A stretch of DNA of 64,000 nt from Staphylospora marina. Its GTDB lineage: Bacteria > Bacillota > Bacilli > Thermoactinomycetales > Thermoactinomycetaceae. The DNA lies in contig NZ_CP034118.1 of NCBI RefSeq assembly GCF_003856495.1, positions 2,268,182-2,332,181 on the forward strand. Reading direction: 5' to 3'. Numbering within the stretch: the stretch's first letter is position 1; every line of letters begins with the position of its first letter. The notes beneath the pieces are model-generated. The model did not search any database, was not told where the DNA came from, and worked only from the letters and a program-made list of their open reading frames with translations. Of this stretch, positions 1 through 64,000 are shown in pieces. A program made the position numbers and the translations under genes.

Positions 1-405
1 AAACAGCGGTTTTTCCGAAGAGAACGGTTTCAGGTCACCGTGTTTTACGACGGCTGGTGCCCCTTGTGTACCCGGAGCGCGGAAACGGCGAAAAAATTTG
101 ACACCCTCCGTCTTCTTCAATTTGTCTCTTTTCGGGAGCCGGGCGTGACCGAGAAGTACGGGTTGGATTCCGCCAAGCTGGAACAGCGGCTGCACACGAC
201 CACGGACGGACGGCATTTTCGGGAAGGCATTGATGCATTGATTCAAATGACCAGCCGGGTCATTCCGTTCTGGCCGCTCGTTCCCCTGCTGCTGTTGGCC
301 AAAGGTCTCGGATTCGGTCAATGGGCCTATGACCAGGTGGCCAAGCGGAGAACGATCATCCCGGCCGGCGGCTGCGAAGAAAAGTGCACGATCGAGCCGC
401 AATGA
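1..405 (+). CDS. DCC-family (DUF393) thiol-disulfide oxidoreductase-like protein, 5' end cut off
   Basis: The reading frame is open from the first base of the window, so the start probably lies upstream; an internal GTG at position 40 is possible but would leave almost nothing before the key motif. The motif YDGWCPLC, a DxxCxxC signature near the N-terminus, is the hallmark of the DCC (DUF393) family of small putative thiol-disulfide oxidoreductases. A hydrophobic stretch in the second half (PFWPLVPLLLLAKGLGFG) and a short C-terminal tail with two cysteines (GGCEEKC) follow. A strong hairpin terminator follows the stop. Substrate unknown. Family assignment is firm; the oxidoreductase role is inferred from the CxxC motif. 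Confidence 0.8.
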   Translation, partial: KQRFFRRERFQVTVFYDGWCPLCTRSAETAKKFDTLRLLQFVSFREPGVTEKYGLDSAKLEQRLHTTTDGRHFREGIDALIQMTSRVIPFWPLVPLLLLAKGLGFGQWAYDQVAKRRTIIPAGGCEEKCTIEPQ

Positions 406-457
406 CCCGGGGAGCCCCCTCCTCCAACCGGCCGTCGGTTCATGCATCAGAAAAATC

Positions 458-492
458 AAAGCTGCGGACACGTTTGTGTCCGCAGCTTTTTT
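458..492. terminator. Bidirectional intrinsic terminator
   Basis: Stem CTGCGGACAC / GTGTCCGCAG with a 4-base loop. It is flanked by AAAG on the left and CTTTTTT on the right, so it can serve the rightward DCC gene and the leftward P5C dehydrogenase gene whose stop is at 502. Confidence 0.85.
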
Positions 493-501
493 CGTTCCGG
501 A

Positions 502-2046
502 TCAGAACGCTTCGGAAACCAGTTTGGCTTGGGTGAACAGGAGCAGGTAATCGCGACCGCCGGCTTTGGAGTCGGTACCGGACATGTTGAATCCGCCGAA
601 CGGATGCACGCCCACCAAAGCGCCGGTGCATTTCCGGTTGAAGTAGAGGTTTCCGACATGGAACTCTTCCCGTGCTTTTTCGAGATGAGCCCGATTGCGG
701 CTGATGACGGCACCGGTCAGACCGAATTCGGTGTTGTTGGCAAACTCGAGTGCTTCGTCAAAGGATTTGGCTTTGGTGAATGCCACCACCGGTCCGAAGA
801 TTTCCTCCTGGGAAATCCGGGCGGTCGGAGCCACGTCGGCAAAGATGGTCGGCTGGATGAAGTAACCGTTTCCTTCCGCTTTGCCGCCGCCGGTCATCAG
901 GCGACCTTCCCCTTTGCCGATTTCAATGTATTCGAGGATTTTGTTGTAGGCTTTGTCATCGATCACCGGACCGAGGTCGATGGTCGGGTCGGAAGCCTCG
1001 CCCACTTTCAGCTTTTTGGTTTTCTCCACGACACGGCTCAGCAGCTCATCATAGATGGCCTCATGAGCGATGACGCGGGAGCAGGCGGAACATTTCTGAC
1101 CGGAGAAGCCGAACGCGGATTTGACGATGGCGTCGGCGGCCAGATCCAGATCACAGTCGGCATCCACGACGATGGCATCCTTGCCGCCCATTTCGGCGAC
1201 CACGCGCTTGAGCCATTTTTGCCCCGGTTGCGGTTTGGCGGCCAGTTCGTTGATGCGCAGCCCCACTTCTTTGGATCCGGTGAAGGAGATGAAGCGGGTT
1301 TTCGGATGTTTGACCAGATATTCACCCACTTCGCGTCCTGGTCCCGGCACGTAGTTCACGACGCCGGCCGGCAGACCCGCTTCCATCAGGATCTCCATGA
1401 ATTTGTAAGCGATCACATTGGTCGGGCTGGCCGGTTTGACCACGACGGTGTTTCCGGCGACGATCGCGGAAGTGGTCATGCCCACCATGATCGCCAGCGG
1501 GAAGTTCCACGGCGGAATGATGGCACCCACGCCCAGCGGGATGTAATACAGGTTGTTGTCTTCACCCGGCAGCGGGGTCAACGGTTGACGCTCGCTGAGG
1601 CGGAGCATTTCACGGCCGTAAAACTCCATGAAGTCAATGGCTTCCGCGGTGTCGGCATCCGCTTCGGGCCAGCTTTTGCCTGCTTCCAGCACCATCCAGG
1701 CGGAGAACTCATGCTTCTTCCGGCGCAGGATGGCGGCAGCCTTGAAGAGCACGCGCGCACGGGCTTCCGGGCTGTACTTCTTCCAGGATTCAAACGCTTT
1801 CAAAGCCGTTTGCATGGCTTTTTCCGCGAGTTCTTCGTTCGCCTCGTTGACCACGCCGATCACTTCATCCACGTTGGACGGGTTGATCGACTTCAGCTTG
1901 CGGTCGGTTTTGATGAATTCACCGCCGATGATGATGTCATATTCCTTTCCGAGTTCGGAACGAACTTTGGCCAGAGCGGCCTCGAATGCCTTCCGGTTCT
2001 CCTCGACGGAGAAATCCGTGAACGGCTCGTTGCGGTATTCAATCAT
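502..2046 (-). CDS. rocA: 1-pyrroline-5-carboxylate dehydrogenase (RocA/PruA type)
   Basis: A 514-residue NAD(P)-dependent aldehyde dehydrogenase that oxidises glutamate semialdehyde (from P5C) to glutamate, the second step of proline and arginine catabolism in the cytosol. The length matches Bacillus RocA. Visible motifs: SFTGSKEVG in the cofactor-binding domain, the catalytic Glu region [13 protein letters not shown], the catalytic cysteine in GQKCSACSR, and GPVVAFTKA near the C-terminus. The ATG start has GGAGGG a few bases upstream. It is divergent from proline dehydrogenase at 2244, so the two steps of proline breakdown share one intergenic region. Confidence 0.95.
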
Positions 2047-2105
2047 TCGTACGTCCCTCCACAGCCTGGATTCAACCAGTCATTTGGATTACTGTTCCCT
2101 CAGAC

Positions 2106-2135
2106 ATTGTATCTTACCAAATGCGGTCTCTTCAA
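2106..2135 (-). promoter_or_regulatory. Candidate sigma-A promoter of the P5C dehydrogenase gene
   Basis: On the minus strand TTGAAG (2130-2135) and TACAAT (2106-2111) are 18 bp apart, about 60 bp upstream of the ATG. Moderate consensus match, read by eye. Confidence 0.45.
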
Positions 2136-2152
2136 TTGTCATTCTGAGACTA

Positions 2153-2181
2153 TTGTTTAATTGTCTACATAATCCTATAAT
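2153..2181 (+). promoter_or_regulatory. Candidate sigma-A promoter of the proline dehydrogenase gene
   Basis: TTGTTT (2153-2158), a 17-bp spacer and a perfect TATAAT (2176-2181), about 60 bp upstream of the chosen start. It is back to back with the P5C dehydrogenase promoter. No sigma-54 -24/-12 pair, as known for Bacillus roc genes, is evident. Confidence 0.55.
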
Positions 2182-2243
2182 GAAAATTGCATTTTGGCAT
2201 CATTATTAATGACAGCGATTTCATGCGAAAGCGGGGGAGAAGG

Positions 2244-3164
2244 ATGTCATTTTCCCGGAAAGTGGTACTGACACTGTCCGAAAACAAGTTGATCAAGTCA
2301 TTCATCACCAAACACGGAATGAAACTCGGTGCTTCCCGGTTCGTGCCCGGTGAAACATTGGAAGAAGCGATCGAAGCGGTGAAAAAACTGAACGCCGAAG
2401 GACTGGTGGCCACTCTGGATCACCTCGGCGAATTCGTCAACACCCGGGAAGAAGCGCTTGCTTCCACCGAAGAGATCCTCAAAATCTTCGACGGGATCCG
2501 CAGCTCCGGCATCAAATCGGGGGTATCCGTGAAATTGACCTCCATCGGACTGGACATCGACAAGGAATTCTGCTTTGAAAACATGGATCGGATCACGGCC
2601 AAAGCCAAAGAAACGGGCTGTTTCGTCCGCATCGACATGGAGGACTCCCCCCGGATCGACGCCACGATCGAAATCCACAACCGGCTGCTTGAAAAATACG
2701 GAAAAGAGCACATCGGACTCGTCATTCAATCCTATTTGTACCGTTCCGAAGAAGATGTGATCGAGCTCGGCAAAAAAGGCGTCAGCCTGCGGATCGTCAA
2801 AGGGGCGTACAAAGAGCCCGCCAGCGTCGCCTATCCGGACAAAACCGACGTGGACCGCAACTTCGTGAAGTTGTGCCAGATTCATCTCAAAAACGGCTGC
2901 TACACGGCCATCGCCACCCATGACGAAAACATCATCAATGAAATGAAAGCGTGGATCCGTGAGAACAACATTCCGGACAACCTGTTCGAGTTCCAAATGC
3001 TCTACGGAGTCCGCAACGGCCTCCAACGCCGGCTGGTTTCCGAAGGATACAAAGTCCGCGTCTACACTCCCTTCGGCAAAGACTGGTACGGATTTTTCAC
3101 CCGCCGGATCGCCGAACGCCCGGCCAACGCCCTGTTCGTGCTGAAAAACCTGTTCAAGCAATGA
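2244..3164 (+). CDS. putB: Proline dehydrogenase
   Basis: A 306-residue monofunctional FAD-dependent proline dehydrogenase (PutB/FadM type) that oxidises proline to P5C and passes electrons to the membrane quinone pool. The TIM-barrel family is recognisable from SVKLTSIGLDIDKEFC, GCFVRIDMEDS, RIVKGAYKEP and the C-terminal FFTRRIAERPAN, whose Arg pair is typical of the substrate carboxylate site. The start at 2244 is chosen because GGGGGAGAAGG lies just upstream; the upstream in-frame ATG at 2187 has no such site. It pairs functionally with the divergent P5C dehydrogenase. A terminator follows at 3324. Confidence 0.93.
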   Translation: MSFSRKVVLTLSENKLIKSFITKHGMKLGASRFVPGETLEEAIEAVKKLNAEGLVATLDHLGEFVNTREEALASTEEILKIFDGIRSSGIKSGVSVKLTSIGLDIDKEFCFENMDRITAKAKETGCFVRIDMEDSPRIDATIEIHNRLLEKYGKEHIGLVIQSYLYRSEEDVIELGKKGVSLRIVKGAYKEPASVAYPDKTDVDRNFVKLCQIHLKNGCYTAIATHDENIINEMKAWIRENNIPDNLFEFQMLYGVRNGLQRRLVSEGYKVRVYTPFGKDWYGFFTRRIAERPANALFVLKNLFKQ

Positions 3165-3323
3165 TTTCGTTCATTTCGGGAGAGCCGAGGCTCCCCCTTC
3201 TCCCTCCGCTGTTGATTGTATATTCAACCTCATTCAAAAAAAGGAAATCCGCGAAATGGTCGTTTTTTCCTGAAAAGAAAGCAGGAGACCGTGCCCGACC
3301 TCCGGATTCCGTCCGGCATCCGA

Positions 3324-3347
3324 AAACGCCAAAAGCGGCGTTTTTTT
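3324..3347 (+). terminator. Intrinsic terminator after proline dehydrogenase
   Basis: AAACGCC (3324-3330) pairs with GGCGTTT (3337-3343), followed by a T run. It lies about 160 bp past the stop codon and just before the thioredoxin gene. Confidence 0.75.
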
Positions 3348-3414
3348 GTTGTCCCGACACGGGTCTGATTTGTTAGAATTGACGTGAAATACAAAAACAA
3401 GGAGGCGGTCGAAG

Positions 3415-3933
3415 TTGAAGAGAAACTGGATTGTTCTCTCCGTCCTGTTGGTGTTGGCGGCCTTCGCGTTCAGCCGGCTGACTCCCGATTCGTCCGCCAC
3501 CCCCGTCCTTCCCGAAGAAGGATATCTCGCTCCGGAGTTCCGCCTGAAGGATTTGGAAGGGGAGGAGATTTCCCTGGAAGGCCTGAGGGGAAAACCGGTC
3601 TTCATCAATGTCTGGGCCGCCTGGTGCCCTCCCTGTCGCGCGGAAACGCCTGATATGGTGAACATGCACAAAAAATACGGGGACCGGATCACCTTCCTCG
3701 GCATCAACGCCACCCATCTGGATGACGAAGCCTCGGCCCGCCGTTTTGTCCGTGAATATCAGGTGTCATATCCCGTCTTGCTCGACAAAGAAGGAACCGT
3801 GTACAGGACTTGGAAGGTGCAAGCGCTTCCCACCAGCTTCCTGATCGACGAAAACGGAGTGATGGCCTGGCGAAAAACGGGAGCGGTGACTCCCGGAGAA
3901 CTGGAACGGGCAATCCGGAGAACGCTCAACTGA
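3415..3933 (+). CDS. TlpA/ResA-like membrane-anchored thioredoxin
   Basis: A 172-residue extracytoplasmic thiol-disulfide protein. An uncleaved or lipobox-free signal anchor occupies residues 4-20 (WIVLSVLLVLAAFAF). The redoxin domain runs from about residue 38 (PEFRLKDLEG) with the active site WAAWCPPCRAE, a CPPC motif, near residue 70 and the cis-Pro loop ALPTSFLID. ResA/TlpA relatives reduce apocytochrome c or sporulation-related disulfides outside the membrane. The TTG start at 3415 is chosen because AAGGAGGCGG precedes it. The next gene begins 12 bases after the stop, so the two are probably cotranscribed. Confidence 0.9.
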   Translation: MKRNWIVLSVLLVLAAFAFSRLTPDSSATPVLPEEGYLAPEFRLKDLEGEEISLEGLRGKPVFINVWAAWCPPCRAETPDMVNMHKKYGDRITFLGINATHLDDEASARRFVREYQVSYPVLLDKEGTVYRTWKVQALPTSFLIDENGVMAWRKTGAVTPGELERAIRRTLN

Positions 3934-3945
3934 GGAGGGCTGAAT

Positions 3946-4671
3946 GTGTTTGAATCAACGGACGTTCTTCCGTTTTTGCCCACCGTGTCCGCGGCATGGC
4001 TGTCCCTGATTCCCGGCATCATCCTGTATGTGTATTTGCTGAACCGCAAAGCCGGGTCCTTGAGCGAGCCACTGAAGGACCGGTTGCTCTCTTCCTTTTT
4101 GATCGCGGTGATCATATACAAACTGTGGCCCGTTGTGGAAAGCCCCGGCATGATGATGAACCATCCGTCTCTTCTTCTGTATTACAGCGGAGGGGCTTGG
4201 GGGACGGAGGCCGCCGCGGTCGGCGCCGTCCTGTGGTTCTGGTGGAAACACCGACAATCGCCTGTCCAAAACGGACTTTCCGTCCTTCACTGGCTGCTGA
4301 CGGGCGGGTTGGTGCTCCGCCTCGTGTCCTCCCTGCTCATCAAAGAACACGGGATCCCCCTGTCAGGCTTGGGCTGGCCGGCAGGAGAAGACACGTTTTT
4401 CCCCGTTCATTTCTTGCGTGCCGTCCTGTACGGCGTCCTGCTGTGGCGGGCACTCTTCTTGGTGTCCCGAAACCGGTTCACCCGCCGCTCCGTGGGAGAA
4501 TTGTTGGCGGGAACAGGGGCGGCCGAATTGCTGTCCGCCTCGTTCAAACCTCCGGGTCCGCTTTTGTGGGGGCTTTCCGGATGGGAATGGACGGGACTCG
4601 CCGCCTTGTTGGCCGGCCTGGCATTGTTCGTCGCGGACAGGGAGAAGAAGCCGCCCACGAACCGGACCTGA
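3946..4671 (+). CDS. Polytopic membrane protein, possibly a degenerate Lgt-like homologue
   Basis: A 241-residue protein with roughly six or seven hydrophobic segments (residues 12-30, 45-60, 80-100, 110-130, 150-170, 190-235). The GTG start at 3946 has GGAGGG 6 bases upstream. I do not recognise it securely. The spacing of a glycine-rich GGAWGTEAAAVGAV loop and a later PVHFLRAVLYG segment recalls the fold order of prolipoprotein diacylglyceryl transferase, but the conserved Lgt catalytic residues are not evident. It sits directly behind the TlpA-like gene, which suggests a shared envelope redox or lipoprotein-related job. Function unknown. Confidence 0.6.
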   Translation: MFESTDVLPFLPTVSAAWLSLIPGIILYVYLLNRKAGSLSEPLKDRLLSSFLIAVIIYKLWPVVESPGMMMNHPSLLLYYSGGAWGTEAAAVGAVLWFWWKHRQSPVQNGLSVLHWLLTGGLVLRLVSSLLIKEHGIPLSGLGWPAGEDTFFPVHFLRAVLYGVLLWRALFLVSRNRFTRRSVGELLAGTGAAELLSASFKPPGPLLWGLSGWEWTGLAALLAGLALFVADREKKPPTNRT

Positions 4672-4733
4672 CCGGCCGTCCCCGACGACGCATGGATGGA
4701 TTCCGCCTGAAAACATCGGATCACCCGTTGAAC

Positions 4734-4775
4734 GGACATCCCTGACATCCGGGGATGTCCGCTTCTGTTTTCCCG
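4734..4775 (+). terminator. Weak intrinsic terminator
   Basis: GGACATCCC (4734-4742) pairs with GGGATGTCC (4752-4760), followed by a broken pyrimidine run GCTTCTGTTTT. It lies between the membrane gene and the DUF2935 gene. Confidence 0.5.
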
Positions 4776-4825
4776 CCCGCGCGCATAAGTATGATCGGAA
4801 ACAACCGCGGAAAGGACGGGAATTC

Positions 4826-5593
4826 ATGAAGTCGCTTGCCGAATCGATCCGGTTTGAACAGGGTTTCTGGCTGGAAATCCTGAAGGACCACTGCCAGTTC
4901 ATTCATGACTCCCTCGCTCCGTCGGAAACGGAGGAAATCCAACGGGCACAAACGCTTTATCACTCGTTCGCCAACCTGATCGCCCGCTCGCCCGATGATC
5001 TGGAGGCTTCCAAACAAGCCGCCCTGCAGCTTCGGGAGTTCAAATTGCACCTGATCCGTCGGCTGATCACCGGCATGATCGGCTTTCACCTCACCCCCAC
5101 GTTCATCAATCACATGGTGAACGAGCTGGATGAATATCTGCGCATTCTGGAGGAACTGCAAGCCGGTCGGGTTCCGGCCCTGCAGCACCCGCTCCACCAC
5201 CATCTGTTGTGGCTTCCGGACGCATCCGGCCACGCCGGGGCGATCGCCGACCGCCTGGATCCCGTGGAAAAGAAGCTGCGCCACAAGGGGCATTCGTTCT
5301 CGAAAACGTTTGACGCGTTTTACCTGAAAGCCGTGGAATTTGCCGGCTATTTGCGAACCTCTCTGGACAATTTCCCGGCGCTCAAACGGTTCAACAAGGA
5401 AGTGGAGCTGGAGATCCTGGTCTTCCAATCGTTCCTGAAAGAACTGGAAGAGATGAAACTGGACGATGAAGCGTTGGTGCTCATCTCCCCGCTGATGGCC
5501 GATCACATGTACCGCGAAGAATGCTACTACCTGACCAAGCTGTCGGAAGTCTCCGACGTCAAACGACCGAATTGCAGTCCCCTGAAACGGTGA
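4826..5593 (+). CDS. DUF2935 family protein
   Basis: A 255-residue soluble, helix-rich protein built from two related halves: FEQGFWLEILKDHCQFIHDSL at the start and HKGHSFSKTFDAFYLKAVEF in the second half. In the DUF2935 family each half is a four-helix bundle with conserved His/Glu/Asp metal ligands; here E, H and D residues recur at matching spots (EILKDHCQFIHD, MADHMYREE). The role is unknown in the family. The ATG at 4826 is chosen because the family-like sequence begins there and GGAAAGGACGGG lies upstream. It is a single-gene unit with a good terminator after it. Confidence 0.8.
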   Translation: MKSLAESIRFEQGFWLEILKDHCQFIHDSLAPSETEEIQRAQTLYHSFANLIARSPDDLEASKQAALQLREFKLHLIRRLITGMIGFHLTPTFINHMVNELDEYLRILEELQAGRVPALQHPLHHHLLWLPDASGHAGAIADRLDPVEKKLRHKGHSFSKTFDAFYLKAVEFAGYLRTSLDNFPALKRFNKEVELEILVFQSFLKELEEMKLDDEALVLISPLMADHMYREECYYLTKLSEVSDVKRPNCSPLKR

Positions 5594-5603
5594 AAAAAAC
5601 GGC

Positions 5604-5636
5604 GGGCCGCCATGAAAGGCGGCCCGATCCTTTTTT
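5604..5636 (+). terminator. Strong intrinsic terminator (convergent)
   Basis: GGGCCGCC (5604-5611) and GGCGGCCC (5618-5625) enclose a 6-base loop; GATCCTTTTTT follows on the plus strand. On the other strand the stem is followed by GCCGTTTTTTTC, so it can also end the sdpRI transcript. Confidence 0.85.
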
Positions 5637-5663
5637 CAGCCGGTAAAAACATTCGCCGGCCGC

Positions 5664-6314
5664 TTACCGATTGACCCTTTTGCGATAATCCAGATACGAG
5701 TAGACGGCCGGCAACACCGTCCCCCCCACCAATGCGGTCATGACCAGATAAAAGGACCATTGCGGCTTCAGGAAACCGGAGATGAGGATTACCAGTCCCA
5801 TGATGATGTAAACCACTCCCCCGAAGCGGTGGGTTTTGCGCCAGGTCTCTTCCGAGGCGAGCGTCCAGGGGGTGCGGATGCCGACAAACCAGCTGGGCCG
5901 GATCTGGCTCATGAAATTTCCCATGAAGATGAACAGGAGGCCCAAGGACCAGGACATGACTTGCGGGATGTTCACTTGCCGGCCCATTCCGGCCAGCAGG
6001 GCGACCACCGTCATCACGGAGATCGTCGTGACGATCAACAGCGCGAAAATGCCGTATGCCCGTGCATGCTTCTCATAGGATTCAAACTTCGGATCGATCT
6101 TCGGAAGCCATGCCATCAGGAGCGTGACGCCCAACGGAAGAAGTCCGAGCAAGATTTGCATGTGACGCGAACCGTACCGGTCAACTTCCCCGGCGATGTT
6201 CCAGTGAAGGGGAATCTGCTCGGGCAAATACCGGTATCCCCAAACATTGACGGCCGCCGCCACCAGCGCCACGATGAACGACAGGACGAACCATGAACGA
6301 TTGAGCCGGTTCAT
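5664..6314 (-). CDS. sdpI: SdpI-family immunity/signal membrane protein (DUF1648 + SdpI)
   Basis: A 216-residue protein with about six membrane helices. The N-terminal DUF1648 motif (YLPEQIPLHWNIAGEVDRYGS) is followed by the SdpI region (WFVGIRTPWTLASEETWRKTH). In Bacillus subtilis SdpI protects against the SdpC cannibalism toxin and sequesters the repressor SdpR at the membrane. It overlaps sdpR by 4 bp (ATGA), giving the classic sdpRI operon. No sdpABC toxin genes are seen in this window, so it may act as a stand-alone immunity or sensing protein. Confidence 0.88.
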   Translation of the reverse strand: MNRLNRSWFVLSFIVALVAAAVNVWGYRYLPEQIPLHWNIAGEVDRYGSRHMQILLGLLPLGVTLLMAWLPKIDPKFESYEKHARAYGIFALLIVTTISVMTVVALLAGMGRQVNIPQVMSWSLGLLFIFMGNFMSQIRPSWFVGIRTPWTLASEETWRKTHRFGGVVYIIMGLVILISGFLKPQWSFYLVMTALVGGTVLPAVYSYLDYRKRVNR

Positions 6315-6577
6315 TCATCATCTCTCCTTCGTTTGTCCATCAGCCACTTGATCACATCCTGCAGAACGGTGGTGTTGAGCGAATAGATGACGTATTGTCC
6401 CTTTTTTTCGGTCAGAACGAGCCCTGCGTTTTTCAGGATGTTCAAATGATTGCTGATCGACGGTTTGCTGATGTCGAAGTGGTCGGCAATCTCACCGGCG
6501 GTCAGATCCCTCTCTTCCAGCAAATCCAGGATGCGCCTTCGTGTGGGGTCAGCCAGTGCCTTGAAAACGTCGTTCAA
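6311..6577 (-). CDS. sdpR: SdpR-like ArsR-family autorepressor
   Basis: An 88-residue winged-helix protein. LNDVFKALADPTRRRILDLLEE aligns with the start of B. subtilis SdpR, and HFDISKPSISNHLNILKNAGLV is the recognition helix. The start is placed at the TTG at 6577 because the known family begins with this segment and AAGGTGG lies 5 bases before it; the GTG at 6586 would put the ribosome site too close. The family has no metal-binding cysteines and is controlled instead by membrane recruitment to SdpI. A perfect palindrome sits just upstream. Confidence 0.88.
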   Translation of the reverse strand: MNDVFKALADPTRRRILDLLEERDLTAGEIADHFDISKPSISNHLNILKNAGLVLTEKKGQYVIYSLNTTVLQDVIKWLMDKRRRDDE

Positions 6578-6598
6578 GACCGCCACCTTCCCCTTTGT

Positions 6599-6620
6599 TA
6601 ATTAGATAATTATCTAATTA
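6599..6620. promoter_or_regulatory. SdpR operator: perfect 22-bp palindrome
   Basis: Two inverted halves TAATTAGATAA and TTATCTAATTA meet at 6609/6610 without a spacer. It lies about 20 bp upstream of the sdpR start and contains a GATAAT-like -10 element on the minus strand, so binding would block transcription. Autoregulation is known for SdpR; the site assignment here is inference. Confidence 0.75.
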
Positions 6621-6727
6621 CATAATAAACGAAAAAACAACATCCGTAAAGGGAGAAGAGCCCGAGGCGCGGCGCATAATCCCTCCCCGCACATACCAAA
6701 CTATGGAAAGAAAAGGAGGCACTTTCC

Positions 6728-7117
6728 ATGAATCATGTGTTTCATCTGTTTGCCAAGTTCATCGTGACCGGACTGGTCATGTACGGCGTGCTCGGTTTTC
6801 TCTACGGCGTCGCTCCCGGCCATGTGCTGCTGGTGACCGTTCTGCTGGTCATCCTGGGCTATCTGTCCGATGTCTTCCTCATGCCACGAATGGGCAATGT
6901 GTTCGCCTCTTTGACCGATTTTCTCATCTGTTTCACGCTGGTTTGGCTTCTGGGGACGTACCTGTTCGACCCGGACATCGGTCCCCAGCTGTACAAAGCG
7001 AACCGGATGCCTTTGTTTCAGGCTGCTCTGGTTTCCGCGGCCGTGTTTACCGTCATCGAGTGGTTCTACCACAAATGGTTTCGTCGCCAGATGGGTCGGG
7101 ACGAGTTTTTTGCGTAA
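6728..7117 (+). CDS. DUF2512 family membrane protein
   Basis: A 129-residue protein with four membrane helices (about residues 5-25, 28-46, 57-76, 92-110). The motif VILGYLSDVFLMPRMGN followed by DFLICFTLVWLLG is typical of the DUF2512 (YndM-like) family found widely in Bacillales. Function unknown. The ATG has AAAGGAGG 8 bases upstream. It is a monocistronic unit bounded by a terminator at 7137. Confidence 0.82.
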   Translation: MNHVFHLFAKFIVTGLVMYGVLGFLYGVAPGHVLLVTVLLVILGYLSDVFLMPRMGNVFASLTDFLICFTLVWLLGTYLFDPDIGPQLYKANRMPLFQAALVSAAVFTVIEWFYHKWFRRQMGRDEFFA

Positions 7118-7136
7118 ACCGGAAACGAACGGGAAC

Positions 7137-7182
7137 AAGGATTCAGCATGCCTTCTTCGGAAGAGCCCTGAATCCTTTTTCT
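7137..7182 (+). terminator. Intrinsic terminator after the DUF2512 gene
   Basis: AAGGATTCAG (7137-7146) pairs with CTGAATCCTT (7168-7177), followed by T residues. Confidence 0.8.
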
Positions 7183-7304
7183 TGTCCGCAAAGAAAGACG
7201 GCTGCATGTCCGAACATGCAGCCCCGCTTCCCGTTGTCTCCTTGTTCCATAATACTTACTTTTGTATACTTAATTACAAATGATAACAAAAAGAGGTGTC
7301 TCCC

Positions 7305-8069
7305 ATGCCCTCCTTCTTTTTGGCTCACGGTTCCCCCATGATCGCCGTGGAACGGAATGCATACACCCGATTTTTGCAACACCTCCGCCACCGCTTCTCC
7401 GAACCGGAGGTCGTGTTGGTGTTCACCGCCCACTGGGAGCGGGACATCACCACTCTGTCAGACCGTGATGACACGTATGACACGATCCACGACTTCGGCG
7501 GATTTTCGGAAGAGCTGTACCGGATCCGCTACCCCGCCAAGGGTTCCCGTGAGCACGCGCAAACGGCCCGAATCGCCCTGGAGGCGGCCGGCATCGCGGT
7601 GCAAACAGACCGGGAACGCGGCCTGGATCACGGCTCCTGGGTCCTGCTGCGCCATCTCTTTCCGGAAGCCGACGTCCCGGTGATCCAGGCATCCGTCCAT
7701 CCGTGGCTCGCGCCGGACAGGCAATATGCGATCGGCGAGGCCCTCCGCGGTCTGCAGGAGCAGGGGTGGTGGGTGATCGGCAGCGGTTCGACCGTGCACA
7801 ACCTGCGGATGCTGGATTGGAACGACGATGAACCCGCCGACTGGGCCGTCCGGTTTGACGACTGGTTGATCGACCGGTTGGAACGACACGACCGGGATGC
7901 ATTGTTCCGGTACGCGGAGCTGGCGCCCCATGCCCGTGAAGCCGTGCCGCGTCCCGAGCATTTCGTTCCGCTGTTCATCGCCATGGGAGCCGGCACGGCC
8001 GAGAAACCGGAGGTGATTCACCGCAGTTACCGCTACGGATCGCTGAGCCATCTCTGCCTGGCGTTTTGA
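7305..8069 (+). CDS. Class III (LigB-type, DODA-like) extradiol ring-cleavage dioxygenase family protein
   Basis: A 254-residue protein of the LigB superfamily, non-haem Fe(II) or Zn enzymes acting on catechol-like substrates. FFLAHGSPM carries the first metal His, FTAHWERD the second, and the mid-protein region LDHGSWVLLRHLFPEADVPVIQASVH and GSGSTVHNLRM the later conserved His residues, in the order seen in plant DODA and E. coli YgiD. The substrate cannot be read. The ATG at 7305 is chosen because AAAGAGGTG lies just upstream; the in-frame GTG at 7296 overlaps that site. It is an isolated gene. Confidence 0.87.
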   Translation: MPSFFLAHGSPMIAVERNAYTRFLQHLRHRFSEPEVVLVFTAHWERDITTLSDRDDTYDTIHDFGGFSEELYRIRYPAKGSREHAQTARIALEAAGIAVQTDRERGLDHGSWVLLRHLFPEADVPVIQASVHPWLAPDRQYAIGEALRGLQEQGWWVIGSGSTVHNLRMLDWNDDEPADWAVRFDDWLIDRLERHDRDALFRYAELAPHAREAVPRPEHFVPLFIAMGAGTAEKPEVIHRSYRYGSLSHLCLAF

Positions 8070-8081
8070 GAACGGTTTCGA

Positions 8082-8807
8082 CTACTCCACCCTTCGGCGG
8101 AAGAGCCGCAAAAACAGCAATAACAGGACTGCATGAACCACAAGGGCGCCCGCCGTCCACCATGGCCTGTCGGAAGACGTCTCCACCCATGCCCGGTGCA
8201 TCTGAAACACCCAGAAAGTGGGCATCACCGCGCCCATCCATTTCCACCCGCCCGGAAGCATCCACGCGGCAAGCGGTCCCAGAAACGACAATCCGGCCAA
8301 TTTGGACAGGGCAAGCCCTTCCACTTTGTTTCCCGCAAACGCCGCAGGAAACAGGGCATAGATCGGGATCTGCAGCGTTGCGATCAACACGGTCCACAAC
8401 CATCCGGCGGATGTCCCGTCCATCCAACCGGAGCCCAGAACCAACATCAGCGTCAGCACAAAACCGGTCACACCGGCCAGCGACAATCGCATTGCGAGAT
8501 AACCCGTTTTGGACAGAGGCGTCACCGCCACATGGGAGAGCACCCCCTCATCCCGATCATCCAGTAACATGAGTCCGGTCATCATGCCGGTGGTCAGCGC
8601 CGGAACCATGATCAGAATCCCCATGATCCATCCATGATACGGAGCCGCATCAACACCGAACGCTTCCATCAGAAACCGCTCGAGCGGCGGGACGGCCAGC
8701 CGGATGAACAGGAGCAACAACAGCGGAGCGGCCAGGGTGAGCAGCAGCACCCAGTCACGCCGGATGTTTCGCCAATCCCCGATTGTCAGCATCCACCACC
8801 GGTTCAT
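8082..8807 (-). CDS. ABC-2 type transporter permease
   Basis: A 241-residue permease with six hydrophobic segments. It starts MNRWWMLTIGDWRNIRRDWVLL at 8807, where its ATG overlaps the end of the upstream permease (stop 8804-8806). The N-terminal amphipathic helix before the first membrane span and the central SHVAVTPLSKTGYLAMRL loop are typical of ABC-2 permeases. It is the last gene of the four-gene unit tetR - ATPase - permease - permease. The exported compound is unknown. Its partner permease is frameshifted, so the transporter may not be functional. Confidence 0.82.
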   Translation of the reverse strand: MNRWWMLTIGDWRNIRRDWVLLLTLAAPLLLLLFIRLAVPPLERFLMEAFGVDAAPYHGWIMGILIMVPALTTGMMTGLMLLDDRDEGVLSHVAVTPLSKTGYLAMRLSLAGVTGFVLTLMLVLGSGWMDGTSAGWLWTVLIATLQIPIYALFPAAFAGNKVEGLALSKLAGLSFLGPLAAWMLPGGWKWMGAVMPTFWVFQMHRAWVETSSDRPWWTAGALVVHAVLLLLFLRLFRRRVE

Positions 8808-9507
8808 CGTCCTCCCCCTCCGATCCGCTCCACCACATGCCGTACCACCGACCGGTATGCCCAAGCATAAGCGATCACGCACCAGACGACCAGAAGTCCG
8901 GTCAGCACCGGCGCTTCGGACCATCCACTGCCGGAAACGGCGATGTGCAACAGTCCCAGAATGGCATGACCCGGAAGCCACCACAACCAGACAGCCGCCT
9001 TCCCGTCAACCAGCTCCAGAAGCGGAAGCGCCATGGGGGTGAGCAGAAACTGCGCCTTGACCAGAAATTCATTGACCGTCTCCGTCCGGGCGGCCAATCC
9101 CAGGCCCAAAAGCGTGAAGCAGACGATCCGGGCATCAGCGCAAGCAGCCCCGCAAATGTCCGGACATCGGCCCCCATCCCCCCCATGAGCACCACCAAGC
9201 CGGCCAGAGACGAAAGCACGGACAGGGACAGGGCCCGCGCCAACACCCAGCGGCCCGGCGAAAGCGGAGAGACAAACAGCGCCGCCGGCACCCCCTGACT
9301 CTTTTCCAGCAGCAGCATGCCCGCCGAAAAAATGAACCCCAGAACGGTCGGATCGCTGAATACAATGACCTTCGCCACCGTCCCGCGAACGGGAGACGGG
9401 ATCCAGACCAGGACCGCCACATAGAGCAAACTGACCACCGCATACACGGCATAAAAACCATGACGCCACTGAAACCGGAGATCGTGGATCCACACGGTGC
9501 GGATCAT
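8804..9507 (-). pseudogene. ABC-2 permease gene broken by a single-base frameshift
   Basis: The N-terminal part (9507 down to about 9130, MIRTVWIHDLRFQWRHGFYA onward, good membrane protein sequence) and the C-terminal part (about 9130 to 8804, RIVCFTLLGLGLAARTETVNEF onward) lie in different frames. One extra C in the minus-strand run ATGCCCGG (plus-strand GGG at 9130-9132) would join them as ALMPRIVCFTLL. Upstream of the ATG there is GGAGGAAA. Either a recent loss-of-function deletion in the genome or a sequencing error in a C run; a slippage-rescued gene is less likely. The gene lies between the ATPase and the second permease. Confidence 0.85.
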
Positions 9508-10364
9508 GCCCTTTTCCTCCCCGTCATCCGGACAAAAATCTCTTCCAGCGTCGTTTCCTGGGTATGCATTCGTTCCACGTTCTCTTCATTCAGCACACGC
9601 AGAAACCCGGCATTCCGCCCCAGACCTTCCAGCGGAAACTCCGCGGATTGCGGCTTTCCTTTCGAGATGTACTCCACCCGTACCGTCTTCCGGCCGTACC
9701 GGAGCATCAGCCGACGGGGTTCATCCTCCAGAACGAACCGGCCGTCATGAAGAAACGCCACCCGGTCACACAGATCCTCCGCCAGTTTCATGTTGTGCGT
9801 CGCCAGCAAGATCACCTTGCCCCGCTCTTTCTCCTCCCGGATCCACTCCCGGATCATCCGCGTCCGGGAGGGGTCCAGACCGGAGGTGGGCTCGTCCAGG
9901 ATCAGCAAGTCGGGATCGTGCATCATGGCCCTGCACACGCCCAGCCGTATTTTCATCCCTTTGGAAAACTCACCCACCCGCTTGTGCGCAGCCTCCGCCA
10001 GTCCGGCTCTTTCCAGCAAACGAAACGGCTCTTCCATCTTCCCCTTGCGGCGATACATCGCGCCGAAGTACCGCAGATTTTCCACTGCGGTGAATTTGGC
10101 GTAAAACCCCGGTGACTCAAATGCCACCCCGATCCGTTCCCGCAGGTCGGCATCGGCATCCCTCGCTTCCCGGCCCAGCACCTTCACCCGGCCTTCATAT
10201 CCTTTCAGAAAACCGACAAGCACCTTGATCGCCGTACTCTTCCCCGCTCCCGACGATCCCAACAAACCGAAAATCTCTCCCGGCCCCACCCGGAACGAAA
10301 TCCCGTCCAGCGCCGGCCGGTCATGTCCCGGATACGTGAACCTCAGATCCGTCACGTCGATCAT
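9504..10364 (-). CDS. ABC transporter ATP-binding protein
   Basis: A 286-residue ATPase. Walker A GSSGAGKST is near residue 37, the signature reads EFSKGMKIRLG (an ABC-2/CcmA-like variant of LSGGQ), Walker B is LLILDEPTSGLDP, and the switch His is in LLATHNM. The start is at the ATG at 10364, just inside the end of the TetR gene (4-bp overlap), because IDVTDLRFTYPG is the usual N-terminus. The C-terminal 80 residues form the extension common in drug and bacteriocin exporters. It belongs to the TetR-controlled exporter operon. Confidence 0.9.
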   Translation of the reverse strand: MIDVTDLRFTYPGHDRPALDGISFRVGPGEIFGLLGSSGAGKSTAIKVLVGFLKGYEGRVKVLGREARDADADLRERIGVAFESPGFYAKFTAVENLRYFGAMYRRKGKMEEPFRLLERAGLAEAAHKRVGEFSKGMKIRLGVCRAMMHDPDLLILDEPTSGLDPSRTRMIREWIREEKERGKVILLATHNMKLAEDLCDRVAFLHDGRFVLEDEPRRLMLRYGRKTVRVEYISKGKPQSAEFPLEGLGRNAGFLRVLNEENVERMHTQETTLEEIFVRMTGRKRA

Positions 10365-10981
10365 GCGTGATCCTTCCCTTCCACCAAACCCGCGGCAATC
10401 CATGACGCCATGTTGCGGATCACTTCATCCGCCACCTCTTCCCCGATCTCCCGACGGTGAAGATTGAGCATGAAGAACGCCCGAAGCACCCCGGCCGCCA
10501 CCTCCGGTTTCTCCCGGATCATCACCCCTCGACCCGCCCATTCCCGCAAAATCCGGATCATCAGATCTTCATCCTTTTTCTGATGTTCCTCCAGCACTTC
10601 CGGCGGCAACTTGCGAAACATCCGCTCCCATTCTTCATCTTCGTAAACGCGGCGCAATACCGGATTCTCACCGACCAGGCGCAAACCGGTCATCAGCAGA
10701 TGTTCCACGAGGGCCTTGCCTCCGAGGCGGCTGTTTTCCGTTTTCTCCATCAATGTTTGTTTGATTTCCTCCTCTTCCCGTTCCAGCACCGCAAACCACA
10801 AAAGCTCCTTGGACGGAAAGAACAAATAAAACGCTCCCTGGGAAATCCCCGCTTCCCGTGTCAGTTCGGCCACGCTGGTTTTCCTGAATCCGTACCGGCC
10901 GAACAGTTCCCTTCCGGCCTCCAGCAACTTCCGATGAATCCGTTCCTTCTCCTCACGGGTGAATGCCCGCACGTTGCTCAC
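10361..10981 (-). CDS. TetR/AcrR family transcriptional regulator
   Basis: A 206-residue regulator. The N-terminal HTH is clear: IHRKLLEAGRELFGRYGFRKTSVAELTREAGISQGAFYLFFPSKELLW. The C-terminal ligand domain is helix-rich and not recognised. It is the first gene of the operon and overlaps the ATPase gene by 4 bp, so it most likely represses its own exporter operon from the palindromic site at 10991-11023. Confidence 0.9.
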   Translation of the reverse strand: MSNVRAFTREEKERIHRKLLEAGRELFGRYGFRKTSVAELTREAGISQGAFYLFFPSKELLWFAVLEREEEEIKQTLMEKTENSRLGGKALVEHLLMTGLRLVGENPVLRRVYEDEEWERMFRKLPPEVLEEHQKKDEDLMIRILREWAGRGVMIREKPEVAAGVLRAFFMLNLHRREIGEEVADEVIRNMASWIAAGLVEGKDHA

Positions 10982-10990
10982 CTCTTCAAC

Positions 10991-11023
10991 ATGAACCTGT
11001 GAACAATTTGTTTATTGGTTCAT
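10991..11023. promoter_or_regulatory. Nested inverted repeat, probable TetR operator
   Basis: ATGAACC (10991-10997) and GGTTCAT (11017-11023) are inverted with a 19-bp gap; inside lies AACAATTTGTT (11002-11012), a second near-perfect palindrome. The site abuts the start of the TetR gene. Confidence 0.6.
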
Positions 11024-11106
11024 ATACTTTCATGCATTCTACTATCGGGAACCCGCCAAGTCAATCCTGCCCGTTCACAGCGGGAAAAGCAGGTCCTGTT
11101 CATCCA

Positions 11107-11133
11107 AAAAGCCGGGGAGGATGTCCCCGGCTT
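11107..11133 (-). terminator. Intrinsic terminator after the methyltransferase gene
   Basis: On the minus strand the stem GCCGGGGA / TCCCCGGC is followed by TTTTT. It is 20 bases past the stop of the methyltransferase. Confidence 0.85.
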
Positions 11134-11153
11134 GATTGCCTTCCAAAAACCGT

Positions 11154-11834
11154 TCACTTTTTGCGGAGAATCACCATCAGTCCGGGGAGTTTGGCATCCT
11201 CCTTCGCCCCCAACATGAAGCAAACCGCGGGCCCGCGATCGAATTTGTCCGGCGGGAAATACCGGTCGATCGCTTCTTCCGTGACCGGGTAAAACGGAAA
11301 CGTTCCGCCGGTCGCCTGATTTACGAACTCCGTCAGTTCTTCCGAGAGGGGAAGGATTCCCCGGAGAAAAAACTCTCCTCCCGGTTTCAACACGCGGTAC
11401 AGTTCGGAAGCATATCCGGCCTTGGCCTCATCCGGCACGGCGTGAAAGCATCCCTGGTCGTTGGCGAAGTCGACGGATTCATCCTCGAGCGGCAACGAGG
11501 TGACATCGGCTTGGAGAAACTCCGCCTGAATGCCCGTTTCCTTTACCCGTTGCCCGGCCAATTTCAATGCGGTCGGAGACAGGTCCACGCCGATGGCGCG
11601 GTAGCCCATGCCGGCGAGAAACACGGTCTCCCGGCCGGTTCCGCAACCGATGTCAAGCGCCGTCTGCCCCGGACGTGCCTTTCCCTTGTACGCCATGACG
11701 GCCGCCAGCTCCGTCGTGGGCCGGCCATTATCCCAATAACCGTGCAAACCTTCCCGGTAGGCTCGATCCCAGAACACCCACTGATCTCCCCCTGAACCCG
11801 ATTTTGAAAGCGGTTTCAATTTCATTTTTTCCAT
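11154..11834 (-). CDS. Class I SAM-dependent methyltransferase
   Basis: A 226-residue methyltransferase. The SAM-binding motif ALDIGCGTGRETVFLAG is near residue 60, the acidic loop IGVDLSPTALKLA follows, and motif II/III reads VDFANDQGCFHAV and LKPGGEFFLRG. The fold resembles small-molecule methyltransferases such as thiol or tellurite-type enzymes; the substrate cannot be read. The start at 11834 or at the Met three residues later cannot be decided. Monocistronic, with its own terminator. Confidence 0.85.
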   Translation of the reverse strand: MEKMKLKPLSKSGSGGDQWVFWDRAYREGLHGYWDNGRPTTELAAVMAYKGKARPGQTALDIGCGTGRETVFLAGMGYRAIGVDLSPTALKLAGQRVKETGIQAEFLQADVTSLPLEDESVDFANDQGCFHAVPDEAKAGYASELYRVLKPGGEFFLRGILPLSEELTEFVNQATGGTFPFYPVTEEAIDRYFPPDKFDRGPAVCFMLGAKEDAKLPGLMVILRKK

Positions 11835-11982
11835 ATTTCATGTATATTTTCAATATTTCATTTTATGATAAAACAGATCTCCCTACTCGGCATACCGGAA
11901 AATCAAGAAGTCTCAACGTCATGACCATCCGAAAGACATCCGTTTCCCCTGAAACGGGTACAACCTTTTACGCCCGAACAAA

Positions 11983-12012
11983 AAAGAACCCGCCCGGACA
12001 TCCGGACGGGCT
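11983..12012 (-). terminator. Intrinsic terminator of the fad operon
   Basis: On the minus strand CCCGTCCG and CGGGCGGG pair across GATGTC (one mismatch) and are followed by TTCTTTTTTG. It is about 90 bases past the fadE stop. Confidence 0.8.
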
Positions 12013-12105
12013 TCCGCTCATATGCGAAGGGAAGCATCAAGATAGGATCATCGGTGTGCAACATACAGGTTCCCGGCCGGCGGAGTCCACCGTCCGGCCG
12101 GATCT

Positions 12106-13884
12106 TCAGACGACATACTTTTCGGCGTCGATCACGCGGGCGGCGATGGCGCGTTTCAGAGCCACCTCGTTGATCGGCTGCAGGCGGGTCAGCTTGCGCA
12201 GGACGGCCAGCGTCGTCACCAGCACGTCCCCTTCTTCCATCGCGGCGATGGCATGGCGGGCAAACGCCTCCACCTTGCGGAACGAGTCGTGGATGAAGGC
12301 GATCGTCAGATCGATTTTCGCCCGCTCCTTCTCCTCGCCGTTATTGGCGATGGCCTTTTTGGTGCGGAGCAGTGCGCTTTCCATCGCGAACGTCTCGATG
12401 GCGATGTCCGCCAGATCGCGCACGATCTCCTGTTCCTTCTGAATGTCCGTCTCGTACTTCTGCACGGCCAGACCGGCCACCATCAGGAAGATTTTCTTGG
12501 CGTTTTCCACCAGATGTTCTTCCTGCTCCAGAAGCGGTGCACTTTCATCCGGCATGTACGGCATCAGGGTGAGCAGCTCTTCCTGCAGCTCCATAGCCGC
12601 CTGCACCAGCGGAAGTTCTCCTTTCATGGCCTTGCGCATCAGCGTGGCCGGAATGAGCAGGCGGTTGATCTCGTTGGTGCCCTCGAAGATCCGGTTGATC
12701 CGGGAGTCGCGGTACATGTTCTCAATCTCGTACTCGTTCATGAATCCGTATCCGCCATGAATCTGCACGCCCTCATCCACCACATAGTCCAGGACTTCGG
12801 AGCCGAACACCTTGGCGATGGAGCATTCGATGGCCAGATCCCCGATGGCCCGAGCCGCCACCGCTCCTTCGGCATCTTCCACGCCTTCGAGGCCGGCTTC
12901 AAACATGCCGCCGATTCGATAGACCATGCTCTCCAGAGCGTAGGTTTTCACCGCCATGTTGGCCAGTTTCTCGCGGATCAGGCCGAACTTGGCGATCGGA
13001 GTGCCGAATTGTTTCCGCTCCTTGGCGTATTTGGCGGAGATCTCGATCGCCCGTTTCGCCGAACCCGCCGTGCCGACAGCCAGTTTGTAACGACCGATGT
13101 TCAGAATGTTGAAAGCGATCAGGTGTCCCTTGCCCACTTCTCCGAGCAGGTTTTCCACCGGCACCTTGGCATCCTGGAGAATGAGCGTCCGGGTCGACGA
13201 ACCCTTGATGCCCATCTTCTTCTCCTCGGGTCCCACGGAGACGCCGGGGAAGTTCCGCTCCACGATGAAGGCGGAGAATTTGTCCCCGTCCACCTTGGCG
13301 TACACGACAAAGACATCGGCAAAGCCCGAGTTGGTGATCCACTGCTTTTCCCCGTTGAGGATGTAATGTTTGCCGTCATCGCTCAGAACGGCGGTCGTCT
13401 TGGCACCCAGCGCGTCGGATCCGGATCCCGGCTCGGTCAGGGCATACGCGGCAAACTTGGCGCCGGAGGCCAGGTCCGGCAAGTACTTTTTCTTCTGCTC
13501 CGGGGTCCCGAAATACACGATCGGCAACGTGCCGATGCCGACATGAGCCCCAAAAGACAGTGCAAAGGAACGGGCCAGCGAAATTTTTTCACCGATCAGG
13601 CTGGAACTGATCTTGTCGAGACCGATACCCCCGTATTTCTCCGGGACATCGGCGGCCAGAAGGCCCAACTCGCCCGCTTCCTTCAGCAGGCGGACGGTGT
13701 GCTCAAATTTGTGCTCCTCGATCTCGGGCAACACCGGCAACACTCTGTCCACCACGAAATCTTCCGTGGTTTTGGCGATCATCTTCTGTTCTTCGTTGAA
13801 ATCCTCCGGCGTGAACACGTCAGACGGGTCGGGTGTTTCCAGCAGAAAGGCGCCGCCTTTCACTTTTCGGGTTTGTTCAGACAT
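12106..13884 (-). CDS. fadE: Acyl-CoA dehydrogenase FadE
   Basis: A 592-residue FAD enzyme that introduces the trans-2 double bond in acyl-CoA, first step of beta-oxidation. The length and the roughly 200-residue C-terminal extension match Bacillus FadE. Motifs: AYALTEPGSGSDALGAKT and KQWITNSGFADVF near residues 150-185, and the C-terminal VQIHGGYGFMNEYEIENMYRDSRI with EGTNEINRLLI, which carries the FAD-binding and catalytic Glu region. It is the last gene of fadN-fadA-fadE on the minus strand. The upstream FadR-like box at 17697 makes repression relieved by acyl-CoA likely. Confidence 0.95.
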   Translation of the reverse strand: MSEQTRKVKGGAFLLETPDPSDVFTPEDFNEEQKMIAKTTEDFVVDRVLPVLPEIEEHKFEHTVRLLKEAGELGLLAADVPEKYGGIGLDKISSSLIGEKISLARSFALSFGAHVGIGTLPIVYFGTPEQKKKYLPDLASGAKFAAYALTEPGSGSDALGAKTTAVLSDDGKHYILNGEKQWITNSGFADVFVVYAKVDGDKFSAFIVERNFPGVSVGPEEKKMGIKGSSTRTLILQDAKVPVENLLGEVGKGHLIAFNILNIGRYKLAVGTAGSAKRAIEISAKYAKERKQFGTPIAKFGLIREKLANMAVKTYALESMVYRIGGMFEAGLEGVEDAEGAVAARAIGDLAIECSIAKVFGSEVLDYVVDEGVQIHGGYGFMNEYEIENMYRDSRINRIFEGTNEINRLLIPATLMRKAMKGELPLVQAAMELQEELLTLMPYMPDESAPLLEQEEHLVENAKKIFLMVAGLAVQKYETDIQKEQEIVRDLADIAIETFAMESALLRTKKAIANNGEEKERAKIDLTIAFIHDSFRKVEAFARHAIAAMEEGDVLVTTLAVLRKLTRLQPINEVALKRAIAARVIDAEKYVV

Positions 13885-14032
13885 CCCGATTCCTCCCTGT
13901 TCTCAAGGTGCATGCAAACTCATCCCAACGTTTCGCCGCTTGCCGGGAGCGGTTTCCCGAAACGTTTCCCGGAGAGAAAACGCATCCGGAAAACCGCCCC
14001 CTCCTTTGCCCGGAGCTTCTTCCCCACCGTCT

Positions 14033-15217
14033 TCAGGAAACTCGTTCGATCAGGCCGGCCGCTCCCATGCCGCCGCCGATGCACATGGTGACCAGACCGT
14101 ATCGCTTGTTCCGGCGGGCCAGCTCATGGATCAGGCTCACCGTCAGCTTGGCACCGGAGCAACCGAGCGGATGGCCCAAGGCGATCGCGCCGCCGTTGAC
14201 GTTCACGATGGACGGATCCAGCTCCAGCTTGCGAATGACCGCCACCGCCTGGGAAGCGAACGCTTCGTTCAGCTCCACCAGGTCGATGTCCTGCAGCCTC
14301 ACTCCGGTCCGCTTCAACAGCTTCGGCACGGCTTCCACCGGCCCGATGCCCATCACGTCCGGATCGACGCCTCCCAGCATGAACCCGCGGAACACCGCCA
14401 GCGGCTTCACACCCAGCGCCTCGGCTTTCTCACGGGACATGACCAGCACCGCCGCCGCTCCGTCGCTGGTTTGCGAGGAGTTGCCCGCCGTCACCGTTCC
14501 TTTCACATGGAACACCGGCTTCAGCTTGGCCAGCACCTCCAGGCTGGTGTCGGGACGGACGCCCTCGTCGGTGTCAAACACCGTCTCTTTCACGCGGAGT
14601 TTGCCCTTGTCGTCAAAGAACTTGTGCCGGACGGTGAGAGGGACGATTTCCTCGCGGAACTTGCCGTCCTGGATGGCCTTCGCGGCTTTCCGGTGGCTTT
14701 CCAGGGCGAAGCGGTCCTGGTCTTCCCGACCGACCCCGTACCGGCGTGCCACTTCCTCGGCCGTGTGCCCCATGGACATGTAGGCTTCCGGCAAGTGCTC
14801 CATCAGCCAGGGGTTGGGAGAAGGTTTGAAGCCGGTCATCGGTACCATGCTCATGCTTTCCACGCCGCCGGCGACGATCACGTCGGCAAATCCGCACATG
14901 ATTTTCTCCGCGGCCATGGCGATCGTTTGCAAGCCGGATGAACAGAAGCGGTTGACGGTCATGCCCGGCACCGACGTCGGCAGTCCGGCACGGAGCGCCA
15001 CCAGGCGCCCCAGGTTGAGCCCCTGTTCTCCTTCCGGAAACGCGCAGCCCATGATCACGTCCTCGATCTCGGCCGGATCCAGCTGCGGCACGCGTCGCAG
15101 CAGATCCTTCACCACCTCCGCCGCCATGTCGTCGGGCCGGGTATGGCGGAGCGTCCCTTTGTGCGCCCGGCCCACCGCGGTGCGGGCTCCCGCCACAATC
15201 ACAGCTTCGCGCATCAT
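14033..15217 (-). CDS. fadA: Acetyl-CoA C-acyltransferase (3-ketoacyl-CoA thiolase) FadA
   Basis: A 394-residue thiolase that cleaves 3-ketoacyl-CoA with CoA, the last step of the cycle. The nucleophilic cysteine is in [11 protein letters not shown] (about residue 90), the catalytic His and second Cys in [19 protein letters not shown] and [13 protein letters not shown]. Start ATG at 15217 with AAAAGGAGGAGAAA upstream. It lies between fadN and fadE; the 148-bp gap to fadE holds no clear terminator. Confidence 0.96.
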
Positions 15218-15241
15218 TTTCTCCTCCTTTTCCGGTCCCCG

Positions 15242-17644
15242 TCAGTTGCGGAGCGGCTTTCCGTGAGTCAGCATGTATTGCATCCGGGCTTGCGTCTTCG
15301 GCTCACCGATCAGGCTGAGGAACGCCTCCCGCTCGATGTCGAGCAGATATTCCTCCGTGACGAGCGTTCCTTCCGGCACGGAGCCGCCGGCCAGCACATA
15401 CGCCAGCTTGCCCGCGATCTTGTAATCGTGTTCGGAAATGTGGCCGGACTTCAGCATGCCGTAGGCTCCCAGCTTGAGCACGTTGTATCCCGTTTCGCCC
15501 ACCACCGGGATTTTCCGCGGCTTCGGCGGACGATATCCCGATTTGGCCAGACTGAGTGCCACCTGTTTGGCATCATGCAGGAGGTGATCCCGGTTGGGGG
15601 TGATGCCGTCGCACTCCCTCAGGAACCGGTATTTCCTGGCGTCCTCGGCGCTGGTGGACACCTCGGCCATGCCGATCGTCATGAACACCTTGTTCACCAC
15701 CGACTGGAGGGCCACCTTGTCCGCCGGATCGATACCGTCCGTCCAACGCAGCAGCATTTCTTTGTTGCCGCCGCCGCCGGGAATCAATCCGACGCCCACT
15801 TCCACCAGTCCCATGTACGACTCGGCGGCCGATTGCAACCGGTCGCAGGGCAGGATCATCTCCATGCCGCCTCCCAGCGTCATGCCGTACGGAGCGGCCA
15901 CCACCGGACGGCTCAGCGTGCGCAGCGATCCCATCGTCCGCTGGAACGTGCGGACCATCATGTCGATCTCCGCCCAGTTTTGGTCCTGTGCCTCCATCAA
16001 CATGAGCATCAGGTTGGCTCCCACGCAGAAGTTGGGAACGCCTTCGGCCGCGATGACCAGTCCTCGCCAGTTGGCTTCCACTTCCTTCACCGCGTAGTTG
16101 ATCATACCGATCACGTCAATGCCCAGCGCCTGTTTGGCCGAGTGGACCTGCAGGCAAGCGATGTCATCGCCCAGATCGATCAGGCTGGCTCCCCGGTTCC
16201 CCTTGATGAGCTTGCCTTGTTCTTTCAGCCGGGCGAGCGAAATCACTTTTTCGTGCTCGTCCACTTCCCCGTATTTTCCGCCGATGCCGAATGCATGGAC
16301 CGCGGCGCCTTCCTTCTTGTAAAACGAGGTGTGTCCGGCCGCCAGCATTTCTTCGATCCACGCCGGGATCGTCTCTCCTTCTTCGCGCATGCGGGCCACC
16401 GATTTCTCCAGTCCGATCGCATCCCACGTTTCAAACGGACCGAGCTCCCAGTTGAAGCCCCATTTCATGGCGCGGTCCACGCTGACGAGATCATCGGCGA
16501 TCTCACCCAGCTTGTCGGCCGTGTACAGCAGCACCTTCTTCGTGATGGTCCACGCCAGCTTTCCGGCCGGGTCGTCGGCATACACCAAAAGGGCCAGCCG
16601 CTCTTCCACCGTTTTTGCTTTTTTGGTCAGCTCCAGCGAACGCGCTTTCAGTTTCCGGCGCGGACGGTATTCCATCGAGACCGGATCCAGCGCCAGAATC
16701 TCTTTGCCGCTCTCCGTCTTCACTTTTTTGTAGAAGCCCTGGCCCGATTTTTCACCCAGCCAGCGATTTTCCACCATTTTCTGAAGCAGCGGGGACACGG
16801 TGAACGCTTCCTTGTCATGCGGATCGTTCGAGTTTTCCCGCACGTTGCCCGCCACGTGCACGAAGGTGTCCAGCCCCACCAGGTCCAGCGTGCGGAAGGT
16901 GGCACTCTTCGGCCGTCCCATCGCCCGCCCGGTCACCGCGTCCACCTCGTCCGGACCGAGTCCGAGATCCAGCATCGCCTGCAGCGTCACCTGCAGTCCG
17001 TAGGTGCCGATCCGGTTGGCGATGAAGTTGGGCGTATCCTTGCAGAAGACGACGCCTTTCCCCAGCACTTCCTCGGCAAACGCTTTCATTCCGCGCACGA
17101 TGTCCGGTTCCGTCCGGGTGTGCGGAATGATCTCCAGCAGCTTCATGTAGCGCGGAGGATTGAAAAAGTGCGTCCCCAGGAAGTGACGTTGGAACTCTTC
17201 CGAGCATCCTTCCACCATGCTGTGAATGGAAATGCCCGAAGTGTTGGAACTGACGATCGTGCCCGGCTTCCACACCGTTTCCAGCCGTGCGTACAAATCC
17301 CGCTTGATCTTCAGGTTTTCGATCACGGCCTCCACGATCCAGTCCACTTCGGACAAGCGATGGAAATCATCCTCCAGGTTGCCCGTCTCGATCAGGTCGG
17401 CCGACTCCTTGGTGTACAGCGGCGACGGTTTTTCCCGAAACAGCCGCTCTTTGCCCAGATTGGACAGACGATTGCGAACCGCCTTGTCTTCCAGGGTCAG
17501 TCCCTTCGCCTTTTCCTCGTCGGTCAGCTCACGCGGAACGATGTCCAGGAGCAGTGTCGGAATGCCGCAGTTTGCCAGATGACCGGCAATCGCCGCGCCC
17601 ATCACCCCTGCACCGAGCACGGCCGCTCTCTTGATGCGTGCCAA
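15242..17644 (-). CDS. fadN: 3-hydroxyacyl-CoA dehydrogenase / enoyl-CoA hydratase FadN
   Basis: An 800-residue bifunctional enzyme. The N-terminal NAD domain starts IKRAAVLGAGVMGAAIAGHLAN (Rossmann GxGxxG), the dehydrogenase C-domain contains FVEV-like DTPNFIANRIG and RPKSATFRTLDLVG, and the C-terminal crotonase domain carries IAAEGVPNFCVGANL and AAPYGMTLGGGMEMILPCD. This is the Bacillus FadN order. The TTG at 17644 is chosen as start because AGGAGG lies exactly 5 bases before it; the in-frame GTG at 17674 would add ten residues not seen in the family and lies within the ribosome-site region. First gene of the operon. Confidence 0.94.
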   Translation of the reverse strand: MARIKRAAVLGAGVMGAAIAGHLANCGIPTLLLDIVPRELTDEEKAKGLTLEDKAVRNRLSNLGKERLFREKPSPLYTKESADLIETGNLEDDFHRLSEVDWIVEAVIENLKIKRDLYARLETVWKPGTIVSSNTSGISIHSMVEGCSEEFQRHFLGTHFFNPPRYMKLLEIIPHTRTEPDIVRGMKAFAEEVLGKGVVFCKDTPNFIANRIGTYGLQVTLQAMLDLGLGPDEVDAVTGRAMGRPKSATFRTLDLVGLDTFVHVAGNVRENSNDPHDKEAFTVSPLLQKMVENRWLGEKSGQGFYKKVKTESGKEILALDPVSMEYRPRRKLKARSLELTKKAKTVEERLALLVYADDPAGKLAWTITKKVLLYTADKLGEIADDLVSVDRAMKWGFNWELGPFETWDAIGLEKSVARMREEGETIPAWIEEMLAAGHTSFYKKEGAAVHAFGIGGKYGEVDEHEKVISLARLKEQGKLIKGNRGASLIDLGDDIACLQVHSAKQALGIDVIGMINYAVKEVEANWRGLVIAAEGVPNFCVGANLMLMLMEAQDQNWAEIDMMVRTFQRTMGSLRTLSRPVVAAPYGMTLGGGMEMILPCDRLQSAAESYMGLVEVGVGLIPGGGGNKEMLLRWTDGIDPADKVALQSVVNKVFMTIGMAEVSTSAEDARKYRFLRECDGITPNRDHLLHDAKQVALSLAKSGYRPPKPRKIPVVGETGYNVLKLGAYGMLKSGHISEHDYKIAGKLAYVLAGGSVPEGTLVTEEYLLDIEREAFLSLIGEPKTQARMQYMLTHGKPLRN

Positions 17645-17696
17645 ACGGATCCTCCTCTCCTCCGGCTCCGCCACCCGCGGAACCCGGCGGTTTGTC

Positions 17697-17714
17697 TGAA
17701 TGAACAGTCATTCA
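17697..17714. promoter_or_regulatory. FadR-type operator upstream of fadN
   Basis: TGAATGAACAGTCATTCA is a palindrome (TGAATGA / TCATTCA) and matches the B. subtilis FadR box TGAATGAMTANTCATTCA, recalled from the literature, at all but one position. It lies 53 bp upstream of the TTG start of fadN. The regulator gene is not in this window. The remaining 318 bp between fadN and the deacetylase gene hold nothing else I can name. Confidence 0.85.
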
Positions 17715-17992
17715 GTGGCGGGTGAGAAAAAAACCACTCCGACCGGAACGGCTTTCACCACACGTTTTTCTTGAGTTTTGGGGCGTTTTCACTATGCGCA
17801 ACTTTCAATCCTTTTGAAATTCACTTCAATAATATTATTTCTCTGAATGACTGACCGCGTCAAGAGGTGAAGTCTGACTTTTTGATTTCTTCGGGAAAGA
17901 GTGAAGACCCTTTCATCCTCCGACAAGACCGAAAGAATGTGATATTGTAAAATAACGATTGTTTGCATACACCACAAAGGAGAAGGAGAAAC

Positions 17993-18724
17993 ATGAAGAA
18001 AATCCTTATTCGCGTGATTCTCCCGCTGCTGGTGCTCGCCGGCCTGGCCAAAGGTCTCGACATCCTGATCAACGCCCGGGACTTCCAGTTTTTCGGCGGC
18101 ATCACGCACCGCATCGACACCGATGAAAAAGTGGTGGCTCTCACCTTTGATGACGGGCCGGCCGAAAACACCGACGCCATCCTGGACATCCTGAAAAAGC
18201 ATCAGGTGAAAGGAACCTTTTACCTGATCGGCTCCGACTTGGAAAAGAACATGGACAAAGGGAAAAAAATCGCCGCGGAAGGGCATGAAATCGGCAATCA
18301 CAGCTACTCCCACACCCGCATGGTCTTCAAAACCCCGTCGTTCATCCGGGAAGAGATCGAAAAAACGGACGAACTCATCCGACAAGCCGGCTATCAGGGA
18401 GAGATTCATTTCCGTCCGCCGTACGGAAAGAAGTTCGTGTTTCTTCCCCAATACCTGAGCGAAACCGGCCGCCGGACCATCACGTGGGACGTCGAACCCG
18501 AAACGTATGCAGAGATCGACGGAAATGCGGAAAAAATCACCGAACACGTTTTGGCCAACACCCGCCCCGGCTCGATCATCCTGCTGCATGTCATGTACGA
18601 AAACCGGAAAGCATCGCTGGAATCCGTCGATGCCATCATTCAGGGTCTCAAAGCCAAAGGATATCGCTTTGTGACCGTGTCGGAACTCCTGAAGCTCCAA
18701 CCTCATTCCCCGTCTCCATCGTGA
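17993..18724 (+). CDS. Polysaccharide deacetylase (NodB domain)
   Basis: A 243-residue secreted or membrane-anchored carbohydrate esterase family 4 protein. A signal anchor spans residues 5-20 (IRVILPLLVLAGLAKG). The NodB motifs are complete: motif 1 TFDDGP (catalytic Asp and metal Asp), motif 2 HSYSH (metal His pair), motif 3 RPPYG, and a C-terminal ILLHVM. It would deacetylate cell-wall or capsule N-acetyl sugars. Start ATG at 17993 after AAAGGAGAAGGAG; the upstream in-frame ATG at 17963 would put charged residues before the signal. Single gene. Confidence 0.92.
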   Translation: MKKILIRVILPLLVLAGLAKGLDILINARDFQFFGGITHRIDTDEKVVALTFDDGPAENTDAILDILKKHQVKGTFYLIGSDLEKNMDKGKKIAAEGHEIGNHSYSHTRMVFKTPSFIREEIEKTDELIRQAGYQGEIHFRPPYGKKFVFLPQYLSETGRRTITWDVEPETYAEIDGNAEKITEHVLANTRPGSIILLHVMYENRKASLESVDAIIQGLKAKGYRFVTVSELLKLQPHSPSPS

Positions 18725-18995
18725 CCTGAGACAAGGATTCCCCGTCCCTGCACGCCGCATCCCTGAAGGCACCGGAAATGCATGGAAGAGCGGCCTTCCA
18801 CGGAACGCCGGAAAGCGAAGAACTTTCAGGAAGCCGCCCCCGGTTCCGGACGCCTGATCAAAAGATCCCCCGATTTGCCGGAACTTCGCGGCATCGGACA
18901 GGTTTGGGTTTCCCGCTTTGGCAAAAAGCGGCTTACATGAAGCGGTTCCGTTTGACTCAAATTGAAAGTGAACTCCAAGAAAGGAGGCAACTTTC

Positions 18996-19376
18996 ATGTT
19001 CCACACGAACATCCAAGGAATCCGCGGCGAGATTGAGCAAATCCGCAGCGCTGCCCAACAGATGGCTCATCTGGAACAAATGAACGCTCAGAAGCTGCAA
19101 CAGATCACGCAACTCTGCCAGCAGATCGAACAGCGTCTGAACAGCGTGACGTTCCAGCAACAAGCCGCTCCGCAGGCAACCGCTTCGTACCAAGCTCAAT
19201 CTCCGGCTTTCGGAGCCCAAACCGGATTCACGGGCGTCAGTGGTTACACCGGAGTGACGGGGTCCGTGGCCGCCAAACCGTTCGGCCAACAGCAACAACA
19301 GCAAACCCCGCCGGTGACCGTTTCGTCCGTGATGAAAGGGTTCCCGAGCATCACGAGCGCGCCGGTCAACCACTGA
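18996..19376 (+). CDS. Small Gln-rich coiled-coil protein, unknown function
   Basis: A 126-residue protein without signal peptide. Residues 1-60 form an amphipathic helix/coiled coil rich in Gln (MAHLEQMNAQKLQQITQLCQ); the rest is a low-complexity Gln/Ala/Gly/Thr region with a GFTGVSGYTGVTG repeat and a QQQQQQ run. The ribosome site AAGGAGG is 8 bases before the ATG and a strong terminator follows, so expression is credible. The composition recalls spore-coat or surface-layer assembly proteins, but that is only a guess. No clear relative recognised. The 271 bp before it hold no other gene I can support. Confidence 0.7.
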   Translation: MFHTNIQGIRGEIEQIRSAAQQMAHLEQMNAQKLQQITQLCQQIEQRLNSVTFQQQAAPQATASYQAQSPAFGAQTGFTGVSGYTGVTGSVAAKPFGQQQQQQTPPVTVSSVMKGFPSITSAPVNH

Positions 19377-19387
19377 AGACGCGGCGC

Positions 19388-19418
19388 AAAAGACCCGTGG
19401 CCTGTCCACGGGTCTTTT
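19388..19418. terminator. Bidirectional terminator
   Basis: AAAAGACCCGTGG (19388-19400) pairs perfectly with CCACGGGTCTTTT (19406-19418). Confidence 0.9.
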
Positions 19419-19553
19419 ACTTGCAAGAAAAACCTTCAAGTTCCGATGCCAAAGTCCCCCAAACAGCGCATCAAGGGGTTCGCCGGCTTGTTCTTTTCGT
19501 TTGCATCCGTGTTGTATACTGAAAAAACTCCCCCTGGAAGGAGAGGATTTCCC

Positions 19554-20234
19554 ATGGACACTGACCGACTGAAACGCGCAAAGCCCGGTGAAGTCATCAC
19601 ATTCGGCACGTATCCGCACACGGCGGACGGCACGGACCACACCCCGATCCGCTGGCGGGTGATCGAGAAATCGGATCGTGAAGGAATTGTTATTCTTCTG
19701 AGCGAACGGCTGTTGGACTGCCGGAGATATCACGGAGAATCCGCGGAGATCAAGTGGCGGGATTGCGTGGACATGACGTGGCAAGATTGTGACCTGCGCA
19801 AGTGGTTGAACCAGGCATTCTTCCATCGGGCATTCCGTGACGCCGAAAAAGAGCTCATCCTGCCGACCCGTTGCACGGACAACGGAGAAGATACCCCGGA
19901 TACGGTGGACAAGGTCTTTCTGCCGAGCATCCCCGAGATCGAAAAATGGTCCGAGATTCACGGCAAGGAACTGCGCCGGGCGGTCGGAACGGAGTATGCC
20001 AAAGTGAAAAAGCCGGACGGCTGCGATCTGTACGTTTACGACAAATCAAACCCGTTCAACTATCTCAACATCGACGGAGAGAAACACGGCTGCTCCTGGT
20101 GGTGGCTGCGAACCCGGGGAAACAAGCCGTCCCGCGCCTGCTTTGTCGGCACCGGCGGCAGAATCCGTACATACGCCAACAACAGCGTCTCCCGTTACGG
20201 CATCCGTCCCGTGATCCGGATCAGGATCCCGTAA
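19554..20234 (+). CDS. DUF6273 domain protein
   Basis: A 226-residue soluble protein. ITFGTYPHTADGTDHTPIRWRVIEKSDREGIVILLSERLLDCRRY, then CDLRKWLNQAFFHRAF and the C-terminal WWWLRTRGN...VSRYGIRPVIRI form the DUF6273 pattern, a C-type-lectin/formylglycine-enzyme-like fold. The family role is unknown. The ATG is preceded by GGAAGGAGAGG. Its stop codon directly abuts the stop of the convergent radical SAM gene, leaving no room for a terminator between them. Confidence 0.75.
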   Translation: MDTDRLKRAKPGEVITFGTYPHTADGTDHTPIRWRVIEKSDREGIVILLSERLLDCRRYHGESAEIKWRDCVDMTWQDCDLRKWLNQAFFHRAFRDAEKELILPTRCTDNGEDTPDTVDKVFLPSIPEIEKWSEIHGKELRRAVGTEYAKVKKPDGCDLYVYDKSNPFNYLNIDGEKHGCSWWWLRTRGNKPSRACFVGTGGRIRTYANNSVSRYGIRPVIRIRIP

Positions 20235-21068
20235 TCATGCCCTCCCGGCCGGAGGCAAAAATCCGTCCCGGCTCACGAGCAACTTCCCGGCCGGAAACAC
20301 CTTCCGGAACTCTTCCAGCGTCCGTTTCAGGACGTCCGGCCCGTACCAGCGCTCCAGTCCCAGCCGTTCATGGATCTCCCGAATGCGCAATCGCTCCGTC
20401 CTCCGGCCGCCGCTGCCGTCCCCCAGGAAAAAATCATCCAGGCACACCCGATCAACGAGGCCGTGCAATTTGGCGGGAAACTCCCGCGAAAACGGCAAAA
20501 CCGGAGATACCGCCGCCTGGACGAAGAGCCCGGCCTCCTTCAACCGGCCGAGCGCCCGTATTCTGGCCGGAACCGGCGGGGAGGCCGGCGCGAACGCGCG
20601 GCGAACCTCCTCCAGATCCGTTTCCACCGTGACGCTCACCAGCAATCGATCCTTCAGTTTCAACAATATATCCACATCCCGCGTCACCAGCGGGCTGCGC
20701 GTCTGCAGAAACAAAAAATCCGGCGGCTGTTCGCTCAGCACCTCCAGCAGCGACCGGGTCAGCCCGGCGCGCGCCTCCTCCGGCTGATACGGATCCGTCG
20801 CCGAGGACAGAAAGATCTTCACCGAACCTTTCTTCCGCGCCCGTGTCAAATCCCGCCGGAGCACCTCCGCCGCCCCGTCCTTCACCTCCACCCACGTTCC
20901 CCATTCTTCCCCGCGAAACAGCGCCACCGGCATTTGCCTGACATAACAGTACGAGCAGCCGAACGAGCATCCCGCATACGGATTGAGCGTATGCGTGTAG
21001 CCGGTGAGAAATCCGGTCGCCGGGGTGAGAACCGTCTTGGGCGTTTTGCGGGTGACGCGTGGAGGCAT
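20235..21068 (-). CDS. SPL-family radical SAM protein (spore photoproduct lyase-like)
   Basis: A 277-residue radical SAM protein. The 4Fe-4S motif CSFGCSYC is at residues 34-41, preceded by LNPYAGC, which is the typical start of the SPL-like family rather than true SplB (about 340 residues, with a further conserved Cys). LSSATDPYQPEEA is the conserved barrel segment. The substrate is not known for this subgroup. Its final codon touches the final codon of the convergent DUF6273 gene. Confidence 0.85.
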   Translation of the reverse strand: MPPRVTRKTPKTVLTPATGFLTGYTHTLNPYAGCSFGCSYCYVRQMPVALFRGEEWGTWVEVKDGAAEVLRRDLTRARKKGSVKIFLSSATDPYQPEEARAGLTRSLLEVLSEQPPDFLFLQTRSPLVTRDVDILLKLKDRLLVSVTVETDLEEVRRAFAPASPPVPARIRALGRLKEAGLFVQAAVSPVLPFSREFPAKLHGLVDRVCLDDFFLGDGSGGRRTERLRIREIHERLGLERWYGPDVLKRTLEEFRKVFPAGKLLVSRDGFLPPAGRA

Positions 21069-21170
21069 GGATCGTCAACTCCTCGAATGAATGTTCTGCT
21101 GACCCCATGATAACCCATCCACAAAAAGCACTCCATGCAACATGACAACCGTTTCCCATAAATACAAAAC

Positions 21171-21210
21171 GTCCGCAAACCAACTTCATGAAATCAAGCG
21201 GTTTGCGGAC
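21171..21210 (-). terminator. Hairpin terminator after the SPFH gene
   Basis: GTCCGCAAACC (21171-21181) and GGTTTGCGGAC (21200-21210) form an 11-bp stem; on the minus strand it is followed by GTTTTG. Confidence 0.65.
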
Positions 21211-21250
21211 TTCTGACACGGCGCGGGAGCATCCCCCCGACGCATCTTCG

Positions 21251-22123
21251 TCACTTCGCGGCCGGCATCTGGATCAGCGGGCTTCCGCTTCCTTGCACGG
21301 TGGGCATTTTGCCGTCCCATTTTTTGATCCACTCAAGTTGTACGATGGACGGAGTGAGCGATTGCTGCAGGATGCGGTTGGCTTCGGCCTGTCCTTGAGC
21401 CTGAATGATGGAGACCTGCTTTTTGCCCTCCGCTTCGATCTTGTTGTTGATCGCTTCCTGTCTCTTGTTGGCTTCTTCCCGTTTCAGGTACTCCTGGCGG
21501 TTCTGGGCATCCGCGATGGACTGGATGGTTTTCAGCGTATTGGCATCGATCCGGACATCCGCCAGAGAAATGGTCTCCAGAATGATCCCGTCTTTGGCGA
21601 GGATCTCCGACAGCTTCTTCTGAATTTCATTGGTCACTTCCTGACGATGCTCGGTATACACCCCGAGCACGCTGTAACGGGTCGTGACGGACTGCATGAC
21701 GGTCTTGAGCTGCACCTTGATGTATCCCGACTCGATCTCGGGCGCTTCCCGCCGGCGGAACTTGGTGAAGATGTGCGGCAGCTTTTCCGGTTCCATGTGA
21801 TACGAATACACCACGTCCACGTTGACCGATTTTCCGTCCGAAGTGTTGACGTCCATCGACTGGTCCGATCCCTCTCCGCTGTTTTTGGTCAGGTAGACCG
21901 TCTCGGTGGAGACCGGGTACTGGGTCACGTTTTCCCACGGCCAGACGAACCGGAGCCCCTGGTCCAGCACCTCGTCTTTCAATCCGCCGTTGAGACTGAA
22001 CACAACCCCTTTGTATCCGGGCTCAATGATGGCCGTGCAGTTCACGACAACCACAACCAGCAAAATCAATCCGATCACTGTACCCACGATTCTGCCTTTG
22101 TTCCAGGACTTTTGTTCATTCAT
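21251..22123 (-). CDS. SPFH/prohibitin-like (HflC-type) membrane protein
   Basis: A 290-residue protein with one N-terminal membrane anchor (VGTVIGLILLVVVVVNC, residues 12-28) followed by the SPFH/Band 7 domain (IIEPGYKGVVFSLNGGLKDEVLDQGL) and a long coiled coil with AQNRQEYLKREEANKRQEAINNKIEAEGKKQ. Such proteins form membrane scaffolds and often control FtsH or flotillin-like domains. The start at 22123 is chosen because GGGGGA is 6 bases upstream; ATGs at 22129 and 22141 are alternatives. Single gene. Confidence 0.87.
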   Translation of the reverse strand: MNEQKSWNKGRIVGTVIGLILLVVVVVNCTAIIEPGYKGVVFSLNGGLKDEVLDQGLRFVWPWENVTQYPVSTETVYLTKNSGEGSDQSMDVNTSDGKSVNVDVVYSYHMEPEKLPHIFTKFRRREAPEIESGYIKVQLKTVMQSVTTRYSVLGVYTEHRQEVTNEIQKKLSEILAKDGIILETISLADVRIDANTLKTIQSIADAQNRQEYLKREEANKRQEAINNKIEAEGKKQVSIIQAQGQAEANRILQQSLTPSIVQLEWIKKWDGKMPTVQGSGSPLIQMPAAK

Positions 22124-22324
22124 TCGCATTCCCCCATTCAAACAGATCGGGCCTGACGCCCCAAAAACCGAGTGTCGGACAATCGATGAACCATTCCAAC
22201 CTCGCTCTCATGAACACATCCATGATATTCCACCAAAAACCTGATATGAATCATACAATTATGCGAACAAAGAAACCGTTGGTGTTCATGACAAGAAATT
22301 CTGTTCCTGTTTCCAAAAGAAAAA

Positions 22325-22349
22325 GCCGAGGAGCCCATGCATCCTCGGC
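22325..22349. terminator. Terminator hairpin at the leader-distal end of array A
   Basis: GCCGAGGA (22325-22332) and TCCTCGGC (22342-22349). On the minus strand it is followed by TTTTTCTTTT, so it would end a leftward transcript from array A; on the plus strand GATTTTT follows. Confidence 0.75.
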
Positions 22350-22376
22350 CGATTTTTCGATTTCACGGAGATGTTC

Positions 22377-22606
22377 TTGATGATTCCATCGTGGATGCAA
22401 TTCAAACGAGACCACCTCAGTGGTTCCTCAAAATCATAGAATGCTTTCAAATCCACCATTCAACTCAAACCGTAAAAAGTGTGAATTCCGATGAGCTGGA
22501 TCCAGAACTTTCAACTCCACCACGAATTTAACTCAACCGCCGGCAAAGCTTCGCCTCAAAACCTTCATGAACCACCTTTCAATTCCACCATGGATGCAAC
22601 TCAACC
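22377..22606 (-). CRISPR. CRISPR array A: four repeats, decaying
   Basis: Repeat-like units lie at 22377-22407, 22444-22470 (a 4-base deletion), 22508-22538 and 22576-22606, giving spacers of 36, 37 and 37 bases. On the minus strand the consensus begins GTTTGAGTTG and ends GGAATTGAAAG. The unit next to the leader (22576) is nearly consensus; the others carry several substitutions each, and the outermost is the worst. Spacer length is the same as in array C, so this is a real, eroded array. The 3' end ATTGAAAG is the type III/I crRNA tag. Confidence 0.8.
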
Positions 22607-22709
22607 CCCATTGTGAACACCGGAAAAATCAAGGCTTTTTTATTATATCAAACCTCCAAAAAGTCTGTGAACCGGGAGTCCTGCAAAAACCCCGGGAGGT
22701 TCACAGACT
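22607..22709 (-). promoter_or_regulatory. Leader of array A with promoter and hairpin H1
   Basis: Read leftward: hairpin AGTCTGTGAACC / GGTTCACAGACT (22662-22709), whose 3' arm contains TTCACA (plus strand TGTGAA at 22666-22671), exactly 18 bp, then TATAAT (22642-22647), about 35 bp of leader, then the first repeat. The same layout occurs in arrays B and C. A TTTTT after the stem means the hairpin could also terminate transcripts coming from upstream. Confidence 0.75.
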
Positions 22710-22734
22710 TCGTTTCAATATTCAGAAAATACGA

Positions 22735-22752
22735 GGGGATGGCTTCCGGCAA
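22735..22752. repeat. Partial third copy of the 270-bp unit
   Basis: GGGGATGGCTTCCGGC here matches the right stem of the large hairpin in the duplicated units at 23769 and 25179; it follows hairpin H1 as in those units. The rest of the 230-bp gap to the next gene contains no gene I can support. Confidence 0.6.
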
Positions 22753-22940
22753 CTCTCCAACACAATAAAAAAGGCCGAAAACACATAGATCGAACTCAAA
22801 TCCCATTGTGCGACGCCAAGCTTCTTCGGCCTGATTGCCAAGACTCCAAACGGTCCATCGCACAATTTTCTTTTGCCGGCGCATCCGCCCTTTCTCCCTA
22901 CTCTATAAAAACATATCTATAAATCGGGAGGTGAACGGGT

Positions 22941-23609
22941 ATGATCGGCGGCATCTTGAACAGTATGATCGGTCTGGTTGGAGGGATTCTCTCCACGATC
23001 TTCGGTCCCATTGTACTGCCACCGCCTCCGGCGCTTCGGCCCATTGCGCGGGACGATTTCTACACCACCAATGAAGGAACCCCTCTCTCAGTCTCTGCTC
23101 CCGGTGTGCTGGAAAACGATTTTGACTTCAGGGGCCTTCCCCTTACGGCCATTTTGATCGGTAATCCGTCCAACGGCACTCTGACATTCAACTCGGACGG
23201 GTCCTTTGTCTACACACCGAATCCCGGGTTCACAGGAACGGATGCCTTCACGTATCAAGCCAGCAACGGGGTTAACAGGTCCCTGGTGGCTTCGGTCACC
23301 ATCACCGTAAAGCCCACGAACCAACCGCCCGTGGCCAACGATGATTCTTACACAACCACCGTGAATACTCCCCTCACGGTTCCTGCTTCCGGCGTACTGG
23401 AAAACGACACCGATCCGAATGGCGACCCGCTTACGGCTCTGTTGGTCACCGGTCCCACAAACGGAACGCTGGTACTGAATCCAGACGGCTCCTTCATCTA
23501 CACGCCAAATGACGGGTTTGAAGGCACGGACAGTTTTACCTATCAGGCCAGCGATGGAAGTGCCCTGTCCAACGTCGCCACCGTCACCATTGATGTGGTC
23601 GCTCCTTGA
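22941..23609 (+). CDS. Protein with two tandem cadherin-like/Big repeats
   Basis: A 222-residue protein. Residues 1-26 are hydrophobic and Gly/Ile-rich (MIGGILNSMIGLVGGILSTI) without a basic N-region, unlike a normal signal peptide. A PPPP linker is followed by two repeats of about 90 residues (ARDDFYTTNEGTPLSVSAPGV and ANDDSYTTTVNTPLTVPASGV to the end), each with VLENDxD, LNPDGSFIYTPN and GTDSFTYQASDG, typical of tandem-95/Big_9 adhesin modules. GGGAGGTG is 8 bases before the ATG. Likely a surface or exosporium protein; it lies between CRISPR fragments but nothing links it to them. Confidence 0.75.
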   Translation: MIGGILNSMIGLVGGILSTIFGPIVLPPPPALRPIARDDFYTTNEGTPLSVSAPGVLENDFDFRGLPLTAILIGNPSNGTLTFNSDGSFVYTPNPGFTGTDAFTYQASNGVNRSLVASVTITVKPTNQPPVANDDSYTTTVNTPLTVPASGVLENDTDPNGDPLTALLVTGPTNGTLVLNPDGSFIYTPNDGFEGTDSFTYQASDGSALSNVATVTIDVVAP

Positions 23610-23632
23610 TGAACAGATATTGAGAAACAACG

Positions 23633-23668
23633 GCTCCCCCCTATCAGCAAAACCATAGGGGGCTTTTT
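23633..23668 (+). terminator. Intrinsic terminator after the Big-repeat gene
   Basis: GCTCCCCCCTAT (23633-23644) and ATAGGGGGC (23655-23663), then TTTTT. Confidence 0.88.
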
Positions 23669-23705
23669 GATGGAAAGAGCATGCGACCGCGGGGCGGGAA
23701 TGAGC

Positions 23706-23735
23706 CATCACTTCCACCATGGATCCAACTTAAAC
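23706..23735 (-). CRISPR. Solitary CRISPR repeat remnant
   Basis: On the plus strand ACTTCCACCATGGATCCAAC followed by TTAAAC matches the array C repeat except for its first bases and one T for C. It has no neighbouring unit at 36-38 bases. A degenerate leader hairpin (23769-23807) lies on its leader side. Confidence 0.65.
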
Positions 23736-23768
23736 GATCCCGTGCCGCTCCCTCACATACTTATCGAT

Positions 23769-24039
23769 CGTCTGAGTCCCGTAAATCTCCCGGGAGATTC
23801 TCAGACGTCGATTCAAGACTCGGAAAAAGATGTTTCTTGGTCACAACTCTGTGAAGCCAGACGGCATGTCTTATCCCAATAATAAAGCCGGAGCCATCCC
23901 CTGTGAGTGCCTTTGCCATTGCAACGAAACGAACAGGGGATGGCTTCCGGCGGATTCCCTCACACAATTTCACCACGGATAACCCCGAAAAAGTCTGGGG
24001 GCCGGGAGTCTTGCAAATCCCTCGGGAGGTTCACAGACT
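23769..24039. repeat. Duplicated 270-bp unit, copy 1
   Basis: Order: leader-type hairpin H2 (CGTCTGAG 23769 / CTCAGACG 23807), tail with CTCGGAAAAAGATG, an 18-bp-stem hairpin (GCCGGAGCCATCCCCTGT 23887-23904 / 23933-23951), a repeat remnant CAATTTCACCACGGAT, and hairpin H3 (23992-24039). From about 23816 to 24000 it is nearly identical to copy 2 at 25179-25453. No protein product is convincing in it. Confidence 0.8.
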
Positions 24040-24104
24040 TCGATTCATTCCCCCCATTCGACATCCGTTTCAACTCCCGGCACCCGATTTCAAACAAAGG
24101 CTCA

Positions 24105-24923
24105 TCACTCTTCGTCCAAGTCCTCCAACGTAAAAGCACGGGACGTAAACATATCGATGACTTTTTCTTCTCCCGAATACCCCTTGGCCTCGATGGAAAA
24201 GGTCCCGCTGTCATTTTTGGACAGTTCGAGGACCACCTTGGCTTGGGTCAGCGGAAATTCCAACCGAACCGACACTTTCCGAATCTCTTCCCGGCGCAAA
24301 TCAAATTTCGCGGGCGAATCCGGATGGCGTCTTTGCCGAAGCTCATTGACGACCTCCAACGTCTTGTTGTCGAACAATTTGACGAAGAAGCTTCGGTCCA
24401 GCACCAACTGATGAGATTGGCCCATCATCAAGATTTTGGTCTCCACAAGTTGAGGAACCAACTCATACCGCAGGAAACGATAACGATTGAAATAATTCCC
24501 GTCGAAATGATCATGCTCCGTGAAATAATCGACGACAATCTGATTCTCAATGACAAACACGGGAACATTCTTGATGTTCACGATCTCGATCAGGAGACCG
24601 TCGAAAAAGCGTCGCTTGATATTTTCGTTAATGAGGCGTTTGAGAACGATTCGGACCTCCGGTTCCTGCGCCTTCCGCATCTCATCCAGTTGCTTCTGGG
24701 TCGCTTCCATCGTCGCCGAGATCTGCTCCCGCGTCAGCTCTTCCTGCTTCTTCAGCTGATCCCTGGTCAGTTCCTCTTGCTTTTGAATCTGCTTGACCGC
24801 CACCATCACCGCGATGACGGCCACCACCACCGTCAACAGCCCCACAATCACTTCTCCGGTGAACATCTCCCACAAACTGCATTGACCCATCCACACCGAA
24901 AACACCGAACAATCTTGCCCCAT
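24105..24923 (-). CDS. Membrane-anchored coiled-coil protein, unknown function
   Basis: A 272-residue protein. A membrane helix (MFTGEVIVGLLTVVVAVIAVMVAVK) lies near residues 19-43, then a coiled coil with a KQEELTRDQLK / KQEELTREQI duplication, then a roughly 180-residue cytoplasmic or external domain (EVRIVLKRLINENIKRRFFDGLLIEIVNIKNVPVFV) I do not recognise. The start at 24923 is chosen because GGGGGAGGAGAGA precedes it; the reading frame extends further upstream without a ribosome site. It sits between the two copies of the 270-bp unit and may have moved or been duplicated with them. Confidence 0.7.
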   Translation of the reverse strand: MGQDCSVFSVWMGQCSLWEMFTGEVIVGLLTVVVAVIAVMVAVKQIQKQEELTRDQLKKQEELTREQISATMEATQKQLDEMRKAQEPEVRIVLKRLINENIKRRFFDGLLIEIVNIKNVPVFVIENQIVVDYFTEHDHFDGNYFNRYRFLRYELVPQLVETKILMMGQSHQLVLDRSFFVKLFDNKTLEVVNELRQRRHPDSPAKFDLRREEIRKVSVRLEFPLTQAKVVLELSKNDSGTFSIEAKGYSGEEKVIDMFTSRAFTLEDLDEE

Positions 24924-25026
24924 TCTCTCTCCTCCCCCGCTTTGGTTTGACAGTGTATATCCCATCCATCCGCAGTTCTCTTCTTTTTTGTTCGTTGTCA
25001 TCCCGCGAATTTTCACAGGTCCTTTC

Positions 25027-25123
25027 CTGAGCCTTCCACCATGAAAGCAACTCCAACGACACCGACGAAATCGACACTGAAAGCATCGGAGACATTCAAT
25101 TCCACCATGGGTGCAATTGCAAC
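25027..25123 (-). CRISPR. CRISPR array B: two degenerate repeats
   Basis: Repeat-like units at 25027-25057 (TTCCACCATGAAAGCAACTC core) and 25093-25123 (TCAATTCCACCATGGGTGCA core) are separated by 35 bases. Orientation and spacing match the other arrays. Confidence 0.65.
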
Positions 25124-25225
25124 CCCATTGTGAACAACAGACAAATCAAGATTTCTCCATTATATCAAACCCCGAAAAATTCTGTGAACCGAAGTCCTGC
25201 AAAAACCCCGGGAGGTTCACAGACT
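25124..25225 (-). promoter_or_regulatory. Leader of array B with promoter and hairpin H4
   Basis: TTCACA (plus TGTGAA at 25183-25188), 18 bp, TATAAT (25159-25164), then GTTCACAATGGGG before the first repeat, the same as in array A. Hairpin H4 spans 25179-25225; its outermost two pairs are lost. Confidence 0.7.
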
Positions 25226-25453
25226 TCGATTCACAACTCGGAAAAAGATGCCTCTCGGTCACAACTCTGTGAAGCCAGACGGCATGTCTTATCCCAATAA
25301 TAAAGCCGGAGCCATCCCCTGTGAGTGCCTTTGCCATTGCAACGAAACGAACAGGGGATGGCTTCCGGCGGATCCCCTCACACAATTTCACCACGGATAA
25401 CCCCGAACAAGTCTGTGGGCCGGGAGCCCTGCATAAACCCCGGTTTACAGACT
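25179..25453. repeat. Duplicated 270-bp unit, copy 2
   Basis: Same order as copy 1: hairpin H4 (25179-25225), tail CTCGGAAAAAGATG, 18-bp-stem hairpin (25305-25322 / 25351-25369), repeat remnant CAATTTCACCACGGAT (about 25383), hairpin H5 (25410-25453). The two copies are direct repeats about 1.4 kb apart. The rest of the gap to the GNAT gene holds no gene. Confidence 0.8.
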
Positions 25454-25480
25454 TCGACTCAAAATCCGGAAATGGCCCCT

Positions 25481-26257
25481 TCACTTCATGGATGGTGACT
25501 GACACCCGTATGAGTACGCCAAGCACACAAACCCGTGCTTCTCCAAAATGGGACGGCTCATCGGGGAGGCATCCACCATGAGGAATGGATGCCCTTTCTC
25601 ATACGCTTTCCTGGCGCGGATGGCCAGCAAATCGGAATAACCCCCTTTTCCCCGGAATTCCGGCAAAGTGGCCCCTCCCCACAGACTGGCGAAGGAAGAG
25701 TTCTGCTCCAGGTACATCCAGGCTGCACTCACCAACCGGTCTTCTTCAAAAACGCCATACAGATACAGCGAATCGGGATGTTCCCGCTTGTCCCGCCAAA
25801 GCCTCTCTCCAAGCCCGGCGTGCGATTCCCCCCAAACGGCATCTTCCAAGGCCACGATGTCCCGGATGCCTTGTTCGTCGGTGATCTCCCGGACACGGGA
25901 AGACAGTTCACGAGTCAGGAGCGGATGCCGCTCATCCAGCTTGATGATCATGAGGGCTTCCGGCTCTCCCACCGTAAAGCCTTCCCGCCTGAGGAGTTCT
26001 TTCAAATGAGGCGGCCGGTCGTAGCTGTATACTTTCCATTCAAAATCCTGCTTGAGACTCCGGAAATAATCCAATTCGTTGCGGATGACCTCTCCGGCAT
26101 TCTCTTCGTTCAGATCCGACGCGATGATAAACGCCAAATCTCCGTACCGGGAAATGAGACGTACCACATGCTCCGTCTCTTCCCGGACGAATCCTTCCAT
26201 CCGTGCTTCCTGTCTGAGTTCCTTGTGAAATTGCAACAGCCACGGGTGTTTGTCCAT
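25481..26257 (-). CDS. GNAT-family N-acetyltransferase
   Basis: A 258-residue protein. The C-terminal half is a GNAT domain: EDRLVSAAWMYLEQNSSFASLWGGATLPEFRGKGGYSDLLAIRARKAYEKGHPFLMVDASPMSRPILEKHGFV, with the acetyl-CoA loop reading RGKGGYSDLL. The N-terminal half is an older, partly degenerate GNAT-like or unrelated domain. The substrate is unknown. The start ATG at 26257 follows GGGAG; its gene is 2 bases from the DUF817 gene, so it is the last gene of a four-gene operon. Confidence 0.85.
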   Translation of the reverse strand: MDKHPWLLQFHKELRQEARMEGFVREETEHVVRLISRYGDLAFIIASDLNEENAGEVIRNELDYFRSLKQDFEWKVYSYDRPPHLKELLRREGFTVGEPEALMIIKLDERHPLLTRELSSRVREITDEQGIRDIVALEDAVWGESHAGLGERLWRDKREHPDSLYLYGVFEEDRLVSAAWMYLEQNSSFASLWGGATLPEFRGKGGYSDLLAIRARKAYEKGHPFLMVDASPMSRPILEKHGFVCLAYSYGCQSPSMK

Positions 26258-26259
26258 CT

Positions 26260-27144
26260 TCAAGCTCCCTTCGATTTGCGAGGCGTGACTTTCTCTCTTT
26301 GCCCCACCCTCACGGATTCTTCTTTTCCCCGGGAGACGTTCTCCTTCACCCGTTTTAACGTTGCCACGATCAAAAAACTGATGATCACCAACAGGAACCA
26401 TGAGCTCACCTTGCTGTAATGAACCGGGTTCCACGTTTTGATCTGGTTCGGGTACTCCCAGGCCCCGAAGTATGTGGCGATGTTCTCGGCCACCCAGATG
26501 AAAAAACCGATGAGCACAAAGGAGAGTGCCACCGGCATCCGGTAGCGGACGCCGTTCACCTCGTACAGGACCCACGATCGCCAAAACACGATCCACACGA
26601 GGCCGGTCAGCCACCATCTGACATCGATCCAGAAATGGTGGGTGAAGAAATTCAGGTAGATGGCGGCGGCCAGAGGCACCACCGCCCAGAAGGGCGGCCA
26701 GCGAAACAACTCCACCTTCAGTCTTCTCCATGCCTGGCAGAGATAACTGGCCACGCTGGCGTACATGAATCCGCTGTACAGCGGGACACCGAACACCTTG
26801 AAATATCCTTCCTCCGGGTATGCCCATGAACCCATGTGCGTTTTGAATATCTCGAGAGCCAGCCCGATGATGTGGAACAAGGTGATCACTTTCAGTTCAT
26901 CCCGGGTTTCCAGCCCGGAGCGAACCATCCACCACTGCATCAGCAGGCAGATGAGGAGCAGCCAATCGTACCGCGGCAACAAGGGAAGCGGCACCTTCTG
27001 TGTCACGGCCAAAGCCGTAAAAATCACGGCGGGAAACAGACAGGACAAGGCTTGCTCCCGGCCGAACAGGAGAAGCTGCTTCACGGCTCTCAACATGGTT
27101 CCCGATGAGAATCCCCGCCCGTCACTCCCCGGTGTCCTCATCAT
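26260..27144 (-). CDS. DUF817 family membrane protein (YoaT-like)
   Basis: A 294-residue protein with eight or so membrane helices. The motifs FKTHMGSWAYPEEGYFKVFGVPLYSGFMYASVASY and FGAWEYPNQIKTWNPVHYSKVSSWFLLVI are the conserved core of DUF817. Role unknown. Its 5' end overlaps the HTH gene by 23 bp; the first 20 residues may not be used if translation begins at the Met before LRAVKQ. It is cotranscribed with DUF2975, HTH and GNAT genes. Confidence 0.83.
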   Translation of the reverse strand: MMRTPGSDGRGFSSGTMLRAVKQLLLFGREQALSCLFPAVIFTALAVTQKVPLPLLPRYDWLLLICLLMQWWMVRSGLETRDELKVITLFHIIGLALEIFKTHMGSWAYPEEGYFKVFGVPLYSGFMYASVASYLCQAWRRLKVELFRWPPFWAVVPLAAAIYLNFFTHHFWIDVRWWLTGLVWIVFWRSWVLYEVNGVRYRMPVALSFVLIGFFIWVAENIATYFGAWEYPNQIKTWNPVHYSKVSSWFLLVIISFLIVATLKRVKENVSRGKEESVRVGQREKVTPRKSKGA

Positions 27145-27352
27145 GACGGTACTCCAAAATGTCTCCGGGCTGACAATCCAACACCCGGCAAATCCGGTCC
27201 AACGTGGACAAGCGAATCGCCTTTGCCTTTCCGTTCTTCAAGATCGAGATGTTGGCCATGGTGATCCCGACCTTTTCCGAAAGCTCGGTCACGCTCATTT
27301 TCCGTTTGGCCAGCATGACATCCAGATTGATGATGATCGCCACTTTCTTCAC
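27122..27352 (-). CDS. Short XRE/YozG-type HTH regulator
   Basis: A 76-residue protein consisting of a single Cro/CI helix-turn-helix: INLDVMLAKRKMSVTELSEKVGITMANISILKNGKAKAIRLSTLDRICRVLDCQPGDILEY. This YozG-like type is usually paired with a DUF2975 membrane protein, as here, with one base between the genes. It may control this operon, possibly through the membrane partner. Confidence 0.88.
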   Translation of the reverse strand: MKKVAIIINLDVMLAKRKMSVTELSEKVGITMANISILKNGKAKAIRLSTLDRICRVLDCQPGDILEYRHDEDTGE

Positions 27353-27353
27353 C

Positions 27354-27839
27354 TCAGATCGTCAGATCATGTTCCGCCTTGATCTCAACGGCACTCTTCA
27401 GCAGCTTCTGAAGAACAGCGGCAAAGACCGAAACCACCATCGCGGCAAACGCCAAGAGCAGACCGATCAACAACATGCCCGGGGCGTCATCCTTTTCCGC
27501 CACATAGTAAAAGAGCGGCAAACTCAGCACATACAACATGCTGATGGAAAAGGCATAATGCTTGATCTTCTTCAGCGCCGTCACCGACAACTCCGAAAAC
27601 GCTTCATTCCTGTCGATGTACTGCAGCAACTTGAACGCTTGATACAAGGCCATGTAAAAAGGAATCGCCGACAAATAGAAGATGCCGAGAAGAATGTGCA
27701 GGAACACATACTCCCGTTCCGAATCCGAAGCTCCCTCGATGCCCAGGTAAAAAACGACGCATAACGTAAGGATCCCGAGACCGAGCAACACAATCACCGA
27801 CTTCAAAAACAGCGTGGAACCCTGATCACGGTTCATCAT
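27354..27839 (-). CDS. DUF2975 family membrane protein
   Basis: A 161-residue protein with four membrane helices. The middle segment PFYMALYQAFKLLQYIDRNEAFSELSVTALKKIKHYAFSISMLY is characteristic of DUF2975. GAGGTG lies before the ATG pair at 27839/27836. First gene of the operon with the HTH regulator. Confidence 0.83.
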   Translation of the reverse strand: MMNRDQGSTLFLKSVIVLLGLGILTLCVVFYLGIEGASDSEREYVFLHILLGIFYLSAIPFYMALYQAFKLLQYIDRNEAFSELSVTALKKIKHYAFSISMLYVLSLPLFYYVAEKDDAPGMLLIGLLLAFAAMVVSVFAAVLQKLLKSAVEIKAEHDLTI

Positions 27840-28009
27840 TCAGCACCTCACTCGTTGACTGGATCAGTTCGAATATACCACGCCGTTTTATCGTTTTACA
27901 ATAAATAATTATCGATTAGGATCATATAATCATCGTTTCGGGATAATATCCTCCGTTCCTCTCTGAACCGGACAACCTCGCGGTCATTCCCCCACCCAAT
28001 CACAAAAAA

Positions 28010-28048
28010 CGCCGATCCACCCAGCAAGCATAGGCTTGGAAATCGGCG
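28010..28048 (-). terminator. Hairpin terminator in the 27.8-28.25 kb gap
   Basis: CGCCGAT (28010-28016) and ATCGGCG (28042-28048) with an inner AAGC/GCTT stem; the minus strand continues TTTTTTGTG. It lies between the HTH-TPR gene and the DUF2975 gene. The gap also contains a trace of the leader-hairpin tail (CACAGACTTCGAATCAATA, about 28097), and nothing else. Confidence 0.75.
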
Positions 28049-28147
28049 ATTGTTGCATCGATCTGTTCAATTATCGGATTCAGCGAAAAAATGACGGCAC
28101 AGACTTCGAATCAATACGCATACAAATCGGTTCAAAACACTAAAAAT

Positions 28148-28184
28148 GGAACCTCCTACCGATGTTGCGGCCGGAGGTTCCCAT
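28148..28184 (-). terminator. Intrinsic terminator of the HTH-TPR gene
   Basis: GGAACCTCC (28148-28156) and GGAGGTTCC (28173-28181); the minus strand continues ATTTTTAG. A second terminator follows at 28010. Confidence 0.82.
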
Positions 28185-28253
28185 TTCCCTCGCAAATCAT
28201 GTCCAGTTATGTATAAGCGTTCCGTTCACCGTGAACAACCTGGCGATCACCAA

Positions 28254-28286
28254 TCAGTCGGTGGGAGGATCAGCGATGTAACGCAT
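28254..28286 (-). CDS. Possible in-frame micro-ORF MRYIADPPTD at the end of the HTH-TPR gene
   Basis: A perfect ribosome binding site AAGGAGGTGG (minus strand, 28303-28294) is followed after 7 bases by ATG and ten codons that share the frame and stop of the HTH-TPR gene. The ten residues MRYIADPPTD form the last residues of the large protein and look unlike its TPR repeats. It could be a separately translated pheromone-like peptide for this regulator. The Shine-Dalgarno could also be an accident of Glu-Gly-Gly codons. Confidence 0.4.
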   Translation of the reverse strand: MRYIADPPTD

Positions 28287-29624
28287 ACTTGTTCCACCTC
28301 CTTCTTCGAGTTTCACGGACAAGCGCAGGTACTGAGTGACGTACTTCCGGAAACATTCCGGGTCCAGCTGCTCACAACACAGAGCCAGCTTCCTCAAAAT
28401 ATTCTGTCTTTGTGCGTCGAATCCTCCTTCTTCCGACAAATTGAGTGCCTCTTCGTACAACTTTTTTGCTTTCTCCATCTGTCTGCGTTTTTGGAAGCAA
28501 TCTCCCAGTGCCGAGAGCGCTTCGATCAGCCGATGGGAATCCTGGTACGTCTTCCCCAGTTCCACGGCCTGCTCGAGGTACTTTTGCGCGTTGTCCAGTT
28601 CATTTTTTTCAAAGTATAGCAGACCCAGCTTGATATAGGTAGAGGTCAAAATATGTTTTTTTCTGATTTTTCCGCGAATGCGCAGTGCGGACCGGTAACA
28701 GAGCTCCGCCTCTTCGTGGGACCCCAGCTTGGTGTAGCTTTCGCCCATGGTGGTCCACAAGTCGAACGCCCGGTCACTCACCTTGTCCACCCGCGCCCGT
28801 TCCAGGCCCTGTCTCGCCACCAGAATGGCCTGTTCGTACAATTTCATCTTGTTCAGGAGCATGGCGCGCAGGTCATACATGTTGAGCCGCGCTTCCGCAC
28901 TCTCGATTTGGGGCATTTCATTCCAGATCTCATCCAACAGGAGAAAGGCTTCATTGTCCCGATTCAGCTTTTCCAAAAAAATGACTTTGCTGATGAGCAA
29001 ATGATATTTCACATGCTTCCGTTCCCCGTTGGACTTGAAGGAATTGAGTCCCAACTGTACGCACTGGAGCGCCTTTTCCAATTTGCTCTGGTGGTGGTAA
29101 ATGCGGGACAGACCGTTGTATGCCGCCGCCTGGATATTGGTGTCCAGCAGCTCCGGAAATTGTTCCACATGGCGGATGGCCTTCTGGTAATGAAGCTCCG
29201 CGTTGCTCCACTTGCGGTTTTCTTCGTAGTACCGTCCTTTTAGGTAGAGAACGACGCCATGAAGGGGATCGTTTTTGGAAACGCGGATCTGCCGAAGAAG
29301 GTTGTACGCTTTCTCCAGATCCACCATGTCGAGCACATACTCCACGCTCATCAGCTGGAGAGCGGGATTGATCTTGTGTGATTGGGGTCCGTCTCCGGAG
29401 TCGAGCAAATGGTCGCTCAGCACATCGGGAGCAATCCCCAACCGTTCGCACAAAAATTCCAGCTTCTCACGACTGACCCGATAGGCACCGCGCTCGATGT
29501 TGCTGATGGTTCCGGTCGATATCACATGATCGACCGAAAGCTCTTCCTGCTTCAGCCCCTTCTCTTTCCGCTTGCGACGGATCAGATGGCCGAGCTCGAG
29601 CGATACGAATACGTATTCTTTCAT
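28254..29624 (-). CDS. HTH-TPR regulator (RRNPP-like quorum-sensing type)
   Basis: A 456-residue cytoplasmic protein. Residues 8-70 form an XRE helix-turn-helix (LGHLIRRKRKEKGLKQEELSVDHVISTGTISNIERG); from about residue 85 to the end there are eight or nine TPR-like helical pairs (AELHYQKAIRHVEQ, LTSTYIKLGLLYFEKNELDNAQKYLEQAVELGKTY, LIEALSALGDCFQKRRQMEKAKKLYEEAL). This layout is that of PlcR/NprR/AimR-type regulators, which bind a short secreted peptide re-imported by Opp. No separate propeptide gene with a signal sequence is seen next to it. See the micro-ORF at its 3' end. Confidence 0.83.
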   Translation of the reverse strand: MKEYVFVSLELGHLIRRKRKEKGLKQEELSVDHVISTGTISNIERGAYRVSREKLEFLCERLGIAPDVLSDHLLDSGDGPQSHKINPALQLMSVEYVLDMVDLEKAYNLLRQIRVSKNDPLHGVVLYLKGRYYEENRKWSNAELHYQKAIRHVEQFPELLDTNIQAAAYNGLSRIYHHQSKLEKALQCVQLGLNSFKSNGERKHVKYHLLISKVIFLEKLNRDNEAFLLLDEIWNEMPQIESAEARLNMYDLRAMLLNKMKLYEQAILVARQGLERARVDKVSDRAFDLWTTMGESYTKLGSHEEAELCYRSALRIRGKIRKKHILTSTYIKLGLLYFEKNELDNAQKYLEQAVELGKTYQDSHRLIEALSALGDCFQKRRQMEKAKKLYEEALNLSEEGGFDAQRQNILRKLALCCEQLDPECFRKYVTQYLRLSVKLEEGGGTSMRYIADPPTD

Positions 29625-29861
29625 GGCCCCTCCCGAAAAAAATTTTTTTCAAGGGAAGTTCAGGATGTATGCGAATTCATTTTAGAAGATGGTTCGATCA
29701 CCGGTGCTTCATTGAAATCGGGGTTCTCCGTCGGCTTTGGGACTGCATTTCAGTAAAGCAATGATTGCTCAGAATGATTTTTTAATATTTGCGAAAAGTT
29801 TAGGACTGTGTAATCATTTAGATACACCACTCCAACATTCCTGCCCAGGGAGGGAACAATT

Positions 29862-30068
29862 GTGAATTCCGGTCGAATCAAGGTTGTCGAAATCCGTCTG
29901 GAAAACGGTGAATTTGTCAGAGTGCCTTTCCTCGATCTGATCGAGGCCCGGATGTCCGACAAGATGAAGGTTTTCGCCGGTCGCACCTATGATATCTTCT
30001 CCGCTCCCCGTCAGAAACGGTTCCCCAGGGATGAACATCACGGTTCTGCAGCGGTCGTCCGGGTCTGA
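29862..30068 (+). CDS. Small protein, unknown function
   Basis: A 68-residue reading frame divergent from the HTH-TPR gene, starting GTG at 29862 with AGGGAGGG 7 bases upstream. The first 45 residues (SGRIKVVEIRLENGEFVRVPFLDLIEARM) look like a beta-rich soluble protein. I do not recognise a family. The good ribosome site and position favour a real gene, but the short length leaves doubt. Confidence 0.45.
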   Translation: MNSGRIKVVEIRLENGEFVRVPFLDLIEARMSDKMKVFAGRTYDIFSAPRQKRFPRDEHHGSAAVVRV

Positions 30069-30190
30069 GCACTCACCCGGACACCAGGTTGCGAACATGT
30101 AGAGATTCATGTTAAAATCATTTGGCTTTTTCATAAAATTATCAAACATCTTCACCGTTTGCAAATCTTGGGCCACCAAGATTTTTATTT

Positions 30191-31017
30191 TTACCCGGAG
30201 ACGAGATCCTCCGTTTCCCTGAACAACTCTTCCAACCGCTCAAATGCCTCTTTCAGCCGCTCTTTATCGGGGGAAATCAAGGTGAAGATCTCATCCACCC
30301 GCTCCCTGTATCCCGCCGGGACCGATTTCAATGAAGCCGCCAGGAAAACAGACCCTTTTTCATTCATAAAGTGGCATTCATTGAAGGCAAAGAGCACCTG
30401 GTTCAGACAGGAAACCGCCCGGAAACAGGAACCGGCCGCGTACGACGTGTCCAGGCCGGAAATGCTCTTTCGGCCCGTCTGCACCGAAAAATCCGCCTCC
30501 CGCAAAAAGCGGTCGATCAAGGCCCGTTTCAATGGTGAAGGATACGGCGTCACCATCGATTTCAATTGTGCAACCACTCCGGACGGATCACGGAGAACCC
30601 GGCACAAGCCAGATAAGTGGCATTGGTGAATCCGTGAGGATGGCCCGGCTGCATGTCAATCGTCACCTGCTCACGCAAGCACTCGTCAATCACCGCCCTT
30701 ACCTTGGACAGATCGCGGTACAAAATGTCCACCGCCATTCCCCGCACCTTCAGCCAACCTCCGCCGTTGATCCACGGCCCCCAACCGCCGGGGGCTGTCA
30801 GGAGTTGCTCCCGGTGGTCATCGTCCAACTCCGTGGCAATCTTCTGCAGTTCATCCAGGTCCAATGTTTCCGCAGAAGAAATGTAGATCCCAATGTCAAT
30901 GTCCGAATCCGGCCGATGAGATTCCCGCGCCCGCGAACCGCCAAGCACCACCGCCTCCACACCACGGACCGGCACCAAACGCTTCGCAATGTCGTCGATG
31001 AGGGATTGGATGTCCAT
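30191..31017 (-). pseudogene. Nucleotidyltransferase (MNT/kanamycin-NT type) broken by frameshift
   Basis: The N-terminal 140 residues (31017 to about 30600) contain the nucleotidyltransferase signature VVLGGSRARESHRPDSDIDIGIY with the metal-binding DxD. The C-terminal part (VLRDPSGVVAQLKS to LVSG, about 30595 to 30191) is in another frame and is a helical domain that follows directly in full-length relatives of about 275 residues, as I recall them. The break is at about 30598, between NATYLA and CRVLRD, and several codons seem to be missing as well. It lies in the CRISPR archipelago next to array C. Confidence 0.75.
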
Positions 31018-31212
31018 GTAATCCCCCCTCTTTCAAGAATGGAAACTCTCTCATCCAGAAAGGGTTCTGTGAGAAAGACGCAAGTTCCTGTCCGGAAAAA
31101 GGAACATGCACGAAAACAGAGGACATTCTTCAACATGGATTGAATCCTTGATGAAACGGATACATATATGGAGGGATCAAGACAGGATCCGCGATGGGAA
31201 AGAGGTGAAAGC

Positions 31213-31419
31213 ATGGAGTGGATCATCGGGATTTTGATCGTCCTGTTTTTCCTGTCATTCATCCAGTTTGTGTACAATCTCGTCCGAATTCCAAGGCAAA
31301 TTCTCCACAGCAATACGGAATTGGAAAAAAAGCTGGACAAAGTCATCGAGCTGCTGGAAGAAAAACGGTCCGACCCCCCGCCGCCTCCGCCGGACGACAA
31401 ACAACCTGAGAACGAATGA
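31213..31419 (+). CDS. Small single-span membrane protein with coiled coil
   Basis: A 68-residue protein. One membrane helix (IIGILIVLFFLSFIQFVYNLV, residues 4-24), a short coiled coil (NTELEKKLDKVIELLEEK) and a Pro-rich acidic tail (PPPPPPDDKQPENE). AAAGAGGTG lies 5 bases before the ATG at 31213. Small proteins of this layout occur widely in Bacillales without known function. A terminator follows directly. Confidence 0.7.
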   Translation: MEWIIGILIVLFFLSFIQFVYNLVRIPRQILHSNTELEKKLDKVIELLEEKRSDPPPPPPDDKQPENE

Positions 31420-31442
31420 AGACTCGGTCCACAAAAACAGTG

Positions 31443-31485
31443 AAGTCTGTGAATCAGGGACATCCCTGGTTCACAGACTTTTTTG
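31443..31485 (+). terminator. Terminator related to the leader hairpins, distal end of array C
   Basis: AAGTCTGTGAA (31443-31453) and TTCACAGACTT (31470-31480) with an inner CAGGGA/TCCCTG stem, then TTTTT. Its outer stem is the same as in the CRISPR-leader hairpins. It ends the gene at 31213 and lies just outside the last repeat of array C. Confidence 0.85.
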
Positions 31486-31502
31486 TTTCAATTCATGATA
31501 AT

Positions 31503-31737
31503 TCCACTATCTCACTATGGATACAACTCAAATTTTGTGGTCAAACGAGTAAGTTCAGTTCATTCCCAACTTTCAATTCCACCATGGATCCAACTCAAAC
31601 GAGAGAAAAGTGCCAGATGAAATTGTGCGAACCATATCTTTCAATTCCACTATGGATACAACTCAAACGAAGAAGGGCGACATCCCCAAAGAAACCAAAC
31701 TTTCCACTTTCAATTCCACCATGGATCCAACTCAAAC
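31503..31737 (-). CRISPR. CRISPR array C: three intact repeats and one degenerate terminal repeat
   Basis: Intact 31-base units at 31570-31600, 31638-31668 and 31707-31737 differ only at two positions (CACC/CACT, GATCC/GATAC). A terminal unit at 31503-31533 keeps only its second half. Spacers are 36, 37 and 38 bases. On the minus strand the unit begins GTTTGAGTTG and ends GGAATTGAAAG, giving the 8-base tag ATTGAAAG after Cas6 cleavage. The degenerate end is away from the leader, as expected. Best-preserved array in the window. Confidence 0.92.
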
Positions 31738-31840
31738 CCATCTGTGAACACCAGAAAAATCAAGGCTTCTTCATTATACCAAACCTCAAAAAAGTCTGTG
31801 AACCGGGAGTCCTGCAAAAACCCCGGCAGGTTCACAGACT
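31738..31840 (-). promoter_or_regulatory. Leader of array C with promoter and hairpin H6
   Basis: Hairpin AGTCTGTGAACC / GGTTCACAGACT at 31793-31840; TTCACA (plus TGTGAA 31797-31802), exactly 18 bp, TATAAT (31773-31778), then GTGTTCACAGATGG and the first repeat. Matches leaders A and B. Confidence 0.8.
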
Positions 31841-31885
31841 TCGTTTAAGAATACGTTACAGATAAAGATAGCCCCTTGGCGAGGC

Positions 31886-32320
31886 TCACTCCTCAACCAT
31901 AAACTCAAAGATGTTTCCCTGGATGTATTCACTGGCCCGCTGACGCTTGCGTCGGCGCCGTCCGGCCCGGTCGTACTCAGAAGGCGCATTGTACAGCTGG
32001 GCTTTTTTGTGCTGGAGGATCCACTTGTCCTCGGCCTCGGGCAGTTTCTTCCGATCGTTAACAACTTCCAATATTCTGAATTCAAACCATTCGGGAGCAT
32101 CTTTACGATATTTCTTGAAGTCAAGTTGCAACTCAATGACGTGATGCGTTCCGTTTTTCAGTTGACTCAAATGTTCCTTTACCCTTTTCTGAGCACACCG
32201 CGTCCGACCAATGTACATTCGCCCATTGATCAAGTTCACCAACGCATAAATGGCGGCAATACCCTTTGGCAACGTGATTTTTTCATTCAAACGGATTCGA
32301 TAATGCTGCGGATCTTGCAT
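31886..32320 (-). CDS. GIY-YIG domain nuclease-like protein
   Basis: A 144-residue protein. The GIY-YIG pattern is visible: AIYALVNLINGRMYIGRTRCAQKRVKEHLSQLKNGTHHVIELQLDFKKY, where IYAL and YIG supply the two tyrosines, the Arg/His pair lies in QKRVKEH, and the catalytic Glu is probably in the EDKWILQH helix. The C-terminal 35 residues are basic (RAGRRRRKRQRA) and could bind nucleic acid. GGGGGAGGGTG precedes the ATG at 32320. It is a single gene lying between CRISPR arrays C and D. Homing-endonuclease-like or a stand-alone nuclease; role unknown. Confidence 0.8.
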   Translation of the reverse strand: MQDPQHYRIRLNEKITLPKGIAAIYALVNLINGRMYIGRTRCAQKRVKEHLSQLKNGTHHVIELQLDFKKYRKDAPEWFEFRILEVVNDRKKLPEAEDKWILQHKKAQLYNAPSEYDRAGRRRRKRQRASEYIQGNIFEFMVEE

Positions 32321-32525
32321 TTCACCCTCCCCCATAGAGAATTATTCTGTTTTTAATAATTTACCTTGGAAACACTCGAGAACACAACAAGAATTTCGAG
32401 AGATGAAACATTTGAATGAAAAGTCAGGCCGACGTCAGCCGTGTATATATGGAGTTTATCCTTCATGAGGCAAAAACTTGAGTTCTGTCACGGACTGCAA
32501 AGATCGTCGATAAAAAAAGTGTGTA

Positions 32526-32568
32526 AAGTCTGTATAACAAAGGACATCCCTCGATTACAGACTTTTTT
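32526..32568 (+). terminator. Degenerate sister of the array C terminator, distal end of array D
   Basis: AAGTCTGTA (32526-32534) and TACAGACTT (32556-32564) with GGACATCCC in the loop and TTTTTT after; closely resembles 31443-31485, with a matched change in the stem. Confidence 0.75.
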
Positions 32569-32571
32569 GTT

Positions 32572-32668
32572 TCACATATTCGAATAAGGATTCAACTCAA
32601 ACCTTGAAGACTTACAGGACATTGCCCTCCGTGGCAGCTTTCAATTCCACCATGGGACCAACTCAAAC
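32572..32668 (-). CRISPR. CRISPR array D: one good and one half-lost repeat
   Basis: A unit at 32638-32668 matches the array C repeat except near the ATGGGACC centre. A second unit ending at 32602 keeps GGATTCAACTCAAAC. The spacer is 35 bases. Confidence 0.7.
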
Positions 32669-32739
32669 CCCATTGTAAACACCAGAAATCAAGGCTTCCC
32701 CTCATGAGCCGGGAGTCTTGCAAATAAGGTTCACAGATT
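32669..32739 (-). promoter_or_regulatory. Inactive leader remnant of array D with half hairpin H7
   Basis: Leader bases CCCATTGTAAACACCAG and the right arm GGTTCACAGATT (32728-32739) survive, but the TATAAT and the left arm are deleted. The rest of the gap up to cmr6 (about 265 bp) shows no gene I can support. Confidence 0.65.
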
Positions 32740-33005
32740 TCACTTCTATATTCTGAAAAAAATTCCATTTCCTTTGAGCATAAAAATAAAAAAGTTGCTG
32801 TTCCACCGGAACATTTGTGTGTCGGTTGGTCGTTTTCGACAGTATGTCATATGGTCTGCTTCGTCAGGAACTCATTCAACGGGCTTGGTTCTCCACCCAC
32901 GAGAATCGTTGACAGGGAAGGAGCCAGTCGGGCCCCTTCCCGGTGTCCCCCACTCCTGTACTTGCTCAGGAACGGGGAATGACGGTGCACGCATAACCGA
33001 ACGTT

Positions 33006-34178
33006 TCATCGAGATTCCGTCTGGTTCAGCACGTCCTTGATCTGCTGGACCCTTTCTTTGTTTTTCTTGTTGGGCTTTTTCCATTGATCCGGTTTGTGCG
33101 TCTGGTACCAGTTGGCCAGATGAACGGCGATCTCCCGCCGCTCCTCCACGGGAACGTCCGGATCCTGAAGACGGGGGATCCATTTGTTCTTGAGCGCTTC
33201 CATGAAACGCTGTTCATCGCTCTCGCAGCCGTCGTCATGTATTTCCCGAAGAATGGGGGACATGTTTCGGCGCGCTTCTTCTTCGGCCCGAGCGCGTTCT
33301 TTTTCTTCCAAGCGACGCTTCCAATTGCCAAGCTCGACGTTGTCCACTTCAAACCGGCCGTAACCGACGGCAGTCTTGGCTCCCGCCCCGATCCAGTCGA
33401 GGGCTTCCTTCAGCCAATCCATCACCTGTTCGGCGTCTTTCCTGCATGTCTCACACGACGGAATGCGAGGCATCACGGCGAACAGGAACGTTTGCCCGGA
33501 TGCCACGGTGAGAAACGGAATCGGCGTGGGATCCTGCATATCGTCGGGAGCGTTTCTGTCCGGATCCCGATAATATTCGGAAACATGCGGAGTCATCACA
33601 TCGGCTTCCAGCTTCACCGGCGTGGTCGGAAGGGCGTCGAGGAAAATGACGCTGCCGACGCGGTGCGGCACGTTCTTGCCGGTGCGGCTGCCGAAGATCC
33701 GTTCGATATCATCCTGTTCCGCTTCGGCCCACTGCTCGGCCCAAGCGCGGACAACTCCCTTGACGGAAGAACCGGGAAGAACCGCCGTTCCCAAGGTGGG
33801 GTGCCACGAGAAGCCGTTTTCCACCGGGTGCGGGCGACCCAGTCCGGTGACGAACCGACCCGCCGTTTTCATCGGGAGGATGTGGCCTTTTCGCTCCAAT
33901 ACCAGTTCCTCCATGCGATGAACCATGTCGCTGACCAGTTCCCGATGACGGGAGGTCGGCTGAATTCCGGTGACCGTCTGGATCCAATCCTGCTTCCTTC
34001 TTCCCAACTCCGGATACCGATGTTTTTTATCTCTTTCCCATCGATCGCAAAACTTCTCGTACCACAGCCCGATGTGGCCGTCCACCGGGCACTGGTGAAT
34101 GCGTTCCGGGCCTCGGTACAGGGGAAGGAACCATTGCTCGCGCTCAATTTTTCCCTCCTTGACGCGTCCCTTGGTCAT
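33006..34178 (-). CDS. cmr6: CRISPR type III-B RAMP protein Cmr6
   Basis: A 390-residue RAMP-superfamily subunit of the Cmr effector complex; Cmr6 caps the backbone near the crRNA 3' end. The Gly-rich RAMP motif appears in TLGTAVLPGSSVKGVVRAWAEQWAEAEQDDIERIFGS, and IFLDALPTTPVKLEADVMTPHVSEYYRDP is typical of Cmr6. An Arg/Glu-rich C-terminal extension of about 100 residues follows (EEKERARAEEEARRN). The start at 34178 gives the ATGA overlap with cmr5. Last gene of the operon. Confidence 0.92.
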   Translation of the reverse strand: MTKGRVKEGKIEREQWFLPLYRGPERIHQCPVDGHIGLWYEKFCDRWERDKKHRYPELGRRKQDWIQTVTGIQPTSRHRELVSDMVHRMEELVLERKGHILPMKTAGRFVTGLGRPHPVENGFSWHPTLGTAVLPGSSVKGVVRAWAEQWAEAEQDDIERIFGSRTGKNVPHRVGSVIFLDALPTTPVKLEADVMTPHVSEYYRDPDRNAPDDMQDPTPIPFLTVASGQTFLFAVMPRIPSCETCRKDAEQVMDWLKEALDWIGAGAKTAVGYGRFEVDNVELGNWKRRLEEKERARAEEEARRNMSPILREIHDDGCESDEQRFMEALKNKWIPRLQDPDVPVEERREIAVHLANWYQTHKPDQWKKPNKKNKERVQQIKDVLNQTESR

Positions 34179-34591
34179 CTTTCGCTCCCCTCCGGCTGTT
34201 TCAAGAAAGCCGTGCACAGTTTTTTGTGCCACTCCAGCCAGGTCATCGCTTCGCCCAAGGCCCACAGATATTCGGCACGCCCTCGTTCCATGAGCGCATC
34301 CAACAGGTCGTCATGATTCCGGTACGGGCTGTGGGGATGCTCCTTTGTCAGCCATTCGGACAAGTCATTGTACACCAGACGGTGAGGATCGGACGGATCC
34401 AGTTTTGCCGCGGCCAACAACTGGGCCAGAGCCTGTCCCAGTCCGTTGATGCGAATGTCCGCGGGCAGGCGAATGACATAGCCGGCGTAATCATCCGCCT
34501 TCTGCGTGTCCAAAGTTTCTTTACGCTCTTTCACCTTCCGATGCGAAAACGCCGCGCGCAACTGGTCAAGGGTCCGTTCTTGCTCGCTCAT
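34175..34591 (-). CDS. cmr5: CRISPR type III-B protein Cmr5
   Basis: A 138-residue all-helical small subunit of the Cmr complex. YVIRLPADIRINGLGQALAQLLAA and YNDLSEWLTKE are characteristic of Cmr5. It packs along Cmr4 in the filament. It overlaps cmr4 and cmr6 by 4 bp on each side. Confidence 0.92.
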   Translation of the reverse strand: MSEQERTLDQLRAAFSHRKVKERKETLDTQKADDYAGYVIRLPADIRINGLGQALAQLLAAAKLDPSDPHRLVYNDLSEWLTKEHPHSPYRNHDDLLDALMERGRAEYLWALGEAMTWLEWHKKLCTAFLKQPEGSER

Positions 34592-35409
34592 TGCGCTCCC
34601 TCCACGATTTGGGTGATCATCCAGCCTTGTCCCACCGTTTCGTTTCCGCCCACCTGCACGTGAATGCTTTCCGAGAGGTGTTCCTTCAACTTCGTCAGTT
34701 CTTCTTCCTTGCCGGGCCGCACCAGGAACAGGGCATAAAACAGGCAGTCCGGCGGGAGCATCTCTTCGTACCAGAGGTTGGTGCTCTTCTTGGTTTTGTC
34801 GTCCAGGGAGTTGCGTGCCGCCACGGGGAGCGCATAGCGCGCGAAATGAGTGAAAGCGTCATCATGCAACACAACCAACTGCTCAGGCAAGCGTTTGCGC
34901 ACCGATTCATGGCGGATCAGGGGAGCCAACAACTCAGACAGTTCCTCAATGATCGATCGATTGACGACGGTTTTGAACGAAAGCTCTTCCAGGAAGAGGA
35001 CTTCTTCTCCCTCAGCAACGAGAGCGTCGAACTTGGCGATCTTCCACTCCGGAAGGGGCTTTTCCTCACCGATCAGGCCCAGATCCCGCACAAACCGTTC
35101 CAACAAATACGGACAGGTGATCCAGCGGCTGTGCCCGGTGAGCGAACGCACCGGAAGAAGCAGCAGCCGGGCATCCGTCACGCCGACCGCTCCGGCCGAG
35201 TCTTGCTTGCCGAAGATCCGTTCGGCGAATTCCTGGTTCCGTTCATGTTCCGCCTTGCTCCGCAGCGTCCCTTTCAAGCTGGTGCCGGGGATGACGGGAA
35301 AATCGGTGGCTGCTTCCCGCGAGACCGGCAAATCGATGACCCCTTGGGAGCGACCGGCTCCGGGATGCACCGACGTCTCAGCCAACATTCCGAGCATGAA
35401 ACCGTTCAT
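34588..35409 (-). CDS. cmr4: CRISPR type III-B backbone nuclease Cmr4
   Basis: A 273-residue RAMP subunit that forms the backbone and cuts target RNA every six bases. SVHPGAGRSQGVIDLPVSRE followed by FPVIPGTSLKGTLR is the family signature; the Asp in GVIDLPV corresponds to the catalytic Asp. The start at 35409 overlaps the cmr3 stop (ATGA). Confidence 0.95.
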   Translation of the reverse strand: MNGFMLGMLAETSVHPGAGRSQGVIDLPVSREAATDFPVIPGTSLKGTLRSKAEHERNQEFAERIFGKQDSAGAVGVTDARLLLLPVRSLTGHSRWITCPYLLERFVRDLGLIGEEKPLPEWKIAKFDALVAEGEEVLFLEELSFKTVVNRSIIEELSELLAPLIRHESVRKRLPEQLVVLHDDAFTHFARYALPVAARNSLDDKTKKSTNLWYEEMLPPDCLFYALFLVRPGKEEELTKLKEHLSESIHVQVGGNETVGQGWMITQIVEGAQ

Positions 35410-36566
35410 TGGCGTTCCTCCTGTTCGTGCCACATTCCGATGGCGATTTGTCCGTATCCGAAATTCGTGTCCAATCCGACAAACGATCCGTGCAAATCGG
35501 CGATCCGGGATGCCTCGGAGACGTCCGCGGTGTAAAACCATGCAGTTCCCGCGGGGACAAACGGTGCGAGCGGGCGCGGCTTTCGATGTTCAAGATCCCA
35601 GCCGCCGACGCGCAGCATTTTCCCGACCGACGCGGAAATGAGACGGAAAGCGGGATCCTGAAGAGGCCCGTTGATGAGCGCCCGCCGGGTGCCGACCGGT
35701 TCCGTCACCGGTCCGTTCGTGGGGAAACGGTCAAATTTGCCCGGAGTGAGCAGCGTCACCGTGAACCGGATTTGTCCTCCCTCCCCCCGGAGCTCCGGCA
35801 TGTTCGGCAAAACATGCGATTCATTCATGTCCGACACTTCCAGTTCGGCAAATCGTCCTTCCCCGCCGAGCGGAATGCCTCGTTTCCCCTCGGGGTGCCA
35901 GTCATCCGGGATGCCCCCCACCCCGATTTCCACTCGCAGATTGCGATGCGGCCGGATGTGCGTCAGGGTATAGAGATGGCCGTCCATCGCCGTTCGGTGG
36001 GAACGATCCATCCCGATGCCCACGCGATACTCATCGCCCCACAGATCATCCGGTCTCCGGATGTCTCCCTTGTCCGGGATGCCACCGGCCAGCACCCGCT
36101 CCATGCCTTTCCGGGTGAGCCACAGCGACTCTTGCAATTTTCCGCCGTCCACCCGCTTTTGGACCTCCGGCAACCGATGCTCCCCCAGGTCGGACCGGAT
36201 CTTGTCACGTCCCGGTGCCAGGCGCACCAGCTTCCAATCTCCCGACTCCAACCGCTTTCCGAACAACACGAGCGGAGCAGGATAAAGTCGTTCCTCTCCG
36301 AACCGGAGCCAAGGGCCGGTCAGTTGCAAATCCCCCGGGTGATCCGCGTTTCCCAGTTCCTTGGGAAGCGGAACGTGTTTGCCCCCCTCTCCCGGTCTCC
36401 AGCCGCGCCCGATGGCCAACACGGTGCGCACGGCCCCCTGCAAGGTGTTCATCATGGGCGGAAAGAGGCCGCGCGGGTGAACCGAACCGGGATCTCCCTG
36501 GTTCAGCGGAGTTCCGTCCCGGAAAAACAACGTGTCCAAGGCTCGAAACGACCAGATTTTGCTCAT
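35406..36566 (-). CDS. cmr3: CRISPR type III-B RAMP protein Cmr3
   Basis: A 386-residue RAMP protein that binds the crRNA 5' tag and contacts Cas10. WSFRALDTLFFRDGTPLNQG at the start and FPPMMNTLQGAVRTVLA are family hallmarks; FGYGQIAIG lies near the C-terminus. It overlaps cas10 and cmr4 by 4 bp each. Confidence 0.94.
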   Translation of the reverse strand: MSKIWSFRALDTLFFRDGTPLNQGDPGSVHPRGLFPPMMNTLQGAVRTVLAIGRGWRPGEGGKHVPLPKELGNADHPGDLQLTGPWLRFGEERLYPAPLVLFGKRLESGDWKLVRLAPGRDKIRSDLGEHRLPEVQKRVDGGKLQESLWLTRKGMERVLAGGIPDKGDIRRPDDLWGDEYRVGIGMDRSHRTAMDGHLYTLTHIRPHRNLRVEIGVGGIPDDWHPEGKRGIPLGGEGRFAELEVSDMNESHVLPNMPELRGEGGQIRFTVTLLTPGKFDRFPTNGPVTEPVGTRRALINGPLQDPAFRLISASVGKMLRVGGWDLEHRKPRPLAPFVPAGTAWFYTADVSEASRIADLHGSFVGLDTNFGYGQIAIGMWHEQEERQ

Positions 36567-38506
36567 TCGCTTCCACTCCCCTTTTCCGCGAGGAAGCGGG
36601 CCAACAGAGCCCCGTCCAGCGACAGCGGCATTTGCTCCCGCATCAGTTGACCGTCATCTTTGTAAAAGGATCGGAGACAAACGGACAGAAGCGTCCGGGC
36701 CATCTCCTTTGCCTTCTCCCGGGCTTCCTCCCCTTTTTGCCGGGTGGCACGCATGTAATCCGCTGCGATGAGACCGGTAAGAATTTCCCGGTTTTCTTCC
36801 GGATTCTCGTCAAATTGCAACTCGCCGGTCAGTTGCTCCCGGAGTTTGTGCAGAAAGCTGCCGGAGACACCCCGCTCGCCTTCTTCGCCCAACCGAGCTG
36901 CCAGTTTGTGAAGGAGTGTGTCGTTTTCGTTCTCGCCGAACAACTCCCACGGCATCGACCAAACCAGGTCGGGGCCCGAGCGTTTCCACACCCCGATGGC
37001 GATGCTGTTGCGTCCCGTTTTCTCTTTGGCCACGTCATCCAGCAAATGATGAGCATGCGCGATCACGCCGGACAGCGGAACCATGTAGTGGGCGAACACG
37101 ATTCCTGCGGAAATGCCGGGCAAGGCGCCTTCCCGTTTCAGGGATTCAAGTCGGCCCTCTCCAAACACTTCCACAAATGCTTTCCGGTATTTGTTTCTGA
37201 GCATCACCGCCGCCGAAATGACCTTGTCCATCGGGAACATGGCCAGCACGTCGTCTCCTCCGGCATAGACGGTGACTCCGTCATTCTCCCGGATCTTCTC
37301 CTCGATGTCTTCCGTGAACAAGGACAACGCACGGCTCACATCCTCCCGCTCCACTCCGTCTGTCTGCAACAGCTTGCCCAGTCGATCCCCGTCCATGATC
37401 AGCAAAGCATAGTGAGGGGAAGGTTCACCAAGGTCTTTCCCATCATCGTCCTTGGCGTGAGTCAACTTCTCATACGCTTCATCGATCCCATCCGGCACAT
37501 TTCGCTCAAACAGCCGGTCCTGCCCGCTTTTGAAATACACGTGCCCGTCCAGATTGACAAATACGAAGCTGTCGCCCGGATTCTCGAAAAAGCGGCGTCC
37601 GTGCCAGCTCTGGCTCACCTTATCGGAACGACACACTTCCTCCGCAAATTTCCGGGCTTCCTCGGGGGCATTTTTCACCGCCTTGCGGATCCACGGAAGG
37701 GCAGCCAGATAGGAGTTGGACGGAAATTGAAGCGCTTCGGGCGGAAATTCCCAGCCGATCGCTTCTTTCGCAACTCTGGGAAAGAACCGCTTGATCAGTG
37801 CAACGGCACTGAGGCGTTCGTTTTCATGAAGCTCTCTTTTGCTCTTCCAGAGAGTCTCCACCCGCTTCCGAACGGCGGTCCAAAATCGCTCCTGATGTTC
37901 CCTCTCTCCCGCCGGCCGGATCCAACCGGACAATTCCTGCAATTCACTCACCAGCGTGCATTTGTCTCCCGGCTCCACGGTGGGGACAAGGGTTCGCCAA
38001 TTCTTGCGCAGATCCAACAGATGGGAGGCAGCGCCTTCCACCCAGGCCATCTCCCACCAGCCGTCCACCTGCCGGTTCCAGATCTCCTCGGTGCCTCTTC
38101 CGAGCGCCAAGATCTCCGACTTCAGGATTTCTCCCCGCACCGCCTCCGCAATCTTCCGCCAGGCGTTTTGCACGGCCTTCACACAACGATCGGGATGGAA
38201 ATCGTCCGGAACCTCGCACAGAAATCGGTTGGGCAAGCTGCCCACCCAGCGCCGGTGCGTGGTCGTTCCGTGCCGCTTGTATTGCAGAATGTCCATCAGC
38301 AGCGGATCATGGATCTCTGCTTCACGACCTTCGCCGTCATGGACATACGGGAACACGATTCTCCCGTTCCCTTCCAGCACTTCCGCCATGGCCACGCCGG
38401 ACAGATACGACAACAAAAACGAACTGGCCAACAGATCCCTCGTCCGGCGGGACTGGGCAACAAACCCCTGCACCGGACCGATCGTGAAATGAACGTGTTT
38501 CTTCAC
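36563..38506 (-). CDS. cas10: CRISPR type III-B large subunit Cas10 (Cmr2)
   Basis: A 647-residue subunit with two cyclase/Palm domains. VHFTIGPVQGFVAQSRRTRDLLASSF is the classic Cmr2 N-terminus; no HD nuclease domain is present, so DNA cleavage by HD is not expected. The first Palm has LLIMDGDRLGKLL (about 369-381), the second the GGDD motif (about residues 416-419), which in the family makes cyclic oligoadenylate from ATP when target RNA binds. No CARF-domain receiver nuclease is found in the window. It overlaps cmr1 and cmr3 by 4 bp. Confidence 0.95.
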   Translation of the reverse strand: MKKHVHFTIGPVQGFVAQSRRTRDLLASSFLLSYLSGVAMAEVLEGNGRIVFPYVHDGEGREAEIHDPLLMDILQYKRHGTTTHRRWVGSLPNRFLCEVPDDFHPDRCVKAVQNAWRKIAEAVRGEILKSEILALGRGTEEIWNRQVDGWWEMAWVEGAASHLLDLRKNWRTLVPTVEPGDKCTLVSELQELSGWIRPAGEREHQERFWTAVRKRVETLWKSKRELHENERLSAVALIKRFFPRVAKEAIGWEFPPEALQFPSNSYLAALPWIRKAVKNAPEEARKFAEEVCRSDKVSQSWHGRRFFENPGDSFVFVNLDGHVYFKSGQDRLFERNVPDGIDEAYEKLTHAKDDDGKDLGEPSPHYALLIMDGDRLGKLLQTDGVEREDVSRALSLFTEDIEEKIRENDGVTVYAGGDDVLAMFPMDKVISAAVMLRNKYRKAFVEVFGEGRLESLKREGALPGISAGIVFAHYMVPLSGVIAHAHHLLDDVAKEKTGRNSIAIGVWKRSGPDLVWSMPWELFGENENDTLLHKLAARLGEEGERGVSGSFLHKLREQLTGELQFDENPEENREILTGLIAADYMRATRQKGEEAREKAKEMARTLLSVCLRSFYKDDGQLMREQMPLSLDGALLARFLAEKGSGSE

Positions 38507-39546
38507 GCGTCCCCCTCCCGCAAATGTTCACTGTACCCGGCGGATCGCAGATGATCGGAGAATTTTTGTTTCCAGCTTCCTGGAATCTCTTGAAGATCTC
38601 CGTCCGGCTCCCAACGATTGCCGTTCTTCACGAACCTGCGCACTTTGGGGGACGGGGCGTCCATCAGGACAAACAGGGGAAATACCCGTTCTTTCAACGC
38701 CACGATCCGGAACATCGCCGGTGATGCCATGCGATTGCGCCCTTCCGGCTGATATTTCACCTTGTATTGAGGCACCTGCATGGCAAGTCCCAGGGCCCAG
38801 CGCGCCCTCCGGTAGGTTGTCCGGAACTCCTCGAGCAGTTTGATGCCGTCCTGCATCGCGGGAAGCCATTCGTCTTGACCGGAACCCGCCAAAAACCGGC
38901 ATTTCGGTCCGAGATGGGTGTGTCTGCCATCAAACGATCCCGGAAACCAATTCCCGAGCACCTCCAGCCCCTTCAGGAGAATCTCCATCCATTCCTCCGG
39001 CGTTTCCGCTTCCACTCCCAGCGGAAGCTGGTTCATCAGAGAGGCCGCATCCCCGTCACCGGAAAAATTCCATTTCTCGAGGGCCACGGAGCCGAATCCG
39101 CGCCGGTTGCGGAATCCCAATCCTCCCAAATGACCGAGGAGCCAAACGGAAGCCAGCAGGCATTGCCAACCCCGGCGTACATCCCTGTCGAATCCGTTCG
39201 GCTTCATGACGAATCGGACCGTGAACGTTTGGCCCGGCAGCAAAGCATTTCGGGTGTCTTTCACCAAAGCCAGAACGTACCTCAACGAACGCTTCCATTC
39301 GGCGGATGGCGCATGCCTGGCCGGAACATCACCCGTCAGGTGCATCAGGAACCGGGCTTGTCCCGCACCTGCACCCGTGCCGCCGAACAATGCTTCTTCC
39401 CGCTTCCGGAATTCAGGGTCAATCGCCCGGTACCAGAACCGGAGCGCTCCCTTGACGGAAGGCAAACGAATCTCCGGATCTTCTTGATCTGCCCCCGCAA
39501 GAAACATGGGGGTCACGATCCGGAAGGTGGCGGTCAATTTATCCAT
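38503..39546 (-). CDS. cmr1: CRISPR type III-B RAMP protein Cmr1
   Basis: A 347-residue double-RAMP protein at the crRNA 3' end of the complex. FRIVTPMFLAGADQEDPEIRLPSVKGALRFWYRAI followed by FGGTGAGAGQARF is the Cmr1 signature; GFRNRRGFGSVAL is the Gly-rich loop. The start at 39546 is chosen because GAGGGGG lies 6 bases upstream. First gene of the six-gene operon. The 319-bp gap upstream holds the hairpin H8 and a possible promoter. Confidence 0.94.
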   Translation of the reverse strand: MDKLTATFRIVTPMFLAGADQEDPEIRLPSVKGALRFWYRAIDPEFRKREEALFGGTGAGAGQARFLMHLTGDVPARHAPSAEWKRSLRYVLALVKDTRNALLPGQTFTVRFVMKPNGFDRDVRRGWQCLLASVWLLGHLGGLGFRNRRGFGSVALEKWNFSGDGDAASLMNQLPLGVEAETPEEWMEILLKGLEVLGNWFPGSFDGRHTHLGPKCRFLAGSGQDEWLPAMQDGIKLLEEFRTTYRRARWALGLAMQVPQYKVKYQPEGRNRMASPAMFRIVALKERVFPLFVLMDAPSPKVRRFVKNGNRWEPDGDLQEIPGSWKQKFSDHLRSAGYSEHLREGDA

Positions 39547-39714
39547 TCCGTTCCCCCTCGGATTCAATGGTTACACACCTTATTTTAAACAAATATTCTT
39601 GATATACCATTCGAAAGGAGAAGATATTTTTTGTCTCAATGTTTCTCATTTCATCGTGAACTGACCGGTGTGGTCGGCCTGTTGCATCATGCTTGGAGCA
39701 ATCAACCCCAAAAA

Positions 39715-39760
39715 CGTCTGTGAACGGGGAGTCCTGCAAAAACCCCGGAAGTTCACAGCC
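39715..39760 (-). promoter_or_regulatory. Leader-type hairpin H8 upstream of cmr1
   Basis: CTGTGAAC and GTTCACAG pair as in the CRISPR leaders, and the loop GGGAGTCCTGCAAAAACCCC is the same. At the -10 position (18 bp on) there is TGCTCC instead of TATAAT. It lies 170 bp before cmr1 and after the membrane gene at 39866-40291, so it may be that gene's terminator, a regulatory element or a leader remnant. Confidence 0.7.
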
Positions 39761-39865
39761 TTCCTGCCTGATGCAGCCAAGGTGTTTTCCGCTTACCTCC
39801 CCACTTTGTACACCAAGAGAGAACAGGAATAAAAAGAAGCCGACCATTCATGTGTCGGCTCTTTT

Positions 39866-40291
39866 TTACCCTGCTTTCTGCATTCGATGTTTTTTCGCTT
39901 CGTCAAAGCTTTTTTTGAACAGATAAATGTAGTACGGGAAAAGGAGCGGACCCAAAATTCCCACGACCCAAAAAATAAAAAAAGCAACGACCAAATAAAA
40001 GACGACCTTGATCCGTTCAGCATCAGGGTGCCGATACTCGACTTTCACTTCTACCCTGGCGCCGGGTTCAGGAGTGGATTTTCCCGGAAACAGGAAGGAC
40101 AGAATTTTGCCGATCCCTTTAAATGTGGCGTGAAATCCGACGGGAATTGTCGTGATCCCATATACAACAACCAAAACGGCCAACGCATTCGGCGGCTCTT
40201 CAATTTTGCTCATCCAATACAGGAGAAACCAAGACAAGGCAAAAAAGATCACGGTCCAAGCAATCAGCGCATTTCGAGTGCGTGGGTGCAT
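39866..40291 (-). CDS. Membrane protein, unknown function
   Basis: A 141-residue protein with four hydrophobic segments (about residues 6-28, 35-55, 100-125 and a weaker one). An acidic/basic loop (PGKSTPEPGARVEVKVEYRHPDAERIK) separates the two halves. No family recognised. The start at the Met before HPRTRN is preceded by GGAGGAGGGG at a longish distance. It lies upstream of cmr1 in the same direction, with hairpin H8 between. Confidence 0.6.
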   Translation of the reverse strand: MHPRTRNALIAWTVIFFALSWFLLYWMSKIEEPPNALAVLVVVYGITTIPVGFHATFKGIGKILSFLFPGKSTPEPGARVEVKVEYRHPDAERIKVVFYLVVAFFIFWVVGILGPLLFPYYIYLFKKSFDEAKKHRMQKAG

Positions 40292-40360
40292 ATCGAAGAT
40301 TCCCCTCCTCCAACCCAAAGTCGTTCCAAAAAAGTCCTGTGACCCATCGAGAACGTAATT

Positions 40361-40567
40361 TTAAAAGAAAGATAAAATTTCGTCAAGTTTGGCAGCCTCA
40401 CGGCATTGGACCAAGCCACCGAATGCATCATACACCCCGTAATTGGAGCCTCTGCCGATCGGGGCGGTTTGATAACGGCCTGACGGAATGGCTTTGCCCA
40501 CGATGTAATGCCCGGCGGAGAGTTTTTTCGGCGCGGATTTGGCAACCTGGATTTGAAGGAACATCCT
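40361..40567 (-). pseudogene. Fragment of a secreted/lipoprotein-type C-terminal domain
   Basis: About 65 residues containing SAGHYIVGKAIPSGRYQTAP followed by GRGSNYGVYD. This matches, from memory, a domain at the C-terminus of larger Bacillus proteins (AGTYTVGKDIPAGRYK pattern). Only the end of such a protein is present; it is truncated exactly where the histidine-kinase fragment begins on the other strand. Confidence 0.55.
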
Positions 40568-40585
40568 CCGTTCGACCGCGCATCG

Positions 40586-40776
40586 GCAACCCGGCCCCGG
40601 AACTCAGCGATGAGGATGTGCATCACTTGTTCGACCGGTTTTACAAAGCGGACCGGATGCGAACGGGCAAGGGCTTCGGACCGGGATTGCCGATTGCCAA
40701 GAGCCTGATGGAAAAGATGAACGGAAGCATGACCGCCGAGTGGAAAGAAAACGGCTATGGCTGACGTGTGAATGGC
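40586..40776 (+). pseudogene. Fragment of a sensor histidine kinase ATPase domain
   Basis: About 60 residues: LSDEDVHHLFDRFYKADRMR, then TGKGFGPGLPIAKSLMEKM, which is the F- and G2-box region of a HATPase_c domain (GTGLGL changed to GFGPGL), followed by a frameshift before WLTCEWRN. All upstream kinase domains are missing. It is followed by a strong terminator. Confidence 0.7.
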
Positions 40777-40781
40777 GAAAC

Positions 40782-40823
40782 AAAAAAACCACCCGTTCCG
40801 CTTATCGGGACGGGCGGTTTTTT
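40782..40823. terminator. Bidirectional terminator
   Basis: AAAAAACCACCCGT and ACGGGCGGTTTTTT pair, with an inner TCCG/CGGG extension around CTTAT. It can end the leftward DUF4325 gene (stop 40832) and the old kinase gene. Confidence 0.85.
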
Positions 40824-40831
40824 GTTGGATG

Positions 40832-41524
40832 TTACATCGTCTCTTCCCGGTTTGACCCCTGCTCCGGGGCCAGATGCGCTTCAATGAACTCGTCGACATC
40901 ACGGATGATGCTGCCGCCGAGAATTTCTTCGGGGAACTGATCCAGCGGGAGGCCGGAGGAGATCCGGGAGGCGGGAATCCCGAGATCATTCAAGCGTTTG
41001 CCCGCTTGAAACACTTCTTCCCCCCGGGGCACTTCCAGGTACAAGCGCCGGGTGTGGCTCATGAACCAGACTTTGCGCGGCTCCTGGTGACCGGTCTGTT
41101 TGCGGCGGCGACGGACACTCCCTTTCCGGGGACGGGAGGGATCGAAGGGAAGCAGCTCCCCGCACCATTTTTCTTTCTCCTCTTCCTGCTTCTGAAAGGA
41201 AAGCGGTCGGCGTTCGGCCTTCTCCGCTTTGTCCAGCACGTGCTCCAGCATGGCACGGCCGGTCGGCGGCAATCCGTGAAGTTCCACGGTGCGTTCAAAC
41301 ATTTCCCGCGTGGTGACATCAAGCACGCGCCCAAAGGCGTTCTCGAAAAAGTCCAGCGTGAACAGATACGCTTCGCTGAAATCGATTTCAATCTTCACGC
41401 CGTCTTCCTGTTCACCGTGCCGGTGAAGGCGCCACAGCAGCGGAAGCAGTTGGTCGGCCAAATCTTTGCCATCGTCGGGATGGATGCAAAACGGGAAAAA
41501 GCGGCCCAGAAGAATGCGGTTCAA
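40832..41524 (-). CDS. STAS-like (DUF4325) domain protein
   Basis: A 230-residue soluble protein. GVKIEIDFSEAYLFTLDFFENAFGRVLDV matches the DUF4325/STAS-like pattern (V-x-IDF then T-x-x-FF-x-x-x-FG) at residues 42-70. The middle is highly charged (EKAERRPLSFQKQEEEKEKW and RPRKGSVRRRRKQTGHQEPRK), and the C-terminal 80 residues (VWFMSHTRRLYLEVPRGEEVFQAGKRLNDLGIPAS) are not recognised. The start is TTG at 41524 after GGGGGGCG. It lies between the Cmr operon and cas6, in the same direction. Confidence 0.6.
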   Translation of the reverse strand: MNRILLGRFFPFCIHPDDGKDLADQLLPLLWRLHRHGEQEDGVKIEIDFSEAYLFTLDFFENAFGRVLDVTTREMFERTVELHGLPPTGRAMLEHVLDKAEKAERRPLSFQKQEEEKEKWCGELLPFDPSRPRKGSVRRRRKQTGHQEPRKVWFMSHTRRLYLEVPRGEEVFQAGKRLNDLGIPASRISSGLPLDQFPEEILGGSIIRDVDEFIEAHLAPEQGSNREETM

Positions 41525-41781
41525 CAGACATCGCCCCCCTGTGCTCCGTTCAAATCAACAAATTTGATTATAACAGGGTGAATTTTGCCGGGGCCGGAAA
41601 AATTTGACCAACTCCTTGCAAAGCGGTGGCGAATTTTTCATGCAAAAAAAAATGCCCGTTTCCCTGAATCTCGGACATGGATCAACGGGTCACGAAACGA
41701 GTTTTCAACATCAACACAAGAGGCACGGTTTCGACGCCATGGTTCCCCTTTCATTCCAAAAAGGCCTGAGCAACGGGTGGA

Positions 41782-42552
41782 TCAAGGCGTGCCATGCGAC
41801 TTGGATTCTTCCCACCATTCCATCATGCCGAACCCTTGGCTCCCGTAGCTACCGAGACCGGCACGGCAAACCACTTCCTGCATTTCCGGCGTGGTCTGGA
41901 TGATCAGCGGAATCTGATAGCCTTTGATTTTCTTCTCTTTGTACCGGATCAGGACGGCTGCCTTCTGGAGCGAAAACTTTTCCGGATTGGGAAGGATGAG
42001 ATGGATCTCCCCGTCTTCGGGAAACGGTTTCTTCCAATGCAGCATGTACCAGTTTTTCATCGAGTTGCGCAAGCTGTCGTAGAAGCGGCTCTCCAGCGGA
42101 TGGCAGAAATGAAGCCCGTTGTCCTGCCATACCGGAACGCAGATGGGAGAGAGCGCTTTCCAACGCATCGTTTCCGTGAACTTCAGCGGTGGCAGCACCC
42201 GTACGTCGGTCAGCGGGATGTCCACGTCCAAAAGACGCAATTTGCCCGTCCGCCACATGCCTTCCACCAAGGTGCGCGTCACTTCGGGCAGGATGGAGTC
42301 CACCTTGAACGACATGGCTCCCTGAACGACCATGCACTCCGGCTTGTTGACCCTCGACTCGAAATACATCCGTGAAAAGACAAAAGGCTTGTACGACCGT
42401 CCCTGATACTCCAGCCCTTTGTCATGCAGCCAGGTGCCGAGGTCGGGATCGACGAGCCGGATGCACTGGTAGATGTAGCTTGCGAGCGGATAGTTGATAT
42501 CGTACGGGAGCGCCACTTCCCTGTCGAGATAAAAGCGCGCTTCGATCCGCAA
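41782..42552 (-). CDS. cas6: CRISPR endoribonuclease Cas6
   Basis: A 256-residue RAMP endonuclease that cuts the repeat to leave the 8-base 5' tag. The N-terminus MRIEARFYLDREVALPYDINYPLASYIYQCI is typical; a candidate catalytic His is in TWLHDKGLEYQ (about residue 43), and the C-terminal Gly-rich loop is GLGSYGSQGFGMMEW. TTG start at 42552. It is separate from the cmr operon (2.2 kb upstream of it) and about 10-20 kb from the arrays it would process. Confidence 0.93.
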   Translation of the reverse strand: MRIEARFYLDREVALPYDINYPLASYIYQCIRLVDPDLGTWLHDKGLEYQGRSYKPFVFSRMYFESRVNKPECMVVQGAMSFKVDSILPEVTRTLVEGMWRTGKLRLLDVDIPLTDVRVLPPLKFTETMRWKALSPICVPVWQDNGLHFCHPLESRFYDSLRNSMKNWYMLHWKKPFPEDGEIHLILPNPEKFSLQKAAVLIRYKEKKIKGYQIPLIIQTTPEMQEVVCRAGLGSYGSQGFGMMEWWEESKSHGTP

Positions 42553-42786
42553 TCCTGTTCAGTCCTTTCTTCCAGCTGAGCTGGTGCCTTCATCATAGCA
42601 CATGGGGAGCCGGAATGCACAGGAAGAAGCAGGGGATCTCTCCGGCAGGACAAGGCGGAAATGTCCGGGGCCGTGCATCCGCAGGCGAACCGTTCTTTCG
42701 GGTTTTCCCGCAAGAACCGTCCGCTCCGCGGGACGCTGTTCCGGCCCCGTTTTCACGGTTTTCCGATCATCCGCAGGAAGCGATGT

Positions 42787-44544
42787 TCATTTCCGGTTCT
42801 CCTGCCGAACCGGCTCCCCGAATGTCTCGCCTTCGAACCGGACCGCCGAGTCGAACAGTTCCATCGATGGAAGAGTTCCGCTTCCGATGCCGAATTCCTC
42901 CGGCCGCCAGGTGCGGCGGACAAAATAGTCGGCCAACTTTGCCAGACGGTGGGTGCCACGGGTGTTTGCGGCATGTTGCGCCTCGTCCAGCAGACGGACG
43001 GCCCGGCACACATCGGCCAGCTCATCCGCCAATTTGCGGGCGCAGGCGTTTTGCGTCAGGGAATCGGCCCGCACCACCCGGTGAACGTGCTCCCGGATTT
43101 TCGGGATTTCCCGTGACACGATGTCTTTCGCCCGTTCGAGATCTGGCAGCGTGACGGCAGCCAGGCACCGCTCCGCGTCCTCGAGCAGAAGGCATCCGCC
43201 GTCCGGTCTTGCCGCCGCCTCCTTGGCCAACAACTTCACCACTTCCAGCCCCATGATGTTGGAAGTGCCCTCCCACACAGTATTCACCTGGGCGTCGCGA
43301 AGCAGACGGGGAGTGACGAAATCCTCGATGTATCCGTTCCCGCCGTGAAGTTCCAAAGCGGCCCGGGTGTGGGATACGGCATCTTCGCTGCACCGGTATT
43401 TGGCCAGAGCCAGCCACAGCCGCAGCCGGAGGGTTTCGGCGTCCGTTTCCTTTCCTTCCGTGTGAACGGTGTCAAAGCGACGGATCATCTCCGCGGCGAG
43501 CGCCCAGTTGGCCTCGATGTCGGTGATCATGTCCAGCAGCGTTTGCCGCACCATCGGATAATCGGTGATCGGACGGCCGAACGCATGACGCCGGGACGCG
43601 TAAACGGCGGCTTCCAGGAACGCGCGACGGGACAGGGCGAGCGATCCGGTGGCGGTGCACAGCCGGGAGATGTTCAACGCTTCCGCCATATAGCGGAATC
43701 CCTGGTTTTCCTCCCCGACCAGCTCGGCTTCTGCACCGTTTAAAATCAATTCGCCGCTGGGCACCGCCCGGACGCCCAGCTTGTCCTTGAGCCGGCGGAT
43801 GGAGATGCGGTTTTTCTCCCCGTTTTCCAGCTCCCGCGGCATGAGGAACAGGCTGAGACCTTTTGTTCCCGGAATGTCGCCGGTGCGCGCCAAAATGACG
43901 GACACGCCGGCATCGCAGTTGCTGGCAAACCATTTTTCCCCGGTGAGCAACCAGCGGTTTCCTTCTTTCACCGCGCAGGTGGAAACGGCTCCCACATCGG
44001 ATCCGCCCTGAATCTCGGTGAGGAGGGTGGCTCCCTGCATCAGCGTGTTCCGGTCCATCGAAGCGAGCCGGGGCAGGTATTTGCGCTTCTGCTCTTCACT
44101 GCCGAACTTCTCCAGCACAAACGCGACGGCCATGGTCAGCGTGACCGGACAGGTGAAGCCCACTTCCGCCTGGGACATCAGATAGAACATCATCTGGGTG
44201 TAGAAAAACGGGATCTTTTGCGGTGCATCTTCCCGATACCTCCAGCCCACGACTCCCGTCTCGTAGCAATCTCCCACGGTGGCGAGATATCCCTCGTTGT
44301 AACGGATCTCATTCACTTCCCGCCCTTCCCGGTCATAGCGGACGAGCACCGGTGCCCCGTCCCGATCGGTGTGGGCGGCGCGGCGGTTCATCGGACCGGC
44401 GCAATACGCGCCCAGGTCCAGGAGGCGCTTTTCGCCCCACTCCCTGAGAGGGGCCAGATCCCGTTCCACATAGTGACGCATCGTCCAGTCGCTTTCATAC
44501 CAGTTGAGTTCCGTGGCGTCCCGAAAGCGGCTGTAGTCAAACAT
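42787..44544 (-). CDS. AidB-type acyl-CoA dehydrogenase family protein
   Basis: A 585-residue flavoprotein. The N-terminal segment (LNWYESDWTMRHYVERDL) and the YRYEDAPQK-like insert are those of the AidB/ACAD11-like branch. Motifs: MQGATLLTEIQGGSDVGAVST and LTGEKWFASNCDAGV for substrate and FAD binding, and HGGNGYIEDFVTPRLLRDAQVNTVWEGTSNIMGLE at the C-terminal catalytic region. The substrate is unknown; AidB is linked to alkylation damage in E. coli. Start ATG after GAGGAGGAAG. It lies alone after cas6, and marks the end of the accessory block. The 234 bp between cas6 and its stop hold nothing I can name. Confidence 0.9.
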   Translation of the reverse strand: MFDYSRFRDATELNWYESDWTMRHYVERDLAPLREWGEKRLLDLGAYCAGPMNRRAAHTDRDGAPVLVRYDREGREVNEIRYNEGYLATVGDCYETGVVGWRYREDAPQKIPFFYTQMMFYLMSQAEVGFTCPVTLTMAVAFVLEKFGSEEQKRKYLPRLASMDRNTLMQGATLLTEIQGGSDVGAVSTCAVKEGNRWLLTGEKWFASNCDAGVSVILARTGDIPGTKGLSLFLMPRELENGEKNRISIRRLKDKLGVRAVPSGELILNGAEAELVGEENQGFRYMAEALNISRLCTATGSLALSRRAFLEAAVYASRRHAFGRPITDYPMVRQTLLDMITDIEANWALAAEMIRRFDTVHTEGKETDAETLRLRLWLALAKYRCSEDAVSHTRAALELHGGNGYIEDFVTPRLLRDAQVNTVWEGTSNIMGLEVVKLLAKEAAARPDGGCLLLEDAERCLAAVTLPDLERAKDIVSREIPKIREHVHRVVRADSLTQNACARKLADELADVCRAVRLLDEAQHAANTRGTHRLAKLADYFVRRTWRPEEFGIGSGTLPSMELFDSAVRFEGETFGEPVRQENRK

Positions 44545-44668
44545 GTCCTCGCTTCCTCCTCCTCGATGGAAATGATCCGATTTTTTGCTGAGTTTGTATC
44601 AACTTCTACTCATTCTGAATTGTATTTGCATTCTCCTGTCTGTCAGAAGCGATTGCCGGACAAAGAAA

Positions 44669-44687
44669 AACTCCCTCATCGGGAGTT
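44669..44687 (-). terminator. Intrinsic terminator after the surface-protein gene
   Basis: AACTCCC (44669-44675) and GGGAGTT (44681-44687); the minus strand continues TTTCTTTG. Confidence 0.75.
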
Positions 44688-44713
44688 GAGTTCACGCAAC
44701 GTCGGTTCGTCGC

Positions 44714-45988
44714 TCACATTCTCCGGTACACCCGGATCCAGAGGAAGACGGCGCCGATGACCGCAAGAACGATCGGACCGAACACCCAAAGGGGCAGGTT
44801 TCCGTTCTTCTTCCGTTGTCCGGAATCGTCATCGCCCGAAGGGGTGCCGGTGCTTCCGTCGTTGTCATCCCCGTCTCCGGTGTCGTCGTTGTTTCCGCTG
44901 TCATCGTCATCGTTGTCTTCGGGCGGAGTCGTGCCGGGATCCTCCGACCCGGGGTCATCCGCCGGAGGTTTGGTGCCTCCGCTTTGGTTGTTGCCGTCGT
45001 CACCGCCGGGGGGATTGCCGGATCCGGAAGTGATTTTCACCGTTTTCGAGTCCGTCAGAATGCGGCTCTTGCCGGAAACGGTGCCGTCAAATTTGACATG
45101 CAAGGTGTACGTGCCCACCGGAATCTGCTCAAAGCGGGCCGAAGCAGACTTGGCGGAAGTGGTTTTGGTGGTTCCCTGTTTCACGATCTTGCCTTTGGAG
45201 TCCTTCAGCTGGAACGTCCAGGTACCGGTGGCTTTTTCGCCGTACACCAGCGTACCGAACGCTTCCATGCCGGCGGAACCCGGCTCCACGCGGGCCTGGA
45301 TTCCCTCTTTCACATACTTGCATTCGCTGGCGACGATCACCCGATACCCGTCCACCGTTCCTTCAAAGCTGATTTCCGCCTCGTAGCGGCCCGGAGTGTT
45401 GCCGATGTTCAGGAACGAAGTGTCGTGATCTCCGGTGTGTTTGAACACGCGCCCCGTTCCTTTTTCCTTGTACATCCAGGTTCCCTGGGCTTTGTAGTCG
45501 CCTTCCAGACGGGCGTACAGGTAAAAGCGCTCTTTCGCCCGCTCAAAATCGACGCTGCAGCGGATGCCGAAGCCTTCCGGCTCTTCAAACGGCGGAGGAG
45601 CCACAAAGGTGTTTGAAGCGGTCACCTGTTTCGGAGTCCCCGAAGGATCGGCGTTTTTGAACGTGACGGTCACCTGGTAGGTTTTCCCGGTTTCAAACAG
45701 GTTCAGTTTGAAATAGGTGGTGCATTGGGCCGCACATCCTTCGGTTTCCGTCCGCGTCCCGACTCCGTCGATCGTGTATGTCCAGATCCCCTTGTCGATC
45801 GTTGAAGGATCCAAGTTTGTCAGCTTGGCAGTCACCACCAGCACATTGTCCATCTCGGACCTGCCCGCGTGAATCTCCATGCCCGGTTCGGCGGCGTGAG
45901 CGACTTCCGCCCATGGAGAGACGGCCAGCATCAAGGAGAACAACGTCAGCCAAACCAACCATCCGAGCCAACCGCGTTTACGCTTCAA
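44714..45988 (-). CDS. Secreted, membrane-anchored Ig-like surface protein
   Basis: A 424-residue protein. Signal peptide with basic start (KRKRGWLGWLVWLTLFSLMLAVSPWAEVAHA), cleaved probably after AHA. Three beta-sandwich-like units of about 95 residues follow; each carries GTWxY or GTWTF and a Gly-Thr-Tyr motif (GIWTYTIDGVGTRTE, GTWMYKEKGTGRVFKHTGD, GTWTFQLKDSKGKIVKQGT). Then comes an Asp/Gly/Asn/Pro linker and a C-terminal membrane span (LPLWVFGPIVLAVIGAVFLW) with a basic tail. TTG at 45988 is taken as start because AAAGGGGGT is at a suitable distance. Likely displays the domains outside the cell; ligand unknown. Confidence 0.78.
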   Translation of the reverse strand: MKRKRGWLGWLVWLTLFSLMLAVSPWAEVAHAAEPGMEIHAGRSEMDNVLVVTAKLTNLDPSTIDKGIWTYTIDGVGTRTETEGCAAQCTTYFKLNLFETGKTYQVTVTFKNADPSGTPKQVTASNTFVAPPPFEEPEGFGIRCSVDFERAKERFYLYARLEGDYKAQGTWMYKEKGTGRVFKHTGDHDTSFLNIGNTPGRYEAEISFEGTVDGYRVIVASECKYVKEGIQARVEPGSAGMEAFGTLVYGEKATGTWTFQLKDSKGKIVKQGTTKTTSAKSASARFEQIPVGTYTLHVKFDGTVSGKSRILTDSKTVKITSGSGNPPGGDDGNNQSGGTKPPADDPGSEDPGTTPPEDNDDDDSGNNDDTGDGDDNDGSTGTPSGDDDSGQRKKNGNLPLWVFGPIVLAVIGAVFLWIRVYRRM

Positions 45989-46147
45989 CGGAAAGACCCC
46001 CTTTGATACAACAAACAAATTTTTATGATTGTGAATTTTCTGTATACATCATCATTATACCACATTTTGTCATTCGTTTTAAAGTATTTTATTCAATAAT
46101 AAAATGATGTTTCTCGTCTCCCGTCCAAAATTCCTCTCAAAAGGACT

Positions 46148-46186
46148 CACGCCCGGCTTCCCGCAAAAACGGGAAACCGGGCGTGA
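46148..46186 (-). terminator. Hairpin terminator after the small membrane gene
   Basis: TCACGCCCGG and CCGGGCGTGA with inner TTCCCG/CGGGAA (one mismatch). On the minus strand GTCCTTTTGAG follows. Confidence 0.65.
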
Positions 46187-46241
46187 ATCCCTCCGACCCG
46201 GACACTTCCGGACCACCTGTTCCGTCACATTTCCTTCTTCT

Positions 46242-46622
46242 TTACGACTCCCGCACCTTCGCCGGCCGCGGCCGCAGCGCGGGAGTTTGCGGTATGTACT
46301 TCTCCACCTGATACCCCGCGCAGATTCCCCACCAGATGTAATTCACCAGCAGAAACACGCCGAATTTTCCCCACAGCGTCCCCGGGACGATCAGATCAAA
46401 GGCGATCAGATAGCCGGGAAGAATGGCCAGCTGGGCCATGTTCCCCAACTGATCGGCCATTTCCCAGTAGTACACTTCCTCCACCCGGAGAAGCTTTTCG
46501 CCGTAGCGGAGCCTGAGAAACGGACGCACGCTGGAGTAGTAGAAGAAGCCGGGGATCCCCAACAGTCTGCGGTTGACGGCCATCATCAGATAGGTGCCGA
46601 TGATCAGGAGGATGTATTCCAT
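46242..46622 (-). CDS. Membrane protein, unknown function
   Basis: A 126-residue protein with three hydrophobic segments (residues 2-18, 66-84, 88-106) and an Arg/Pro-rich cytoplasmic tail. Between them lies a conserved-looking RLRYGEKLLRVEEVYYWEMADQLG loop. No family recognised. Start ATG at 46622 after GAGGTGACC. It stands alone; 290 AT-rich bases with no gene separate it from the ABC permease. Confidence 0.6.
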   Translation of the reverse strand: MEYILLIIGTYLMMAVNRRLLGIPGFFYYSSVRPFLRLRYGEKLLRVEEVYYWEMADQLGNMAQLAILPGYLIAFDLIVPGTLWGKFGVFLLVNYIWWGICAGYQVEKYIPQTPALRPRPAKVRES

Positions 46623-46870
46623 GGGGTCACCTCGTCTCGAAGGGATCCGTCAAAATCAGATAAAAGAAGGCATATTTATTCATTTCTATATCAAATTATT
46701 TTATCCTTCATCTATAATAAAAAATTTCTCTCCATTTTCAACAAAAATTTGACGTCGGAAATTCACCGATTCATTCGTGGAAATAATGTGCAAACAGACC
46801 GGCCGGTCGGTTGGCACGGGTCAACAAACGGACTTTTTTCGGAAAATGTTCGCGATTTTAAAAAAATAAA

Positions 46871-46903
46871 CGGATCTTCTCCCTTCCCGGGAGAGATCCG
46901 CTT
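46871..46903 (-). terminator. Terminator after the ABC transporter operon
   Basis: CGGATCTTCTCCC and GGGAGAGATCCG (46871-46900, one bulge); the minus strand continues TTTATTTTTTT. Confidence 0.85.
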
Positions 46904-46911
46904 GCTTTCGT

Positions 46912-47637
46912 TCAATGCCAGTCCCGGCTCACAAATCTTGCCCATCCTCCGCCGAAAAACAGGACAAAGCCTGCGAGGATCACCACATAAAAGGTTGCCG
47001 GCGAAACGGAAAACCAGGTTTGTCCGGAAGGGATCATGGCCAGGAACGGTTGGGACCACGGATACCAGGGACCGAGCGTGGCGGAGTTGGCCACCAGGAT
47101 GGACGGCACGGTGAAAACGGCATTGACGGCGATGGCTGCCCCGAAATTTCTCCAACGCCATGCGGCCCACAGCTGCAGGGCCGTCAGCGGCAACATGGCC
47201 ACCCATCCCGCCGCCGTCGTTTTCAGGTACGTGTCCCACGGAATCGGCCCCGGATGCCCCGCGATCCAGCCGGACAAGAGGACAGCTGCTCCGAACAGGA
47301 GCTGCATCAGGGCGACCGCCAGAATCAACAGAAGGTATTTCGCCCCGTACACGTGCGACCGGGAGACCGGCAGCGCGAGCAGTTGTTTCCAGCCGCCTCC
47401 CGCATGCTCCGTGCGACAGAGCACGGCGGCGATCACGCCGGAGATCAGCGGCAACCAGAGTGATGCATACGATGAGACCGCGAAGAAATACGATGCCAGC
47501 CAGGGCGACCATTCGGGATGGACATCGGGACCTCCGGATGCCATGCCGGCGGAAATCAGCGGTCCCACGAGAGCCAGCCCCAGAATCAGACCGCGACGGG
47601 CTTTCATCCATTCCGCGATCAGGACGCGTGAAAACAT
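46912..47637 (-). CDS. ABC-2 permease, LanG/BcrB-like subunit
   Basis: A 241-residue permease with six membrane helices, starting MFSRVLIAEWMKARRGLILGLALVGPLISAGMA. The N-terminal amphipathic AEWMKARR and the central GGGWKQLLALPVSRSHVYGAKYLLL are typical of the lantibiotic-immunity or bacitracin-type permeases. ATG at 47637 is chosen because AGGAGG is exactly 6 bases upstream. Last gene of the set ATPase - permease - permease. Confidence 0.87.
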   Translation of the reverse strand: MFSRVLIAEWMKARRGLILGLALVGPLISAGMASGGPDVHPEWSPWLASYFFAVSSYASLWLPLISGVIAAVLCRTEHAGGGWKQLLALPVSRSHVYGAKYLLLILAVALMQLLFGAAVLLSGWIAGHPGPIPWDTYLKTTAAGWVAMLPLTALQLWAAWRWRNFGAAIAVNAVFTVPSILVANSATLGPWYPWSQPFLAMIPSGQTWFSVSPATFYVVILAGFVLFFGGGWARFVSRDWH

Positions 47638-47651
47638 GTCCATCCTCCTTT

Positions 47652-48374
47652 TCATCGGAACTCTCTCAGGGAAACATGCACGGAAGCGGCAACGATGATC
47701 AGCGGGAAAACGATGAGGGAAATCCCCACCCACTGCGCCGCCCCCTCCGTGAACGGATAGGCATGGTTCGGCCACGACCAGATCCACCAGTGGAGATGGA
47801 GGTCCCGCCGAAACGCCAGGTACGGGCCGAGCAGGGCCCCCACCCCCCCGACCGTCACCGGCAAGGCCTGGTTTCTCCGGACCAGCGACAACCAGAGCTG
47901 CAGAGCGAGGAACGGCAGGGTGGCGATGAGCGGCCAGAACACCAGGCGGGTGAGATCCGCCCACGGAACCGGGGCGGGAAGGCCCGCCACGAGTCCGAAC
48001 CCCCCGATGCAGAGAACGGTGAGACCGCCGGCAAACAGCAACAACATCATCAACCAGACGGCTTTTCCCACCACCCAGACAAAACGGGGAAGGGGAAGTG
48101 CGAGAAGCTGTTTCCATCCGTCGGAATCGTGCTCATGACCGGCCGCCACGGCGGAGGTCAACATGCTCCCGACCATCAGAGTCAGCGGAAGCAGGGCGAA
48201 CACCCAGAAGAACAGTCCCTGTTCCCCGTTCCATCCGCGCGGGAGCAGATATTCCGCACGGAGGCCGTAATTGACGACTTGGCAAAACACCATGGCCACC
48301 GGACCGAGCAGCGTCAACCACATCACCCAGGTGCGACGCAGCTTCATCCATTCCGCGGCGAGCACTCGCCCCAT
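47652..48374 (-). CDS. ABC-2 permease, LanE/BcrB-like subunit
   Basis: A 240-residue paralogue of the next permease: MGRVLAAEWMKLRRTWVMWLTLLGP and DGWKQLLALPLPRFVWVVGKAVWL align with its sequence. Six membrane helices. Its ATG overlaps the ATPase stop by one base (TGATG), so the two are translationally coupled. Confidence 0.88.
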   Translation of the reverse strand: MGRVLAAEWMKLRRTWVMWLTLLGPVAMVFCQVVNYGLRAEYLLPRGWNGEQGLFFWVFALLPLTLMVGSMLTSAVAAGHEHDSDGWKQLLALPLPRFVWVVGKAVWLMMLLLFAGGLTVLCIGGFGLVAGLPAPVPWADLTRLVFWPLIATLPFLALQLWLSLVRRNQALPVTVGGVGALLGPYLAFRRDLHLHWWIWSWPNHAYPFTEGAAQWVGISLIVFPLIIVAASVHVSLREFR

Positions 48375-49288
48375 CACAGGCTGTTCCCCCTTCCGGTCAG
48401 CTCGATGAACAGGTGTTCCAGGTTCTTGCCGGCAGACGCCACCCGGTAGACGGAATGCCCGCTTTCCACCAACACCCGCACCATCGCCGCGGTCTGCTCC
48501 CGGTCGGTCTCGTCCGCGCACAGACAGCCTCCGTCCCGGCGGACGGACCATCCCCGCCGTTTCAAGACGGTCTCCGCCTCTTCCGGGCGATCCGTCTCGA
48601 TCTCCAGGCGACCATTGCCCCGGGCGCGCAGTTCATCCAGAGACCCTTGGAAAACCAATCGTCCGTCGGCGATGATGCCCGCATGCGTGGCGATCTGCTC
48701 CACTTCCCCGAGCAGGTGGCTGGAGACAAACACCGTGGTGCCGGACTCCTTCGGCAATTCCCGGATCAGCTCCCGCATTTCCTGCATCCCTGCCGGATCG
48801 AGCCCGTTGGTCGGCTCGTCGAGAATCAACAGCTCCGGCTCTCCCAGCAGCGCCGCCGCGATGCCGAGCCGCTGCTTCATCCCCAGCGAATACGTCCCCG
48901 CCCGCCGGTGGGCGTTCTTCTCCAGCCGCACCTGCTCCAGCACGTCCCCGATCCGCCGCTCGGGCACCCCCAGCAGCGTGGCCATCACCTTCAGGTTTTG
49001 GTATCCGGTCAGGTGACCGTAGACGGTGGGGGTTTCCACCAGGGATCCGATGCGGCGCAGGACCGTCCGGCGATGTTCTCCCGGATCCATGCCGAACAGC
49101 CGGATCCGCCCTTCCGTAGGGCGCATCAGTCCCAACAACATCCGGATGGTGGTCGTCTTGCCCGCGCCGTTTGGACCGAGAAAGCCGTACACCACTCCCT
49201 TCGGCACGCGAAGATCCAAACCGTCGACGGACACTTTTTGTCCGAATCGCTTGCGCAAACCTTCCGTTTCAATGACATAACGGCTCAT
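48374..49288 (-). CDS. ABC transporter ATP-binding protein, LanF/BcrA-like
   Basis: A 304-residue ATPase. Walker A GPNGAGKTTT (about residue 40), signature YSLGMKQRLGIA, Walker B LLILDEPTNGLDP, switch His VSSHLL. The C-terminal 80 residues form the BcrA-type extension. In this family the complex pumps peptide antibiotics out of the membrane. GAGGTGAGGAAG precedes the start at 49288. The two-component genes lie directly upstream and probably control it. Confidence 0.92.
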   Translation of the reverse strand: MSRYVIETEGLRKRFGQKVSVDGLDLRVPKGVVYGFLGPNGAGKTTTIRMLLGLMRPTEGRIRLFGMDPGEHRRTVLRRIGSLVETPTVYGHLTGYQNLKVMATLLGVPERRIGDVLEQVRLEKNAHRRAGTYSLGMKQRLGIAAALLGEPELLILDEPTNGLDPAGMQEMRELIRELPKESGTTVFVSSHLLGEVEQIATHAGIIADGRLVFQGSLDELRARGNGRLEIETDRPEEAETVLKRRGWSVRRDGGCLCADETDREQTAAMVRVLVESGHSVYRVASAGKNLEHLFIELTGRGNSL

Positions 49289-49409
49289 CTTCCTCACCTC
49301 GCCCTCCATTATGAAAGGAGGGGTTGAACGGGAGATGAGCCGCCGCTGAACGGACGGAAAAATGAAGCTGAACGGAAGATGAACAAACCGCCTGCAGGCC
49401 CCCCTTCGC

Positions 49410-51182
49410 TTAATCACCGGCGGGATCTGCGGATGTCACTGAATCAAAGCGGATGGTCAGCCGGGTGCCTCTGCCCGGTTCACTGTCCACCTGGATGTCA
49501 CCGCCGTGCGCCCGGGCCAGGCTCCGGGCGATGGCCATCCCCAGACCGGTGCCTTCCCGGTCCGCCGTGCTGGTGCCCCGGAAATAGCGGTCAAACAGGC
49601 GGGAGACGGTTTCCCGGTCCATCCCCCGTCCGTTGTCTTCGATGACGATCAACGGCGTGCCGCCGTTTCCCGCGGATACCGAGACCCGGATGACCGTCCC
49701 GGGCGGATTGTGCAGCAAGGCATTGGTGAGCAGATTGTCCAGCATGCGGAGAAACCAGCGGGAGTCCACCGAAAACGGAACCGGCTCGTCCGGAGCTTCG
49801 AAGCGGATGTCAAATTCACTCGCCCGGGGATGATTGGCCAGGCTCACCACGGCCCTTCGCACCAGCTCCACCGTGTCGGTTTCCTTCATATCCAGGGGCA
49901 GGGCATCGTTTTTCAAGCGGAACGTCAGGTTGAGATCCTCAATGAGTTTTTCCATGTGGGACGCTTTGTCGAGAATCACCCGGGCATGGCGGCGCATCTC
50001 CGCCGGATCCCACTCGTAGGACTCTTCCGCCAGCAAGGCGGCATACCCCTTCACGGAGCTGAGCGGCGTTTTCAGATCGTGCGAGATGCCGGCCAGCCAT
50101 TCCTCGCGCGTCTCTTCCAGTTTCCGGCGGCGCTCCGCGTTTTCGCGCAACGTGTCCGTCAGGCGCTGCAAGGCCGCGAACACTTCCCGGAACATGCGAT
50201 ACGGCCGGCGAAGTTTCCCCGTCCGGGGATTCCGGCTGCGCGCCGCTCCCTTCCGGTTGACCGGCTCCCGGTAGACTCCGTTTGACAGGGCGGTCAGCCA
50301 ATCCATCATGTGCAGCACCGGAAAACCCATGCTCCGCCCGAACAGAAGCGCCACCGCCAGGATGACCACGAGCAGGATGACGGGAAAGATCCGGAGCACA
50401 AACTCCTGAAGCTGGTTGAACCGATAATCCGCCAGCACGCTTTGTCCCGGTTCCGTTTGCATCCTTGCATTGTTCCCCAGCAAAAAAACCATCCGCTTGC
50501 CGTCTTTCTCTTCCACTCCGTGGATGAAAGAAGTGCCGTGCCGATACCGCTCGATGAACGACCCCGGGGAGTGAAAGACGCGCTCTCCGGAGGGACGCAG
50601 ATGGGAAAACAGCTCTTGGCCGTTTTCATCCAACACCTGCAACCATCCGCCGCTCTTTTCCACCCGGTCCAACAGGGGTTCCGGAACGGTCAGGCGCCCG
50701 TCCTGCCAGCGGCTCTGCCGGCGGATCTCCCGAAGCAGCCGCACATCGTCCAACGGAAGCCCCATCACCCAAGTGTACGGCTTGCCGTCACGCGAGCTGT
50801 GCCAGGTATACAGATGCCACCCCGTTTCATGGCTTCGATCCTGCCACGTTTTCAGTTCCCAGACGGCATACCGGTCCGGCCAATCCGGCGGCTTGCCGCG
50901 GGCAAACACTTGCCGTCCGTCCGGGCCCAGGATCTGCAGCCATCCGCCCCGCCGGTCCAGTTTCGCAAGAACGCGCGGATCGACTTCCGGCGCTCCGGAC
51001 CGCAGATCGGTCCGTTCCACCGCCTCCACCAACAGATCCCGCGGAAGCGGAAACTTTTCCTCCTGCAACCCCGACCAGCGCAGCAGTGCTTTCCACAACA
51101 CCAAGTACATCCCCAGGATCAGCACGAACACCAATCCCAGCCGCCACAGAAACGCCCACGTGATCCTTCCGCGCAGCTTCAT
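49410..51182 (-). CDS. Sensor histidine kinase with duplicated extracellular sensor segment
   Basis: A 590-residue kinase. TM1 at about 10-32, TM2 at about 262-282, an extracellular region of about 230 residues between. This region contains two similar stretches, RGGWLQILGPDGRQVFARG (about 78-96) and SGGWLQVLDENGQELFSHL (about 177-195), each followed by a DGKxxxxxxG segment. H-box ISHDLKTPLSSVKGY with His near 368, N-box DNLLTNALLHNP, G-boxes DNGRGM and GTGLGMAIARSLARAHGG. Its ATG overlaps the response-regulator stop (ATGA). Confidence 0.92.
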   Translation of the reverse strand: MKLRGRITWAFLWRLGLVFVLILGMYLVLWKALLRWSGLQEEKFPLPRDLLVEAVERTDLRSGAPEVDPRVLAKLDRRGGWLQILGPDGRQVFARGKPPDWPDRYAVWELKTWQDRSHETGWHLYTWHSSRDGKPYTWVMGLPLDDVRLLREIRRQSRWQDGRLTVPEPLLDRVEKSGGWLQVLDENGQELFSHLRPSGERVFHSPGSFIERYRHGTSFIHGVEEKDGKRMVFLLGNNARMQTEPGQSVLADYRFNQLQEFVLRIFPVILLVVILAVALLFGRSMGFPVLHMMDWLTALSNGVYREPVNRKGAARSRNPRTGKLRRPYRMFREVFAALQRLTDTLRENAERRRKLEETREEWLAGISHDLKTPLSSVKGYAALLAEESYEWDPAEMRRHARVILDKASHMEKLIEDLNLTFRLKNDALPLDMKETDTVELVRRAVVSLANHPRASEFDIRFEAPDEPVPFSVDSRWFLRMLDNLLTNALLHNPPGTVIRVSVSAGNGGTPLIVIEDNGRGMDRETVSRLFDRYFRGTSTADREGTGLGMAIARSLARAHGGDIQVDSEPGRGTRLTIRFDSVTSADPAGD

Positions 51183-51895
51183 GAGCCCGCCCTCCGGGAA
51201 GGATTCGTCAGCTTGTACCCCAGCCCCCGCACCGTCACGAGGAACTCGGGCTTTCCGGGGTCGCGCTCGATTTTTTCCCGAAGCCGGCGCACGTGGACCA
51301 TCACCGTGTTTTCATCGCCCAAGCTCTCCTCGCCCCACACCTGTTCATACAGCTGACCGCGGCTGAACACCCGGTCCGGATGCGCACACAAAAAAGCCAG
51401 CAGCTTGAATTCCATCGCCGGACAGGCCACCTCCCGTCCGTCCACCCACAGCTGTCCGGCTCCCACATCCACCCGAAACCGTCCGAAATCATACACCGGA
51501 GCCGGCGCTGCCGCTTCTTCCATGAGCTTCAGCCGACGGCACATCGCCTTCACCCGCGCGGCCAACTCCAACGGATTGAACGGCTTGGTCACATAATCGT
51601 CTCCCCCGGCGTCAAAGCCCGTCAGCTTGTCCGCATCCGCCGAGCGGGCCGTGAGAAAGAGAACGGGCGCGTCGCTGAACCGGCGGATCTCCCGGCACAC
51701 TTCAAAGCCGCTCCGATCCGGCAACATCACATCCAAAATGATCAAATGAGGCCGGAACCTCCGTGCCACCCTCACCGCTTCACCGCCGCTTCCCGCCGCC
51801 CCGATCTGCCTGAATCCCTCCTTCTCCAGCACGATCCGTACCAGATCCACGATTTCCCGCTCGTCGTCCACCACCAGGATGCGGACATCCGACAC
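51179..51895 (-). CDS. OmpR/PhoB-family response regulator
   Basis: A 238-residue regulator. Receiver domain with acidic pocket VDDE, phospho-acceptor Asp in LIILDVMLPDRSGFE, Thr/Ser FLTA and Lys VTKPFNP; the C-terminal winged helix carries VACPAMEFKLLAFLCAHPDRVFSRGQLYEQVWG and VMVHVRRLREKIE. It forms a pair with the kinase; the nearby ABC exporter is the probable target. Confidence 0.94.
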   Translation of the reverse strand: MSDVRILVVDDEREIVDLVRIVLEKEGFRQIGAAGSGGEAVRVARRFRPHLIILDVMLPDRSGFEVCREIRRFSDAPVLFLTARSADADKLTGFDAGGDDYVTKPFNPLELAARVKAMCRRLKLMEEAAAPAPVYDFGRFRVDVGAGQLWVDGREVACPAMEFKLLAFLCAHPDRVFSRGQLYEQVWGEESLGDENTVMVHVRRLREKIERDPGKPEFLVTVRGLGYKLTNPSRRAGS

Positions 51896-52059
51896 GCTTC
51901 ATCCCTCCGAAGGCCGTTGATCATGTCGGTATCATTGTAGCAAACAACAAACCGGCCCACGCCCGGACCGGTCAAAAATTCAGGTGGTGTTCAGGTGCAT
52001 CACATATGTGGCTTGCCGTTCTCATTTCGTTTCCCCCGATCACGCACCCAATCATGAAA

Positions 52060-52088
52060 CAGGTTGCCCGGTCGGGCCGGACAACCTG
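52060..52088 (-). terminator. Hairpin, weak terminator after pnkp
   Basis: CAGGTTG (52060-52066) and CAACCTG (52082-52088) with inner CCGG pairs; only TTTC follows on the minus strand. Confidence 0.5.
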
Positions 52089-52111
52089 ATCTTCCCCCCC
52101 ATCTTTTCTTC

Positions 52112-54652
52112 CTACAACCGGGGATCCACCGGCTCCGATTCGAGGGCCAGCACGGCGAACGCGCACTCATGCACCCGGCGAAGCGAAGCCCCTTCGACAA
52201 ACCGCTTCAATCCCTCCACTCCCAAGGCAAATTCTCGCAGGGCCAAGGAGCGTTTCTTTTTCAGACCGCGGGTTTTCAGGCGCTCCATGTTTTCCGGCAC
52301 GGTGTAATCCGGGCCGTAGATCAGGCGAAGGTATTCGCGCCCCCGCACCTTGACGGCCGGCTGCACGGGCCCCCGCTCGCCCATGGTGACAAATCCGAGC
52401 GGTTTCACCACCATCCCTTCGCCCCCGCGTTCGGTCAGGGCATGCCACCAGGCGGATGCCGCTTCCGTCTGCTCCGGATCTTCCAGATCCACCACGCGAT
52501 ATTCCGTGGGCAGCAGTACCTCGGGATCCTGCCGGCAAATTTCATGAATCGTTTCCATGTGCCAGCGGTGATCCTTGTCGGTGTGAACGGCTCCTTCGGT
52601 GGCGAGCAGGTGGAACGGAGCCAGCTTCAGGTCCGACAACTTGTTCACCGTCCAGCAATAATTTCCGTACACTTCGGTGAATCGGTAAGCGTTGTCCAGC
52701 CGCTCCCGATGACGCGCCAGCAGCTCTTCCACGTCCCTGCCGGAGGCTTGCGCCTGCTCCAATGCCGACACCACTTCCGGCAGGGCGGTGCGGGCGGCGG
52801 ATCCCACCGCGGCATACTGACTGCGGATGAGCTCTTTGGCCTTGGCGGACCAAGGCATCAGCTCGGCATCCAGGCAAGCCCAGTCCGTCTGCATCCGTTC
52901 CCAGAATCCGGCCCGCTCCATCGCTCCGCGCAAGCGATCCAGAAGAGCTTGCTCCATTTTCGTATCCGTGAAGAACCGGCGGCCCGTGCGGGTGTAAATG
53001 ATCCCGATTCCTCCGTGTTCCACGCCGAAGCGTTTCTTTGTCACTTCTTCATCGCGACAGACGATCACCACGGCGCGGGAACCCATGTGTTTCTCCTCGC
53101 AAACCACCTGCCCGACGCCCCGGTTGCGATAGTATGCGAAGGCTTCCCGGGGAGATTCCAGCCAACCGGGATCGCGGGACGTCTCCACCGGCGACATGGT
53201 CGGCGGCAGGTAGATCAACCAGCGCGGATCGACGGCATGGCGGCTCATCACTTCCAGCGCGGCGGCGGCCTGTTCCCGCACCACCCGGATCTCTCCGTAC
53301 AGATCCGTGCTCACCCGAAGATCCAGGAGCTCCGCCACATCCGGCAGCCGGTTCATCGCTTCATCCGCCTCGTCGGTTTCCGCCTTCAACGGCCGGACCG
53401 GTTCGGCATACACCCGACGGGCAGGAACGGAGACCAGCTCCCGTTCCGGCCAGCGCAAGGCGGTGAGCCGTCCTCCGAACACGCAACCCGTGTCGATGTT
53501 GATCGTGTTGTTCAGCCAAACGGCATCGGGAACCGGGGTGTGTCCGTACACCACCGCCGCCTTGCCCCGGTATTCGGCCGCCCAGTTGAGCCGCACCGGG
53601 AGGCCGTATTCATCCGTTTCACCGGTGGTTTCCCCGTACAGGGCAAAGTCACGCACCTGCACCGAAGCCCGGCCCTGGTATTCTTCTTTCATGCCGGCAT
53701 GGGCCACCACCAGCTTGCCACCGTCCAGCACCAAGTGGCTCACCAGTCCGACCAAAAACTGCCGCACCTCTTCGGCAAACTCCGGAGGCTCCTGCTCCAG
53801 CTGGGCCAGCGTCACTTCCAGACCGTGGCGCACCTGCACGTTTTTGCCCGCCAGCTTCCGGACCAGCTTCACATCGTGGTTGCCCGGCACGCAATAGGCT
53901 TGTCCGTCGCGCACCATGTTCATTACGAGGCGAAGCACGGCTGGGCTGTCCGGTCCCCGGTCGACCAGGTCCCCCAGAAACACGGCACGTCGTCCTTCCG
54001 GATGGGAGGCCGTCGGCCGTTCGCGCCCGCCTTCCACCCGGTAGCCCAACTTCTCCAGGAGCTCCGTCAGTTCATCGAAGCAACCGTGCACATCCCCGAC
54101 GATGTCAAACGGCCCGGTTTCCAAGCGCTTGTCCGGCCACAGCGGAACCCGTTCCAACTCGGCCGCTTCCGCCTCCTCCGGGGAACGGAATTTCCACACG
54201 TGGCTGAATCCTTCCCGCTTCAGCTCTTTCACCGCCCGCCTCATCTCCCGGGCATGACGATGAATCACATGGGCCGGCAACTGCCGGTCGGTCCGCTTCC
54301 TGTTGTGTGCCTGCAGGACTTTCTCCGGCAGATCGAACACGACGGCCACGGGAACGGCATGGAATTTGCGGGCGATCCGCAGCAGGTGTTGCCTCGCATC
54401 CTTGTGCAGGTTGGTGGCATCCACCACGCACAAACGCCCGATCTTGAGCCGCTTTTCCATCAGGAAATGAAGGGCTTCAAATGCATCGTTGGTCACCGAC
54501 TGGTCGGTTTCGTCATCTCCGACCCACGCCCGAAACGCGTCCGAAGACAAAATCTCCGTCGGCCGGAAATGCTTCCGCGCAAACGTGCTCTTCCCGGCTC
54601 CCGAAGCCCCGACCAGCACCACCACGGACAATGCGGGAATTTGGATCTTCAT
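52112..54652 (-). CDS. pnkp: Bacterial polynucleotide kinase-phosphatase-ligase Pnkp
   Basis: An 846-residue three-domain RNA-repair enzyme close in length to Clostridium thermocellum Pnkp (about 870). Kinase: P-loop GASGAGKS (15-22). Binuclear phosphatase: GDVHG (186-190), GDLVDRG (227-233), GNHD (257-260), VVYGHTPV. Adenylyltransferase domain: EEKHMGSRA (519-527), where Lys521 is the likely nucleotidyl lysine, and the downstream EGMVVKPL motif V. It heals 2',3'-cyclic phosphate and 5'-OH ends; sealing needs Hen1. It overlaps hen1 by 4 bp. Confidence 0.95.
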   Translation of the reverse strand: MKIQIPALSVVVLVGASGAGKSTFARKHFRPTEILSSDAFRAWVGDDETDQSVTNDAFEALHFLMEKRLKIGRLCVVDATNLHKDARQHLLRIARKFHAVPVAVVFDLPEKVLQAHNRKRTDRQLPAHVIHRHAREMRRAVKELKREGFSHVWKFRSPEEAEAAELERVPLWPDKRLETGPFDIVGDVHGCFDELTELLEKLGYRVEGGRERPTASHPEGRRAVFLGDLVDRGPDSPAVLRLVMNMVRDGQAYCVPGNHDVKLVRKLAGKNVQVRHGLEVTLAQLEQEPPEFAEEVRQFLVGLVSHLVLDGGKLVVAHAGMKEEYQGRASVQVRDFALYGETTGETDEYGLPVRLNWAAEYRGKAAVVYGHTPVPDAVWLNNTINIDTGCVFGGRLTALRWPERELVSVPARRVYAEPVRPLKAETDEADEAMNRLPDVAELLDLRVSTDLYGEIRVVREQAAAALEVMSRHAVDPRWLIYLPPTMSPVETSRDPGWLESPREAFAYYRNRGVGQVVCEEKHMGSRAVVIVCRDEEVTKKRFGVEHGGIGIIYTRTGRRFFTDTKMEQALLDRLRGAMERAGFWERMQTDWACLDAELMPWSAKAKELIRSQYAAVGSAARTALPEVVSALEQAQASGRDVEELLARHRERLDNAYRFTEVYGNYCWTVNKLSDLKLAPFHLLATEGAVHTDKDHRWHMETIHEICRQDPEVLLPTEYRVVDLEDPEQTEAASAWWHALTERGGEGMVVKPLGFVTMGERGPVQPAVKVRGREYLRLIYGPDYTVPENMERLKTRGLKKKRSLALREFALGVEGLKRFVEGASLRRVHECAFAVLALESEPVDPRL

Positions 54653-56076
54653 GCGTCTCCCTCCTCTCCGTCTGTTTGAGCCAGGCGAAACACCGCCATC
54701 TGCGTCGGCGAGCCGGCCGTCTCATCCACCGGCCCCACCGGCGCGAAGGAAACGTCGTATCCGTTTCGCTCCGCCACTCCCCGCGCCCATGCTTCAAATT
54801 GGGCGCGCGTCCACTCAAAGCGGTGATCCGGATGGCGCATCTTTCCCTCATCCATGCCAAACAACGCGTTGTACTCCCGATTCGGGGTGGTCACCACCAG
54901 CACCCCCGGACGGAGGCGACCGAACACCGCTTCCTCCAGATGGGACAGCCGCTCGGGCTCGATGTGCTCGATCACTTCCACCAACGCCGCCGCATCAAAG
55001 CCTTTCAGGCGGCTGTCCGGGTACAGCAGCGATCCGTGCAGGAGCCGCACCCGCTCTCCGAATCCGGCGTGCCGATCCTTCTCCAGCCGTTCCCGCGCGA
55101 TTTCCAGCGTGGATGCCGACACATCCATGCCCACGATCTCGGTGAACTGCCGGTTTCTCACCAGGAGGCGGAGCAGCTTGCCCTCTCCGCAACCGAGATC
55201 CAACACGCGTCTCGCCCCGCTGGCAGCCAGGGCGTCCGCAACCGCCGTCAGCCGCTGCCGGTTCAGGGACATCGGCTTTTCCATCCGCTCCTCGCCGGAT
55301 TCTTCCGCTTCGCTGTCCGTGTCCGGTTCCTGCTCATCCGCGTTGATCAGCTCCAGCGCCGCATGAGCCAGCTTCCGCTGATGCTTCAGGTAGCGCCGGA
55401 TGATCCACTCACGCTCCGGATGCTCCTTCAGCCATTCCTCCCCGTGGCGGAGCAGCTTCATCAATTCATCCTCGCCCACCCAGTAATGCTTCTCGTCATC
55501 CAACACCGGCAAGAGCACATAGAGATGGGACAGCAGCTCCTTCAGCCGCACCCGGCCGTGCAGCACCAGTGTGTGATACGGGCTGCTTCCCCAATCCGGG
55601 AAACGCTCGTCCAGGGGCGAAGCATACACCGTGACCTCGTAGCCGAGCGGTTCAAACAGGGCGCGGATTCGCCTCTCCCCGTTTCCTCCCCGGCAGGCCA
55701 CCGCCGTCACCTTCGCTTCCAGATCCAGCGGCTCTGTCACCAGGTCCGGACGGCTCTCGCACCGTCCGCTCATCGCCGTCCCGAACACCCGGGAAAGCGC
55801 CACGCTCAAAAAAGATGAGGCCACCACCGGCCGATCATTCACATACGCATCCAACACAAATCCGTCTTTTCCGTGATCTCTCCGGCCACGCACCAGTCCC
55901 ACCGGATCCATCTCCAGAAGCAGCGCCGCCGTGCACCGCTCTTCGGTGGCTTCCGGATAAAACACGTGCGCCGTTCCATACGCCAGCGGGAACGACTGCA
56001 CCCGCTCCGGATGCTTGTGCAGGAGAAACCCAAGGTCCGTCGCCGGAGTTCCCCGGTATGTCACCGTCAGCAACAT
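54649..56076 (-). CDS. hen1: 3'-terminal RNA ribose 2'-O-methyltransferase Hen1
   Basis: A 475-residue protein. The N-terminal ligase-activating domain begins MLLTVTYRGTPATDLGFLLHKHPERVQSF, the normal Hen1 start, so the ATG at 56076 is chosen over the longer upstream frame. The C-terminal methyltransferase has VLDLGCGEGK (about 291-300) and the metal-binding EVIEHIE (367-373) with a later DHRFEW. Hen1 methylates the repaired RNA end so that the same ribotoxin cannot cut it again, and activates the Pnkp ligase. Translationally coupled to pnkp. Confidence 0.95.
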   Translation of the reverse strand: MLLTVTYRGTPATDLGFLLHKHPERVQSFPLAYGTAHVFYPEATEERCTAALLLEMDPVGLVRGRRDHGKDGFVLDAYVNDRPVVASSFLSVALSRVFGTAMSGRCESRPDLVTEPLDLEAKVTAVACRGGNGERRIRALFEPLGYEVTVYASPLDERFPDWGSSPYHTLVLHGRVRLKELLSHLYVLLPVLDDEKHYWVGEDELMKLLRHGEEWLKEHPEREWIIRRYLKHQRKLAHAALELINADEQEPDTDSEAEESGEERMEKPMSLNRQRLTAVADALAASGARRVLDLGCGEGKLLRLLVRNRQFTEIVGMDVSASTLEIARERLEKDRHAGFGERVRLLHGSLLYPDSRLKGFDAAALVEVIEHIEPERLSHLEEAVFGRLRPGVLVVTTPNREYNALFGMDEGKMRHPDHRFEWTRAQFEAWARGVAERNGYDVSFAPVGPVDETAGSPTQMAVFRLAQTDGEEGDA

Positions 56077-56178
56077 CGGTATGTTCTCCTCTCTGTCTTT
56101 GTAACGAAGATATTCGTAAGAAATGAAATGTTTTTGTCCAAACAAAAAGGACCTTCCTTCGAGGTCCATAGGGTTCAT

Positions 56179-56475
56179 TCATTGATTCTTTCTTTTAAAT
56201 TTGAGAATAAGGACTGTTGCGGTCAGCACCAAATTGATCACGGCTGTAATTCCTGGAATCAGATGGAACATGGGATGGTTGCCGATGCCCGGATGAACGG
56301 ACGCGAAGTACAACACGGAACCCAGTATGATGAAAGAGATCAACTGGATCAAAGCAATGAAGATGATTGGTTTTCCGTATTTCTTCAACGTCAATCGCCT
56401 CTTTCCCCAGACGTTGACGAGTGTGAAACGGGTTGGTGTCTCAGGAAGATCGGGATTATTCCATGAACCAAGCAA
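56179..56475 (-). CDS. Small membrane protein, unknown function
   Basis: Up to 98 residues with two membrane helices (PIIFIALIQLISFIILGSVLYFA and ITAVINLVLTATVLILKF) and a basic tail (KFKRKNQ). The first 28 residues overlap the preceding gene; a TTG at about 56388 with AAGAGG upstream would give a 69-residue protein starting KKYGKPII, which is more likely. Family unknown. Confidence 0.55.
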   Translation of the reverse strand: MLGSWNNPDLPETPTRFTLVNVWGKRRLTLKKYGKPIIFIALIQLISFIILGSVLYFASVHPGIGNHPMFHLIPGITAVINLVLTATVLILKFKRKNQ

Positions 56476-56689
56476 GCAACAACATCAATCCGCCTCCGGC
56501 AATGATGTACGCTTTGAGCAAATACCACGGAGAGATTTGTATCAAAATGTACTTAATCCAATCTGTCAAACTGATAGGAACTCCTGCCAACATGTCTCTC
56601 CAACCATCAATTTCTTTGCGTGGCACAAATATTCCCATCAAAATAACACTGACTCCCAAGAAAACCAATATCCATCTTGCGACTTCCAC
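56456..56689 (-). CDS. Small membrane protein, family Y (copy 1)
   Basis: A 77-residue protein with two membrane segments. VARWILVFLGVSVILMGIFVPRKEIDGWRDM and SPWYLLKAYIIAGGGLMLLLAWF align with the 82-residue protein at 58442 (ARWLFIGAGVLLILLTIFASRKEIEEVREM and APWYVIKGMYILLGVGAILFAYW). GTG start with AGGAGGCGG upstream. Function unknown. Confidence 0.7.
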   Translation of the reverse strand: MEVARWILVFLGVSVILMGIFVPRKEIDGWRDMLAGVPISLTDWIKYILIQISPWYLLKAYIIAGGGLMLLLAWFME

Positions 56690-56764
56690 CGAAATCCGCC
56701 TCCTGATCCGTTTGCATCACAACGGACTTCCCCCGGGGTGGGAAGCCCTGCGCCGGATGCCCCA

Positions 56765-57082
56765 TCATTCTCGCATCTTCAAAGGAGAAAAATGCACCTG
56801 AACGTCCTCTCCCAATTCCTTCCGGACTCTCATGGCGAGCTCTTTTCCGCGTCGATTGAAGTCCTCGATCGCCTCTTTCCCCAGACGTTGGACGAGCAGG
56901 TCGTCATCATAATCGCTTTCCTCCAACCATTCCCCGTATTGAACGTTCCACTCCCACAGCTGTTCCGTCAATTCCTCGGACAACGGAAACGCATCCAATT
57001 CCAAATTGGCTCCACACAAGCACCATACCGGATCCGCACACACTTCCGCCTCAATTTTGACGTGTTTTCCGCAGCAAAACAT
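56765..57082 (-). CDS. Small cytoplasmic Cys-containing protein
   Basis: A 105-residue soluble protein with MFCCGKHVKIEAEVCADPVWCLCGANLELDAFPLSEELTEQLWEWNVQYGEWLEES. The CC and CxC cysteines suggest a structural metal. Similar short proteins are common in Bacillales (recollection, no name). It lies within the run of small membrane genes. Confidence 0.68.
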   Translation of the reverse strand: MFCCGKHVKIEAEVCADPVWCLCGANLELDAFPLSEELTEQLWEWNVQYGEWLEESDYDDDLLVQRLGKEAIEDFNRRGKELAMRVRKELGEDVQVHFSPLKMRE

Positions 57083-57174
57083 GAAGCCACCCCCGCATCA
57101 TCACACATTCCGGGAACTGCGGAATGACGGATTACAAAAAACCACGTTCGTTGACATACACCGCAGCGAGATTG

Positions 57175-57366
57175 TTACTTTTGACGTTTGATCATCAAGA
57201 TGATGAAAGCCATCACCACGGAAGCCACTTCGAAAAATCCCAAACTGACGTAAAACGATGCAGGGCTCTCCAGGTTGAATCTTGCAATGACAAAATCACT
57301 GAGCATGGAAGCCAATAATCCCAAAATTCCCCCTACAACGAATGCGATAAGCAGCTTCTTGGCCAT
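57175..57366 (-). CDS. Small two-helix membrane protein, family X (copy 1)
   Basis: A 63-residue protein: KKLLIAFVVGGILGLLASMLSDFVIARFNLESPASFYVSLGFFEVASVVMAFIILMIKR. It aligns throughout with the 60-residue protein at 59236 (KNLLISFVVGAMIGASAWTISQFVISKYNLSDKGALYVKFGIFGVAAILMMLFVGL). GAGGTG precedes the ATG. Function unknown. Confidence 0.72.
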   Translation of the reverse strand: MAKKLLIAFVVGGILGLLASMLSDFVIARFNLESPASFYVSLGFFEVASVVMAFIILMIKRQK

Positions 57367-57422
57367 TCACAAACACCTCACAGATTCAAAGTAGAGAGGC
57401 TTGGCGAGAGCATTTCCCTCTG

Positions 57423-57605
57423 TCATTTCATTCTGCGCACCACATAGGATACCAGCGGAAAAACCCCCACCAACAGAACCAGCGACACCTGCATGATCTT
57501 TTGATTGGTTTCATAGTCCAAGACCAACTGTCTGGCTGCCAACATGACAACGAAAAGCAACATCATAGAGACACCAAATCCAACCAAAGCCTCTTTCATC
57601 TTCAA
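57423..57605 (-). CDS. Small two-helix membrane protein
   Basis: A 60-residue protein with two membrane helices (VGFGVSMMLLFVVMLAARQL and IMQVSLVLLVGVFPLVSYVV) and a basic end RRMK. TTG start at 57605 with GAGAGGA 6 bases upstream. It resembles family X in size and layout but I cannot align it with confidence. Confidence 0.6.
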   Translation of the reverse strand: MKMKEALVGFGVSMMLLFVVMLAARQLVLDYETNQKIMQVSLVLLVGVFPLVSYVVRRMK

Positions 57606-57648
57606 CAGTCGTCCTCTCCACCGACTGTCGTCTCAACCGGTCTTTGTT

Positions 57649-57756
57649 TCATTTTCCATCGGCTTTAAGTGGTGGCATCAAGATATAAAACACCAGGTAA
57701 TACAGCCAAAAGGAGATTTTCAACAGGTAGGCAACATCCTCTTTATGAGTGACCAT
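57649..57756 (-). CDS. 35-residue membrane peptide
   Basis: The short frame MVTHKEDVAYLLKISFWLYY followed by LVFYILMPPLKADGK has one aromatic-rich membrane helix. GGAGGAGA lies 8 bases before its ATG, stronger than for most neighbours, and it lies in the same direction between two other small genes. Confidence 0.55.
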   Translation of the reverse strand: MVTHKEDVAYLLKISFWLYYLVFYILMPPLKADGK

Positions 57757-57789
57757 TTCAACTCTCTCCTCCGCCGCCATCCGATCAGC

Positions 57790-58294
57790 TCAGTCTGTTG
57801 GATCCGGGCTGTGTGACACCGCATCTTGCGTCCCTGAAGAGATCGGGTGCCAATCCGGCACCGTTTTTCCATCCACCGTGATCTTCGCCTTCTTCAGATT
57901 CTCCGCACGGAAAAACTTCTTTTTGTGCCCGATCAAAAGAAACAGGGAGATTTCATGTGTGTCAACCTTCCACTTCATCTCCGCGATCCCGTCACCCGAA
58001 TTCAACCAATCTTCCTGAAACACATCGTTCAATATCCTGATTTTCACAAGCTGTTCCGTGCGGTTAGATTCGAACCTTGGCCAATCCGTAATGAGGTGCG
58101 AAGATCCCAAAACTCAATATTTCAATTTCTGTCTCTTCCCCCAAGTGGATTTTCCACTTGGCTTCAGGATCACAAACAGACAGAAGCGGATGAATCCATT
58201 TCGTCCACACGTTTTCATCCGATTCCATGTTGGTGTCATGGTGCGAAGCCCAACTTCTCATGAACGTTGTTCGGCGAAATTCATGATCCGGCAC
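57790..58294 (-). pseudogene. Frameshifted soluble protein, unknown
   Basis: Two overlapping frames join well: the upstream one (58294 to about 58105, ending EETEIEILSFG) and the downstream one (about 58107 to 57790, SSHLITDWPRFESNRTEQLV). Together they would give about 165 residues with no membrane span. A shift of one base near TTTTGGGA at 58105 is needed. The family is unknown; either a broken gene or two unrelated short frames. Confidence 0.45.
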
Positions 58295-58441
58295 TTTTCT
58301 CCACGTTATATCTTTTCAATGTAATCATTCGAAATGGATTGATGTTTTGTTGCCATTTTGAAAATAAAAAAGACCGGCAAATGCGGTCTGTAACGGAAGA
58401 AGGTGCGTCCACCCCGTCAAATTGAGAACACCGAGGAATCA

Positions 58442-58690
58442 TTATTTCCCCACCCAATAAGCAAACAAAATCGCCCCCACGCCCAACAATATATACATCC
58501 CTTTGATCACATACCACGGGGCGTACTTGATGATGCTTGAAAAAACCCTTTCCACAAAATCCAAATGAAAAGATCCCCAATGGCGCTCCATTTCTCTTAC
58601 TTCCTCGATCTCTTTTCGGGACGCGAAAATTGTTAACAAAATCAACAATACCCCTGCACCAATAAAAAGCCATCGTGCTGCCTCTTCCAT
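58442..58690 (-). CDS. Small membrane protein, family Y (copy 2)
   Basis: An 82-residue paralogue of the 56456 protein; two membrane helices, with RKEIEEVREMERHWGSFHLDF between them. AGGAGGCAGG precedes the ATG. A longer overlapping frame (58281-58673) is rejected because this one has the ribosome site and the paralogue. Confidence 0.7.
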   Translation of the reverse strand: MEEAARWLFIGAGVLLILLTIFASRKEIEEVREMERHWGSFHLDFVERVFSSIIKYAPWYVIKGMYILLGVGAILFAYWVGK

Positions 58691-58744
58691 TTCATCCTGC
58701 CTCCTGATCTGGTTGCATCATCGATGATTTCATCTTCATCTTAC

Positions 58745-58867
58745 TTATCCTCCCGTTGCAACGGTGCCGCTCAAATCAAATTTCAAAATGACAAACTGAC
58801 TCACCATCGCAAATGACCAGTAAATCACTCCTCCGACCATGCATGGAATCAAGATGTTCTCCACCAT
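58745..58867 (-). pseudogene. Truncated family X copy
   Basis: A 40-residue frame, MVENILIPCMVGGVIYWSFA followed by MVSQFVILKFDLSGTVATGG. It matches the first 40 residues of the 59236 protein (KNLLISFVVGAMIGASAWTISQFVISKYNLS) and then stops. There is no good ribosome site. The 368 bp upstream (58868-59235) hold no gene I can support. Confidence 0.55.
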
Positions 58868-59235
58868 CCAATTCGAAGGACTTCAAGGATTTGTTTCCCG
58901 ATCTGAAATAAAAAATGACCGTCAAGCGGTCACCATTTGAAGAAAACAACAAGGATTGAGGAATCGCCAATTTTCACGCAAACAGAAAGATTATATTAAT
59001 GATTATGGAGGAGAATACAAAATAGAATACAGCATTCTTGGATTTACCGAACCGGTATAAACGTACAGAAGAAAGCACGAAAAGAAATGACAACAATTAT
59101 TAAACTCCATAAACGTAATAATGGCGAACTACACAAATGTCCACTACATAGCAATATCGATGTATTTCTTCATACTCATCCCTCTATGAATAAATTGTCA
59201 CGCAATGATGAGTGTGCTCCACGCTCAACCATCCG

Positions 59236-59418
59236 TCAACGATTCAATCCAACAAAGAGCATCATCAAAATCGCAGCCACTCCGAATATACCGAATTTTA
59301 CATAGAGCGCACCTTTGTCACTCAAATTATATTTCGAAATGACAAACTGACTGATCGTCCAAGCAGACGCGCCAATCATCGCTCCAACAACGAATGAGAT
59401 CAATAGGTTTTTTACCAT
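59236..59418 (-). CDS. Small two-helix membrane protein, family X (copy 2)
   Basis: A 60-residue protein paralogous to the one at 57175 and, in its first half, to the truncated one at 58745. GCGAGGTG precedes the ATG. Function unknown. Confidence 0.7.
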   Translation of the reverse strand: MVKNLLISFVVGAMIGASAWTISQFVISKYNLSDKGALYVKFGIFGVAAILMMLFVGLNR

Positions 59419-59696
59419 CCATATACACCTCGCTCTTCAGACGGAATGGCCACGATTTATGATCACTCTGTTGCTTTCTACTGAAATGATACGAAGGAGT
59501 GTAATGATTTGTTTCCCGTTCCGGAAATCGAATATGATCAGATGCCAAACCACCAACGTCTCAATCAATTTTTTATTGTCTTAAGTAAACCGGGAAAAAC
59601 CGGATGATATCCTCCATCTTTCCCCCTGCGTGGAACAGGAATCCGAGAGATTCACGGTTCTTCATTCCGGATCCCGCATGGGCAAAACCGGAGACC

Positions 59697-60209
59697 TCAG
59701 GTTTCACGTGCATTTTTCCTTTTTTTTCGATTCCTTCTCCATTTCCGGTATTTCTTTCGGTACTCAATCACTTTTTGCTCAAATTCGTCGCTGAACAATG
59801 TATCAATCAAAAAACAGTAAAAAACCGCCAAAGCCACGGTCCCTTCCACGGAAACATGCAACTCATCGATGGAATCAACAGCCCAATGAATATAAGCAAT
59901 GAACAAAAGAACCCCTGCCGTTTTATCCGCCAATTCTTTGAGCGTTTCATTCCTGATCGGCATCAGCAACAGCACATCGATGACAATCCCGGCGAAAAGA
60001 GCGGGAATGAGAAACAGCAACATCCCCATGGCATACTTAACATAAGCCGCTCCGGACATGACTTTGATGCCCAGGACATCCACATTTGCCGCCGCCCAGA
60101 GAATGAACAGGTTGAACGCAAAATACAATGCGGGAACGATCGCGATCAGCAGCAATAAAATGAAGCCCGCAACAATCCTACCGAAGAAATCCTTCATGAT
60201 ATCCTTCAT
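59697..60209 (-). CDS. Membrane protein, unknown function
   Basis: A 170-residue protein with four membrane helices (about residues 9-35, 55-85, 98-113, 122-135) and a strongly basic C-terminal tail (EYRKKYRKWRRNRKKRKNARET). The size and the basic tail resemble the YrvL family only loosely. GTGAGGA lies before the ATG. Part of the run of leftward small genes. Confidence 0.6.
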   Translation of the reverse strand: MKDIMKDFFGRIVAGFILLLLIAIVPALYFAFNLFILWAAANVDVLGIKVMSGAAYVKYAMGMLLFLIPALFAGIVIDVLLLMPIRNETLKELADKTAGVLLFIAYIHWAVDSIDELHVSVEGTVALAVFYCFLIDTLFSDEFEQKVIEYRKKYRKWRRNRKKRKNARET

Positions 60210-60336
60210 TTTCAGGAATCCTCACTTTCGGCAACCTGATGTCGGAGATCGGCGGCATGGATGTCGGCCATCATCAACAGGCAACCTGGTGGATCGGATC
60301 ATGAGATCCGGTACTCCTCTTTCCTCCGTATCACCT

Positions 60337-60545
60337 TCATGCATTCCCGCGTTTCTTCAGCATTCGATGAACAATATAGATCAGGATCAGGACCCCTGCG
60401 AGACTGTAGTGCAACAAAAAATACTCCGTCCATTTGCTGAAAGTGGATTCCTTGATCTCAAGCGCAGAACCAACAGTTTTTCCAGCGGCCAAGCAATGAT
60501 CGGAGAAAAGAGCCCGATAAAAATCAGTTCCGGCAGCTTTTTCAA
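60337..60545 (-). pseudogene. Frameshifted small membrane protein, family Y-like
   Basis: A TTG at 60545 with AAGGAGGTG 6 bases upstream begins KKLPELIFIGLFSPIIAWPLEKLLV; in another frame the sequence continues GSALEIKESTFSKWTEYFLL and YSLAGVLILIYIVHRMLKKRGNA, stopping at 60337. Joined, it gives about 70 residues with two membrane helices, the size of family Y. A one-base shift near 60470 separates them. Confidence 0.5.
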
Positions 60546-60749
60546 GTGAAACACCTCCTTCTCCCTTGAGAAACGAAGCAGAACCTTGTCTTCATGTTTT
60601 CGAATGACCCATTCCACCGACAGATTCGAAATAATGCAAGGATTTATTTCCCGATTCAAGGTAAAACAAGACCGGCGAACGCGGTCTGTTCACTGAACTG
60701 AAAAGATCTGTTTGTCATGATGATCCTGCCATTCGTTTCAGATAGCGGA

Positions 60750-60911
60750 TCATTGTTTTCTTCTTTTGATATATAAATATCCCAGTTGGATGAAATACAT
60801 CATCACAAACAACACAATTGCATGTACAGGTTTTTCAAAGATCAGAGATTTGCTCAACGTCACATATGGCGTCAACAAATCGGCAAACCGGTCCGTCACT
60901 GCACCAACCAT
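60750..60911 (-). CDS. 53-residue membrane protein
   Basis: The frame starts VGAVTDRFADLLTPYVTLSKS, has one helix HAIVLFVMMYFIQLGYLYI and ends KRRKQ. The ribosome site is weak (GAAGG). The frame begins inside another small frame (60838-60990), which I consider less likely because it is not membrane-like and has no family. Confidence 0.42.
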   Translation of the reverse strand: MVGAVTDRFADLLTPYVTLSKSLIFEKPVHAIVLFVMMYFIQLGYLYIKRRKQ

Positions 60912-60992
60912 GACCTTCAGCTGCTTGGATTTTTTGATAGAGTCCCTGATACGCGTACAGGGAATGACCCGGTTCAGCCAGGAGAGCCATGA

Positions 60993-61304
60993 TTAATAAA
61001 AGATCAGGTAAATCACCAGGAACATGATCCCTGCCCCCATCACCAAACGGAAAACCAGGCCTCCGAATCCGAAACGCTCCTCTGTTTTTTTCGAGCGTCC
61101 CCATGATTCGGACAGGATCGTTTCCGTGACCGTTCCCACAATGAGCAAAACGATGATCGCCCCTGTCAACAGATCCAGCTGCATATCAAAGAACAGTCTC
61201 AGCAGGATACTGAGCAGAAGTGCGAGCAGCAAGCACACATTCACCGTGCGATTCACTTTGGCCAAGCCCTTGAATCTTTTCAACGGATTCTCCTCCCGCG
61301 ACAT
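60993..61304 (-). CDS. Small membrane protein, unknown function
   Basis: A 103-residue protein with three membrane helices: NVCLLLALLLSILLRLFF, LLTGAIIVLLIVGTVTETIL and LVMGAGIMFLVIYLIFY. The start at MSREENPLKRFK (61304) gives a proper basic N-terminus; the frame extends upstream across the end of the neighbouring gene without sense. The ribosome site is weak. Confidence 0.58.
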   Translation of the reverse strand: MSREENPLKRFKGLAKVNRTVNVCLLLALLLSILLRLFFDMQLDLLTGAIIVLLIVGTVTETILSESWGRSKKTEERFGFGGLVFRLVMGAGIMFLVIYLIFY

Positions 61305-61377
61305 GTTCCGGTGATGAATGTTCCCGTTCCATCCATTCCCTGATCGACGGGACTGTATCTGTGACCGTTTTTTGTCA

Positions 61378-62430
61378 TCACTGTCCTGTGTTGGATGAAC
61401 GCTTTTTGCTTCGAATCTTCCACACCAAATGCCACAACAGGTGAATGATGCCGACATACACCATGGCATAGGCGGTGAACATGATGCCACTGTACGAAAG
61501 GAACGGATTCGGCATGAACACGAATTGACAGACGAAAGGATTCAAGTAGAGGAGGAAACTCAAAGAACGTCTTTGTCCTCCGTAGAACCAATAAAGCATG
61601 GAAACGGTCGCTGCCGTCAAGAGCAAGACCACCACCGTAAAGTGATACGCATAAATATTCGAGAAATAGGGAAGCTCCAACTCTTCGGAAACAGAGACCG
61701 CCCAGTGGCTCGGAGCCGATTTCAATTCCGCTGCAAACTTCCCATCACCCGCAGCGTGTAGCGGGATATTCGAATCATACAGATACCCCGGAGGTACTGA
61801 CAGTTCCAATGTCCACCTGGAAGGATCACTGTTTGGAGAACCCAAAAACACATAGGAACGAACCGGATTGATCACCGTTCTGAATCGACCGGCTCCATGA
61901 TCCCGGAAGCGAATGGTCAATCGTGCCGTTTCATTTCCTTTCAAATGGAGCAAAAACTTGACTCCATCGATTCTTTTTCCCCATACCTCCAGTTTGCCGA
62001 TGGTTTGTCCGGATTGCGGGTCTTTGAATACCACATTTGGAGTGAATGCCGGGTGATTCATGGATCGCAGATCCACTTTGACTTCAACCGGATTTCCGTT
62101 CAGCAGAACATCCACGTTCAATTCCTCGATCAATTGATGCGCCATATAGTCATCGATCGGATAAAATGCCTCGATCTCTCTGTCCTGCGCAGTTGTATTT
62201 TCCAACTCGTATTCAACGGCAACCTCATTCGTTAAATGGGCATCGTACTTCCAAGGCTGCTTCTTGATCTGAAAGGTAACCTTCCCGCTCTTCACTTTCA
62301 CATGTTGATCATTTGAGTCAAACATCAGACCGCCATGCCAAGACCAGGATGTTGACTTGTCCGCGTATGCATGGGCCGGAATCATGCAACACAAGATGAC
62401 TGCCAACAGAATCGGGATCAGTCGATTCAA
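61378..62430 (-). CDS. Secreted ectodomain membrane protein, unknown function
   Basis: A 350-residue protein. Signal peptide (NRLIPILLAVILCCMIPAHAYA), then about 230 residues outside the membrane of beta-rich sequence (VKVKSGKVTFQIKKQPWKYD, VAVEYELENTTAQDREIEAFYP, WTLELSVPPGYLYDSN), then three membrane helices and a basic tail (KIRSKKRSSNTGQ). The TTG at 62430 is taken because GGAGGT is 7 bases upstream. It is the first gene of the leftward run of small membrane proteins. Family not recognised. Confidence 0.65.
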   Translation of the reverse strand: MNRLIPILLAVILCCMIPAHAYADKSTSWSWHGGLMFDSNDQHVKVKSGKVTFQIKKQPWKYDAHLTNEVAVEYELENTTAQDREIEAFYPIDDYMAHQLIEELNVDVLLNGNPVEVKVDLRSMNHPAFTPNVVFKDPQSGQTIGKLEVWGKRIDGVKFLLHLKGNETARLTIRFRDHGAGRFRTVINPVRSYVFLGSPNSDPSRWTLELSVPPGYLYDSNIPLHAAGDGKFAAELKSAPSHWAVSVSEELELPYFSNIYAYHFTVVVLLLTAATVSMLYWFYGGQRRSLSFLLYLNPFVCQFVFMPNPFLSYSGIMFTAYAMVYVGIIHLLWHLVWKIRSKKRSSNTGQ

Positions 62431-62933
62431 TGAATGTACCTCCATTGACATATACCGATTTGTCTTGCGATTTTGTGAGTCAGTACGGCATTCTCAATCA
62501 CGCTTCTTTTCTGCTCTGTACTCATCTGCTCTGTACTCAGATACTTGATGATGAATACCCCCTGATTCGTACGAACCGGCAGAACTTTGTGACTGTTTCC
62601 GCCGCGAATGGGGGAATGGAATGAAAGAAAAAATGACCGCCAATTTCCTGTCTCAGTCGTTCAACCCGCTCCCCAAATGGGTAACTGCGAAAAAAATACA
62701 TGATTGAAAACCGAAGATCAAGAGAATTCTGTTTGGGGCCGGTTTCCGGATCGTGAACTCTGCGCCTCTCCCAAAATCTGTCTTCCGGAACCGTAAAAGG
62801 AACGTTTTCATTCAATGATCACAAAATCTTTGAAAGAATCGGGACGAAAATGATCCTCTCATATCGAATTCTCTCATAGAGAGGAAATGGGGGGATCGAC
62901 ATCGAGAGGAAACATCCGTCCCGAAGAGGGATC

Positions 62934-64000
62934 TTGAAGAAAGCGACGGTTCTTGCCACGTTGGGGGCGCTGGGGTTTTCCCTGCTTGCCCCGATGAAAG
63001 ACACGCTGTCGGCCGATCCGGAACCTCGTGTGAAGCGACTGGACGGAGCCAACCGGTATGAAGTGTCGGCAAGGATCAGCCAGGAGCTGACGGCTCGCGG
63101 CTTCACCTCCGACACGGTGGTGCTTGCACGGGGAGACCTGTTCACCGACGCGCTGTCGGGCGGTCCGCTGGCAAGCCGGCTGAAAGCCCCGATGTTGCTG
63201 ACGTCAACCGGTTCTCTTCCGGCGCCCATTGAGAGCGAAGTGACCCGCCGGAAACCGTCCCGGGCGATCATCTTGGGCGGAACGGGTTCCGTTTCCGAGG
63301 ATGTGGCCGACCGCTTGAAGCAGCTGGGAGTCAGTCAGGTGGAACGGCTGGACGGTCCGAACCGATTCGCCGTTTCGGCGAAAGTGGCGGAAGAAGTGGT
63401 CGCCGGCAGCCATGCGGACACCGCGTTCATCGCCAGCGGTCTGGTCTTCCCGGATGCCCTGTCCGCATCCAGCCTGGCCGGACAGAACGGATGGCCGATC
63501 CTGCTGACGGGCCAGGACAAGCTTCCGGAAGAAGTGAAGACCTTCATCCAAACTCACCCGACCATCAAGAAATACGTGATCGTCGGGGGAACCGGCACGG
63601 TTTCCGATTCGGTGAAAAGCGAACTGATGGCGCTGGGCAAGACGGTGACCCGGATCGGAGGAGCCAACCGGTTCGAAGTGGGCGTCAATCTGGCTCGCAC
63701 CTTCAACATGAGCCCGGAATCGCTGGTGTTTGCCCGGGGGGATGTGTTCGCTGACGCCTTGTCCGGGGGACCGCTCGCCGCGCTGACGCGTTCCCCGCTG
63801 ATGCTGGTGATGCCCGGAAGCCTGCCTGCTCCCGTGGAATCCTATCTGAAAGAGTCTGCCGGCCGATTCCATGAAGGATACATTCTGGGGGGAACCGGTT
63901 CGGTACAGGTGGACATCGAGCGGAAGATTGTCAGCTTCGTCATGAAAGAGGAGCTTCGCGGCGTATGGGTGGACATGTTCCATGACGGGGCAAAGACCCC
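62934..64000 (+). CDS. Cell-wall-binding repeat (CWB2) protein, cut by the window end
   Basis: The frame is open to the end of the window. Signal peptide KKATVLATLGALGFSLLAP, then three CWB2 repeats: RLDGANRYEVSARI, RLDGPNRFAVSAKV and RIGGANRFEVGVNL, each with an ARGDLFTDALSGGPLA-like and an IILGGTGSVS-like segment. After the third repeat EELRGVWVDMFHDGAKTP begins; it resembles the start of a glycosidase-like (GHL10) domain. The start at TTG 62934 is chosen because it gives a clean signal peptide; the ribosome site AGAGGG is close. The 503 bp before it (62431-62933) show only a weak 92-residue leftward frame that I do not support. Confidence 0.8.
   Translation, partial: MKKATVLATLGALGFSLLAPMKDTLSADPEPRVKRLDGANRYEVSARISQELTARGFTSDTVVLARGDLFTDALSGGPLASRLKAPMLLTSTGSLPAPIESEVTRRKPSRAIILGGTGSVSEDVADRLKQLGVSQVERLDGPNRFAVSAKVAEEVVAGSHADTAFIASGLVFPDALSASSLAGQNGWPILLTGQDKLPEEVKTFIQTHPTIKKYVIVGGTGTVSDSVKSELMALGKTVTRIGGANRFEVGVNLARTFNMSPESLVFARGDVFADALSGGPLAALTRSPLMLVMPGSLPAPVESYLKESAGRFHEGYILGGTGSVQVDIERKIVSFVMKEELRGVWVDMFHDGAKT

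Follow-up and report, generated by a model that had tools for sequence, protein, structure and literature searches.

The window, the 64-kb stretch of DNA analysed here, carries on its minus strand a gene for a helix-turn-helix (HTH)-TPR protein, an RRNPP-like transcription regulator, the 3′ end of which contains a second, very short reading frame preceded by its own Shine-Dalgarno sequence (SD). The features of the locus are:

28254..29624, minus strand: open reading frame of the HTH-TPR receptor, an RRNPP-like transcription regulator of 456 aa (ORF with Pfam matches).
28303-28294, minus strand: internal Shine-Dalgarno AAGGAGGTGG, a coding part of the receptor's E-G-G-G stretch.
28293-28287, minus strand: spacer AACAAGT, seven bases, between the SD and the ATG.
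28254..28286, minus strand: nested micro-ORF MRYIADPPTD, in frame with the receptor and ending at the common TGA.
28257..28274, minus strand: predicted signal core A-D-P-P-T-D, the C-terminal hexapeptide, with proline at -4, in a register shared with the precursors of sister receptors.
28130..28190, minus strand: hairpin followed by a T-rich stretch, 3′ of the receptor stop (fold -25.7 kcal/mol, z -4.5).

The nested frame opens with ATG at 28286-28284, runs through ten codons to 28257 and closes with TGA at 28256-28254; read directly, the C-terminal end of the receptor is ...LRLSVKLEEGGGTSMRYIADPPTD. This confirms the arrangement described in the first-pass annotation, namely AAGGAGGTGG, a 7-base spacer, ATG and the ten codons MRYIADPPTD before the common stop. 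Its remark that these codons contain no export signal is also correct by inspection: the 10-residue ORF has no hydrophobic stretch and hence no Phr-type N-terminal export leader. RNA structure around the micro-ORF start is ordinary (z -0.16). The hairpin and T-rich stretch at 28130..28190 probably form the transcription terminator of the receptor gene; a simple terminator scan of the minus strand listed a sole hairpin at 28026-28010 and not this one. Assignment of the SD to a downstream gene was rejected, as the next minus-strand gene starts at 27839 and hairpins intervene. That downstream region (27122-27839, minus strand) encodes a DUF2975 membrane protein and a small HTH_26 regulator.

The receptor possesses Pfam HTH_31/HTH_3 matches at residues 10-72 and TPR matches beyond, giving a layout of HTH (about 10-72), TPR superhelix (about 85-442) and flexible tail (443-456). 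A single-sequence AlphaFold2 model (mean pLDDT 74.5) shows a regular TPR superhelix up to residue 442, while residues 442-456 have pLDDT below 50, so that the tail is disordered and undocked in this model built without relatives. The combination of an HTH domain and a TPR superhelix expected of RRNPP(A) regulators is present. The RRNPP fold matches listed for the model are NprR (5dbk_B; VIA-align Z 25.6, rmsd 4.7 over 342 residues, 83..437, the TPR part) and Rap (RapI 4i1a_B; Z 23.3, rmsd 5.4). However, LGN scores above NprR (Z 29.6, rmsd 2.6), and further TPR proteins equal or surpass NprR in their match to the model, so the fold by itself is no proof of RRNPP kinship. Searched by sequence at E 1e-3, the PDB yielded 32 distinct sequences; most are TPR proteins, whether designed, eukaryotic or other, and none is an RRNPP entry. 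The 14 NCBIfam matches at E 1e-3 were all below cut-off and did not include the Rgg model TIGR01716.

Relatives of the receptor are widespread in the sample, with at least one match in 51 of the 61 genomes searched (E 1e-3), the matches outside the order being weak; the window's own genome holds seven matches of the HTH-TPR receptor kind. The survey set comprises 116 receptor genes, of which 102 belong to the family of the window's genome and the remaining 14 to other families in the same order. These are the best matches by similarity to the window protein (the listed ones of its family plus some others), a sampling that favours the nested clade described below. Five short doubtful matches from genome contigs (L037-L041) were dropped as unrelated and stand outside all counts, while the broken, truncated or doubtful rows L026, L050, L096, L111, L112 and L118 were kept among the 116 and excluded from the tree. 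Another 37 receptors of other families were taken up later, outside the 116. Phages and plasmids contained no relative at E 1e-10; viral contigs yielded four pattern matches and no relative.

A scan of the region from 110 bases before to 260 bases after each receptor stop found an SD-preceded micro-ORF of 5-45 codons with a [DEN]PP motif at 60 of the 116 receptor 3′ ends, as against 1/116 on the reverse strand; first-order shuffling, repeated 20 times, averaged 0.75 and never exceeded 3. The first-pass annotation had asked whether homologues lose the SD or continue past this point as ordinary TPR sequence. They largely bear out its reading: 43 of the 116 receptors end in frame two to six residues after [DEN]PP, exactly two residues in 40 cases, and each of the 43 has an in-frame start codon upstream of the motif (40 ATG, 2 GTG, 1 TTG). 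The SD itself is retained in part of the set. An SD match of at least 6 with an in-frame ATG located 8-25 codons before the stop occurs in 32 of the 43 nested genes and in none of the 73 other receptors; eight nested genes have weak matches (at most 5), which counts against those rows, and the remaining three are the GTG and TTG starts. Nested tails come from 17 of the 22 genomes of the family with fetched receptors and from 12 genera, with up to five in one genome among the matches listed. The arrangement is absent from all 14 other-family receptors of the 116 and from all 37 later ones.

Nested ORFs are 9-23 codons long (10 in the window gene), compared with 9-34 in the free and overlapping set described below. 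In an alignment of 35 of the 43 nested receptors, which are 31-45% identical to the window protein, both prolines are invariant. Among the 43 genes [DEN]PP is spelled by 26 different 9-base sequences, indicating selection on the peptide rather than on the DNA. The residues flanking PP diverge fast between near-identical receptors, as in the pair L075/L081, where the bodies are 93% identical and the tails agree at 15 of 21 positions.

Could such a tail be an ordinary C-terminal extension in which SD and ATG meet by chance? For the window gene taken alone the SD is borderline against synonymous codons (P = 0.06), and single genes are mostly not significant. Within the window, AAGGAGG-N4-11-ATG has six matches (two of them overlapping) against 1.25 expected, a number reached in none of 100 shuffles, although real gene starts also produce such matches and the count alone proves little. 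More telling are the gene sets. The strict SD-ATG test is passed by the window gene and by 0/37 further long ORFs in the window, chosen mechanically (at least 200 codons, non-overlapping) and not all necessarily genes; among the ORFs flanking the receptors it is passed by 1/234, and this one (L112) seems to be the downstream half of a receptor gene that is split. When codons upstream of the start were resampled synonymously in the 43 tails, the observed mean SD match was 7.63 bases against 4.82 simulated, the top simulated mean in 400 simulations being 5.74; the tails are related sequences and thus do not make 43 independent tests. In 35 of the 43 genes the eight codons ahead of the start include a GG dipeptide, in 24 of them encoded as GGAGGT, compared with 0.5% of random 8-residue windows from the receptor bodies. 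The SD-start-[DEN]PP arrangement is not chance. Recurrence in 43 receptors of 12 genera, together with the free duplicates and the common register presented below, makes us strongly disfavour the chance extension, to which we give next to no credence.

Besides the nested form, the same kind of peptide is encoded in other ways. Of the 73 receptors that are not nested, 24 have an overlapping or separate [DEN]PP ORF (19 downstream, 5 overlapping). Out-of-frame overlaps with the receptor are seen in L014, L016 and L020, and wholly downstream micro-ORFs in L030 (MTKSIIGDPPG) and L062 (MVKYFISDPPQE). Free duplicates also accompany nested tails: L117 carries the nested MFHHDPPED and, downstream with its own SD, the free MFHHDPPES, while L053 carries the nested MFALSSQIMSTKGYVADPPET and the downstream MLTQSSQVMSTKSYVSDPPET, with a shorter copy in between that was read by eye. 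L043, L046 and L089 provide further free-standing SD-start-peptide copies. Two to three PP micro-ORFs stand in a row 3′ of the receptor in L053, L063, L069 and L071, most with their own SD. Several forms coexist in the window's genome, where L002 has an out-of-frame overlap with KPP in a different register (MKLIVLYTDKPPELRGE), L004 a free micro-ORF (MNHRYLNDPPPGQVFR) and L007 a leader-bearing precursor; no peptide was found at L003, L005 and L006, three of its seven receptors.

A quick maximum-likelihood tree of 110 receptors, from which the nested tails had been removed beforehand, places 42 of the 43 nested rows in a single clade of 57 (SH-aLRT 99), with L059 outside. The distribution of nested versus other receptors takes eight changes on the tree, six of them forced by well-supported branches, against a mean of 34 after shuffling. 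In 12 of the 15 non-nested rows of this clade a PP micro-ORF is still present, either overlapping the receptor gene or as a cistron of its own (L016 MTRLFGEPPAV, L022 MDMLFTFGDPPLE and L069 MDFTGPPDAD are examples), which means that the peptide usually outlives the loss of nesting; the scans found no PP micro-ORF in the other three, L055, L065 and L085.

These observations bear on the possibility that the peptide is never free. The tail would then work only within the receptor, reaching the TPR groove of its own subunit by folding back, or that of a dimer partner, and setting the resting state, while signals of other receptors compete with it. Such a tethered ligand would suit the preponderance of 43 in-frame receptors over five labelled out-of-frame overlaps and L002, as well as the position of the tail behind the final TPR helix and its disorder in the model. 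There are also known TPR proteins governed by their own C-terminal motifs, and LGN in an "auto-inhibited conformation" (4jhr_B) is among the fold matches. The in-frame bias, however, may reflect shared descent alone, given the eight changes on the tree, and tails as short as nine residues from the start codon (L117) span little of the groove. A purely tethered role would also leave unexplained the SD excess, the start codons in 43/43 genes and the free duplicates with SDs of their own, and we consider it unlikely.

Receptors outside the nested set point to the nature of the peptide. Among 86 receptors, comprising the 49 of the 116 without a nested or detected [DEN]PP micro-ORF (four of which hold a looser PP micro-ORF) and the 37 later ones, 38 have a leader-like ORF at the 3′ end. 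An adjacent small-peptide gene, as expected of RRNPP(A) systems, is therefore present, as a micro-ORF in 60 of the 116 receptors and as a leader-like ORF at 38 of 86 others. The leader-like ORFs were picked by length, hydrophobicity, early K or R and best SD, with their C-terminal ends ignored, and the count of 38 still includes the spurious-looking L074 and L125. The start of 25 of the 38 lies 14 or 17 bases ahead of the receptor stop and in another frame. Proline occupies position -4 in 36 of the 38, as it does in 40 of the 43 nested and 23 of the 34 free or overlapping peptides, against only four of the 86 receptors' own C-termini. The pair [DEN]P stands at -5/-4 in 29/38 leader-like ORFs and 40/43 nested ones, and [DEN]P is found in 30/38 precursor ends versus 3.7% of random 14-residue receptor stretches. 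S and G are commonest at position -6, and the leader-like ORFs typically close with [S/G][D/E/N]P and three further residues. Some precursors carry tandem copies of the putative signal (four of QSEPGGL in L114, four of GNPGEY in L031, several of SAFPGPT in L145; also SEDPGMS in L136); repeats such as those of L114 mark the C-terminal part as the signal.

By their common proline register, the nested peptides resemble the signal-bearing C-terminus of a Phr-like precursor from which the leader is missing. Sister precursors such as those of L114, L124, L137 and L150 belong to homologous receptors and share the C-terminal motif and register with the nested set, but they are of the exported type, with a leader, and lie out of frame. 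Set against Phr-like pheromones in general, the nested peptide has the C-terminal hexapeptide with the motif of the sister receptors and lacks the export leader. The suggestion in the first-pass annotation that the nested codons specify a signal peptide thereby gains support.

The register also speaks to another explanation, in which the peptide is inert and [DE]PP[DEGN] before the stop acts as a diproline pause, slower termination tuning receptor or mRNA levels. Diproline with acidic or glycine neighbours is a strong EF-P-dependent pause site, and D, E, G or N directly follows PP in 38 of the 43 nested tails. Yet the leader-bearing precursors keep proline at -4 and mostly have G instead of P at -3 (G in 19/36), so that it is the C-terminal register that is conserved, not PP. 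Copies that stand alone behind an SD of their own would have no obvious use in stalling, and the quick divergence around PP in L075/L081 is what a specificity code would show. We regard ribosome stalling as an improbable function of the motif.

We propose that the micro-ORF probably encodes a leaderless pheromone, which the 3′ end of the receptor gene supplies and the TPR domain of the same receptor recognises. Ribosomes would initiate anew at the internal SD and ATG (28286) within the receptor gene and produce the leaderless 10-residue MRYIADPPTD, whose recognised part would be the C-terminal hexapeptide ADPPTD. This peptide may descend from the Phr-like pheromones of the sister receptors, with their [S/G][D/E/N]Pxxx ends, and have lost the leader, or it may be their counterpart in function. 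It could either stay in the cell or be exported by some route and re-imported via an oligopeptide permease; it would then bind on the concave side of the TPR superhelix and switch the DNA binding of the receptor. Translation from 28286, TPR binding, switching and any export or import are inferred. The ten codons may be the whole signal, with no need for processing. Owing to the common frame, every full-length receptor also bears the peptide as a flexible tail, which may act in cis as well.

Candidates for import exist in the window's genome, which encodes five SBP_bac_5 (OppA/DppA-type) binding proteins. EcsAB is a relative of the PptAB peptide exporter; EcsB (PF05975) is present in 20 of the 23 genomes searched, with no match in that of the window (G000) or in G007 and G010. 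The peptide does not have the hallmarks of classical export (Sec/PptAB, with maturation outside the cell), a difference that concerns the export route and not the receptor fold, and a different exporter may serve it. More tentatively, it is possible that one gene supplies both receptor and ligand, the free leaderless signal being opposed by the tethered tail as a competitor that sets the threshold. What the cell reads would then be how much free peptide there is relative to tail, rather than secretion, and communication would have been turned wholly or partly into an intracellular self-sensor.

Among known systems, NprR-NprX resembles that of the window in HTH and TPR architecture, in the alignment of the TPR fold and in the placement of the peptide, nprX lying at the 3′ end of its receptor gene. 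The two differ in that the window peptide is leaderless and its micro-ORF lies in frame inside the receptor gene, whereas NprR-type peptides are described with an export leader (PMC9765709). Leaderless communication peptides (LCPs; SIP-RopB and relatives, of Rgg type) come closer in this respect, since an ultrasmall leaderless ORF is itself the signal for an RRNPPA-family receptor, according to PMC10518010; the passages on RopB-type receptors in PMC10518010 and PMC12700828 call the export route of their leaderless signals uncharacterised. The characterised LCPs described in PMC10518010 are separate ORFs, transcribed divergently to the receptor, and their peptides are aliphatic or aromatic, such as MWLILLFL. 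They are 8-9 residues long, close to the ten codons found here, and likewise ultrasmall and leaderless; the window-type peptides differ from them in lying in frame within the receptor gene and in their polar acidic [DE]PPxx end. AloR-AloP of Paenibacillus shares with the window system the many receptor-peptide pairs per genome, and its leader-bearing ORFs may partly overlap the receptor 3′ end, as described in PMC7425212.

Within open-licence PubMed Central, our searches turned up no account of an RRNPP receptor gene that contains its own pheromone in frame. The signal-receptor pair and the leaderless signal are thus known; what is apparently new is the [DE]PP family and its nesting in frame within the receptor gene. 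A nested peptide is easily missed because it has neither an export signal nor a separate gene, and the search ranges set out in the method passages of published surveys (PMC10518010, PMC9765709, PMC10075063) are ill placed to detect it. The LCP survey starts 20 bases before the receptor stop, so that nested starts at -30 to -72 fall outside its range (PMC10518010). The main procedure of the RRNPPA survey covers the last 50 bases of the receptor and 1,000 beyond and asks for leader-bearing peptides of 20-120 aa, Rgg, ComR and PrgX being handled by a separate route (PMC9765709). RRNPP_detector begins at -60 bases with a minimum of 10 residues, and neither its strict nor its relaxed class accepts a peptide that lacks both a leader and an SHP match; leaderless peptides are allowed in the loose class, the only one in which the window ORF might in principle appear (PMC10075063).

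If our reading is true, a whole bacterial family would hold many unrecognised signal-receptor pairs. The leader-bearing, overlapping, free and nested forms found among related receptors would represent an evolutionary series for an exported signal losing its leader, and this mix of forms makes it testable whether leaderless signals exit the cell at all.

Two further observations concern the surroundings of the receptor gene. On the minus strand, 30562-31017 encodes a nucleotidyltransferase-domain protein (Pfam Polbeta/NTP_transf_2), followed by a small ORF with no Pfam match (30191-30607); judged by their arrangement, the two (30191-31017) are possibly an MNT-HEPN pair. Similar peptide strings (FTDFDS, MSAFAIATKRTGDGFRRIPSHNFTTDNPE, NSTMDPTQT) recur in mechanically called inter-gene ORFs at 23903-25581 and 31416-32136, which suggests repeated intergenic DNA elements.
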